Part shown: positions 1 through 64,000 of the stretch, piece by piece
How the letters are laid out: the number at the start of each line of letters is the position of its first letter
Numbering within the stretch: position 1 is the stretch's first letter
From: Salminus brasiliensis
Lineage: Eukaryota > Chordata > Actinopteri > Characiformes > Bryconidae
NCBI RefSeq assembly: GCF_030463535.1
Contig: NC_132893.1
Span: 18,150,027 to 18,214,026, forward strand
Length of the DNA stretch: 64,000 nucleotides
Reading direction: 5' to 3'
Program-made: the position numbers and the translations under genes
Notes under the pieces: model-generated
Told to the model about the DNA's origin: nothing
What the model saw: the letters and a program-made list of their open reading frames with translations, nothing else
Databases searched by the model: none

Positions 1-975
1 CTGCTTTGACTGCCAGTAATAACAGAGGCTCTTGTATGTGCTGGCACTTTGCACAGTTTGCCAGAAACACTATTTGGAGTAAAAATAGAGGTGCCAATCG
101 AGGTGTTGCTGGCATTGATCCTATCAGAGAACCACTTTTGGTTGTCTAAAGAACCTTTCGATACATGGCTGAAAGACTTTAAAAGTAATATACATACATA
201 GTGATTTGAACAACCCTATCACAGGAATTATATAACGCTGTGTAACTGTAGTCTTATCTATGTAAAATTCTGTAAATTGATGAAGTATGACTCATTAAAC
301 ACAAAGGGACTGCTCATCCTCACTGATCTTCAGAAAAGGTGTCATGGCTTAGACACGTATGGCTGCTCCGGTACTATTGATGATGTAACTGCTGAAGGCA
401 GCAGCTCAATGAATTCTGAGGTGTAAAGGAACATCATATTTGCTCAATTTCCAGTAAATGAATGAACCACAGACGTACCAAACACGCAGAGGGCTGATCC
501 GCAAGCTAGCTTACTAAGATGCTAACTAAGTAAGCTTTAGCTTGCAAGGTTGCTACGCCTTGATAAGAGGACAGAGCCATGTTAACCTTGTGATTGGTGA
601 GGGTTATGCTGACATACATTGACAGTGGAGCAATACTGGTGAACTACAGCAGACATTTATTAGACTTTGGGAAGATCTCCATAAGACATTCTTTGTACAT
701 TTACACTGGGGACCCCGAGGAGCCAGATTAACTTAATCAGAAAGAAAATTCAGAGTTAGGTTCCCGGGGGATTTAAGAGAACACACACCCTAAAACAAGC
801 ATGAACTGAAGATGACTGCATTAGAGGCATGGCAGAGACATCAGCAGAGAAAATACTCAGCATGTAGTGATGTCTATGAATCACAGACTTGTAATGCAAA
901 CAATGGTGCTGCAGTGGATTTTGGGCTCTAACACTACATTAACACATTTATTTCCCTATATACTGTATATGTCTG

Positions 976-1032
<57 letters not shown>

Positions 1033-3364
1033 TCTATTCTAGACTAATTAAAGCTTTTTCTTGGAATTATGCATCCAAACCAACTAGCATTTCTAACTCT
1101 TTATTTTTAAGAGTTTAGCCTCAGCTTCAGAGGCAACAGACTGTCCTGGCAAAAGGACAAGGACACATAGAGGGCGTTTTGCCCCCCCCTGGCATTTAGA
1201 GCTGCCTTTCCAGTGCCAGCTGTGATGGCCACTGGGGATTGTGGGTAACCTTCTCCTTTCCCGCAGTGGCTTAACCCTGTGCTGAGGGTCTTGCGGCAGT
1301 GCCGGGGACACGTGTGAGTGCTGAGGGGTGCTGATAAGAGCACAGTCTCAACTGGCCTTTCCCGCTAATCCCACGCAGAACAGAACTGGCAGGAGGTTCA
1401 TTTGCTTTTCCTCTAATTCTTTTGTGTCCCTTCTCAGCGCACTCAGGGAAGCACTTATGGGGAAGCTGTTCCATTGCATTCCAACTGACAGGCCTGTAGG
1501 ATCTTTTTTGATCAGATCGTATTAGATATTATATTAGAACTAATATTAGACAAAAGAAGGATTCATGGTTAAGGGATGTCCCGCTTTGCTTGAATACGTC
1601 CCACCGGCTTTAGCATGAATGGCATGTTCACAGAGGCTTTGCCACAGAAAAACGGCGACACGTCAATCAGGATTACAATATAAAATACTTGGGGTTGAGC
1701 TTGACACAGCGTAGCATGTCGGCAGAATCCACCAGGGAAAGATCTTTCCCTCTCCTCTCTTCTTTACCCCCCCCCCAACCCTCCACACACACACCATCTC
1801 TCCTCACTCTTTCAGTTTCTCAAAAGCTCCCTTTTCTCTTCCTCCAACTGCCACGTTTCTGCGCCGATGCGTTCTGCATGGTAATCGGAAGCTCAGAGGT
1901 CTCCAGATGTCTCTGGCAGTGCAGACAGAATTACCTTCTCACAGAGGCCTAGCAGCACAAACACACCAGCTGAATCCCAATTACACATCTCAGTCATTTA
2001 TAAGCATGAGCTTCTTCATGCTACTTTGATCAAATTTAATGTGGACAAAAGACAGGGACGTTCCAGGTGCCAGGGACTTGTAAAGAGCTTGTAAAGAGAG
2101 AAAAAAAAAGAAAACCCTGCATCTTATCACTGGAGTAACTGCAGACTACAAGACCACTGGACCATGCAGTTTTGCACCATAAAGGAAACTCTGGCTGACG
2201 TTGTAGAAACGCCTTTGACAGCTTGCATTATATATGAAAGTGTAAAAACCCAAAGCTATATTTCAGCGGCCTGCTGCTTGTCAGCTCCAATACATCAAGA
2301 TAATTGAATGGCACAGGCCCAACTTCATTTCCCATCGCACAGTTTATGGAGGCTTCCCAAAATGGGCTTATAGAGCCCTGCCTAAACTTTATATAGACCT
2401 ATGTGCTGAAAATAAATTATGGTAACAGAAAGAACAGCATGAGAGGCAAAAGAAAAGCAAGGCAAAACACCTGAGGCAGATCCATCCTTCCAACTTTGGC
2501 GTACAAAGCAACGTTTTTCTGGTTAATCTCAGCAGTCCAACAGCTGCTTGAACCTTTCATTTCTTCTCTCATTTCACGCTGCATCCCTCCGTTTACACTC
2601 TGATTATTCATGGAAATGTAGTTAAATTAAAGTCGATCAAGGACGCAGAGGCAACGCAGGGGACGATTTCATACCTACCGAGCGACTTGGGCTGGAGTGG
2701 ACGTCTCCACAGCTTACTGTCGCAAGATTAATAATAAGGTGAATCCGAATAGTGCTCCTGAGGAACCTGAGAAAGAAATCCAGTTGCTGATCCAGTAAAT
2801 TCAGTATCCAGTAGGTTAAAATGCATGTTCTTCCATGACTTCTTGACTGGAAAACTGGAGAGCTAAAGTCTAACATCTGCAGAGAATTCAGTGCCTAAAG
2901 GACAGTAGTTACTGCAGAGTGTGCACACCGTGACTGAGGCTGCTGATCGATTACAGAAGTAATAAATGAAGGGTTCCACTTTGAGTTCCATTTAAATTGT
3001 TTACTTAGGAGGAATCCTTGCTCGGCTGTCCAGTTTTACTGACCAAGTGTCAATCATTAGCTGCCCGGGTCTCTGTCTTCTATCAAAAATGGCGACAGGG
3101 AACCATTAGGACAAGGCACACAAGATTAAGGCAATAAAGGCAGGCCAGGATATGAGAATATAAACATGACTAAGGGGTAGAATATATTTACCCAATATAT
3201 TCTAATTCATATCAGAACTAAATTTGGCCGGCATCTGGAAGGCTAAAGTGAAGCTATAGGAACCTATAGAATCTATAGAACCTTTGGGGAAACGCATGCA
3301 TTGCATTTGACATTAAATACTAGATCACAGTTAAATGCGAGTCAGTGTGAGTCAGTGTCACAGT
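1..3364. other. Intergenic region upstream of ccna1
   Basis: No exon with convincing codon structure or protein similarity was recognised on either strand. It holds a (TG)n tract at 977-1032. Two stretches of balanced composition without obvious repeats (about 1110-1500 and 2140-2370) could be conserved non-coding elements, but that cannot be tested here. The short open frames are unspliced noise or follow the TG tract. Confidence 0.6.
977..1032. repeat. (TG)n microsatellite
   Basis: An almost uninterrupted run of TG dinucleotides, with one TTTG interruption near 1017. It reads as a poly-Cys/Val frame on the + strand, which is an artefact of the repeat. Confidence 0.95.
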
Positions 3365-4374
3365 GTCCAGACAGGAGCCTCTCCTCAGTAAAAGTCACAT
3401 GGAGGCCCTTGCTCATCACCTGCTCAATACCCTCCCTGTAGTAAAGCATGGTGGTGGCAGCATCATGCTGTGGGAGTGTTTTTTCAGTAGCTGGGACAGG
3501 GAGGCTGGTCAGGGTTGAAGGAAAGCTGAATGGAGCAAAATACAGAGATATTCTTAAAGAAAACCTAAAACCAGAGCGCTCTGGACCTCAGACTGGGCCA
3601 AATGTTCACCTTCCAAAAGACAATGACCCTAAGCACACAGCCAAAACAACACAGGAGTGGCTTAGGTAAAACTCTGTGAATGTCCTTAAATGGCCCAGCC
3701 AGAGCCCTGACTTGAACCCAGTTAAACACCTCTGGAGAGACCTGTAAATGCCTGTCCACCGACAGCCAGACAGCAAACTTTGTGGCATCATCCCCAAGAC
3801 GACTGGAGGCTGTAATTGCTGTTAAATGTGCTTCAACTAAGTACTGGGTAAAGCGTCTAAATACTTATGTCAATTCAACATTCGAATATTTTTTTATATA
3901 TATAATGCTTACTGTTTATAATAATAATGCTTACTAAATGTAACACATGGAGCAAATAGAAGCAATATAGAAGATCTAAAAAAAAAAAACTCATAACAAT
4001 CCAGAAAATGATCACGGACCAGAGCCTCATGGACAGTGCAGCAGTATCCTGTTTCAGAGGATTGCATTGCCAGCTGCGAGACCTTACATAGACAGGTGTG
4101 TGTCCTTCCTAATCATGTCCAATCAACTGAATTTACAACAGGTGGACCCCAATCAAACTTGACCAAGAAAGATAGGAGCCCCCCTGAGCTAAGTGGCTAA
4201 AGTGTCATAGCAAAGGGACTGGTTATTGCATATATGCCCATGTGAAATTTTAGTTTTTAATTTTTAATACAATTCAAGAAGAAAATCTACATTTTTAATG
4301 TTTTTAATTTCTCATTTTAGAGCAGCAAAATAAGTGAAAGGGTCTGAAGACTTTACGAATGCATTGTAAATACT
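3365..4374 (+). mobile_element. Decayed Tc1-like DNA transposon
   Basis: Positions 3445-3840 match the central and C-terminal part of a fish Tc1-like transposase gene. The signs are a KHGGGS-type motif region, a glycine/leucine-rich [19 protein letters not shown] segment, and a QDNDPKHTAK-like motif read here as KDNDPKHTAK. The frame is broken by a stop just after the DNDPKHTAK segment (TAA at 3667). The segments at 4084-4260 and the end at 4335-4372 (AAGTGAAAGGGTCTGAAGAC...) resemble the usual 3' flank and terminal repeat of this family. Most of the N-terminal half is missing, so it cannot be active. Confidence 0.82.
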
Positions 4375-4377
4375 GTG

Positions 4378-4470
4378 TATGTATACACTCACAAGCACCT
4401 ACTTATTTATGCAATCTGATCAGCCAATCATGTGGCAGCAGTGCAATGCATAACATGATGTAATGACAAT
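4378..4470 (+). mobile_element. 5' end fragment of a second Tc1-like family
   Basis: The stretch with TGATCAGCCAATCATGTGGC resembles the left end of the Tc1-like family whose transposase remnants occur at 31850-32500, 17455-17810 and 48779-49560. Only the terminal part is present, directly after the previous transposon. Confidence 0.5.
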
Positions 4471-5250
4471 TACTTGGAATTAATCTCTTCATGTTGCTTA
4501 TAATAATTGTAAAATGATTCTGTCTTATTGCACTGTGTGTGTGTGTGTTACTGCAATGTAGGAACTTGAGGAGATGCTCAGATGCACAGTCTAACCTCTA
4601 TGGGTGGCTCTGTCTGCACCTGAGTCAGTATACTGGTAACATTTGCCTCTGACCAACACTAGACCAGCCTAAACCAATTAGGGGGAAAAATAAGGGGGAT
4701 ATATATTGCACACCATCAATATAAGTTTTGAGGTGTCAAAATCCACTTATTAGTTGTTGCTATTTGTTTACACACACCAAGGGTTTTACCCTTACCCCTT
4801 TTAACCTGGTGGAAGAGAAAGGGCCACCCCAGTTTTCTGTAGCCTGGGGGACAATCAGTTGGCTTGTGTTCTTTAACCTCTGTAATATCTTTCACTTCAT
4901 TTACATATGTAAGGTCTCTGCTTTTTAAACTAAACAGAGAGGCGTTTGAAACTTGAATAGAGGGGTGAAATTGTGCTATTCTGCTTGAACTTTAACAGAA
5001 TAGCATTTTAGCAATAGTATTAGAAAATTAGATAAAACATTAAATTAAACTATATTTGTCTTAACAAGGCAACACAGAGTGACATGTACATTCTCCTTTT
5101 TTTACCACGTTTAAATAACAATATATCGGCCAGGGACAATTACCTGTACAATGCGTGTCTCACCGCAGTCTGTGTCCCATCATTTTGAATACATTGCATT
5201 TCATTCCACACTAACTCTACATTTCACATACTTCAGTGAAAAAATTATAC

Positions 5251-5320
<70 letters not shown>

Positions 5321-5879
5321 AGCCTACGTTTATTTGAACATATATGGGGAAACAATACACACAGGTAGGCCTATGTAGCATATCTTAAAGTTATGTATTA
5401 ACAAATACATACATAAAAAAAAATGCCCAAAACAAGTTTTATAGGTACAGATACACAGTAAAGATGCAATTGGATAATGTAATGGAATGTAATGTATCTC
5501 TTATAAACGACAATTGTTATAAATATTTTTAACAGATACACTTTTGGCCAGTTTCATATATGACAATTATATATTAATTATAATATTATTAATTATAAAA
5601 TTATAATTTTAGAAAAAATATTTAACGGATGCATTTTTGGCCATTTTTATCCAAAAACAGCATTTTTCATCCAAAAACATTTTAAATATGAGTTATAGTG
5701 CCTATTAGCCTCGAGTCACTCGATTTTACATAACTAATTATTAAATTAGTTAAATTAAATTAGTTATAAATTCATTTGAACATGAATGTTGGTGCCACAA
5801 ATCGTCGCTGTCACAAAGAAGCCCTTAAAGGCGAAATGACAATAAAGGATTTCCGGTGTTCAGCGTCTAGCGTTGCCGT
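4471..5879. other. Intergenic, AT-rich, no gene seen
   Basis: AT-rich sequence between the Tc1 remnant and the ccna1 promoter. It contains a (TG)n run near 4537-4548 and the TA/poly-T tract at 5251-5316. From 5530 to 5770 there are short repeated ATTAATTATAA and CATTTTT-type words. No coding exon was recognised. Confidence 0.6.
5251..5316. repeat. (TA)n followed by poly(T)
   Basis: About 16 TA units run directly into an uninterrupted run of about 34 T. Such junctions often mark the tail of an old retroposon, but no body was identified next to it. Confidence 0.9.
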
Positions 5880-5884
5880 GGTTC

Positions 5885-6060
5885 CGTTGCCACGTGACCG
5901 TCCTTCATTAGCTAACCTCTGCCCCAATTGGAAACACCTGCGGTAGGGCGCTGATTAGTGTGATGAGTCTCGCTGATTGGTTAAGCGATTGACCCTAATG
6001 ACGACCTGCAGATATAAAGTGTCTGGAGAGAGGCTCAGTTAGTATCAGGGTTATTCGCTG
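5885..6060 (+). promoter_or_regulatory. ccna1: ccna1 core promoter
   Basis: A CACGTG E-box lies at 5891-5896, a CCAAT box at 5924-5928 and an inverted CCAAT (ATTGG) at 5976-5980. A TATA-type element, TATAAA, is at 6013-6018, placing initiation near 6040. Paired CCAAT boxes bound by NF-Y are typical of cell-cycle gene promoters. A likely untranslated first exon follows and ends at 6099 (CAACAG/GTTTGT). The next exon would begin upstream of the ATG at 6355, for example at the AG of ACTCCCAG (6338). The splice choice is inferred. Confidence 0.65.
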
Positions 6061-6354
6061 GATCGATCTGGTTCTCCTGCTCGTACTGAGGCTCAACAGG
6101 TTTGTTTATTTATGGTTTGTCATCATTTGTTCTCTTTCCTGGAGCACTGTGGCCTAAATTTGCTGCAGTAGCTGTTAGCAGTGTTGTTCTTTTAGGTGAA
6201 GTCTTAATGTCCTGGCTGTATTAGCTAAGAAGGAAACTGTGTGGCTGAAGTTGTGTAATTTATCTACATCACTGGCTCTGTTTCTCCCACATGAAGGCTG
6301 AGCTTGAGATTAATTTCAAGTGACTACTAAACTCCCAGCTGGTTATTTTGGAAA

Positions 6355-8652
6355 ATGAGCTCTAGTGGCCTTGCTCTGGTTGCCAGCCGCAGCAGCCGAG
6401 AGAACATCTCTGCTCAGGCAAGGATGGATGGTCCTCGTGTGAAGGCTGGGCAAAGAGTGGTTTTGGGTGTCTTGACTGAAAATGATCACTATAACAGGGC
6501 TTGTAACCAGGTGAGGCTTTGCTTAAACTACACCCCCCCCCCCCCCTGTCCATGTCCATGTCCCTAACTGCAACTGTTGAGTTATATGTTCAAATATGTC
6601 TTTATAAGGGTGTTCCTGCTAAACGTGGATCAGGACCTCACAATGTGTCTGGCCTTGGAATCAACACCTCTCACCAGTCCAACTCTACAGTTAGTGCTCA
6701 GGTGGCTGAGCCAGTGCTTGTACAAGCACCCAAACCTACAGGAGAAGAAGCTGCTGATCTGCTTATCCATTCCTCAGCGCTTCAGATGCTGAGTACTGTG
6801 AGCGGCTTCAGCACAGGTCAGCTTTTGGCGGTGTCTATTGCGGGAGTGTGCTTGGGCTGTCTGAGTGTCCAAATTATAGCTGGGGTTTTGTGTGCAGGAT
6901 CATGCTTGGATGCTTCAATGCAGTCCCTGCCAGAGGAGGAAGTGGCTTCTTCTGAGGATGTCTTCTCTGTGTCTGAATATGCTGAGGACATCCACAGGCA
7001 CCTTAGAGAGAGTGAGGTCAGTGTTGATGCTCTAAAGTCTTGCTTTTGGGGTGGGGGAGAAATTTGTGTTGGTCTCTGTTCCTTGCCCTATTAACTGTCT
7101 GCTTTCTCTTCCAGCTGAGGTACAGACCAAAGCCTGGCTATATGAGAAAGCAGCCAGACATCACCAACTGTATGAGGGTCATCTTGATTGACTGGCTGGT
7201 GGAGGTTGCTGAAGAGTACAAGCTGTGCTCTGAGACTGTCTACTTAGCAGTGAACTACCTGGATCGCTTCCTGTCTTGCATGTCCGTGCTCCGTGGAAAG
7301 CTGCAGCTTGTGGGAACTGCAGCAATACTTGTGGCTGCGTAAGTGAAGGTCTGAAGGAAGCTTCTCTTGCTTGAAGGGTGGCCCTAACTCTGTCTCTTCT
7401 TCTTTAGGAAATACGAAGAGATCTACCCACCAGAAGTGGATGAGTTTGTCTACATCACTGATGACACTTACAGCAAGAAGCAGCTGCTGAGAATGGAGCA
7501 CCTCATCCTCAAAGTGCTGTCCTTTGACATGACTGCACCTACAAGTCACCAGTTCTTGATGCAGTATGTCTTGGTAGAGCGTGTCTGCACTGAAACGGCA
7601 AACCTTGCCTTGGTAAGCCTGTCCGCAAATGTTTGTGCAACATGTGGTGCTTGTACTGGGTCTTGAGCCTTGTTTGTCTCTCTAGTATCTTTCAGAGCTG
7701 ACCCTGCTTGAGGTGGACCCCTTTCTGCAGTATCTTCCTTCCAAGATTGCTGCTGCAGCTTACTGTCTGGCTAACTACACACTCAACAGGGCCCTATGGG
7801 TAGGACTCCTCACTACTTCCCTGAACTAGAAGGGACTTTCCCTGAAGGTAGCCACTCTGGCTTGGCTAGTGTTTGCTCTGGGCATCTAGTTTTGCTAAGG
7901 ATAATTTGAGACAGTAACCTGGCTGTCTTGCCACAGTGTAGTTACCTTTAGTCAGACATCTCAGTGCCTTATGGGCTTTATGCTGCTTTTTGGAGTTTAT
8001 CAACATTGGCCTCACTGTAGTCTCCCAAGGATGTTGCATGATCTTTGCCTTAAACAGCAAATTGGTAGTTAATAGCTTAGGTGTCCATGGTCTGTACCTT
8101 AGCTTCTCAAATGTGCTTTTACTCTTGTCAAGTCTGTGTGCCAACCTGGAGGCTCCTTTGGCACCCCTTTAAGGGTCATGTGACCTTTGACAGTCCTTGC
8201 TTTGATCGATGCATGACTTGGCCATGCTTTACTATAGGAATCTGTTCTGGAACTGTCTTGCAGCAAATTGCATGTATTGAAGGGTTTCTTAGACTTTACT
8301 GAGGCCTTGCAATGTTCTGACCTCTCTTCCCACAGCCTGATGCCCTGTATGCCTTCACTGGCTACTCTCTGGCAGAGATTGCACAGTGTTTAATCGCACT
8401 ACATAAGCTCCACCTCAGTGCTGCAAGTCGTCCCCAGCAGGCCATTTGTGAGAAGTACAAGAGCGCAGAGTAAGTCTATAGGCTGGCTTTCTCAGGGGTT
8501 GTGACTCCTATGCGACATGTCTTTAAACATTTTCATCAATGCAAATTCAGATTTGTGCAGTACTGGTTGAATACAGGAAGTGCTTTCCTTGCTCTTTCAG
8601 GTACTCCAGCGTCTCCCTGATTAAACCAGTGGAGAGTCTTCCTCTGCACTGA
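6355..8652 (+). CDS. ccna1: Cyclin A1, 8 coding exons
   Basis: Coding exons: 6355-6510, 6609-6816, 6898-7016, 7115-7338, 7408-7612, 7686-7799, 8336-8469 and 8601-8652. They total 1212 bp (403 aa), all introns are GT/AG and phases are compatible. The product is the cyclin A regulatory subunit that activates CDK2/CDK1 in S phase and meiosis. A destruction box of the form RxxLxxxxN is at residues 34-43 ([10 protein letters not shown]). The N-cyclin box begins about residue 160, with the hydrophobic patch MRVILIDW at 181-188 (MRAIL in cyclin A2, MRTIL in human A1) and then [14 protein letters not shown] and [22 protein letters not shown]-terminal cyclin fold follows and ends in [14 protein letters not shown]. 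Human A1 is longer (465 aa), mostly at the N-terminus. A1 rather than A2 is chosen from synteny with spart and dclk1. The first ATG is used; Met24 is an alternative. Confidence 0.93.
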
Positions 8653-8796
8653 TGCCCAGTGGCTGCCCTTACAAAGGGCACCAAATGAACTACAGCGCTT
8701 ATTTGTCTTACTGTAAATATTGCATGAACTGTCTTAACTTTTTAACTAATAGGTTGTGTGATTTTTATCATAGTACCTTTTTAAAGCTATCAAGTC

Positions 8797-8802
8797 AATA
8801 AA
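8797..8802 (+). terminator. ccna1: ccna1 poly(A) signal (proximal)
   Basis: AATAAA lies 145 bp after the stop codon and is followed by a TG/T-rich stretch. Confidence 0.7.
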
Positions 8803-8989
8803 ATGACTGCTTGTTTCCTATAGGTTTTTAAGCAATGAAATGTGTCCTGATGTGTCTGTTACTGTACTCTCACTTACTGAAGTGAGGTATGAAGTTTTTT
8901 TTTTTTTTTTTTAATTGATTCCCACCCTGTCACTATGTTCTGCTGTCTCACTCTTGCTGAATCATGGGACTGTCAGACTGTGCCTTGTA

Positions 8990-8995
8990 AATAAA
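8990..8995 (+). terminator. ccna1: ccna1 poly(A) signal (distal)
   Basis: A second AATAAA is followed within 20-40 bp by the T-rich sequence TTGTCTTTTTGCC. It is a plausible alternative 3' end. Confidence 0.5.
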
Positions 8996-9139
8996 CGGAA
9001 CAAGTTCACTCCTTGTCTTTTTGCCTTTTATTTTTTTTATTCTGCTTCAGTCACACGAGTTGATTCCTAGTGGATGGCTTATAGTCATGCTCAGTTGAGA
9101 AATGTGGTTCCAGGCATTTGGAAACCAGTCAATACAAGC

Positions 9140-9143
9140 TGTA

Positions 9144-9179
<36 letters not shown>

Positions 9180-9290
9180 TTTTATATATAATTCTTGTTT
9201 ATTTAAAATGGCTGTGATGTGGTTTGGTTTTTTTTTTTTTGTTTTTTTTATTTATTTTTTTTTTATTTATTTTTTTTTTTTTGATGGAGT
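9140..9290. repeat. T-rich low-complexity block
   Basis: Several long T runs (9147-9172, 9229-9240 and 9250-9282) broken by short A/G words. It separates the 3' end of ccna1 from the GC-rich block that precedes spart. Confidence 0.85.
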
Positions 9291-9660
9291 AATCCAGGCT
9301 TCCTGACCCTACGTTGTTCTTTGCACTCTAACCTGTGTTCGGCTCTGGAGTCGATTCGTGTTTCAGGAATTGAACAGCCCGCGGATTCGCCTCTAACCGA
9401 GTCCTTCTGTACATACTGTGACATTCGACCCATGCATCTCTCTCAAACGCAGCCGCAGGTCTGAGCATTGTGGCTAATGCATGGCGCGCTGGCGTTGCTG
9501 CTGATCAGTGACTTGTTGGCGCCCTCGAGCGGCTGTTTTTCGGCTCCTACTCTCCGCACGTGCGGCTCAAACTTCATTAGTCATCTGAAAGCGAGGCCGC
9601 GCGCGGGTGGGTGGATGGATGGCCGGCTAACAGACCAGCCCTGAGGAGTTTTAATTGAGT
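9290..9660 (+). promoter_or_regulatory. spart: Putative spart promoter, CpG-rich
   Basis: CpG density rises sharply compared with the flanks, with words such as GCGCGCGGG, CTCGAGCGGC, a CACGTGCGG E-box-like element near 9557 and GGCGCGCTGG. It lies 550-900 bp upstream of the first coding exon of spart, whose acceptor is probably the AG at 10155-10156 (TTGTCTAG). That implies an untranslated first exon here. No TATA element was recognised and the start site is not resolved. Confidence 0.6.
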
Positions 9661-10195
9661 ACGTTTTCAGTTTCAGGGTAAATAGTGGCGTTTATGATGC
9701 TCGTTTGACGATTTTAAGTCACTGAAGTTTTTCTATTTCTTTTTTTTTAAGTTTTCGTCTAAGTTTTGCTTGGTTCTCGCTTGTCCTGCGCGTGCTAAAG
9801 GTGGGTGGTGGCGGCTACGCCAGCGCCACTGTGGGGTTATGCTATGTAGCTAAATAAGATACAAAATTGAACCCGTTAACTATTTTTAAGAGACATGCTT
9901 CTGGTCACTGCTAGCTGTAGGTTTTAGCTCGCACTAGATGCCGAAGGCTACTTGTCTGTCAGGTAGAACCAGTTGATCTGACGCAAACAGGTGACTCTAT
10001 AAATAGCCTGTGAATTTGCTGTTTTACCATCGTTAACCATTCTTTAACCTTCATTTTATTTTATTTAATATGACCTAAGCGTGTTTAGTTATGGTAATGT
10101 GTGCTTCCTCATTCATGAAGCTCTCTGTCATTCCCTTTCCAATGAACGTTGTCTAGGTCTCGCCCCTTGAAAACACTTGAGCTCTTAAGGCAGAC

Positions 10196-13100
10196 ATGGA
10201 AGCTCCTGAGGCCTCTGAGCTGCAGGCCGTCGGGAACCACTATGAGAATGCGTTTGAGTGCATTAACATGGGACTGCTGGAAGATGAGTCCGGGAACAAA
10301 GGCAGAGCTGTGGTGCTGTATCGCCTGGGCCGCCGACATCTCCTCCAGGGTCTGGAGGTGCGCACCCATGGTGAGCGGTGTGTGGGAGAGGATTGGGACT
10401 GTGCTCGCCAGATGCAGCAGAAGATGAGGGAGAGCCTCAGCACCATCACCGCTCGGCTGGCTGTGCTGGAGACCACCTCGGCCACAGGGGCCCAAGCGCT
10501 TTATCCGAGCCTGCCGGTCCTCCAGGAGCCTTGGAGACCAGCCAAGGCCAGGAGGTCTCAGGTTAGCTGCAGGCTGTTTCCTACGGCTTCTGGAGGCGTT
10601 CCTTATCCGCCAACCACCCCAAACACGGCCTCTGATGTACCCAGTGAGCTGCCCCCAGCATACACCCCTCAGCCCACAGACGGGCACCTCTCACTTTCTT
10701 ACAGGGAAGGGAAAAGTTGGCCTTCGCTACCAAGACCAAAGCAGGTTTCCCGCAGTCAGAGTTTGACAGAAAGTGGGGAGGATCTCCTGTTCCTGCCCCA
10801 TGGGGTGCAGATATTCTTTGTGACGGCTGATGGCCGGGTCAGCGCTCCTTCGTATCCGGGGTATCTGCGCATCATGCTGAACAGCAGCCAGAATTACCGT
10901 AGCAGTGATCTCAGTGATAGCAGGCGTCCTCCTGCTTACCTACAGGTGAGTAGTTTTACATTGAAGGCATATGCTTAAATAGACTGTCATGAATATGAGC
11001 AGTAACTACACTATATAGACAAACGTATTGGGACACCTGCTCATTCATTGTTTCTTCTAAAATCAAGAGTATTAAAGTATTAAGAGTATTAAAGTTTATC
11101 CTGCTTTTGTTGGAGTAATTGTCTCTACTGTCCAGGGAAGGCTTTCTGCTAGATGTTGGAGCATTGATTTAAGGATTTGATTGCAGTCAGCGCCAAGAGC
11201 ATCAGTAAGGATGTTGGATGATCACTACCCCATTTCATTTCCCTAACTCACTGCTGGTGGGGCTTTATATGCCTCTAACCCACACCTGGCATTAACCATG
11301 GTGCCAATAGGTTCATTTCTATCTACTTCAAAGAGCCCTATTATATTAGCAGTTGTTTTCTACAGGGTCTAGACAAGTTGATTGTGTGTGTGTTTGCACA
11401 TGTGGGTGCAACTTAAAGTAGCTGTAATGCATTCATTAGAAAGTGTGTCCACAAACATTTGAACATAGTGTATAAGAAACTGACTGTAGTATTAGTATTG
11501 TTGTTTAATTAACTATATAACAGTCCAGGGTGGCTGTTCTTAAGGGGAAAATCTACCACATTTGTTTGAAATGTAAACAAACAAAAAAGGTCATTCAGAG
11601 TGATTTGGTGTGACTTTTTGAGTCAGAATTGTTTGTCACAGTGGTGGTGACACCTCAATCATATTGCATAGAAAAGCCCACTTACAGGAAGCTATGACAA
11701 AATGTTGTTACAAATATGCTGCCTGACACTTGAGGCATTGTTTTACAATAAGCCTTTTTTCCAGAAGTCGACCAGTTTTTGATTTTGGCAGTTATGTGTT
11801 GCAGTTGGCTCTTGCTTTTAATTAGCTTTTCATGTTGTTTACCTATGTAAAAATATTAGGTTTATTTACACATTTAAAGAATAAATTACATTATGTTGCA
11901 TCTTTGAAAATTTAAATGAGCATAAAAATTGGTAATACAGTGGGGCACAGTTTCCACACTGTTTATAAGTTGCTGCCTTGTTGTGTGTAGTGTATTTCAA
12001 TAATCTCTTGCTCTCTGCTATGACAGACGGGAGTCTTTACCCTTTAAAAGCTTCTATCTGGTCTGGAAATTGCCCTAGAAAATGTCTTTTTCCCTAAATA
12101 CCTAAAGTCTCAGTCAAATGGAGCATATTGCTCAATTTGAAAGGCACAGAGAAATTTCTGGAAAGAGGGATGGAGGGAGGAAGACCAGAAGGTTCTATCA
12201 GCATTCATTGTAGTGTAGCCCTCACTGCAGTTTCACATTTCACCTGCCTGCTTTGAGGCCTATTAAATCTAATGAGAGAAACTGTGTGTTTGGTTTCCTG
12301 TGTTGTTGGTATGTTGAGAGGCTTGTTGACACAGAAACATTTTAACTTTTTTAAATTATGATTATTATTATAAAGTAATTATGAGTGTGGATTACTTTGG
12401 GGCAGATATTTTGCTGTTGTGAGCCAGGCAAAACTGCAATTTTGAAGGAATATGGCCATTTAATTAAAAATTAAGTACTAGTATTAGAGCTTCCTTTGAC
12501 TTTTTAACTAATGACAGCATGTAATCATTTTTGTTTCTTATAGCAAGTGGATATTTACAAAAAAAAAAATTAACACCACCTACTGTGGTGTAAACTTTTA
12601 TAATGTGCATTTATTTCGATATTTCTCAAGGTTTGCCCTGGAGACTGTTCAGAATTCATTTTTTTCTCTACTTTTTTCATCCAATCCTCAAATGTTTTAG
12701 GTAACTGATTTAAAAAAAAAAATTGAGATTGAAAAAAAAAAAGAAATTGAGATTGAGGGCTGTGTTTTGTCAAGAAACTGGCGATACAATGCATTTCAGT
12801 GTACAAGGGTTATCGATATGCTGCGACACTGTGGGCAAGGCAATATATTGTGCTTCTTTTTTTTTTTAATCAAATTTTAGGAAAACTGCCAGTATAAAAA
12901 TACCATCATATGCATGAAATCCCAGTACAAGAAAAGGTAACTGTTAATGCAGTCAGAACAGTGGGATCTGAAGACAGTACAACACTGCTATATAGCTATC
13001 AGGGTTTTAACACGACACTAAGTGAACCACTGTCTGCCACCAATCTTTACATGTAAACTTTCTGTTCTGTCTATTTTCTTGTGCAACCCTTATTTTTTTT

Positions 13101-16100
13101 AAAGAGCTCCCATGTTGACCTCCTGTCCACACGAACATGCTGTTTCAAGGTTTTTTGAAAAAGCTCTCCAGAGTGGAGATTTTTAAGAACTCTTGTTGTC
13201 TTGTGGATGGGCAAAACACGTCTTATTGAAAATGCTGACATCATGGCTTTAACTTGGGCGTGGTTGTGGATGACTAAGGACTGGTTTTACCAAAGGTGTA
13301 GGTTCGATTTTGACATTGGTAGGGACACAAAAGCAGTCTACAGAGGAACCCCTGGAAGCTGGAGCTTTTGCCTTTCTGATAGACCTCTAACCGAGATTTC
13401 ATGTCATTTATACTTTATTTAGACTTTATTTATAGATATCGTACACCACACACTCATAAAGGGAGCTTTTTTCGGGCTATTTAGTCTATACTGAATTCAG
13501 TCATCATTTGACTTTACATGTGACTCTGCCTCCCCACCTGCCTCTTCTGTCTTAGCTACTGTCAGATTAGTGTTTGTCACCTGAAAAAATCGTGTGATAA
13601 ATAGCAAGTATTGTGTGCGAAACTGTTCAGTGGTGTTTCTAAGTGCAAATCTAGTTGACAGAGCTTTGGCGTTTCTTACAGCCGCAGCCTCTCATGTTTA
13701 CAAGAAACTGCAAAGCCATTGATGTTAGCAATGAGATCTGTTAACCGTTTGTGTCCCAAACACATTGACTAGACATTGCTGGACTGTTGGATTGTCATTT
13801 GTGATGTCCCTCCATGTCCCTCCATGTCTACCCAGTTCTACGTTCTGGGGTTTTACTGTTTTTGGACAAATCAGGTCTAGAAAGTAGTAATCCACCCCAT
13901 CATTTTGTTCTAATTCCCTAAACTAAGCTGTAGGAGTTGGAGCTGCCTAGGCAGTTGGAACAAAATATTGGGGTGAGTTTCTCTCTACTGTTTTATTACT
14001 CTGTGCCTGAAAGTCCTGCCCTCACATTTTGAGTACAAAAACTCCACTTTTCTGCCTGATCAGGAGTGTGTGGATGATTTCTGAGACAGCAGCGCAGCCA
14101 CAGAAATGTTAAAATAATTATTTGTGACAAATCAGGTTTTGAGTGTGTATGAGTTAGAGTTATGGAGACCTGCTATTGGAACAGCACACAGTGAGAATTT
14201 ATAGAAAATGCTGCTTTGTGCTGTATTTAGGTCTATTTTGGCCGTTACACTGGTTCTTGAGAAATTTCACTATGTTAATGTATTTAGATTGGATTAGGTT
14301 TATAAATAGCTTTATATTTAATTGATTGTTTTGTATTAATGTACCATCAACTTTTGCATTAACTATTACTGTAACTATGTCCGTTATCGACCCTGCCTGT
14401 ATTCTTAATTATACATTTTCTCTAATGTTCCGCTTGTCTGGAATGTTTATTAAAAGCAGGTACACTTTTGTAGCAGATATGTGAAGACCATGCAATTGTT
14501 AATCTTGCTCAAATGTTTTTATAATCATTAAGCAAAAACTATTTTTAATTTAGGTTAAGGGTGTAAGCCATTTATTGGTAAGGCTGCTTTCTGCTCCAGA
14601 TGCTGCTCGCTGCTTTGTGTTGGCCGGTACGCATGTCAGCTCGGATCCCTCTGAGTGACTCTGGCAGACACCACTGCTCGATTGGCACATTTCCCTTTTG
14701 AAGGCCAGCTGTCCACTGTCACTGCAGCATAGGGGCTTGATCCAGGACACACACACAAGCATGCTAAATGCTCATGAACCCACATTACATACACAAGCAT
14801 ACCACACACACACACACACACACACAAATGTAGGCATGTACACACACTGCAAGCACTAACAAAGTACACTCATAGATCCACAAATGTGTGTGCATTCCCC
14901 CATAGTACAAAAAACAAGAGTGTGTGTGGCAACCAGCTTCCCTTTTGTCCCACTTTAGCCCCTTGGGACAAAGCCTGGTCTGCTGAAAGCCTGCCCTGCC
15001 CTACAGAATTGTGCTCTTTGAGTTCAGTATGTCAGTGTTTCACCAAACCTTTAATTAATACAAAGAACCTGTGACTTTGTACAGCTCTTTTTCCCCCAGT
15101 TAAAAGAACAGCTACTAGTATTAGTCATTCAATGTGGTGTGAATTTTCTAGAGAAGCTTTCAGGGTCAGAATTGTTCAGTGGTGATGACCGGAACCAGAT
15201 GTCCAAAGAGTTCATAAATATGCAGCCTGAAATCTGAGACACATTTTTACAGTAGTGTGGAGATGTTTTGGTTGAACAAAGTGAAACGGGCTTGTAGGGG
15301 TTTGAAATGTAAATGCATGTTAAATATGTGAAACATGCGGGCTGCAGTTATTCTGTTGTGTTAACAGGTGTGTGACTGGCACTACCCACTGTTTCCTGAC
15401 TCACCGGTCCTGCTTAGCAACACTGGAGTGTTCACATTCCCTGATACCACGGCAACAGTGCCGGGGTCCTATGTCGGGGTGGTGCTGTCTTCAGAGCTGC
15501 CTGCAGCAGACAGAGCTCTTTTTCAGGAGCACCTCTCTGTGCTTACACAGCTCAGAGTACAGGTAACACACAGTAATGTATCTTTGGAACCGTACAGAGT
15601 TTTCATAATGACACATGACCTTTACTAAACGTTAAGAAGTGCATGTGCCATTAGAACAATAGATGTCATGTCTTAGGATGTCCCAATCAGTTTATTTGGC
15701 CCCCCGATCCGAGTCTCTTAATGCTGAGTATCTGCAGATACCAGTCTGATTTTTGTATTAGTAGAAATGATACAGCCACACAGTTTAGAAAAGAAGTACT
15801 GCTGATTAATACTGAAGTAAAGTCAGTTTCTATAATGAGACATTCTGGACTGGTTAATTTAGGACTCTCCTCAGTGCTGCTTACTGGGAATAATGTCCTT
15901 TAATGGCGTCTTGAGGTTAAAACATAAACCTGGTTAGGATTGGGATTAGTTCTATCATTCCAGACTGCAGTCCATATATTTCTCCTCATATACTTTCTCC
16001 TTTTTCCCTGTTTTTCAATGGTCAGGACCCCTTAGGACCACCACAGAGCAGGTATTATTTGGGTGGTGGGTCACTCTTAGCACTGCAGTGACACTGACAT

Positions 16101-19100
16101 TGTGGTGGTGTGTTAGTAATGCACGTTGCACTGGTATGAGTGGATTTGACAGAGCACTGCTGCTGGAGTTTTTAGACACCTCCGCATCCCTGCTGGACTG
16201 AGAATAGGTCCACCCACCAGAAATATCCAGCCAACAGCATCCTGTGACCACTAATGAAGGGAGGCTAACAAAGTATGCAGAGAAACAGATGGACTACAGT
16301 CTGTAGTTCTAGAACTACATAGTTTGGTATAAATGTTATGTCTAATGTTATGTCCAAACCCAAGATAACAGTATTGCTGTATCCATAGAAGCAGTAAAAT
16401 GACTAAGCAACTCATCATGAAGAGCAGAGTGTGTGGGTTTAACTACACCGTACAGATCATGTATGTTCTGCATGGATGGTTTTGCATACTGATGTCAAAC
16501 GAAATGATTTCACCCCACTGAAGCCTGCAGATGAGGAAGAATCAGATGAAGCTACTGGGACAGACCCAATTAACCTGAATGAGAAGGCTCCCATTTACCC
16601 CTCAGATGGGACAGCCCCATCTCCAGGAAAAGAGGAGAAGGTCTTGCCTGAATGGAGTGAGAAGATGTCCCAGAGCATTCTGGCAGGTCTGCATCCATGA
16701 ATATTAACCTCTCTAAATTACAGAGATTAGTCATTGCTGTATGAAAGGCTTTAAATGCTTAAAACAGGTCAAAGTAACTAGAATGCCATCACAGCTTAGG
16801 ATCACATGGACTTTTGCAGGGTGGGCCACTCTCCTGGCTCTATTTTCTATGTATGTAAATTTCTTGGAGCAACTGCTCGCTGCTGGAAATAAGCACCTCA
16901 TAAAGTTATGATGATGCCACTTATTGTTCTCATTCTTGTATAACCGGCAGTCCCCTGTTTTAAAGCCATCGAAACAAGAAATTATCTTTGTCCCCAAGGC
17001 TGTATTATTTATCTGTGTATCGGTTGCCCATGATTACAAAAATCCCTAGGTCAGCTCTTTGTGTGGAGAACAAACTTACATTGTCTTTGTACTTCCTTTA
17101 TAAAGATAAAGGCAAGAAAGCGTTCAGAGACTCATTTTGGAGTTTTGTGGCGCAGTTAGGCAGTTTTACTTTTACGGCCCAGTCATTTGCTTTTCACAGA
17201 CATCCATGGACATTCTGGCGGTTGGGCAGTGTTCACTTTTCTGGTCACATTCTCAAATAAACATCCACTTTAAATCCTCTCTAAATATCAACTACTTAAC
17301 AGGTGCTACCATAAATTTAAGTAGTGTATACAATTACTGCATGTCAAATGGTAAACAATATACAAGAGAGTAAAATATATATGTATGTATATATACTCTC
17401 ACAGAACAGTTTAAACAGGTAGGCTAATATTATATAGAGCATCCTGTTACTCAGTTTTTTGTGGCATAGATTCCATGAGATGTTGGATTTGACCTATGTT
17501 GATTGCGTCACACATCCCAAAGCTGTTCTGTTGGATTCAGATCTGGTGACTGAAAAGGCAGAACTGCAGAACCCTGAACAATAAACTCATTATTATGTTA
17601 ATGAAACCAATTTGAAACAACCTTTGCTTTGAGGTATGCTTCATTATCATGCTGAATAGTAAGCCATTAGAAGATGAGTAAATTGTGACCATGAAGGAAT
17701 GCATATCAGCAACAGTACTCCAAATAGATGTAACATTTGCAGTGTGATTGATAGGTTTTAACCCAGGCCCAAAGTATGCCAAGAAACTGTTCACCACAAA
17801 AATGTAGTGTTTGCTTCCCTCCCCGCACTGACAAGTATCTTTTCTATAGCATAGCCATTAGCATCAGCTGAATCAAGTGTGTTATAATCATGGTGAAATA
17901 TTAAACTGTAGTGCAACAGTGGAGCTGACAACACTTGTGCAGGATATACTTTTCATCAGCAGAGGGCATTGTGTGTTTGCCTCATACCCCACAGGCACAT
18001 ACTAAATCAAGCCACCAGGAGGTGCCCTTTCTTTAAAAGTGGATGAGCCCTGTCATTAAAAGAAGAGCTGCATGATGTCATATCACCATAATTAATCCTC
18101 TTGCAGAATTGGTGTGTTTGCTGATAATTAAGCTAAATAAGATTTATTGCATCTTCTAACTCCTGCTCTGCATGTTCAGGGGCTTCGTGGCTCAGTCGAG
18201 GACTTGTGCAGGGAGCAGAGGTCACAGGCAAGGCCATTCACAAAGGTGCGATCAAACTGCGCGAACACATCACCCCAGAGGAGACGCCAGCGGAGGTCAG
18301 CCCCAGGGTCACCAGGGGCCTGCACGTGGCCAAGCAGGCCACAGGGGGTGCTGCCAAAGTCAGTCATTTTTTGGGTAAGCTGTCTGACATAGAATGAACA
18401 TAGCATATTGAAGCAGGATGAAACACCTCTGTTCATCCAGCCAAATAAGCAGGCTTGGATTTGGCATGCAACACATTGATCATTTAGGACACCCAGCTCA
18501 CAACAGGGGTCATTGGTTCCATTCCTGAGTCCTGGAGGACCAACGTAGCTTGGTCATTTCCTTACTCACACACCTACTAAACCTTAGTTAACTCAGGAGC
18601 TGAATGAAGTGTGTTGCCCTCTAGGACCAGAACTGTTTTACCCCTCCTGCTGGAGTTCAGTATTTTCACTTTTCCAAGCAGTAGTTTTTCAAAATCCATT
18701 TGCGTCAATTCACAGAGGTGTTGATTAGGGCAGTGTACCTTACAATAACCTTTTACTGAGTGTGCTGGATTAAGGAAAGTTCAGTGGTGTGTACCCTGTG
18801 TGGTATTTTCTGCAACTCTTTATACTCTCTAACATTATTTATTATTTATTTATTAGAAAACATACACTGGAGAAATAGCGAAACTAACAATAGGAACAAA
18901 CAGGACAAGCTAACACAACATGAACTGACACGAAAGATGCATAGGACCAGACAAGAAACACAAACAAAAGGACCACTTATACACAGAGACAAACAAGGAT
19001 TATCTGTGAACTAATACATAGTACAAGACAAATGTCCAATCGGTGCCACTTAAAAATTGTCCTCACCAGGGACGTGCCTAAATTTCACTCTCTGTGCCCT

Positions 19101-21775
19101 CTTGTAAAACCATGCACCAAAACAAAGATTTTAGTCCAGGCACTTAAAGAGCCCGCTGCACTTGTGGCTTCTGGATAGTCAGTTCACTATTCAACTGTGA
19201 CACCTCAGTATAAACAGTGCAGAGCTTTTGGAAATCCAGGCTAAAAGGTTTCTCTGGTTCTCCTACATTTCGAGAATTTGGGCCTTTGTCAGTTAGTGGG
19301 TTACCCTGTGTTCGGTCCATTTCGTTATGCTTTTAAATGTCTTTTGGTTTAAATGTGTGTGATGGTCTAGTTGATGGCCTATCCACTGTGGTCGAACGTG
19401 TGGGGAAGGAGCTGACGCCTCACGTAAAGAAGCATGGCAGCAAACTCATCCCGGAGTCCCTAAAGAAAAATAAAGACGCTTGCACCAACATGGACGGAGC
19501 CAAAGTGGTGGCTGCAAGTAGCCTAAAAGGTTAGTGTATCTTTGCTTCACAGAAGCTTTGCCTATTTTCTTTTCAAGTATTTAATAATTGGGTATTTCCT
19601 ACTATGTGTATACAGATGTATACTGTTTATATACACTTCAGGGTTGTCAACCATATGGTCAGGTTTGGAGACAGCAGCAAAGACAGTTGGGAAAAGTGCA
19701 AGCTCAGAGACAGTGCTGACTGTCAAGCACAAGTAGGTGTTTGTTTGTTTGTTTGTTTTTTGCTTCTCCATTTTTTGAGTGACTTTCAGATTCTGTTATC
19801 TTCTATGATCTTTTACATTTGCTTACCTGTCCTTTCAAAGATTGATCCTCAGATTGGTGCCTCACTCAATGCGCTTGCCTCACTTGCACTGCTTGGGAAT
19901 GTGGTTTAATCTATTCTTAATTTGTCTTTCTTTCTTCCTTTCTGTCTTTCTTTCTTCTTTTCTTTTTAATCTTGCTTTTCAGATTTAAGGGTCTAGAAAG
20001 CATCCTGGACCCCCCTAGCAACATTTAACTGGTGGAACGTAATAACACTAAGTGGAAAAAATGCATAAACCAACACTCTCTGGCCTCAAGTGCCTTATTG
20101 TGCAGTGTATTTTCCCATTCTAAAAGTTATATGACAGGTGTCTGTTTTTCTAAGGCACCCTGCTAGTTACCCATGCATTTGTCTGTGAATTACACCATAA
20201 TTCGTGTCCAATAAACAGACAAATTGAATAATGACGTGTTTGCTCTCTCTGTGCTGTTCACAATTAACTGTTACATGCTAATAAGGCACATAATTCCTCT
20301 ATTGACTTTTTCCCTGTAGTAATATCACCAACACACCTAACCCTAATGTAAAGGGGACATATCAGTCATCAGTGGGTGTGCACCTGCATTTGGGCATATG
20401 GAGTGCCTACCAACTCACAATCTGTGAATAAGATCAGGTTTTGAGGGTTCTTAGGAGAGAAAACAGAGCATTCAACATGCTGTTTGGTTTTGACTATGCT
20501 TTCTACTTCACAAGCTACAGGGACAGACACCATTAACCTGAATGAGAAGGCTCCCATTTAGCTCTTTTTTGGGTGATGTGTTTTAAAATGTACTACAGCC
20601 ACCAGAAAACTGAACTGCAGACAGTTAAAAAAATTAAAACTACCAACATCAAGAATATGTCAGTACTCATTTGATGATATAAAGAAAAGCCACTCAAACC
20701 AGTCATTCTGAACAATCAGTCTAAAGGAGGCTGCGGCGCTTAATCCTTGTGGTACTCATGTCACAGTTAATTATGGAAAAGGGGTACAATGTCACCTTTA
20801 ACTGTTTCTACACTCTATAAAATTGCTGGGCGTCTTGGACAGGTTTAAAAATGTAAAAATAAACAGACAATGGATCCCTTCTATTACTAAAGAACAACAT
20901 CACCAGTTTGTACAGAAGTGCCTGTAGTTACTGAATAATACACCTTGGTATGTAATAAGCCTTTCTGTGTGGTTAAAGGGGTTAAATGCTAAATTCTGGG
21001 TAATCATTGAAGTAAATATCGTCCATGTACACACGTCTTGTCACATTGTGTGTGGAAACATTGAGAAAACTGAGATGCTAGCTCTGCAGCTGTTTGGCTA
21101 ACATTTACAAAAATATTAAAAGAAATTTGAAACAAATATATCTCAATGCGAATGAGAGTTGTGCTCTCGAATACCCTGGTGCCCCAGGCCCAAGTGGTCT
21201 AGTTTAAAAAAAAAAAAAAAAAAGAATCATCCATACCATTTCTGTTCTCAATAGCATCCTTAACCCATTGGCTGGCTTGTTGCAGACAGTAATACAGTGG
21301 CTAAACTACTCATACACTGCCCAGCACTGTGGAGATAACCCAACAACACACATTAACCCAGTGGTTAGACCCAGTATTGCAGAAATAACAACAACAAAAA
21401 ACATAAACCCACAGGCTAGCCCCAGCACCTATGTAGAAAAAAGACAACCCAGCACTTTTTGGAGTATTTTTCCCCTCAAACGGACTTTCACTAACTCCCA
21501 CTAACTGCAGCTAGTCAAAGCCATAGGTCATCTCACCTGCTCTTGGTTGTATGTGATTAAGGTATGGGGATCAGGCCAGCCAGGCTACAGACACGGCCGT
21601 CCAATCAGTGGTCAATGTGGGCGTCACTGCTTTCAACATGGACAACATTGCTCTGAAGGCTGTTCTGAAGGGTGCAGGAAGGCAGGCCTCAAATGAAATA
21701 ACAAAAGATGACAACACCACCAACCAACAGCAGCCAGAGAAGATGACTAAGAGAGAGGAGAAAAAGGGACAATAA
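10196..21775 (+). CDS. spart: Spartin (SPG20), 7 coding exons
   Basis: Coding exons: 10196-10945, 15368-15562, about 16524-16686, 18180-18374, 19371-19529, 19642-19732 and 21562-21775, about 588 aa against 666 in human. The product acts at lipid droplets, endosomes and the cytokinetic midbody; loss of the human protein causes Troyer syndrome. An MIT-type domain spans about residues 10-95 (NHYENAFECINMGL, ARQMQQKM). Next come a proline-rich linker with PPAY at 153-156, the LLFLPHGVQIFFVTADGRVS segment (about 197-216) and a second PPAY at 245-248. The C-terminal senescence domain covers exons 3-7, with PEWSEKMSQSILAGAS, KQATGGAAKVSHFL and ELTPHVKKHGSKLIPESLKK. The start of exon 3 is uncertain. 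The AG at 16523 keeps the frame after exon 2, while the stronger-looking AGs at 16455 and 16530 would break it unless a small exon is missed. The tail is lysine-rich. Confidence 0.92.
11006..11474 (+). mobile_element. Miniature DNA transposon, copy A
   Basis: A non-autonomous element of about 470 bp in spart intron 1. It starts ACACTATATAGACAAACGTA and ends GTGTCCACAAACATTTGAAC plus ATAGTGTAT, so the ends are imperfect inverted repeats of the form ACTATAT-GACAAA-GTATTGGGACACC. Internal blocks (CCTGCTTTTGTTGGAGTAA, CTGTCCAGGGAAG, GGTGCCAATAGGTTCAT) recur at 28003-28479, 40783-41262 and 63731-64000. No coding capacity. Confidence 0.85.
11475..15367. other. spart intron 1, remainder
   Basis: No exon was recognised. 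It includes a low-complexity, repeat-like region at 12560-12900 (A runs and GATTGAGATTG words) and a (CA)n run at about 14803-14825. A tandem GTCCCTCCAT duplication lies near 13806-13826. The open frames here carry no recognisable domain. Confidence 0.6.
14803..14825. repeat. (CA)n microsatellite
   Basis: Short CA dinucleotide tract in spart intron 1, within a wider stretch rich in CACA words. Confidence 0.85.
16015..16310. repeat. Dispersed fish repeat in spart intron 2
   Basis: The stretch with CCACCACAGAGCAGGTATTA, CACTGCAGTGACACTGACAT, GTGGTGGTGTGTTAGT and AATATCCAGCCAACAGC is of a type I recognise as a widespread, non-coding fish repeat. No terminal repeats or coding capacity were seen, so the class is unknown. 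Confidence 0.55.
17455..17810 (-). mobile_element. Tc1-like transposase fragment, antisense
   Basis: Read on the minus strand this matches the internal part of the Tc1-like transposase gene also seen at 31850-32500 and 48779-49560. Shared words include ATTCCATGAGATGTTGGA, TTGGATTCAGATCTGGTGAC and TAAGCCATTAGAAGATGAGT. It lies in spart intron 3, has several stops and lacks both ends. Confidence 0.75.
17811..18179. other. spart intron 3, 3' part
   Basis: No repeat or exon was recognised between the Tc1 fragment and exon 4. Confidence 0.6.
18375..19370. other. spart intron 4
   Basis: No exon was recognised. The centre (about 18840-19020) has A-rich CAAACAGGACAAG and GACACGAAAG words that look like a worn dispersed element, but no ends were identified. 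Confidence 0.5.
20512..20560 (+). pseudogene. Partial duplicate of spart exon 3
   Basis: This 49-bp stretch in spart intron 6 matches 16549-16597, inside exon 3 of the same gene, at 46 of 49 positions by hand alignment. The shared core ATTAACCTGAATGAGAAGGC continues to CATTTA. Read in the exon's frame it ends in TAG where exon 3 reads TACCCC, so it would truncate the protein if included. Flanks on both sides are unrelated to the exon 3 flanks, and no splice sites of good quality were seen. I infer a local partial duplication on the same strand. Confidence 0.85.
20561..21561. other. spart intron 6, distal part
   Basis: No exon was recognised. A poly(A) run lies at about 21205-21221. The region 21250-21450 contains repeated ACCCAGTGG, ACCCAGTATTG and AACCCAGCAC words, resembling a worn small element built on a GGGTTAACCC-like motif. 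Confidence 0.5.
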
Positions 21776-22145
21776 GCTACCCCTTATGGCACACCATCCA
21801 CTCCTTTACTTCTAGGAGTTATGGCCATTACTGAAATGTTTGTTGTACATCAATGTATTTTACAGACTTACCTACTAGTTCTTACAGTGTAGTAGGAATC
21901 ATTTGGAGATGTGGGATCTTATGCCTAAAGGGTCTATCCATACGTTAATTAACAAAGCGTTTATTTTGATACCGTATTTGTATTGTTTACTGCTGTACTT
22001 ATGAACTAATGGCCAACAAAGGTATCTGATATGTATCATGGTTGCACCTTCTAAGAAAAAGGCATCTTTTTGTTAAATGTTAAATGGATAATTTTCTGGG
22101 ACCTAATTTAGTCAGACCTGAACTCCCTTTTATCCTGATTCCTTT
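21776..22145. other. spart 3' UTR and flank
   Basis: Sequence after the stop codon. No clear AATAAA was found close to the stop, so the transcript end is not placed. Nothing else was recognised. Confidence 0.5.
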
Positions 22146-22620
22146 TATCAGAATCAGATTTATTGGCCAACTCTCATGAGGATATTGGTTTCAGCCATTG
22201 GTGTCTCTCTAGTATTTTCTATATGCATACATACATGCATACATACAACGTACATATAACTTACAGACTATACACAGTATACGAGCAAAAAGCAGACTGT
22301 ATAAGGACAATCAATCAATATATACAATGTGCATAATCTTACCCATCAACAAAAAAATATGCAACATACAGATTATATAGGGACAAACAGTAAACACTGT
22401 GTGTGGTAGTGCAAACAACAGTAGGGAATATAATTGTGGTGAACAATGTTATGGATGTAAAGCAGGGTGTAATAAATATCTGGAGAAAAACAGGAGTAGC
22501 TATGGTGGTCTAGCAGATGATTTCAACTGGCCAGCTATATATGAAGGTCATGCTCATGAGCCTGGAGGTCTTGGTGGTCTTGATTTTGTAGAGGCTTCCA
22601 GTGGGGGGCTACAGAATTAA
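22146..22620. repeat. Dispersed repeat beginning AATCAGATTTATTGGCC
   Basis: The stretch opens with ATCAGAATCAGATTTATTGG and continues with GCATACATACATGCATAC, GTGCATAATC and long A/T-rich text. This opening is typical of a very common fish interspersed repeat. The open frame at 22399-22620 is not recognisable as a protein and ends with the repeat-like GGTCTTGGTGGTCTTG text. Confidence 0.5.
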
Positions 22621-22789
22621 GCAATGTTGGCTCCGGGCTTTTGGTTGTAGCGTGTTTACGACTTACAACTCTGCTGGTTTCCCTCTACTTTCTGCAAAGC
22701 ATCAGCTCTCCCCACTTATATTCCGACAAACCCCAAACCCCGCCCCTTTACCAAGTAGCCCTCGTACTGCCCCGCCCACCTGCGCTGGA

Positions 22790-22900
22790 ATTAGCTGGTA
22801 GTTTATACTCTCGCGAGTCCCGACTGGTAATGAACGTTAACTATTGGCCAATCACAGCGCACTTGGGCGGGGCTTGAGCACAGGACAGTCATCCGGGCGA
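22790..22900 (+). promoter_or_regulatory. ccdc169: GC-rich promoter, probably of ccdc169
   Basis: TCTCGCGAG (22809-22817) is close to the TCTCGCGAGA promoter element. A palindromic ATTGGCCAAT at 22843-22852 gives CCAAT boxes on both strands, and a GC box GGGCGGGGC is at 22865-22873. No coding exon follows directly. A good donor, CTAAG/GTAAAT, is at 23075/23076, and the first coding exon of ccdc169 has an acceptor (ACTTTCAG) only 3 bp before its ATG. I infer an untranslated exon of about 22890-23075 spliced to 24583. The symmetrical CCAAT could also allow antisense transcription. Confidence 0.55.
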
Positions 22901-23075
22901 TGAATCAAAGCGATGGGAATCGATTCCTATGTTTGATTTTTGTCTTTTCGATCCTCCATTGCAAAAACAAAACAAAAACACACACATGCCCTCGTACACA
23001 GGCATGTATTTGTTTGCTGCTGAAGTTCACAGGGGAGCTATGCTAGCTAACTTTCTTACATTGAGGAAATCTAAG

Positions 23076-24582
23076 GTAAATCTGTATTCTTTAGGACTCT
23101 CCACGTAATGCACTGTATACAACATCTAGAGCCATTTGTGTTTCGCCCATAGTGTCCTATTGATGTAGCGATGATGCTTTAACTGTGAACAAACCGTGCC
23201 TTTGTGAAGTCGTGCCCTGTACAGGGAGTAGGGGGCAAATTTGAATAGCTCTTAAACATGGAGAGCTGAATAGTTGATAAAGGCAGAAGTTGTGAGTTGA
23301 ATAGAGGTTTAATTATAACCATCCAGCCTTGAGCAGTGTGCGATATAGCTACCTCTCGGCGTGTTAGGGGGTGAGGCTGTTATCATGTCTCTAAAACTAC
23401 TAGAACTAAAGAATAAACATTAAACAAGCAAAACCTGAGAAACCTCAGCTAATTGTGATTTATGGAAATAATAAATACCGTATACCATAGGGGGGTGTGT
23501 GTGTGTGTAGGATAATACTAAGTCCGCTGTCCTAGTTAGTCAGCTAACGGTGGTGTGTCACCATTCTCCGTTTCTTTATAAAACTAGCCTGTTTTTTATT
23601 TTATTTTTATTTTTTTTAAGTCATTATTTTTTTTAAACTAATATTGTATTATAATCCAACGACAGAGACTCTCTGGGTGGAGAAAACAGGTGTTCAGCTA
23701 ACTGTGGGTAAATGGGTGGGTTCACCACAGCGCCCCTTGCGGCAGAGCAGTGCTTCAACTTCAGTTATATTACATTTACATTAACATTTAAGAAATGTTA
23801 CTCACAAAAGCTGATTCACTGTTTACTCAGAAAAACACCCTTAGCTAGTTTGTATAGACCAGGATCCAAAAGATCCTCTAAGCTTAGACGGACTTGACCG
23901 TGACACCCCGGGCGAGGTCGTTCCACCCCTTCGGTGCCAGGACAGAAACGAGCCTGGATGCTTGTCGTCCGTAGATCTTAAAACATTAAAGACATAAATG
24001 TGCTGTTTTTCATTTCCTAAACGTCTTTTTAACTATTGATTAGATTAGCGGGACATCCTTGAATTTGGATTTTGAGACTTTCAGCGGTTAGTTAATGTTA
24101 AATGTCCTCCCCCAGGACCTTGTGATTGACGACTTTGCCACAGGTAGAAAAGCTCAATTCTAAAGGTAAGAGTTTGTCTTGATTATTCAAGTGAATAACT
24201 AAGAAGAACTAACAGCGAAATGGCTCGATTACATGATTTTAGGACCGGAAATGACTTTGATGGTCATGAAACTTTTGTTGGCCTTTTGTTTTTAACCCAT
24301 AAATGCGAAAATACTGACGGTAAACTGCTTTCGTACAACATTTTCAGTTTACTTCTCCCCTAATTTGTCCAAAATACAGCCAGTTTCAGATCGGAAAATT
24401 ACTTGAGGGGACGAACGACGTCGGACAAACGACGCGGAATCGAGTTCAAAGCTTCAGAGTCGAGACAAACGGCTGGCATCGGAGAATCGACTCCTCCTCC
24501 TAGGATTCACTTCACGTTTCCATTGGTTACAGGGTAACAGTGCTCACAGGGGCGTCGGTGTAAACTATAGCACAACTTTCAG
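23076..24582. other. Inferred 5' UTR intron of ccdc169
   Basis: It contains a GT run near 23496-23508, A/T-rich text at 23590-23650 and a 22-nt segment at 24144-24165 bounded by CCACAG and GTAAGA, which could be a micro-exon. A palindrome GTTAC-AGG-GTAAC is at 24526-24538. No coding exon was recognised. Confidence 0.45.
24526..24538. promoter_or_regulatory. X-box-like palindrome
   Basis: GTTAC, a 3-bp spacer and GTAAC form an inverted repeat 60 bp before the ccdc169 start codon. It resembles the RFX-bound X-box (GTNRCC with RGYAAC half-sites) but is not a perfect match. An ATTGG (inverted CCAAT) overlaps its left edge at 24522-24526. Confidence 0.35.
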
Positions 24583-24585
24583 AAG

Positions 24586-30201
<5,616 letters not shown>

Positions 30202-31849
30202 TACGAGGGGCTCAAAACGATAGAGGAAGTGCTGGCCATGTTGAGAATGAAGATCAGGATGACATGCCCTGTCACCCCAATCCTATAACAGTATACAGTG
30301 TTTTTTTTTTTTTCAGGGACTGTGTTAACAAGACTATAATAAAACAAGAGTGCCAACAATACCAACAATGCATACTCAACATTGCAAAACTGAACAACGT
30401 GGTATAATAAACATGCAGGACAAGACAGCATGAGACAGATGGAGAAGAATGTTCAGTACATTATGCAAATTATATGTGAACTGTAACAGGAGAATAGTGT
30501 CAGACGTGTCCCAGAAGGGGCAGCAATACACAGATGACCCAAGATGCCAGTTTAATATATAAAATGTATATATTATAGTATATTATAGTGAATTATATAT
30601 CATATTTAATAGTGAATATTAAAAAAGTGAATTGACAGTGCCTACTTATGAAGCACATGGGGTTGTGGGTTCGATACCTGGGCTCAGCAAGCTGCCACTG
30701 TTTTCAACACTAATGATGAACATGATTGACTTGTCTTGTAAACTTAACCTAATTACAGCATGTATTCTCCAACATATGTTCAACAGTTCATATGGCAGTG
30801 AAAAGGAATGCCTCGCACAAATGTCCGTCGTTGTTTTATGAAGCAGTGTTTTCAAACGTGGTGTCTTTTGGTCGTCCCCAGGTCAGTTCACTATGTAGCA
30901 AATGATGTATAGTGAATAGTGAATGAGTTAAACAGTGAGCCATTCCGAACGCTGCGTTTCTCTTTGCATTGGAGGGGACTAATTCTGAACATAAACCCCA
31001 GACACGTTTCAAACTTATATTTGATGTACTCACTAGCAAACTATGACTCAAACAGCATGTAGCATGTGTAGCGTTTGACTCAAAGTCACCTCTTTAGGGT
31101 AGCTGCACTACTAGGCATGCACACACTATTTTTTGATTATTATTTGATTTTGATGCTTGCGGTCGCTTCATGGCCAACACCAGAGAGAGTGAAATGCTTG
31201 TACTCGTCGACTCTGTCATCTCCTTTCTCAGAAATAATGTCGTGATCAACTCGAGGGGAAAGAACCAGCAGGGTGTGTTGACAAAGACGTGTGGAACTGG
31301 GAGTTCTGTACATCATGAGTTTGTTAATCACCAGCCTCAGCAGGAGTCTGGACTTTATATTTAGCTTTTAGCTTCGACTCAACCGCTCTCCTAAACTCAG
31401 AGAGGCTAAGAGAAAATAACTCGAAAAGCAACTTTTCCCATAGGAAGCTTTAGTAATCAGGAACCAAACTTTGCTGTTGCAGGCTGAGTAGTAGTGAATG
31501 TCTCACTTTCAAATTTGATTAGTATGGTTTGAATTTCATAAGATTGATCCTACTGTAATGGTTTCTCAGTAATCTCAGTCTCCTCGAGCTGCAGCTCTGC
31601 CTCCCTACAGCAGTTCCACAGTTTTTAAAGGCTGGCTAGTGGGTTTATTTAAGTGTGTTACCGTCCAAGGCCCATCCAGTGGAAGGGAAATAATGGTGTG
31701 CTGATGCTAACTAATATGCCACCTAGCAAAGCTTTTTCACTCATAAGGGCATTTGTCCTATTACTTACACTCGAACCCTCGCACCCCTTGTTTGCTTAGG
31801 TGGGTCGCATTTCTTTTAATATCTCCAACAAGGCTGCTAATGAGTGCAC
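30202..31849. other. Spacer between ccdc169 and dclk1, part 1
   Basis: It holds the ccdc169 3' flank, a T run at 30300-30313, AT-rich text at 30550-30620, a SINE fragment at 30655-30705 (GGGTTCGATACCTGGGCTC) and otherwise unassigned text. Mammals carry SOHLH2 in this interval, but no bHLH exon or other domain was found. The open frame 31170-31364 has no recognisable family. Confidence 0.5.
30655..30705 (+). mobile_element. SINE fragment
   Basis: GTTGTGGGTTCGATACCTGG followed by AGCAAGCTGCCACT matches the box B region of the SINE at 26750-26993. Everything upstream and downstream is lost. Confidence 0.65.
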
Positions 31850-32505
31850 CCTATGAGCAAGTCCACATCAGAACACTCTGCTGTGAAGTCTCTAGAGTTT
31901 ACTCAGAATGTCCTAATAAAGAAAAGCCATCTGGTGAATGGCAGTTCTGCAGACAGAAGTGACTTGTAGATTAGAGAAGTCAACAGAGAATAGCCAGACT
32001 GGTTGGAGCTGCCAGAAAGGCTACAGTTATTCAGATAACCACTCTGTACAATTGCTGTATAGTGACCAGTATCTCAGACTGCACAACAAGTTAAACCTCG
32101 ATGGGTTTCATCAGCAGAAAACCACAAGGGTTTCATTTCTGTCAGCCAAGAACAAAATGCTGATGCTGCAGTGGGCACAGGCCTGCCAATACTGGATAGC
32201 TGCAAGTGTCCACAGTCCAGGCTGGTGAAGGTGGTGTAATGGTATGGGGGACACTTAAATGGTCTGTTTGGTTATTGTTGCTTACCCTGTGCGTCCCTTC
32301 ATCACCACAATTTACCCATCTTCTAATGGCTACTTCCAGAAAGATGATGCACCATGTGACAGTGAGTTCAGTGTTCTTTATTGGCCATCGTATTCATCAG
32401 ATCTGCATGACCGTCATGTCAACATGGACCAGAGTCTTAAAGGAATGCTTTCCACGTATTGTAGAATTCATGCCAATGGCGAATTGAGCTTGTTTTGAGT
32501 GCCAA
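31850..32505 (+). mobile_element. Tc1-like transposon remnant, sense
   Basis: The + strand text follows a Tc1-like transposase gene in order: GAATAGCCAGACTGGTTGGA, ACAGTTATTCAGATAACCAC, TCAGCCAAGAACAAAATGC, CTGCAGTGGGCACAGGC, GGTGTAATGGTATGGG, CCCATCTTCTAATGGCTACT and GATGATGCACCATGTGACA. Frames switch several times because of indels, and the ends are missing. Same family as 17455-17810 and 48779-49560. Confidence 0.8.
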
Positions 32506-33353
32506 GAAAAACTTTTCCCTACCCAGCAGTAGTATAGCGTTCCTAATGAAGTGCTCAGTTAGTGTACTGTCAGTCTTTGATCACACTGTCCTCATCCAGA
32601 AACTGAACCTTTAAATAAATCATGAAGTTAAATAAATCATTCCTGATGTGAAGTTTAAATGAGTTTTGAGCACTCAGAGTCTTCATCTTCATCCTCTGCA
32701 TTAAATTATTATTGAGTTTACTTTGCCTTTAGGAATGTGATTAGGCTGCTCAGGAAGCCTGCTTTGCAATGCGTCATGTTTACCATCATTGCAGCATATG
32801 CAGAGAAATGGCTGTAATTCTGACCACTAATGTCAAAAAAGCTGGTCCTGTGAATCATTGAGCTAATAAAATAGGACACATTTCATAAATATTTGAAGCA
32901 AACACATCTTCATTTTCCACATTTTCATTATTTTTTCTTTCTGCAGTCGTGACGTTTCACCATGCAGGAACACTCGTAGAAGAAGTTTGTTAGCTATGCA
33001 GGCCTTAAGTCGAAGCATGTGACAAAATGAACCAATCATGCAACCCCACATGCGGCACTGGGAGCAGATAGCTTCTTGCAGTGGGCCGCACCAGAGTCCG
33101 GTTGAAGAGAACCCCACACCACAGATTTCTGGGGGACCTGGGATCTTCACCTATTGCAAAAAGCTTCTAGTTCTGTGAGATATTTGGACTGTCTTTCATG
33201 TACTGCTCTTTCAAGGTCTGTTTTTTTTTTTTTTTTTTTTTTTTTTTGTTTAGTTTTGAGGGCCATGGCAAAACCTTCAGCTTGTGCCTGTTGAGGAAGT
33301 CCATTGTGGATTTTCAGGTGGGTTTAGCATTATTATCCTGCTGCAGAACCCTT

Positions 33354-33359
33354 TTTATA

Positions 33360-33402
<43 letters not shown>
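33354..33402. repeat. (ATT)n microsatellite
   Basis: About 15 ATT units inside the antisense Tc1-like element. On the + strand it reads as poly-Ile or poly-Tyr in spurious frames. Confidence 0.9.
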
Positions 33403-33403
<1 letters not shown>

Positions 33404-33784
33404 GATGATCATTATTATTTACATATACCATGTTTGCTTCCAGAATTTGCTGTTATTTACCCCCAACCTTCCCTTGATCTGTGAAATGTTTCCGGTGCCC
33501 ATGGCTGCAACACAAACCCTAAGCATGATCCATCCGTCCCACGCATAACAGTTGGAAAGGTGTTCTTGACATAGAATTCTGCATTCTTTATTCTTTACCA
33601 ATATAGCTTTGGTCATTTTTAATGATTCTCATTAATTTGTTACTTAATTTTGATGTAAGGCTGCAGAAAAAAACCTTTCTTCTAATGACTCCTCCATGAA
33701 GGTCATCATTGTGCAAGTGTTGCTGCACAGTAGAATAGTGCACCACCACTCCAGAGTCTGCTAAATTTGCTTAAAAGCTCTTTT

Positions 33785-34295
33785 TTTGCTCTTTGGCCTC
33801 TTTTTTTTTTTACTGCAAGGCCAAATGGTTCTGAGCACGGAAGGGGAACTGTTCCGGTGGCTTTTCTAACACACGGTTCGCCAAAGAACGCTTACGAACC
33901 GGGCTAAGCCGGCTTTTCTCAGCACGACTAGCTAACCGCACTTGGGCTTAATAATGTAGGGATCCGCGTTTCGGCTACACACTTGCGCCACCTTCGTGCT
34001 CTGAGATCCGGGACAGTGCAGTCAGTAAATGGAGGAACCTGTATCTTGGTCTGTGAGGCTAATGTAGCTAACTCCCCTATAGCCATCTGTGCCTACTGCA
34101 TACCAATAGCCATCTGTGCCTACTGCATACCAAAGTATCCACATATTCATGTGAAACAGACTTGTTTAAGTTCATTACACGGTGCTAACAGGTAAATTAC
34201 GGCCTCAGTAAATTAGCTAGCTACATTAGCCTTGTATTGTAGTACTGTTGCAAAGTTATTACGAGACATGCGGTGCAGCGTGGCCTTAGTAACCA
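33785..34295. mobile_element. Insertion nested in the Tc1-like element
   Basis: The Tc1-like text stops near 33780 and resumes near 34297. The inserted DNA is richer in CpG (CGGTTCGCC, GAACCGGGCTAAGCCGG, CGCGTTTCGG). It contains a 26-bp unit starting ATAGCCATCTGTGCC duplicated in tandem at about 34079-34131. A 19-bp stretch at 33847-33865 occurs as its perfect reverse complement at 61054-61072, inside another Tc1-like remnant, suggesting a shared small element. No coding capacity was seen. Confidence 0.5.
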
Positions 34296-34660
34296 TTTGG
34301 CCATTTCTTGGACTAGACCTCTAGCTGGCCTCTATCACTCCTGTTAACCGCTATTTCTAAATTACATCATTACATCACAAACTGAGACAGCAGCTACCTG
34401 AAAACACTATGGCACGTTTTCTTACAGCCTTCTCCTGCTTTATGGGCATCAATCATTTAAATTTCAGATGCTTTAAGGAGCACATGGCTGCTGATTGTTG
34501 GGACAGAGTTTGATGAGTCAAAGGTCAAAGGTATTCATAAAAGCACTTGCATCACCTGGTCTTAGTAAGAGACCTTGGTAAAAGGTATCTGAGAGATGCA
34601 AAAGTTTGGGCATGCCTGGTCAAAACTCTGTTACTGTGAGTGGTATAAGTGAGTAGAGCG

Positions 34661-35039
34661 GATCTCCAGCAGAACAGAGTGTGCTGTATTGATCTATCCT
34701 TGCAAAGATGTGTTATCTGCTGCTTATTGTGGCTGCCTTCTGCTCCTTTCCTCCTCTTTCCACGCGGGCAGTTTGACACTGAGGAGGCTGGAAGGACGGG
34801 GTGGAGGCATGGGCATCCCACCCGTTTTCCGCCAAGCTCCGCCTACGGCGTTGGGCTAGGTGGTAGGTACCGCTGTATTATACAGTCTGCTTTTTTTTTT
34901 TTTTTAGTTACTTTTTAGGTTATTAATTTTTTTTTTTACTTTTAACTTTTTGCGTGTTACTGTTGACACGATTTTACTCTTTTTACCCACCTACGTTTTT
35001 AATTTTTTTTCGGGTTTAGACTTGAATAAGAAGCTGCAC
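34661..35039. other. dclk1 upstream flank
   Basis: No exon or transposon was recognised. Several T runs lie at 34890-35010. Confidence 0.5.
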
Positions 35040-35165
35040 CGAGCGCAGTGGGCGGGGCGTGTCGGAGTACAGGCGGGAAAATCCCGTCAAGTACACTGCG
35101 GGGGTGTGAGAGCTGCGTAATCAGTGGGGGCGGGGCCAATGCAAATGAGGACACGACGCGGAGGA
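35040..35165 (+). promoter_or_regulatory. dclk1: dclk1 promoter, GC box/CCAAT/octamer
   Basis: A CpG-rich block with a GC box GGGCGGGGC at 35050-35058. A tight composite then follows: GC box GGGGCGGGGC at 35127-35136, CCAAT at 35136-35140 and the perfect octamer ATGCAAAT at 35139-35146, overlapping each other. The octamer is the POU/Oct factor site. No TATA element. It is followed by a probable untranslated exon. Confidence 0.7.
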
Positions 35166-35330
35166 TCCACCAGCAGCCTCCTCACTCTCCGAGCAGCAGC
35201 GCAGGAGGACGGAGAGAGGGACGCCGCAGAGGTGAACACAGGCTTTCGGACCGGCCAGGATCACGACCTGCATTTTGGCCGCCCAGAAGAAACTCGTATT
35301 TGTTGGTTTAACCTTCTGTCAGTGTTTTAA
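35166..35330 (+). other. dclk1: dclk1 untranslated first exon
   Basis: GC-rich sequence downstream of the octamer ends in a strong donor, GTTTTAA/GTAAGTAA, at 35330/35331. The next good acceptor before the DCLK1 start codon is CCTGCTAG at 36604, giving an intron of about 1.27 kb. The start site is estimated only from promoter spacing. Open frames here are not recognisable. Confidence 0.55.
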
Positions 35331-35583
35331 GTAAGTAAATTAGTCCGTTTCGTCATTCTGAAGTAGCTGCGGTGGAGTAAATGAAAGTCGTGGTCAGTGG
35401 GGCAGACGGGACGGGCTGCTTTAACGTTTACTAATCGTAGTTGCAGTGTTGGAGACAGCAGCAGTGGCTAAGCTGCTCTCTAAACTCTCTAAGCTAATGT
35501 CATTACACTTATAGGCTATTAGCCACGACTGCTGCATTGACTGTTTGACAACTACACCACGGCTGAGTGTAAACAGAGGTGTA

Positions 35584-35610
35584 CTGCTGCTGCTGCTGCT
35601 GCTGCTGCTG
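35584..35610. repeat. (CTG)9 trinucleotide repeat
   Basis: Nine perfect CTG units in the first dclk1 intron, about 250 bp after the inferred donor. On the minus strand it appears as poly-Ser in a spurious frame. Confidence 0.9.
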
Positions 35611-36356
35611 GCTGGGCTGTTAGCTAGGTCTGCTGAAGTAAATGCCATTATGCACTTTTCTCTGAGACTGTGAAAACGCCAGTGTTTGCCCCCTGTGTTT
35701 AATGAGTGGCTTAAACTCAGGCTACCTCTGTTTCAACAGAGAGGGGGGCACAGCTCTGACATCCAGGTTACCTACGCAGTCTTTAAAACGCAGCCTAAGC
35801 CTGGGCAGAGTTGCCTAAACATGTCTCCACAGATGCAATAACTTCCCAGTTATTACACATTTAACAGGCTCTAAAATCAGCCTTAATGTTCATTCAATTA
35901 ATCATTCATTCATTTTTACTTTATAAGTTATTATATATGATATACAAATGTCCAATTTATGAATGTAGCTTAAGCACACAGTTAAAAGTAGCTGAATAAA
36001 TATTTACCAAAGGAACCTTGTGGCTGTGTCTATCTACATGTCTGTAGAAACTGGATGTAATGAATAGACCAACATATTCTAAAGTGACTCTCATTACATG
36101 GACCTGCATTGAAAAGCTTCTCCTCTCACGTTACCATTTCAATAATAGAAGGTTTCGTTATGACAAAGACAAAGTTGAACCGATTTGTACAAATGTATCC
36201 TAAGCAATCTTATAATTATAGCAAAATAATACCCAGGCTGGCTGTACAAGGATTTCCTACTTTAAAGCAGCCATATGCGAGTGTACTTTTACTTTTACAC
36301 CACTGCAGTAAACACAAATCATGCTTTGAGCTCCCCCTAATGGACGACTATAAATG

Positions 36357-36424
36357 TGTGAGAGATACAGACCTGAGACCTGAAGTGAAAGAAGCATGTG
36401 GACTAAGGCGGTAGAGTAATATTA
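36357..36424 (+). repeat. Dispersed repeat, sense copy
   Basis: About 68 bp containing GAAGCATGTGGACTAAGGCG and GTAGAGTAATATTA. The reverse complement of this segment is found, with differences, at 55831-55896. This marks a dispersed element of unknown class whose full limits are not defined. Confidence 0.65.
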
Positions 36425-36625
36425 AAGCACTTAACACTAATATGGCTCGGGTTATGGTCTTGGGTTCTTGTGCAGCTCCACCAAAGTTACTGCATTCCGG
36501 TCCAGAGTTGCAATGGAGGACGTCCATCAACATGATTTTGAAACTCTTAGGGTAAAATTGCTATTAAAAAAAATTAATCAACATAGCTGTCTATTTCCTG
36601 CTAGGGCTCTCACCTTTTGGACGAA

Positions 36626-38440
36626 ATGGAGGAGCATTTTGATGAGAGAGACAAGGCTGAGCGGAAAGGCCGTGGCGGTTCACGGGCGAACGGGCTGCCG
36701 AGTCCCACCCACAGTGCCCACTGCAGCCTCTACCGGACACGGACCCTCAGGACCCTTAGCTCGGAGAAGAGGGCCAAGAAGGTGCGCTTCTATCGCAATG
36801 GCGACCGCTACTTCCATGGCATCGTGTACGCCGTGTCCAGCGACAGGTTCAGGTCATTCGACGCCCTGCTGGCTGACCTCACGCGCACGCTGGCTGACAA
36901 CGTGAACCTGCCCCAAGGGGTCCGGACCATCTACACCATAGATGGCTCCAAGAAGATCACCAGCATCGAGCAGCTGGTGGAGGGTGAGAAGTGAAGGGGC
37001 TTATTGTTGTCTGAATGTCCAGTAGGCCGTCATGTCTTGATGTACCTTGCTATATCTCACTGAGCAGAAGAGTTTTCATGATGATTACACAGAGCCATCT
37101 CATTAATCACGTACACAAAGTACACTATGGTACAGAGCAGTTTCCGGTACAGCTGAACAGCACTGCATGCATTGAGCCACACACACGGCTGATTGACAGG
37201 TCCATTAAATTCTGATGGAGTGTCGAAATGCTTGGGACAAATCGATACGATTTGGGAGACGTCAATCAGTTGGTCCTGGCAGAGTGTTTGTTGACTTTGC
37301 CCGAGTGTATTGCCTGTGGTGCTTTCCCTCAGACGCCTCTTTTGAAGCGTGTGATTACATTGTTATGTAGTCGTTGTTATGCCTTAAGGCTTTAATATCA
37401 TGTAAAGGTCAGGCTTATGTAGGTATTGTTAACAGTTTCACACATTTTCATTCGTTTTAGTCTGTTGTACACTGACTGAAATGGCAAATAATGGCCATTA
37501 ATTTCATAACTAAGGCAGCATCTTCACCTGAGCTGTACATCCTGTCTATAGCTCATGTTTGGACAAGTTATTGTTTGAGGCAGGCAACTAACATGCTAAG
37601 CTCTGTCAATTAAATTCAGAGAAAAACTGCATCCCCTAAGGAAAAAAGGTTAAAGGCTACTGTAACCAAAATATGTCGCACTTTTTATGTCCCAGGTAAA
37701 CGTTTTTAGCATCTACAGAAGTAAGACGGGCAGTACTGTGTCTGATTTAGTGAGGTACCAATAGATAGAAGTGCTAATAAACTGTATAAATTTATTGCTT
37801 ATATTATACGATTATTATTATTGTTAAATGATTCGTCCATCTTGGATTTGGAACACCGGGTCGGTGAGGCTCTCCTGACTTTCTACGTAGGAAATCCGTC
37901 TTGTGGAGGCATTCCAGTTGAAATGTCCTACTTGGGACGTCTCTCTGTCCAGTTTTCTGGCTGTGACAAGTCTGACTTTAGAAACCGCATGTGTCTGTGA
38001 TACATTTCGTCATAGGATTGTCTTCAATAGTCTGATATTGATATAATGTTGAAATTGTTATGGAGCCACTGTTTTTTCTTGGTTTCATTCCAGGAGAAAG
38101 TTATGTGTGTGGGTCTATCGAGGCCTTCAAAAAGCTTGACTACACCAAGAACGTCAACCCCAACTGGTCCGTGAATGTGAAGGCCTCCGCCACCTCCAGG
38201 TGCCCTCCATCGCTGTCCAGCTCCAAAACAGGGCCCGGTGAAGCCAAAGAGTGCAAAGACTTCATCAGGCCCAAACTGGTCACCATTGTACGCAGCGGGG
38301 TGAAGCCGCGCAAAGCCGTGCGCATCCTGCTCAACAAGAAGACGGCGCACTCGTTCGAGCAGGTGCTCACTGACATCACAGACGCCATAAAGCTCGACTC
38401 TGGTGTCGTTAAGAGAATTTACACCCTGGAAGGAAAGCAG
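36626..38440 (+). CDS. dclk1: Doublecortin-like kinase 1, first two coding exons (partial)
   Basis: Coding exons 36626-36983 (119 codons plus 1 base) and 38094-38440 join in phase to give 235 aa. Exon 1 encodes the family N-terminus [19 protein letters not shown], then [12 protein letters not shown] and the first doublecortin domain from [15 protein letters not shown] (about residue 51) through [13 protein letters not shown]. Exon 2 encodes [28 protein letters not shown], a variable linker, and the second doublecortin domain ([19 protein letters not shown] to [12 protein letters not shown]). These domains bind and stabilise microtubules in neurons. The remaining DCX tail, Ser/Pro-rich linker and kinase domain lie beyond 64000. 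DCLK1 rather than DCX is chosen from CGSIEAFKK and from synteny. Translation starts at the ATG equivalent to human Met7; the context CGAAATGG is good. Confidence 0.93.
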
Positions 38441-40061
38441 GTAAGGAAGTCTCCGATTGTTGTTTATTTAGCTTTAGACGAACTGCACTGCTCTCTGATG
38501 CCCTCGCTGATGTTCTGAAGAAATACTGCATAATTATCATCTAAAAGGGCCAGGGGAAACCTTCTGCTGGGTGTTGGTGTTATCGTTCATCCTGTTGATT
38601 CAGTGAAATTGCTTGATGAGATTTAGACCAAGATCAGTCTTGTGTATAATTTAATCAGTGGAGGTTTGATCACTCACCAATCAGCTGTGGACTTTAACCG
38701 GTGGTGATCTTTGAACCTGGTGCTTAAAGCAAACTAATATATCACTCAAGCTCTCTATTTTCTAGTCCTGGATGAGGCAAATAACAAAAATAGTCTTTAA
38801 AAGTATTTAAATAACTATGTAATTAATTCCTGGACTCTTAATATTTGGCAAACCTTAACCCTCCCTTTTACGTTGCTGGTCAAATTGACCGCCCCTCCCC
38901 TCAATTGTTCAGGTCATGTAAAACAAGGGTAAAAATATAAAAATAATTTTTTTTTAAAATTAAGACAATGATTGAAAATAAAAAAATGACAGAATTAGTA
39001 AGTAAATATAAGTAAACCATGTTAACGTTAAAATAAAAAAAGATTACGCTAAATATTGATGACATTAATATTAATATTGTACTTCAGGATGGTTAAACAT
39101 GCACCTGGTCAGTTTGACCCAGACATATTATTGCTGTTTCTTACAGTTGTTGAGCATAACAGGAGGGTTATAGGTGTTTTTTTTTTTTGTTTTTTTTTTG
39201 TTTTTTATATAAACCTCTTCTCTATCTACTCCATCTGCACTAGTGCTGCATGATATTTGAGAAAGAAACTGACATGGTTGCCTCCCCCCCCAATATATAA
39301 ATATGAATTTTCACTAGAATGTGTGCATGATATTAATAATGCAATCTCTGAATCCAAGACTAAAATAAAGACCATATTTATGATTTTGAACAGAGAATCT
39401 TCCTCTGATAGAAATGGCATTGAACACAAGAAGAATAGAATTTTCTTTTTGCATTAAGCAGCAATTGTTTTTTTTTTATTTAAACTGCCTTACATGACAT
39501 TGGGTGTCTTGCCATGTGGTTATTGTGCATGCCCAGATAACAAAACTGAAACGATAGCCCTAATCTGCACAACTGGCTTTTTGAGATAGAAGGGACAGAA
39601 TTTGGCATTAAAAAAGTGAGTCACAGTTTTTGTTGGTACAAAGTAACATTAGAACGTTAGAATTGTTGGTAATCAACCGTATGATACCTACAACACATTT
39701 TACAGTGTAGTTCCTGTATTTTTTTAATTATTATTTTTATTTACTGTAAGTTTCAAACAGGAATCAGTTTAGTCCAGTATTAGCAGGAGCATCTTTTACA
39801 GTAAACCCACTCGTCCAGTTTCTAAAGGAGTGTTTATATTAAGATCTGATCCATGTGGGTCAAACACTGCAGAAAAAGCTTGGCTCTGACCTGTAGGCCT
39901 CTCTGATGGGAGAGATGCAGGGCTTTATGAATGAGAGTCTGTGTCTGTTCCCACGCAGACTCCAAATCTGTCAGCCGCTCGCTCTCACCTCACAGAAATA
40001 GCTCCACATTCACCCTCTTTTAAATTCCTCCCACCTCTCTGTACCTTTCACACATCTGCCA

Positions 40062-40094
40062 GCACACACACTCACACACACACACACACACACA
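40062..40094. repeat. (CA)n microsatellite
   Basis: CA tract with one CTCA interruption, directly upstream of a long polypyrimidine stretch. Confidence 0.9.
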
Positions 40095-40142
40095 GAGCTC
40101 TGCAAGCAATCTGCAACACACACTTGCAGTCACGCTCACACG

Positions 40143-40434
40143 CTTTCTCTCTCTGTCTTGTCTGTCTGTGTCTCTCTGTCTCCATCTCTGTTCTGTCTTG
40201 GGTCTGTCTTTCTCCCTCCTTTTCTCTCTCCCTCTCCATCTCTGTCTTGTCTTAGTCTATCTGAGTCTCTCTGTCTCCATCTCTCTCTCTGTCTCTGTTT
40301 CCATCTCTGTGTGTGTCTCTCTCTATCGTCTTTCTCTGTATCTCTCTATGTCCCTCCCATCGGCCTGTCTTTGTGTCCATCTCTGTCTCCATATGTGTCT
40401 GTCTTTTTCTCCATCTCTCTCTCTCTCTCTCTGA
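40143..40434. repeat. Polypyrimidine tract, CTCTGT/CTCC units
   Basis: Nearly 300 bp of C/T with scattered G and A, built from CTCTCTGTCTC, CCATCTCTGT and TGTCTTT words. It makes long Ser/Leu frames on + and Arg/Glu frames on -, none of which is a gene. Confidence 0.9.
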
Positions 40435-40782
40435 TGTGCATGTGTTCAAACAGGTAATATGTGGAAGCCATCTGTCTGAAATTCATCAGCACACTAATTA
40501 GATGGTGCAGAGAGCCGCGCTCTCTATGAAGTCTGTGCCAGTTCATCTCCACTGAAGCCACTGTGACGTTCAGCAGCTTTTCAGCAAGAGAGCAGGAGCC
40601 GTAGTTTCATAACACCGCTCAGTGTTGTCCTTCATTTACTTCACCCTGAACTTGTGCTGTCATAGGAAAGCCTAGTAAAACATTCACAGGTTTAATGCAC
40701 ATCTATGTCATTTTGGACCATTTCTGTTGGCCCATTCATCATAAAATGCTCACACAGTTGAAGTGAAGCAAAGCCTCAAAAT

Positions 40783-41262
40783 ACAATATGTCCAACTGTT
40801 TGTGGACACCCCATTGTAATGAGTGCATTCAGCTACTTTGAACTGCACCCATTGCTCACATAGATGTGCACATGCACACACACACACAGCTTGTCCGGTC
40901 TCTGTAGGGAAGTATTGCCAATAGAAAAGGACCCTAGAGTCGATAAATATGAACCCATACTTAAGGGCTCAGGGCTGGGCTAGAGTGTTCTCATGAAAGA
41001 TGGAGTCCATCGAATACCTTTGGGATTAGTTGGGAGTTGGGATTAGGTGAGGTGGTGATCATCCAACATCCCTATTTCACTACAACGCTCATGTTGCTGA
41101 ATGCAATCAAATCCCCAAAAATCCCCACAGCAATGCTTCAAAATCTTGTTGAAAGCTTTTCCTGGACAGAAGAGACAGTTACTCCAACTCCAGTTACTTC
41201 ATTGATTTTGGAATAAGCAACAAATGTCAAGGTGTCCCAATACTTTTGTCCACAACGTGTAT
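40783..41262 (-). mobile_element. Miniature DNA transposon, copy C
   Basis: Same family as 11006-11474, in reverse orientation. It begins ACAATATGTCCAACTGTTTG then GTGGACACC, and ends GGTGTCCCAATACTTTTGTC. Internal TTGCCAATAGAAAAGGACCC and GTTACTCCAACTCCAG blocks match. It carries a (CA)n tract at the position where copy A has GTGTGTGTG. Confidence 0.85.
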
Positions 41263-42509
41263 GTTGTACTCATAAAATGGCAGCCTTGGATTTACCATGG
41301 TACATGGTATGAAAGCCTACATAAGAGCTTAATTAAGTGGTCTAAACTTCTGAGGGAACCTTCATTCAGTTGATGTTCTACCTGAAAGACAATCAGCCAA
41401 AGGAGCCAAATGAGGAGTGGGTCCAGTTCTGCTGTAGCTTCTTCAGCCGCTTTGCTCTTTAACATGCTCAATGCGAAGCTAAAGTCAGATATCAAACAAT
41501 ACAGTCCTGCTCGCCTTTCCAGTGTGTTAAGAGCATTATGGGTAGTGCTATTTTTAGCGCGGAGATCGATTGGGCCTGAAGGCACAGCGTAATGAAGCAG
41601 ATTGGCCCCGCTTAGAATTCCCTCTGATTATGCAATTATGAACAAAGAAATGGAGAGAGAGAAGTGCGGAGGAACATAGATGGCTCATGAAATACTGATA
41701 CGAAAGAGGTTTAAGGAGATCAGGCTTCTCGTACCCCAGATGGTGCAGAATAAGTAGAACTGACCTCACTTTCTGACTGCGTAGTTGATTGTGTAATTTC
41801 TTTATGGCTGTCTGAGGTCTGCAGATGGGGGGTTTACAGACTGATCACTATTAAACCATTAGCTGTGGTTTAATCACCGCTTCCACACTGCAGTTCTTGG
41901 GAGACACGAGAATCCATATAGCTGTAGGATCCGTCTACAAAAGCTTTTATATTGTCAGCATTGGGAGAATATGGCTCTTGGATCACAATTTTCTATTATG
42001 TCAGTGCTACACCCTTAATAAGGGAGCTTCCTCAAGACATATATATTTAGTTCAGGAAATGGTTCTGTGTGGAATAACCCAAGAACTACTTTGAGGGATC
42101 ACTGCCTGGCTCAGTGGTCCTTCAAATACTCATTTTTGGGCAGATTAAGAGACAACATCAGTAGTCTTGTGCTTTAAGTGTTTCTACCATCATTATTGCA
42201 GAGACAGCTCTTTATTTTCTTTCGCTTCTACCCTTGACAGCACACCACCCTCCTCTGGTCGCTGTTGCTGCTACTTGCCTGGCCTACCTATCTGATCACC
42301 AACCTATCTCTCTCGTCTACCATGGTGCAACTAATATTGTACTTTTGAACCTTATCCCCTGGTTTCCCGAACTGCTGGCTTTTCTCAACACAGCAGGACA
42401 CTGCAATCACCCACAATGCACTTGTAATTTATAGTAAACATCGTAGCTATTACTATGCAACAGACAGTGGAATGAAATGGAGCCAACAACGTTTGCTCAT
42501 ATAAGCAAG

Positions 42510-42640
42510 CCATGGGGCAGCATTGTGAGTTTGCCAATCTGCCATTGTTGGCTCTTGAGCAAGGCCCTTCATGGCTGCCCACCGCTCCGGGCACGTGGAC
42601 ACACTGTGTGTGTTTGCTCACAAGTATAGGTTAAAGGCGG
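42510..42640 (+). mobile_element. SINE-like fragment
   Basis: GGCTCTTGAGCAAGGCCCTT followed by GGCTGCCCACCGCTCCGGGC and a TGTGTGTTTGCTCAC stretch matches the body of the SINE at 26750-26993. The promoter head is missing or too worn to see. Confidence 0.6.
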
Positions 42641-43289
42641 AGACCAAATTCTGTCTGTGTCCAACACAGAAATGCTGAATATGGTGGTCTTGCCACTGCT
42701 CAATGCTTTTACTAACTTTAATTCAGAATTCAGTTTGTGTACAGAGACTCTGCTGCTCACGTGTTTGTTAATGCAACTGGTTCTGAGGTGTGTTGATGAT
42801 GAGGAAGTGTCTGAATTAATTTGTGTTTCTGCAGCTACTTAGTAAACTAAATAGTCTCTCCCTATATAACACAATACTCACGAGGGAGTAGGGTTACTAA
42901 CCAGACCCAAAGCCAGTGCCAAATGTTGTATGTGCAAAACCGGCCTCAACTTGGCCCAAAACCCCAATAATTTGTTGGCCCCATGTGGCTTAGGCCACTT
43001 CATGTGTTTTTCGGATATAGGATGACATCTTTCACATTCAAAAAGCTTATGGATCAGAAGAACTGGGTTTTTAGGTCTTGCAGTAGAGCTCAGTGTCTAG
43101 GGGCATCATGCTGTTAACCTCCATAATAAGGTCGGAGACAGTAGATCAAGGCCTTATTCTCGTTCCTGTCTCAATGTGAGCCAATTCACCAGAGACTCCC
43201 GGAAAAATGTCACAGTTAGTATAGTGAAATACTGTACAGAATCTGGATGACGCATCAAAATGTACACTAAATATAATACAATTCTTCCA

Positions 43290-43700
43290 TTGATCCTGAA
43301 TTAAAAGTCTTTGGGCCCAATCTTACACCCTGCGCAAGGTGCATCGCGATGCTTGTTGCTATCTTACACCCCGCCAACAGTCTATTTTCACATCTTCTGC
43401 CTGCGTTGTTTAAATGGCAGCGGTGCTTATGAATATACCTACAATGATATACCCACAATGGTGGTCTCAAAATAAGGTGTGTTCAGGTAGATTTCTGTGC
43501 GATGCGACATTGAAATAGCAATCTGTCAAAGTCAGACCGCACCTTAAAGGGAATGAGAAGTGACACGCTGATTGGTTTATTGCACATTATGCTCAAAACA
43601 CACCCACGATTAATTAAGAGACTTTGTACATGCCTTTTGCGTGTTTTGAGCTGTTGCTAAGACATATTGACAAGCCCAAAATCAAGCTGCACACTGCGCG
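43290..43700. repeat. Dispersed repeat of unknown class
   Basis: A stretch with GCGCAAGGTGCATCGCGATG, GTTTAAATGGCAGCGGTGCT, ACACGCTGATTGGTTTATTG and AAACACACCCACGATTAATT looks like a worn interspersed element. It has higher CpG than the flanks and no open frame. Limits and class are not defined. Confidence 0.4.
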
Positions 43701-43714
43701 TATCATAAACAGAT

Positions 43715-43750
43715 GTTTGGGTGTCCACATACTTTTGACTATGTAATATA
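43715..43750 (-). mobile_element. Terminal fragment of the miniature element family
   Basis: GGGTGTCCACATACTTTTGA followed by CTATGTAAT matches one inverted-repeat end of the element family at 11006-11474. No internal part is left. Confidence 0.5.
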
Positions 43751-44149
43751 TCTGTTTTGTAGGCTATATAAATGTTGTTTTTTTACGTGTTAAAACCTGA
43801 ACTCCTGTCATCTGTCTGCTATTTTTGCTGGCCTCTGTTTTGTCTGCCGCACTTGCTGTCAGACATGCATTTGCCTGAGACCGATTCCTCAGAGACTTCC
43901 AGAACTTTCTGGAGTTTGAGGCTAAATCTGGGGTGTTCTGTGCTCAGACAGCTCCGGATGTTACGTTTACTTGGTGGTACGAAGCTGTCAGAGCAGACCG
44001 AGCGAGACAGGCTGTCCTGTGCCAGATGGGGATAGATGGAGCATGGAGCTGAAATGAATAATGGAAATGTGTCAGCTTCTTTAAGCCAAGTTAAACTCCA
44101 TTAAAGCATTCTACTAGAACGACCGAACACTCCTAGCTCCTTCCTTCTT

Positions 44150-44240
44150 AGTCTCTCTCTTTCTGTCTCTTTGTCTAGTTCACTTTTTTCTCACTCTCTT
44201 TTCTCTCTTTCTGTCTTTGTCCTCTCTCATTTTCCTCCTC

Positions 44241-44287
<47 letters not shown>
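44150..44287. repeat. (TC)n polypyrimidine tract
   Basis: TC-rich text ending in about 18 perfect CT units at 44251-44286. Confidence 0.9.
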
Positions 44288-44289
<2 letters not shown>

Positions 44290-44468
44290 GCTCATGAGCT
44301 GCCGCTCATTTGTCAGCCGAGACAGGACTCCTATATGTATGGCAGGCCGAGACTAAGAAAGTAAGGACAGTCATTGTGTGGCTTCTGTTTGAAAGTGGAT
44401 GTGAAGGGCGCTAATTTTAGCCTGACGTTGCTGATCCATTATGATCTCTGCCTCCAATGAAACCAATC

Positions 44469-44488
44469 ACCCCCCCCCCCCCCCCCCA
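44469..44488. repeat. Poly(C) run
   Basis: A run of about 19 C. Such homopolymers are often mis-sized in assemblies. Confidence 0.9.
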
Positions 44489-46044
44489 GCAGTTTCTATG
44501 ACGATGTGATCCAGTTGCTTAGGAACGGGCAGAGCACTGATGACGTCACTAGGGGCATCTCTCCCTGTGTGTGGCTACAGGGAGTCGTGTCAATCTGGGG
44601 TAAGGTAGAAACTGGGTAAGTGGCTTAGGCCACGGCCATGGCTAGTCTATTCTTATCCCCTAAGCCTCGATTTACCTCTAGGAACCACACGAGCAAGCGC
44701 TTAGACTGCTGAAACCTGCACACTCATGAAGAGTAAAAATAAAGAAGCTGTTTTCATGACTCTCGATGCGGCGTAGTATTTCTGAGCTTTGTCAATGAGA
44801 TTGGAACGGACAAATTGCAGCAGTAGTGTGACTTTTAGAGCCCCTGTCTACTCATTTTCTGGAATTTATGGTTCTGTGATTGATTTTATATTAATTTTTT
44901 TTCTAATTATTCTTAATTTGGGTGGGACTGAATATTAAATTGGGGAAACAAACACAGCGGGTAGAGTCGAGCCACACTATTCCAGCCAGACTATTTTCAG
45001 CAAGAGGACTTGTTCGTGCTCATGCACAGGGTGGGGAAACGGGAGGGGCAGGGGAGTCTGTGTATCTGGCACTTGCTAGCTATGTGTTGAACTACATTGT
45101 CAGGCACTGTCAGGGAGAGATGGCTGAGGAAAAAGGGATAGATCTGAGTGTAGAATGATTTAAATACAGTAAAATAACTACTTAGTTTGTTTTGTTAGGG
45201 GTGGAGAAAGTCAATTATTACACAGATCATGATTAATGTAATTTATTACAGTAACAATAACATACTGTTATGGTCCCCATAAGCAGGAATAGCAGACATT
45301 GACTGAGGGCAGTGCTTTAATCAGTGGTCAGTCATGTGCTCGCTGGCGTCGAATCGTGCACTGTCTGGACACAAACTAATTTGCTGGCCCATTGCTTATG
45401 CATACACATCCTCCCCTTAATTAGGGGTGCAGCGGCCTGCTGCGTCCGTCTCCCCCGTCAGCCGGCCTTTGTTTAGATCACCATTTGTCCCTCATTTAAT
45501 CAGCACTCCCGGGCCAGCCTCCTCCCCCTGCTGGGCAGACGTTCGGACATCGTTCTGACATATGGACCCGATCTCCTCGGCTCTTTTTGTCAGCAGTATT
45601 CGCTTCCCCCTAATTTGAGGCTTTCCATGCCTAGATCAGGCTTAATAAAAAAGCCTCTTAAACTCCCAGGGAGCTGCCGTGGGTTGTTCCAGGCTTATTT
45701 TCTGCACTCGTAACTACATACTTTACTGATTAGTTCTATACTGGTTAATATACCAGTAAACCAGGGTTATACTAACTAACTTTAGTTACTGCAGACCTCA
45801 CAGATTGACAGGTTGGCTGTGAAGTGTTCTGAGTGCCAGGTCTCCCAAATCTCCCAATTTGGTACTGCCAATTAACCCACCCGTTCATAGCTTCTCCTAG
45901 CACTAGCAATTCTCCAGGCAAAGCCAACTGCTGGCGATGCGGCTTAGCCGTGCAGCCGACAGAGTTGAATGAGGGGGGAAAGCTCCATCTACCCACCCAG
46001 AGAGAGCACGGCCAATTATGCTCCGGTCGCTGATGGAGAAATGC

Positions 46045-46200
46045 CTTGGCTCAACCATCGTGAATTTTGAGGTGTGGTTAGGATCATTATCCTGCTGTAG
46101 AATCCAGTCTCTATTCATCTTCAGCCACTATAGTTTTTTAATTACAGATGATGTGATGTTTGCTGGTTTTTCACTGAATCCAGGTATGTTTGTTTATGGA
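46045..46200 (-). mobile_element. Tc1-like fragment, antisense
   Basis: GTGAATTTTGAGGTGTGGTT, GATCATTATCCTGCTGTAGA and GATGATGTGATGTTTGCTGG match the antisense Tc1-like element at 33240-34660. Both ends are missing. Confidence 0.65.
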
Positions 46201-46910
46201 TGAGCGTAAACTTTCTTGTTTATCAGCTTTTGTGGCTTCAGCGCCTGAACATCTAATAGTTGTAATACATCTAATAAAGTACCCATGACCGCAGCACTCC
46301 AGTGCCAATATCTCACAATATAAAACTCCCTCTTGTGTATTATTGCATAACTGAGTGATGCACCTTAAGCTTAAAGAAATACTCCAGTGATTCTTACCCT
46401 AATCTGCTGCAACTGACTCCAATTGTGCTTAAAATAGCAGCCAAAGGGTATGTGTGTATGTTTTATTGATACTATTCTTATATAAATGTAGGGAAATGTG
46501 TCTTTGTTTGTGGTGTGGACTGTCTGCTACAGATGTGGTGGACCGGGATTAGGTTGAGAATTGCTGAAGTATTCCTTTAATAGCCAAATATTGAATGTGG
46601 AGTTTAAGGGGTAAAAGCCCAGTCTGAAACTGCGACACAAGCCAAAGCTTGACTACAATCACTCATTTTGGCTTGTGCTGGAAGAAGTAGTGAGCTCGTC
46701 CTTTCAGTCGTGGTGTTTTTTGAAGTGCAGTCTGTTGTTTTGGTGTATGTAGAGCTGGTCTGTTTGCACTAATTCAGTTAGAATAGTGTCTGCTACCCAA
46801 ACACAGGCACACAGTCTGATTACAGCCGGTTTCTGAGCGATCTGCTGCGCTTGCTTTGCTGAGTCATTGCTGCCAGGTGGAGGGCTAGTGCTTTCTTGCC
46901 TGTGTATGTG

Positions 46911-47570
46911 TGTCTCTCTCTCTCTCTCTTTATGTGATTATGTGTGAAAGAAAGAGAATATGTGTCTGAAAAAGATAGTGTTTTTGTGTTTTTTGAATCA
47001 GACAGGGAAAGAGAGGCAGATACTGAAAGACACAGAGAGAGTAAGACTGACAGAGAGAGAGAGACAGACCACCAGACAAAGAGACTTTCAAACAGAGGGA
47101 CTGACCGACACAGAGATACCATTAGACAGAGAGAAAGAGAGTGCCAAAGAAACTGTGAGACAGAAAGAGCGAGACTATCAGAGAGAGAAAGAGGCTGTGA
47201 GAGAGACTGCAAGAAAAAACGTTGGATAGGCAAAGAGAGAGAGAGAGACTGACGGAAAAACTGTCAGGCATAGAGAGAGAGACAGACAGACAGATAGAGT
47301 GGCACAAATGGAAAAGCCGGCAGACCAATAAAGAGCGACAGAGAAACCGTCAGAAAGAGAGAGAGGCTGACTGTCAGGTAGAAAAACAGCAAGAACAATA
47401 GTAAGACAGAGATACTGTCAGACACAGACTGGGAGAGAGAGAGGGTCAAATAGAGAGACCAGCAGACAGACGGAAAGAGACTGTCAGAGAGACAGGGGGG
47501 GGGGGGGTCATCAGACAAAGAGATACCAGAGAGAGAGAGAGAGCAGCAGGAAAAGAGAGGGAGACATAGA
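46911..47570. repeat. Long polypurine tract, GAGAGACAGA units
   Basis: After a short CT run, the + strand is dominated by G/A for about 620 bp in irregular GAGAGA, GACAGA and GAAAGAGA units, with a G run near 47496-47507. It produces long Arg/Glu-rich and, on the opposite strand, Ser/Leu-rich spurious frames. Confidence 0.9.
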
Positions 47571-47587
47571 CATTTTAAAGAGCCTGT

Positions 47588-47589
<2 letters not shown>

Positions 47590-47628
<39 letters not shown>
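47590..47628. repeat. (GT)n microsatellite
   Basis: About 19 perfect GT units, immediately after the polypurine tract. Confidence 0.95.
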
Positions 47629-47636
<8 letters not shown>

Positions 47637-48356
47637 ATGCACTATTGTCACCAGCATCTGTTACCAACGCACTGTACCTAGCAAACACTGAGCACTCAGA
47701 AGCTGCAGTATCAGTAACTCACTCTCACTGCTGTAATCCTCAGGCCTTATCTGCACCAGCCTCCTTTAGCTACTCCCGCCTCCAAAACCTGTGAAAACTC
47801 ATCAAGCAAAAGCTGGAACACAGCTGTCACCATATGGAGAAAAAAAAAAGTGTCTGTAGCACTTGTTAAAGCTTCTCGCTCATACACACACACTCACACT
47901 CATACATACACTCACAGAGTATAGCATAGACCATGTGTCTGCGTTTTAATCATCACCATCTTCTTCTTTTAAAGTCTGTTGCTAAGTGATCTGCGTTCGT
48001 GCACCATTCCTTTAATGTGTTTCCTTAATGACTTCAGAGAAACGTTTGTCTGGAACACCCCACTGGGTCTGGCCTGGCCCAGATGTTTAGTGTACACTTG
48101 CTGGAGTCAGACACACTGCAGATTGGGTTGAGTGTAATGCGTGTGTTGAGCTTTTGTGCAAAATCTGCAGAAGTCTGCTTCACAGTCAGCCGTGCATTGT
48201 CCTCGTTGTATGTAGGTTATAGACTATTCTGATCGTCGCTTCTGGGTGTTGCGTAATACACACTTCTTCAAGTAATCCGTCTAATGAATTGCTTCATCAT
48301 TTATTTACGCCCCCCTATTGATCATTCCACTCATCCCTCCTACATGCATCCCTTCA

Positions 48357-48357
<1 letters not shown>

Positions 48358-48399
<42 letters not shown>

Positions 48400-48519
48400 T
48401 GTCTGTTTGTTCATTCGGGAGTGGAGAGAGGAACGGAGCACAAAACAAAAGGAGAGCATGACAGTGAAAGAAGAGTCATGTGAGAGAGAAGTAAAGAGAG
48501 GGAGATACTGAGTTGTGAG

Positions 48520-48553
<34 letters not shown>

Positions 48554-48560
48554 TTCTCTG
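48358..48560. repeat. CT-rich / GA-rich / CT-rich triplet of tracts
   Basis: A (CT)n tract at 48358-48405 is followed by a purine-rich stretch at 48418-48505 and then a (TC)n tract at 48518-48560. The CT and GA blocks are complementary and could pair as an imperfect hairpin. Confidence 0.8.
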
Positions 48561-48778
48561 CCTTTCTTCACCACTGCAGTAATACTGCTGTACTGATAAA
48601 AAAATAAGCTTCTCCCCAAGCTGGCACACGGGATACCTTATGTAATTGAGATGTTGCGTAACTGCTCTCCTCGTCTGCGCAGCATTTAGCAGGCCTAGTT
48701 TAAAAGAGCAAGATGACATTGTCTTCATTTGAAGGAGCGCCTTCAGATGTTTTACTTCTGAGGCTCTTATGTGCACTC

Positions 48779-49560
48779 ACTGGGTAGGGCATCCCTTGTC
48801 TCTTGAAACATTCTCAATTCTCCGTGGAATGGATTCCACAAGATGTTGGAAACGTCCTTTGAGACCATGGTCCATGTTGACATGATTGCATCATGCGATT
48901 CATGCAAATCTCCCTTTCAACATCGTTAGAAGTATCACATCCTTGAGGAACTTTTGGAGGTTTTTCAATTTGAAACTGTGGAAAAGAGTCTTAGAAGAAA
49001 ATGGTCCCCTAAAGGTTGCTCAAAGTACCATAAGAGGTTTCAAACTGAAGAACCTCCAAAAGTTCCTCAGGGATCTTACACTTTTAACAGCATATCACAT
49101 GCTAAAGCTAGGTTTCTCAGATCTGGTGACTGCAAAAAGGCAGATGAGGGACACTGAACTCACGGTCGTGTTGTTGAAACCACTTAGAGACGACTTTTGC
49201 TTTGTGGCGTGGACGCGTGCTGGACATTAGAAGAGGGTTAAATTGTGGGCTTGATGTGATTCACATAGTCAGAAAACAGGCTGTGGCTCCTCATGCCTCT
49301 TCATGCCATTACAAGAACCCTGCCATCCTGGACTTTTGACACAAGGCAGATTTGGTGCATAGATTCAAGAGGTTGATGACAAATTCTGATTCTACCAGGA
49401 TTCATCAGAGCAGGCTATGTTTTTTTTTTCCCCATTCATCAACTGTCCAGTTTTGGTGAGCCAGTGCCCACTGCAGCCTCAGCTTTCTGTTCTTGGCTGA
49501 CTGTGGAAGTGGAAAATGATGTGGACTTTTACTGTTGTCTAAATCATATCAACAATCATG
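48779..49560 (-). mobile_element. Tc1-like element remnant, antisense, with nested hairpin
   Basis: Minus-strand transposase remnant of the same family as 31850-32505. Words in order on the + strand are GGAATGGATTCCACAAGATG, GTCCATGTTGACATGATTGC, AGATCTGGTGACTGC, TGTGGCGTGGACGC, CAGTTTTGGTGAGCCAGTGC and TTTCTGTTCTTGGCTGAC. It is split by the palindromic insert at 48940-49073. The frame is broken and the terminal repeats are not seen. Confidence 0.78.
48940..49073. mobile_element. Palindromic miniature element (hairpin)
   Basis: Arms of about 36 bp face each other. TGAGGAACTTTTGGAGGTT (48944-48962) and its exact reverse complement (49051-49069) form a perfect 19-bp core. The pairing continues inward with two mismatches through TTTGAAAC, and outward through TCC. 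The loop is about 62 bp. It has no coding content and sits inside the Tc1-like remnant. Target-site duplication could not be fixed. Confidence 0.75.
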
Positions 49561-50259
49561 AGATCACATTTTCCCTCATTCTGATGGTTGATGATTAGAT
49601 TGATTAGATTCAATTTAATTGCGTGAATGAGTTGGTCTACAGTGAGTGTACATTTGTTGGATTACTTAAAACACAACCTAAGAATGATCATGCTTTGCTG
49701 CTTATGGGGCATTAAGACATCCAGTGATTGGTTAAGATCATATTTATTTTGTAGACCTCCACAATATCAATACTGTAAAGGCTAACGTCATGATAAAGGT
49801 GACAAAACTGTGCTGTGCAGCCCTGTTGCACAAGTCCATTGTTGTTTAATATTACTGTTACTGCTAGACCATTCAATTACCTAGCAGATAACATTTTTAA
49901 AAGTTTATGTCTTTTTACCTGGGGCTAGATTTACGACATCCATTGTTAGCTAATGCAGTGGCAACCAAAGAATTTTAACAGATCTAATCAGTAATCACAG
50001 TTTAGTAAATCTGACTCTAGTGGACCTGGTCATATAGGATAAGGGCAAGCGTATGTTGGCTGAATTTGCATCTGGCATTGGAATGCTTGTACACTGGCCA
50101 CCAAGTGGGCTTACTTTTTCCATTTCCATTTTTCCATTTTCCATATGCATATATGCATATTAGGCACTTATGTTGCCAGTCCTGGTCCTGGAGTATCATT
50201 GCCCTGCATAGTTCAGAATTTCCTCTGTAGTAGTTCGCACTCAAGAATGGGAATGAGGA

Positions 50260-50280
50260 TTCAGCACTACGGACAGCTCC
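50260..50280 (+). promoter_or_regulatory. RE1/NRSE-like site 1
   Basis: Left half TTCAGCACT, spacer AC, right half GGACAGCTCC. The canonical RE1 bound by REST is TTCAGCACC, two bases, GGACAGCGCC. There is one mismatch in each half-site, and the half-site spacing is exact. Confidence 0.6.
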
Positions 50281-50632
50281 ACCGTCCAGCCTGACTGTTT
50301 ACTCATTCTCTATTACTCTGTCAGATTTGACACTACTTTGCCTGTCCTGCAACACAGAGCATTACCTTAGATTCATGGGCCAGTGTGGTATGGTAGTCTT
50401 TGTAAAGTGCTAAGAAGGCTTCAGCTAATTTTCACAAACTAAGATGGGCATTGTGTGGAGGGAATGTGTGGGAGCATATTGAAGATGGAGGTGGGCAGTG
50501 GTACAATCTGCCTGGTCTTTTTGGCTGATGCCTTCCATTTGCTTAGAAAGCCAGCCTTTATGATGAGGCATCCACCTACGTTTATGAGTTGCATGATGTC
50601 TCGCTTCATATGGCATGATTTTGTACCTCCAC

Positions 50633-50670
50633 ACACACACACACACACACATACATATACACACATACAA
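50633..50670. repeat. (CA)n microsatellite
   Basis: CA units with ATACATATA interruptions. Confidence 0.9.
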
Positions 50671-50740
50671 GTGTGGGCTGACATTGGTGCAATTTATAAC
50701 GTCCTTACGTCAGTTCATTCCCTACACCTACATGTGCGCC

Positions 50741-50772
50741 CACACACACACACATACACACACACATACACA

Positions 50773-50808
<36 letters not shown>

Positions 50809-50812
50809 AACA
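50741..50812. repeat. (CA)n / CACATA compound microsatellite
   Basis: CA units with regularly placed TA steps, giving a 10-12 bp higher-order period, then CAAACA words. Confidence 0.9.
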
Positions 50813-52535
50813 CACAAACCTGCTGGTGGTGAGTCTCCACATGGTTGTGGGATGTATGTATGAGTGTGTTGGCTTGGCGAGTCGCACAGCATGTCGCCAG
50901 CTGACCCTATTGCGTCATGTTGCGCTTCTCCCTACCCCAATCTCACCTGGACTCAGAGCAGATTACCTGCTGCCCTGGTAATTCAAGCTGTGGAACACGA
51001 GCCAGAGTGGATACTCCTGGATCAAGGATCATTGTCTCACCTTCCAAACCTTTCAGCAATAGGCCGGGCACTGCTAATCAACTGTGACAAATTAGCTGTC
51101 TCTTTTTTTTCTTTAATTAATTCATTCATTTGTTTGATTTTTACTGCCCCTGCTAATTTAGTCATATCCTCCCTCTAGATAGGTTCCTCTCAGCACACAG
51201 CCAGAAGGGTGACATGTAAAGTGCTGCCAGATCTAATGCAATGTTACTGGATGTGCTAGCTGGGGTGTGATTGTGTGGAGGTATTGTCACCATGAAAATA
51301 TTATAACCACATGTCAATTAGTTTGTTTCAACATTTTGACGTTGCTGTGTATGACCAGGTACGTCTGGACTGCGACTGGAGTGCCCGCCTTTTGGGAAAA
51401 ATGGCTCTCCCTTTGCACTTAAAGTGATACTAGCCAGAGTGGCCTAGTCTGTTAGCTGATGCAATGGAACTAGCAGTTCGCTAGCTTGACCTCCAAGCCT
51501 GACGTTGTGTTAGCGGCAGTTTGAAAAAGAAGTGACTCCATCTAGCCCCATAAAGGTGGTGGTCAATGCACGCCGCAGCACTGAATCTATTGAGAAGACT
51601 GTTGTGGCACCACATGTGGAAAGGTATTGATTTAAAGTAATTTGTCCTTATTTGATTGAGTTGCTGTGTGGAGATACTTTTCCAGTGTTCTTGCTCTTGT
51701 ATCTGTTGTTGCCTGTGGTTATGAGCATGGGAGAAAGCCAGGTGAACAAGGCTGAGTAGATTGTAATCAGAGAGCGAGACCGAGACAGAGAGACGCTTCA
51801 TTTACATTGTAATAAGATCTTCTGTGTAACTGTAGGGCTCTTAACTGTGTTGCTCGTTTGTGTCATTTTAGTGTCATTTGCTCTTTCATTTGCTATTACA
51901 AAACAATTAGTCATAGATATACATATTACAGGTACAGAGAGAGAGAGAGAGTTGGAATTAATGCAGGCATGCAAATGCATTCATTCCTTTATCTTTTTCA
52001 TAACATGCAAAATGATGCAATATATTGTTTCAGCATCGTTATCGTAATGCGAACATGCGCAATAGTCACGTTGCAGGATATGCAATGGATCATGTTGCTG
52101 GATACAAATGGAAAAATTCACAATTTGTGACTTTCTGTGACCATACATACATTATACCTGCAAAACATTCATTTATTTGACTCCAGTATTGAATATACAC
52201 AATACATTATTAATATGCTGATGTTGGATCCCTGACTTCTGGTGAACTCTGGTGAAACCCCCCTGTGTATTTTAATATTGCAATATAAACTGAAAAGAAA
52301 AACAATATTGGAATGTCAGTTTTTTTTCAAAATTGTTCAGCCCTAGAGTGAATTATATTTCAGCCATTTCTGTCGTGCCCAGAGGTGTTCGGAAAGTAGA
52401 AATAAATCCTCCCCAAGACTCTTTAACAAGAGCCGTCCAGGCCGTTTGAACAAAATTGCTAAAATGTACGCTGTGGTTCTGAATATGACCCCTCTGGTCC
52501 TGACTGCATTTAGACTGCAACAATACGAATGGGAG

Positions 52536-52556
52536 TTCAGCACCATGGACAGCTCC
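52536..52556 (+). promoter_or_regulatory. RE1/NRSE-like site 2
   Basis: Left half TTCAGCACC (perfect), spacer AT, right half GGACAGCTCC (one difference from GGACAGCGCC). This is a near-consensus binding site for the neuronal repressor REST, 2.28 kb downstream of site 1 and on the same strand, in the intron of a neuronal gene. Confidence 0.75.
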
Positions 52557-55081
52557 ACATACAAACTGAAGCCAATACTTTTTGTGAGTGTCAGTAAAAC
52601 GCTGGAATAAGGAACCACATAGATTCTCTTGCAGATTTCAGAATGCCATTTTATCTCTAAAGTATTTTACTGAGCAACTTCACACTGACCGATGCATCAT
52701 TCCGTTAATACGGACGGAAACTGAATTATACCCGTGATTCTATTATTGATTGCTATGGGATGTAGGTATTGCTCTCTGTCAGCCTGTTTGCTGATCATCA
52801 TGTGGCAGCATGGCTGAGTGTTGTATGTATGTTAATTGGTCTCATTTTTCAGTCTGCTAGCATTTGTCAAGCAGTCTGTCAATAGTGTGTTACCCAACAG
52901 TGTCTTCGTGAGCCTTGCTTGCTCTTTGAACATTCTCTGTGTACTGGCAGTTCTATCTTTCCTTCTGTCTGCTAGCTGTTTGTCTGCCTGTTGATGATTG
53001 ATCACCCTTCTGCTGTGAAGAGTAGGCCTCAACTGATATCGGCAGCCCAGCCCTGATTCATCGGTATGGGTAAAAATCATGAAGATAAAGCACTGAAAAT
53101 GGATGGCTTGTATTATATTGTATTAGACAAGCACCTCCTATGTTCAGATTTAGAGATTTCCACCCTCTGTTACTACATAAGAATAAACCATATTATTTAA
53201 GGTATAGAACAGGTTTATTCAGCATAAATGTATAGAAGCTGATTTTACTTTTATGATGGTCTCACGGGGGTATTTATTTAGAATGCTAAAAACATGGCAT
53301 GCTAAATATTGAAATATTAAATATCTAACAGTGTGGGTAAGTAATGTATTTTTTTAAATAATGAACATAAGACAGCTGCACTCTTCGTGGTATTTTACTG
53401 ACTCACCAGTCTGTTGTATGTATCCCTCCGACAAACAAGCCATTTCCACACCCACTACCCATGCACATTATCATTGGAATTAAGCTCAACACAGATGGCA
53501 ACCTGTGTGACAGGTGCGATATTACGAATATGGCATTTTTTATATCTTATTTAAAAAAAATTAAATATCTCTGTATCTTTTAAGATATATTCCCCATGTC
53601 TAGCACACACTCAACTTCTCAGGTCTGGTTTCCTTGCACAATATGCCATTCCTGAGCCCACTTTCTGATGTGTGCTTCGCTAATAATCACAGGATATCCT
53701 GAAGGAAATGATTTTGAAGAATACAGCTGGTTAGCTTGGGATTTAGCCTAGCACGTATACTCGATTTCTGATGTTTTTAATTCATCTGGTATTTTCTTCA
53801 TGGAGAAGACCAGGACAGCACATGAAAGATTATGACTTCTTATGCTTGTTAGCAACATTAGACTCGTAGCTCCAGTTTAACAGAGAATTAGTCCAATTTA
53901 GACACCAAAAATGACTAAAATTCGTAGAGCCATTTCTTTCAATTGTGACCACATAAATTGCTTTTTCATTATCCGTTATTAAAATCGTAAGCTCGTTATT
54001 GGTCCCAAAACGTTAGATCAGCCAGTTCCTGTCCCCAGAGCTAGCTTTCTGCCTGTTAGCAGATGGGTCTGCAGTTAAGCTAGAACAGTGAGTTAAGTCA
54101 TGTTGGGACACTGAGGTGAGCAACAGAAAGGCAGAGAGCTGGGGATCAATACTGGTCCCTCTCACTGTAGCCAGCTGTCAAAATCACAGAGTGTTGTTTA
54201 CACACCACCTAGCTTCAGTCTGGAGCTTCCAGCCTCTGAGAACAGGGTGCTAAAATGCAATCGATGATGCATCACTGCAGTGCGATGCCACGTGTGCATG
54301 TACTGTAAAAAAAAAATATATGACAGCCTTTCCTACAGGAAGGAAAAAACACTCAATTACCATTTGTGCTGTGCACACACATGAATTTGACCTCCACCTT
54401 AAACCCGTCTGTGCAGTGAACACACCCATACATGCACTAGTGAGCATGCACACACTAGGGGACAGTGAAAACATGGCCCTGGAGCGGTGGGCTGCCCTAG
54501 CTGCGGCAAGCGGGGAGCTGTTGTACTGCTCAGGTGTGCAACATATTCTTAAGCATAATATAATAATCATGGTGTAGTATAACTTAATATAGTCATATAT
54601 AATATAGTCAGGTTAAGTTGACTCAAATTGCCGTATTTAATTGAAACGACACAACTGACACAAACTTTCCGCAGTTACATGCATTTGTTAAGGGACATCA
54701 GTGAGGGAAGAGTGATGGTCATTTGGACATAGACTGTGCATTATATATATTTTTTAAACCTTACAATAAACCTTACAATTACACAGCCCTGGATTTAGCC
54801 AATCAGATGCTAAAATAGGCATGTGTGTTGTGGCATAGCATCATTAAAACAGACTTGTATATGCTAACATCTTCTGATATGTACTCCCAGTCCTGATGCT
54901 TTCTGAAGAAGATTAGTTTTCTGAGTTGTCCTTTAAGACTGCACCTCCCTCTCTCCTTCACTGTCTGTTCCTCTCCCCGAGGCCAAGAAGGACTTTTTTT
55001 TAGAGATAGTTTTGCCGCAGATGGAACTTCTCTGAGTCTATAGCAGTTGTTTTTTTTAAATCTGACAAAAATAGCAAGCCC

Positions 55082-55101
55082 CCCCCCACACACACACACA
55101 C
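55082..55101. repeat. C run and (CA)n
   Basis: A short C run leads directly into CACACACA. It is an isolated simple repeat in the dclk1 intron. Confidence 0.85.
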
Positions 55102-55830
55102 TTGCTGAATTAGCTGAGCTGCGGATAATAACAAGACAACCTATGAATTGCAATTTTAGAAAGCATCTTCAGCACAGCAGCTCTCCTTCCTAAGGAGGGA
55201 TTTGATTTGTTCCGGAGTGAGGTTTGCTGTGGCACGCTGCACGCTGGGAAAGCGGATGCTTTCGCTCTATTTCGGAACGCTGCTTTAGGAATATTTAACG
55301 TGTTCGCATCCGCTGGCACAGCGGCTGTTACGAGTGCATGTCTAAATGACTGTCTCACAGTGTTTGACAGCCCACTAACCCTTGAAGGTCACAGCTGATC
55401 ACAAGTGATGACAAAAAGCCAAAAACTAGATCATGAATTAGATCATACTTACTGCTTTTGATAACAAACAAAAGTGTTGTCTGGTTGTGTGGATAAATAA
55501 ACATGTTTTAAAGTTGATTTACTGTAAATACTGTTGTTGGAAAGCATCCAAGGACTGATGGACAACAATAACTTCATTGTATATTGCAGTAAATGCATGT
55601 ATCAGAGATAATGTCATTTGAAGCATTTAAAGCAACAATATGTAGCTTTTTTTTTTACCTTAAATGAACAGCTCCAAGATCATGATGATGATCCACTGAA
55701 CTGTAACAAGGAGAGTAGCATCTCGTTCACTGCCACTTCAGACCTGAAATGCTGCTACCGTACTATGCTATGAGACCACTTGCAAGAACTGCATAACGTC
55801 ATATTTGGGTCATATTTGTGGAGAATTCTG

Positions 55831-55896
55831 TAATATTGCTCTACCGCCTTAGCCTACATGCTTCTTACACTTCAGATGCCGCTTCTGTATCTGTCA
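55831..55896 (-). repeat. Dispersed repeat, antisense copy
   Basis: TAATATTGCTCTACCGCCTT and the following CTACATGCTTCTTACACTTC are the reverse complement, with a few changes, of 36357-36424. The repeat probably extends to both sides (about 55620-55990). Confidence 0.65.
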
Positions 55897-56169
55897 GCTT
55901 GTCAACAAATGCACATGGAAAGTGCAGTTTGTAAAAGACATGCCCACTAGCAAAAAATGCCAGTTCTCACATAATGCTGCTTTAATAAGGCAATAGCCTA
56001 ATAAGTAGATTTTGCCTACCAGTGCAACGATAAAGCTCATTTTTCTTTGATTCCCACTCACCAGCTCGGACTCCCTGTCACACACTGCCACCAGTGCTGG
56101 AAGGATGAAGGGTAACATGTTATTCAAGTTACAGTTGCAGTCAACACAACTCGGCCCCCCCTTAGCAAA

Positions 56170-56725
56170 TTAGGTCTATTAGCAAAATGTACTAACTTTC
56201 AGCTGTTTGCAATAAACCAATCAAACAAGAGCAGTTAAAATAGCTCAATACAACTGATAGAACAAGTGGTTTCCCCACATTCAAGTGTATAGAGAGAGAA
56301 ATGGATTAAATTAAGTATTAGGAAATCCTAGGAGAGAAAGTCATACGATCCGTGAGGAAGCTGAAGCTTGGGCATCATTTGGCCTTTCTACAGGACAATG
56401 ATCCCAAACATACCTCAAAATCCACTAAGGCTAAGTTTCAGAAGAGGTCCTGGAGGATTCTGCTGCCGGAAGTTGGTGTCTGGCTGTGCATCACGTTTGC
56501 AGAAGCTCATAACAGCAAAAGGGTTCTTTACTAAGTAGTAAGGACACTTGTCATGAAGGGGTTGAATAATTTAGAGACCAGAGTAGCCATTAGAACTGTC
56601 ATTCTGTGTTAAATTGGAGAAAGCACTTGTTCTTTTAGATGTGTTGAGCTCTTTATTTGGTCTTATTTGATTGGTTTGTTGCAAACAGCTGAATGTTTGC
56701 ACATTTTGATAATAAATCTATGATC
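56170..56725 (+). mobile_element. Internally deleted Tc1-like element with inverted ends
   Basis: The left end CAGCTGTTTGCAATAAACCA then ATCAAAC (about 56199-56226) is nearly the reverse complement of the right end GATTGGTTTGTTGCAAACAG then CTG (about 56670-56692). The similarity continues outward (AGCAAAATGT against ACATTTTGAT) and inward. Between them is transposase debris with GACAATGATCCCAAACATAC, a DNDPKHTSKS segment. Most of the transposase is missing, so it is a defective copy of a fourth Tc1-like family. Confidence 0.75.
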
Positions 56726-57099
56726 ATTTTCTGTCAAACGCTTGGAGGAGAACACCCGCTGCCAGTTTTGATACTCACGCTATCAGGCACCTCAGGCATG
56801 AAGCATGAACCCCCTGTTTTTTACATAAACACATCAGTACAGTACAGTACAGTACATCCCCCTCCCAACCACACACCTCCTCACACATACTCACTGAGCT
56901 GCATGTGTCCAGCCCTCAGACCCCTCCGGTTTTCTGTGCTCTGCACGTGGAGCCCCCTCCACCTCCTCTCCCTCTGGCCCTGCCGGTCGTGCTGCCACCA
57001 CTCGTTACTCACTGCGCTGCAGGGGGCGCGAGTGCATATAAGAGGGCGTGTGTGGGTGGGAGAGGGATGTCAGTGTGTATGTGTGCTCTGTTGTAGGGT

Positions 57100-57126
57100 G
57101 CACTGTGGTAGTGTGTGTGTGTGTGT
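57100..57126. repeat. (GT)n microsatellite
   Basis: A short GT run following GTAGTGTG. Confidence 0.85.
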
Positions 57127-57681
57127 ACTCTTATTCAGAAACACCATTCATGTCTCAAGGAGTTCAATATCAATTTGTTTCATTAGAATAACAACAACAA
57201 CTGTGTGACACTGCACTGTGAAGTGTGAAGTGTCTTTCACATTCAAATGCCTGCTTGCCAGTGGCAGTTTTGGCACAAAAACACTGATATAAATGATAAA
57301 AATAAATGTGAGGACATGATGAACGTAAAACTGCAAAGGAATATGGTACAATTATAATCATTATCTAACGGTACTGAAGTTGTACTCACTTCAGTGACAG
57401 TTTGGTACCTTTCTATTTCTAAGGTTTAACCAAGAATGGGTTTAAAAGTTGGCTCAATAATCATGAAATTGCCATTTCAATCCTTAGAGATGTCACAGCC
57501 ACCTGTGGCATGGAGTCGGAGAGCCATAATTGGCCTCACTCTTTCTGGGTGGGTAGGCCCTCCATCACCCTCATACATTCAGTAATGCTAGTCTGTGCAG
57601 GCTTCTGTTAGTTGGTGAAACAGAATTGACAGTGCTCTTTTCTAAGCATGTTCAGTTGTCCAGTGATGATGTATGAGCAGT

Positions 57682-58380
57682 AGGTTTGGGCGGTATCCAT
57701 TTTTTTAATATCATCTCAAAATATTACAGTATTATCATATAATATTGTATACAGTATTACCAAGGACAGAGAAATTTGAAAACCGAAAAATGATGGGGGC
57801 CACAGGGTCACAGACTAAGTAAACAATGTGGACACTTTACAATCAAGTGTTGAATGATTAAAACTTGTGTCTGATAGAGCAAAAGTCGAGCTATTGGTGT
57901 TGAGAGTGACGAAATGAGAGACCTTGTTTTGCTGTGTTTGGACTCGTAGCCAGCAATCTAGGCTTAAAGTAGCTTAGTTGTTCCAGCTAACTGAGGCTCA
58001 AATCGCACATGTTTAGAGGATAAAGCACAGAGTCGAGTGAATGATCTTAGGCGTGTTTTTCCACTGTTTTCAGGCACATTTAGTAGACTGGTTCATCCAG
58101 GTTTGCTTGCTCTCCCTTTCAGTCGAACTCAGCATGTCGCTAAACTCTCCCCTACGGTAGTCTTGGTTTTTCTCCCACCTGTTTTCAAAGCATGACCTTA
58201 CCACAGTATGCACTCCCACAGTGCCCCAACCCTGTGGCTTTCTTAATTGCACATGAACGAACAAGCCATTGTGGTATGAAAATGATCAAATTGAAATTTT
58301 GAAATACCGGCCTTATTTGGAGAGACTGTCATACTTTTTAAATGTTGTGGTATACGGTGTTACTATTAACACGCCCAACC
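57682..58380. mobile_element. Possible non-autonomous DNA element, about 700 bp
   Basis: The left edge GGTTTGGGCGGTAT and the right edge, whose reverse complement reads GGTTGGGCGTGTTA, are similar. Near both edges are AT-rich words containing ATACGGTGT or GGTATCC. No protein similarity was seen. The termini are imperfect, so the element class (hAT or another) is left open. Confidence 0.45.
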
Positions 58381-58527
58381 TTAATTCGCAACATTTTGAA
58401 ACGATGCCATGCCTCTTGTCATGTAACTCGTTAGAAGCAAATGTGAGCCTTCATCTTTCTAGCACTGGTAGCATTGTGTGATGGGAGTCTAAACTAGTAA
58501 GTGGGAATTGGAAATAGAAAATAGGAG

Positions 58528-58541
58528 AGGGGGGGGGGGGG
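58528..58541. repeat. Poly(G) run
   Basis: A run of about 13 G, a likely assembly length uncertainty. Confidence 0.85.
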
Positions 58542-59334
58542 TGGAAGAGTTGGTTTTGTCCAAGTTATGATCTGACAGATGTAAATTATTGTTAAAAACA
58601 TGTATTTTAGCCTCTTCTTTTTGAATGAGCTCATTTACATAAATCCATTTAAAGGGCATAGTATTATAAAAAGCCTAAACGTTTATTACTGTAAGGTTAC
58701 AAATGGACCCTAGCTGAAACAAACAACAATGCAGGACAATGTAACTAGTAAGTAGTTAAACTAGTTGGAACAAGAGCATGAGACATGCACTGCTTTCTGA
58801 GTACATGGCTGTGTCTATCTCCAGCATGCTTTGTTCAGTAACTGTCAGCACTTTTAAACATGTTCGCTTTGTCCAAAGACAGGCAAACACACTCATATAC
58901 ACACACTTCTGTCAAACCCAATACCACAACAGGTTATTATTGTCCCAGAACTGTACGGTCTGACAGCCTAAGACCTGTCATTACTGTCTTCATAAATACA
59001 GGCACAAATCGGCCTGTTTACAGCATAGCCAGCATGTCAGCTCCTCAGGGTTGCTTTATGTTTATGTCCAAGCCTCACAGCTAACTAGGGATGCACTGAT
59101 ACGGAAATTGTGGGGGGGGGGTGCTAATGTTTATCTGTATATCACACTGTAGACTTGTGTCATTATGTAGAGAGGTTACAAGTCTAGGATCTGTAGACCA
59201 AGATGGTGTTGACAGAAGTGGCGTACTGCAGCCACCCGAAGAGCCTTAAAATGCAAGTAAACACTGCCATCTAGTGGATCCTGGGAACAACTCTCTCACT
59301 CTCAGAAGAGTGACAGCAGACTTAAAAAAAAAAA

Positions 59335-59625
59335 TAGGTCAGAACATCTCCAAAGCATCAGGCAAGTCTTCTGGCAAGTAACTGAAATGCTGTGGTCAGT
59401 ACCTACCAAAAGGGGTCCAATGAAGGACAATGTTCATGGAGACCCCACCTCAAAACTTGCAGGACTTTATGAATCCGCTGCTAACGTCTTGGTGCCAGAT
59501 ACTACAGGAGGCCTTCAGAGGTCTTGTGGAGTCCATGCTTTGAATGGTCAGATCTGTTGAGGTGGCACAAGAGGGACCTATTAAATATTAGGTGGGTTAT
59601 CAGGGTCAAAAATGACTTCAGGAAG
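59335..59625 (+). mobile_element. Internally deleted Tc1-like element, fifth family
   Basis: The 5' piece GTCAGAACATCTCCAAAGCA, CAGGCAAGTCTTCTGG and CAGTACCTACCAAAAGGGGT is joined near 59440 to 3' text: GCTGCTAACGTCTTGGTGCC, CCTTCAGAGGTCTTGTGGAG and ATTAGGTGGGTTATCAGGGT. In an intact element these are separated by most of the transposase gene, so about 1 kb has been deleted. Same family as 60591-61114. Confidence 0.7.
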
Positions 59626-60590
59626 TTGCTTTATGTACTGTGAGAATTCTTCATCACACAGACTTGCACCCCTATAATGGTTCATGTCCTCTCCTCTAGA
59701 TGGCAGTGTTACTGCATTTACTGCACCCCGTTGCCTGTCTGCTCATAGGAATTTAAGTACCAGAAGCCTGGCCAGTACAGAGTCTGCCTAGCAAGGGAGT
59801 CTTGGATCAGTGTTCTGTCAAAATGAAAAAACATGATTCAAATCAATAGGAACGGCAAACAAAAGATCCTCAAGCAGAACCGTCATATACATAAGTCTCG
59901 ATTCATGTTTTCCAGTATCTGCAGTTTTCCATGCCAGTCTCCCCAGCTGGTGTTCATTCATTGACTTTCAAGCTCCAATTACATAAGTGACAAGACAAGT
60001 CTAGTGTGGCCTCATCACTAATAAACCACCAGCTTTAAAACCATCCTCATGTTAAATTCACTTGTCCTTTTTCTTTTTGATAGCTCCCCATAGTCGTGTG
60101 TGCCAGCTCAATCCTTTCCTGCGCTCCACTTGGAGTGACGGAGAACTTCTGAATGTGTGTGTTGCATAACTGGACTCGTTTTACATTCGTTTGAGACATC
60201 AAAGCTCCTTTTTGTGTCTGAGGGAAAGCGAGCCTTCTCCAGCAGGCCAAAACGCTTGCTTTGGTGTCTCGAAGTTCTACCCCCCCACAGCCCCACCCCC
60301 CCAATATCTCTCTTTCCTTTTCATATCCCTTTTTTTTGCAAGCTAATCCCTATCTGTGGAATAAGGTCGCTTATCATGGATAATGATTAAGACATTTTTC
60401 CTGTACTGAGGAAAAGAACTGAATTTGTTGACGCAACCATTCATAGATTGCAACCATTCATAGAGTGATTTTTAGTAAGTATAGTGTCTTACTTGTCCTT
60501 GGCAATCGGTTCTTGAAGTATGCTAGAGTATTCCGTCAGTGTGCCCATATAATGAAAACCCAGACCTAACCCTGACCCTAACCTTATATC

Positions 60591-61114
60591 TACACTGATG
60601 ACCAAAACATGTTTACCTTATAGATGCAATTAGTAAAGTTGATTGTCTTATAACAACAGCGTCTGCCAAATTTAGCATACGATGTACAGGGGCAGTGGGA
60701 GAACATCTCTGAAATGGCAAGGCTTTTAGAGTGCTCCCAGTCCCAGGAGTACCTACCAACTGATTTGAGAAGAGACAAACCCCAAAAGGCTCGTGGAGGA
60801 CAATTGAAGGGTCAATTGTCTCCTCTGCAGCAAACCAACAAAAAAGGCTACTCTGGCCCATTTCTCAGAAATGTTCATTGGTAATGAGAGGAAAATCGTC
60901 ATTACCTATCGAAAGCACCGGCAATGGGCATGCAAGTGTCAGAACTGGACCTTGGAACAATGAATTGAAGGGTTCTGGGGCCCCAAGTACAGTTAACTAA
61001 CCTTGCTAAGAAAGCGGTTTGTTAGTATTCTGTGTCAAACTGGGTCCGTTGGAAAAAGCCACCGGAACAGTTACTCTCATATTAGGCTGGTGGTCATAAT
61101 GTTGTTGACTGAAG
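60591..61114 (+). mobile_element. Tc1-like remnant with terminal repeats, fifth family
   Basis: It starts TACACTGATGACCAAAACAT and ends GGTGGTCATAATGTTGTTGA then CTGAAGTG, which are imperfect inverted repeats. Inside are GAGAACATCTCTGAAATGGC and CAGAACTGGACCTTGGAACA, matching transposase positions. The 3' half is replaced by unrelated text with a 19-bp stretch (61054-61072) shared with 33847-33865. Confidence 0.7.
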
Positions 61115-61763
61115 TGTCAGAAACTGCATGAGGGAAAAATAATAGTAGAAAACTATTGGAAATCTGTGTTTTAAAGCAATGTATTAATAGTTTCTTTAAG
61201 ACCTTCTGGTGGTTCCCTTCTGGGACCTTTTATATTTAAGACTATTTAATTCTGGACATTCTAGTAGTGGTCTTGTCTTCGTAAACATTCAGACATTAAA
61301 AAAGGTTGCTGCAGATTTTAAATGGTATTTTAGAGAAACCCTTAAAAATGGGGTTTGATGATTGGATATGACCATGAGAAAATATTAAAAGCATACTGCA
61401 TAGCAGTACACCACACCACACCATTCTTTGAATTCTTACTTCTGCTTTACAAACCTTACCTCATTTGTTTGAAATGTCTGGTGCTTTTACTGCTCTCTTA
61501 AAGAAAAGCCTTTGAGATATTGCAAGGCCACCAGTATACAGGCCTCAGTTCAACTCTTGCTTGCTCGCCTGAATGCTATAGCCTCAGTCTTATCTGCGTT
61601 TTAGTTGGCCAGATAACCAGAGCAAATAATGGCTCCTCACTTTCCACTGTGACACGCGAGTAAACACAGGGCCTCGTCTTCATTAGAAGAAACGACTGCA
61701 TTGCTTTCGGACCGTCTCCCTCATGGTAAACTCATTTGAGTTTAGGGGGATGATGATGAGGAG

Positions 61764-61775
61764 GGGGGGGGGGGG
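61764..61775. repeat. Poly(G) run
   Basis: About 12 G in a GA-rich setting. Confidence 0.85.
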
Positions 61776-62016
61776 CTCAATAGATTATGAAACAAGAATA
61801 ATTTCCTCATTCCCTGAAACGGCCTGTCCTGTCCACCTCGTGGGACTTAGCCGGTTACGCAAGCCTGTACCGATTGCTCCGAATGGGGTTTCGTTTGCCA
61901 TGCAGAACTTGTTTACCGCTCCTTTCATTGTTTGTAATTAGTGAGCTGTAAAATGGAGTTCACCCAGCAGCGTCCCTGAAGGCAACCACGGGAAGGGAAA
62001 GAAAGAGACGTGAGAA

Positions 62017-62060
62017 AGTGAGTGAGTGAGTGAGTGAGAGAGAGAGAGAGAGAGACAGAT
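62017..62060. repeat. (GTGA)n / (GA)n tract
   Basis: Five or six GTGA units followed by GA units. The opposite strand gives a Ser/Leu-rich spurious frame. Confidence 0.9.
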
Positions 62061-63730
62061 AGGAAGAGCAAGAGAAGCCTCCATCGCTGGCTTAAACTCT
62101 CCTGTGTCAAAGGCGATCAGCAGTAATGAAGAGAGCTGCTGTGCTGTGAATCACCTTAAAAAGACATTACAGCAGGATTCTGGTGCCTTTTGGCAGTCCG
62201 TCGCAGCCGAGATACCTCCCTCATTCTGTTTATTCTCGGCCTCATGCAGCGAGGGTGGCACTTTTCTCCTCTATAATGTATTCTTCTTTGATCATTAAGC
62301 TCTCTGTTTAAAACTGTACCTTCAGGCCAGTTCTAATGAGTCACTTAAAACCAACTGCTCCGTTTTAACTTTGCTCTATTAAAAGAGAAAGACGTCCTCA
62401 TGCTGCGTAAAATTGACCGTGGATAACGATAACTACCGCTGCATCACTTCCACTATGCTTCTTTAAAGTCACGTTGCTTGTCTGAAGCCGTTGCAGGCGT
62501 GGAAATTGAAAGGTGTTGCATTCGGCTGGTTTCTGAGATTAAAATGAAGAGTGTTATGAAATCTCCACAGTCTACTTCAGCACACACTTTATGAGAAGCA
62601 GCTTCCGCTTTTACTTCCACTTTGTCCGCTTTATGAGCTGCATCTGCATTAGAGTTGCATTAAATAGGTGCATAATTGCAAGCTGTGGCTACCATCTCAG
62701 CACTGGTCAGGTTCAGACCACAGGTACAAAAAGATATTACTTGGCTGGGAAATTCGGTATTCTTAATACTGCAGGGGCATCGACATGGTAGTGGCATGTG
62801 CTGGTACAGGGGTATCATGCGCAGTGCTGTTGCTGAGGTTGGTTTTCATTAGGGCCTGACTGGTATTGCCGGATGTTGACAACCCATTGTTCTATCAGGC
62901 AGCAATGCTGCCAATCACACAACTTTCACATGCCATTAATTACCAACTGTTATTTTGAGGGACCATACACTCCCAGCAGATACAGTGCTGGTTCTTTCAT
63001 AAAAGCTGAACCTTTTTTGATGCTGAATAGAACTATTTTAGAAGAGGGACATCTACGAAGGTTTTCCAGCATATAGAAGAACCATTTAACCATGGAAAAG
63101 AACTATGCATTAGAATTCTACCTAAAAACCATTGCCTTGAAGGACTTTAGTAGGAGTGCAGGGTAAAACCTTAGATATCTGTATCACTGAGGACCCCAGT
63201 GGGAGGAACCACCTGTATAACAGTAATACACCCCCCGTGTTACACTATTTAAGGTAGTCTGCTGAGTTTCTGCTGTGAGAGTATATAACTATCCCTCACT
63301 AGACTAAATTTTATTATTAAATGTTTTACTGATATACATGTATATTTACTGATATAAAGTGATATACTGTATCAGCTGACAGTATTTATACAACTTAATG
63401 CCATATTTTGTTTTGTTTTGCAATGTTTCTAGTTCTGCTTCATTTCAGTCATGGTTAAAGTGGCGCATACGTCTAGACATGCGTTCCGGTTTATGTTAGC
63501 TCTCTGTTAACTTTCTCTGTCTCCCCCAAAGGCTGTGGGCATGTGTGTTGCCTGCAGCGTTTGTTTAAGTGGGTGTGCAGCGTGGGGCGCCAGGCAAAGC
63601 CGTGCAACCCCCTTGCAAGCGCTTAGATATAGATCTAGTCAAGGCTTTGCAGTTCACAGCACCAACACTATCAGTGAAGACTGGTTACCTCACAGGATGC
63701 ACTGTTCTTTTGCCTTCAGTCTTGGTCTAC

Positions 63731-64000
63731 GCTATATGTTTGTGGACACCCCTTCTAAAGGATACAGTTGTTTTTGAGTCGCACCTATTGCTGTGCAAAT
63801 GAACACACACACACACACACAGCTTGTCTAGTCCCTGTAGATAAGTCTTGCCAATAGAATAGAACTCTGGAGCAGATAAACATGAACCTGTTGGTACCAT
63901 GCCTAATGCCAGGTTTTGGCTAGAGGGAATGATTGTGCTCCATTCAGTACGTTTGGGATGGGTTGGGCACTTGGGGATGAGGTGGAGTGCATCATTCAAC
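63731..64000 (-). mobile_element. Miniature DNA transposon, copy D (cut by window end)
   Basis: It begins GCTATATGTTTGTGGACACC and continues through a (CA)n tract at 63803-63822, AGCTTGTCTAGTCCCTGTAG, TTGCCAATAGAATAG and CATGAACCTGTTGGTACCAT. Same family and orientation as 40783-41262. The element runs out of the window. Confidence 0.85.

Follow-up and report, generated by a model that had tools for sequence, protein, structure and literature searches.

Two candidate RE1/NRSE silencer elements 2.3 kb apart in a large intron of a fish dclk1 gene

REST/NRSF is described as binding a 21-bp element and recruiting the CoREST and Sin3A complexes with their histone deacetylases (PMC4430910), and many neuronal genes are reported to carry REST sites in their introns (PMC4430910, PMC4055426). 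In zebrafish, NRSE sites, whose canonical form is printed as TTCAGCACCACGGACAGCGCC, are described as restricting or biasing transgene expression to neural tissue in a REST-dependent manner (PMC3529185). A report on human fibroblasts names DCLK1 among the targets of REST, in passages that leave the basis of the assignment unstated (PMC5538296). Two promoters are reported for human DCLK1, one at the 5' end and one in intron V (PMC12332081), and the gene is listed among those targeted by microRNAs (PMC5128196). The main text of PMC2573930, PMC2687797, PMC4430910, PMC4055426 and PMC3320604 makes no mention of DCLK1, and a limited search of literature pairing DCLK1/DCAMKL1 with REST/NRSF returned no description of RE1 sites in dclk1.

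Here, we have analysed a dclk1 locus of a fish in a window of 64 kb, by which we mean the whole stretch of DNA under analysis, together with 120 kb added downstream of it (184 kb in total, covering the traced dclk1 exons). An open frame at 36605..36994 on the forward strand contains the dclk1 exon that encodes the start and the greater part of the first DCX domain (matched by tblastn at 36623-36988), and the next exon, with the end of the first and the start of the second DCX domain, lies on the same strand at ~38084..38443, its limits being those of the tblastn match. With a human DCLK1 sequence as the tblastn query, the two DCX exons match at 85% and 80% identity, and kinase exons matching human DCLK1 were found by tblastn at 93963-99944 of the extended locus. 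DCX domain matches are present in both exons. The top match of the first exon was the longest doublecortin chain, 4atu (213 bits), which also came first for the second exon; DCLK/DCAMKL1 chains (143, 143 and 136 bits) ranked above the short doublecortin chains for the first exon. Judged by its sequence, the gene is a doublecortin-family kinase, and its two DCX domains are followed by a CaMK-like kinase that is nearest to DCLK1, with human DCLK1 as the sole reference of the whole-gene comparison. The large intron downstream of the second DCX exon, as delimited by the tblastn exons, runs on the forward strand from ~38444 to 64199, is 25.8 kb in length and ends ~200 bp beyond the window; the exon at its 3' side, placed by tblastn at 64200-64298, starts 200 bp beyond the window end.

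The RE1/NRSE consensus is TTCAGCACCNNGGACAGNGCC, and this pattern, with its 18 specified positions, was used for scoring. When both strands of the window were scanned, two sites came within three mismatches of the pattern and the next-best matches had four; no further match within three mismatches was found in the 120 kb added downstream. Site 1, TTCAGCACTACGGACAGCTCC, at 50260..50280 on the forward strand, has two departures from the consensus (C to T at position 9 and G to T at position 19) and keeps 16 of the 18 specified positions. Site 2, TTCAGCACCATGGACAGCTCC, at 52536..52556 on the same strand, has one departure (G to T at position 19) and keeps 17. Both have the left half-site TTCAGCACC, a 2-bp spacer and the right half-site GGACAGNGCC, in the canonical order and spacing. 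A sequence-only reading of this DNA had claimed two such sites with both half-sites correctly ordered and spaced, the second of them one base off, and we find them as it described. The sites are ~2.3 kb apart, and lie ~11.8 kb (site 1) and ~14.1 kb (site 2) downstream of the exon ending near 38443.

With the RE1/NRSE elements bound by REST/NRSF, the dclk1 sites share the order of half-sites, the 2-bp spacer, most of the specified positions (17/18 and 16/18) and a place in the intron of a neuronal gene, but they differ in the T at position 19 of both sites and the T at position 9 of site 1. The tandem canonical RE1 motifs described for Snap25 are likewise a pair at a single neuronal gene; those motifs, however, are placed within 1 kb of the gene (PMC2573930), whereas the dclk1 sites are separated by 2.3 kb and stand over 11 kb inside an intron. 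The human DCLK1 reported as a REST target is the orthologous gene, but the passages on it name no site (PMC5538296).

How often such sites would arise by chance was estimated with a first-order Markov model, by which the window should hold 0.0024 matches at two mismatches or fewer. For the 25.5 kb of intron downstream of the second DCX exon the expectation is 0.001 with at most two mismatches and 4e-5 with at most one, in agreement with the earlier claim that a 21-bp match of this kind is not expected by chance in 25 kb. Across the genome searched (1.066 Gb in 103 contigs), TTCAGCACCNNGGACAGNGCC has 2361 matches within three mismatches (1163 + 1198), compared with 250 (140 + 110) for the reversed control. 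Since the Markov model, scaled to the genome, predicts 631 matches within three mismatches and the reversed control gives 250, the model, judged by this control, overstates rather than understates chance.

Spelling variants were judged by counts within the same genome, in place of a published matrix. The class TTCAGCACNNNGGACAGCTCC, which includes both window sites and leaves position 9 and the spacer free, has 61 matches genome-wide, both window sites counted, and none for the reversed control; the spelling of the dclk1 sites thus belongs to a class in excess of chance within its own genome (61 against 0; 2361 against 250 for the wider pattern). At position 9, these 61 matches have C in 49, T in 10 and A in 2, again with both window sites counted. 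Among the matches listed, the exact 21-mer of site 2 occurs at five places including the window, and that of site 1 in the window alone. Also among the matches listed, 19 of the 56 single-mismatch sites differ from the consensus at position 19, seven of them with T, while position 9 is altered in none of the 56. We had considered T at position 9 to be disfavoured on the last of these counts (0/56 among the matches listed), a view overturned by the 10 of 61 sites of the class TTCAGCACNNNGGACAGCTCC. Because of these counts, T at position 19, alone or combined with T at position 9, can be regarded as a variant used by the RE1 population of this genome. Of 59 RE1 sites read in the genome, 55 have C or T as the second base of the spacer, and both window sites fit (C and T).

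With the excess in the genome, the Markov expectation and the traced exons taken together, the claim of RE1/NRSE elements inside the large dclk1 intron is well supported, and we read sites 1 and 2 as ordinary members of this class. Both are probably bound by REST. We consider it likely that REST binds the two elements in the dclk1 intron and thereby reduces expression of the gene in neural progenitors and in cells other than neurons. We infer that the zinc fingers of REST would bind both sites, with site 2 probably the stronger of the two, and that bound REST would recruit the CoREST/HDAC and Sin3 complexes, which in turn could lower dclk1 transcription in non-neuronal cells and neural progenitors. 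In the simplest reading, the two sites would help to hold dclk1 low outside neurons. That REST uses both sites to restrict dclk1 is plausible and agrees with the reports on the human target and on the zebrafish NRSE. If the sites are bound, REST control of DCLK1, as named in human cells (PMC5538296), would extend to fish. The general picture of REST is unchanged by the dclk1 sites, which offer a concrete, testable pair of candidate silencer sites for a neuronal gene.

Compatible with REST binding, and not exclusive of it, is a different account of the pair, in which both sites are true RE1 descendants of a local duplication, with only site 2 still mattering and site 1 in decay. We regard this account as possible, though doubtful. 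It draws first on the surroundings of the sites. A repeat search (family D3) placed the sites in the two copies of a 41-nt direct repeat, at 50242..50282 (site 1) and 52518..52558 (site 2), both on the forward strand, which align without gaps and are 80% identical. The short similar words upstream of both sites, mentioned in the earlier reading, are present as GAATGGGA, which occurs on the forward strand of the window at 50245 and 52527 only and on the reverse strand once, at 20113; from the end of the word to the start of the site there are 7 bp at site 1 and 1 bp at site 2. That the word could be part of an extended RE1 was considered and rejected, as it is absent within 25 bp upstream in all 59 other RE1 sites read (from 48 loci, with seven of the sites from array L022). 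It was likewise not found within 30 bp of any of L066-L073, several of which are the same sites as among the 59. The GAATGGGA words may reflect a common origin of the two segments, or may have arisen by chance.

Outside the RE1 itself, the upstream flanks of sites 1 and 2 are identical in register at 12 of 18 bases, an agreement that none of 1035 pairs formed by 46 other RE1 loci (arrays L005 and L022 left out) reaches. A shared upstream word of at least 8 bases is found in just 6 of these 1035 pairs, and the gapped, anchored upstream score of the window pair is reached by 3 of them and by 17 of 3000 random intron pairs. When either window site is compared with the 46 loci, 12/18 is never reached on either side, the best upstream values being 8 and 9. 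The extra mismatch of site 1 speaks for the account as well. Against it, the flank test was picked once the repeat had been noticed, the downstream flanks agree at only 6 of 18 bases, and the combined upstream and downstream score of the pair, 20, is equalled or exceeded by 6 of the 1035 unrelated pairs. Moreover, site 1 scores higher with another locus, L059 (25), than with site 2 (20), and unmasked blastn with site 1 likewise places L059 (E 7e-6) ahead of site 2 (E 4e-4). Also against it, 10 of the 61 class TTCAGCACNNNGGACAGCTCC sites have T at position 9. The upstream agreement suggests an old local duplication for the dclk1 pair, which is a fair guess and unproven.

Other close sets of RE1 sites in this genome bear on the same question. 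The matches listed for contigs C1 and C2 and for the first part of C3 include 64 RE1 sites with at most one mismatch; 11 of these, grouped in five clusters, are within 2.3 kb of another, against an expectation of ~0.1 with the length of C2 set from the last site listed there. We read these five clusters together with L022, L033 and L035. In seven of the eight sets, one or more pairs have flanks that agree, on one side, at 12 or more of 18 bases; the best value in L033 is 11. Because seven of eight sets share flanks, local duplication is frequent in such close sets. A broader proposal, that RE1 elements multiply by short local duplication in this genome and that the dclk1 pair is an old case with its cores kept and its flanks decayed, is tentative, and we think it rather unlikely. 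If it were true, the second dclk1 copy would be a reinforcement of REST control favoured by selection, and not an accidental gain.

Less probable still, and in our view improbable, is that the RE1 was brought to the intron by a dispersed repeat or transposable element. The locus L059 (G000:C1:91824881-91824901), a class TTCAGCACNNNGGACAGCTCC RE1 on contig C1 that gave the flank score of 25 with site 1, shares 11 of 18 downstream bases in register with it (window 50260-50301), and the two match at 73% across 67 bp, a stretch that takes in the RE1 itself; site 1 and L059 are possibly one dispersed repeat, to judge from this likeness. In addition, the 55 bp just upstream of site 1 (50173-50227) are matched at 71% by positions 136679-136733 of the extended locus (E 0.003), and may possibly be a degraded dispersed repeat. 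On the other side, a search with 50161-50420, in which very common words were skipped, found nothing but itself in the genome at E up to 0.001, and the upstream flanks of seven other class TTCAGCACNNNGGACAGCTCC loci are, by eye, unlike that of site 1. An origin of site 1 from a high-copy repeat is unsupported by this genome search, the limits of which, with the likeness to L059, leave some room for it.

That sites 1 and 2 are chance matches without REST binding, as might be argued from both being off consensus at position 19, is very improbable, and a chance origin is rejected on the counts given above, namely the Markov expectation, which at up to two mismatches is 0.001 for the intron, the 2361 matches against 250, and the 61 class TTCAGCACNNNGGACAGCTCC matches against none.

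Some RE1 spellings in this genome stand in arrays. In L022 (G000:C4, near 3074020) they are repeated at steps of ~41-45 bp, and at G000:C15:554033-554113 there are three RE1 copies 30 bp apart. Since some near-perfect matches are units of tandem arrays, at which REST does not have to act, a good RE1 spelling does not by itself amount to proof. At L057 (G000:C1:40036098-40036172), an inverted repeat contains two identical RE1 sites that face opposite ways, 54 bp from each other, and their upstream bases are identical at 18 of 18 positions. In L062 (G000:C3:1818041-1818527), three RE1-like sites fall within 0.3 kb, and their downstream flanks are identical at 17-18 of 18 bases.

Upstream of dclk1, the window contains exons of a cyclin N-terminal domain (ccna1-like) and, by eye, a spartin-like open reading frame, at 7028-7663 and 10181-10975; the MIT match of the spartin-like frame was below the cut-off. 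This neighbourhood corresponds to human 13q13.
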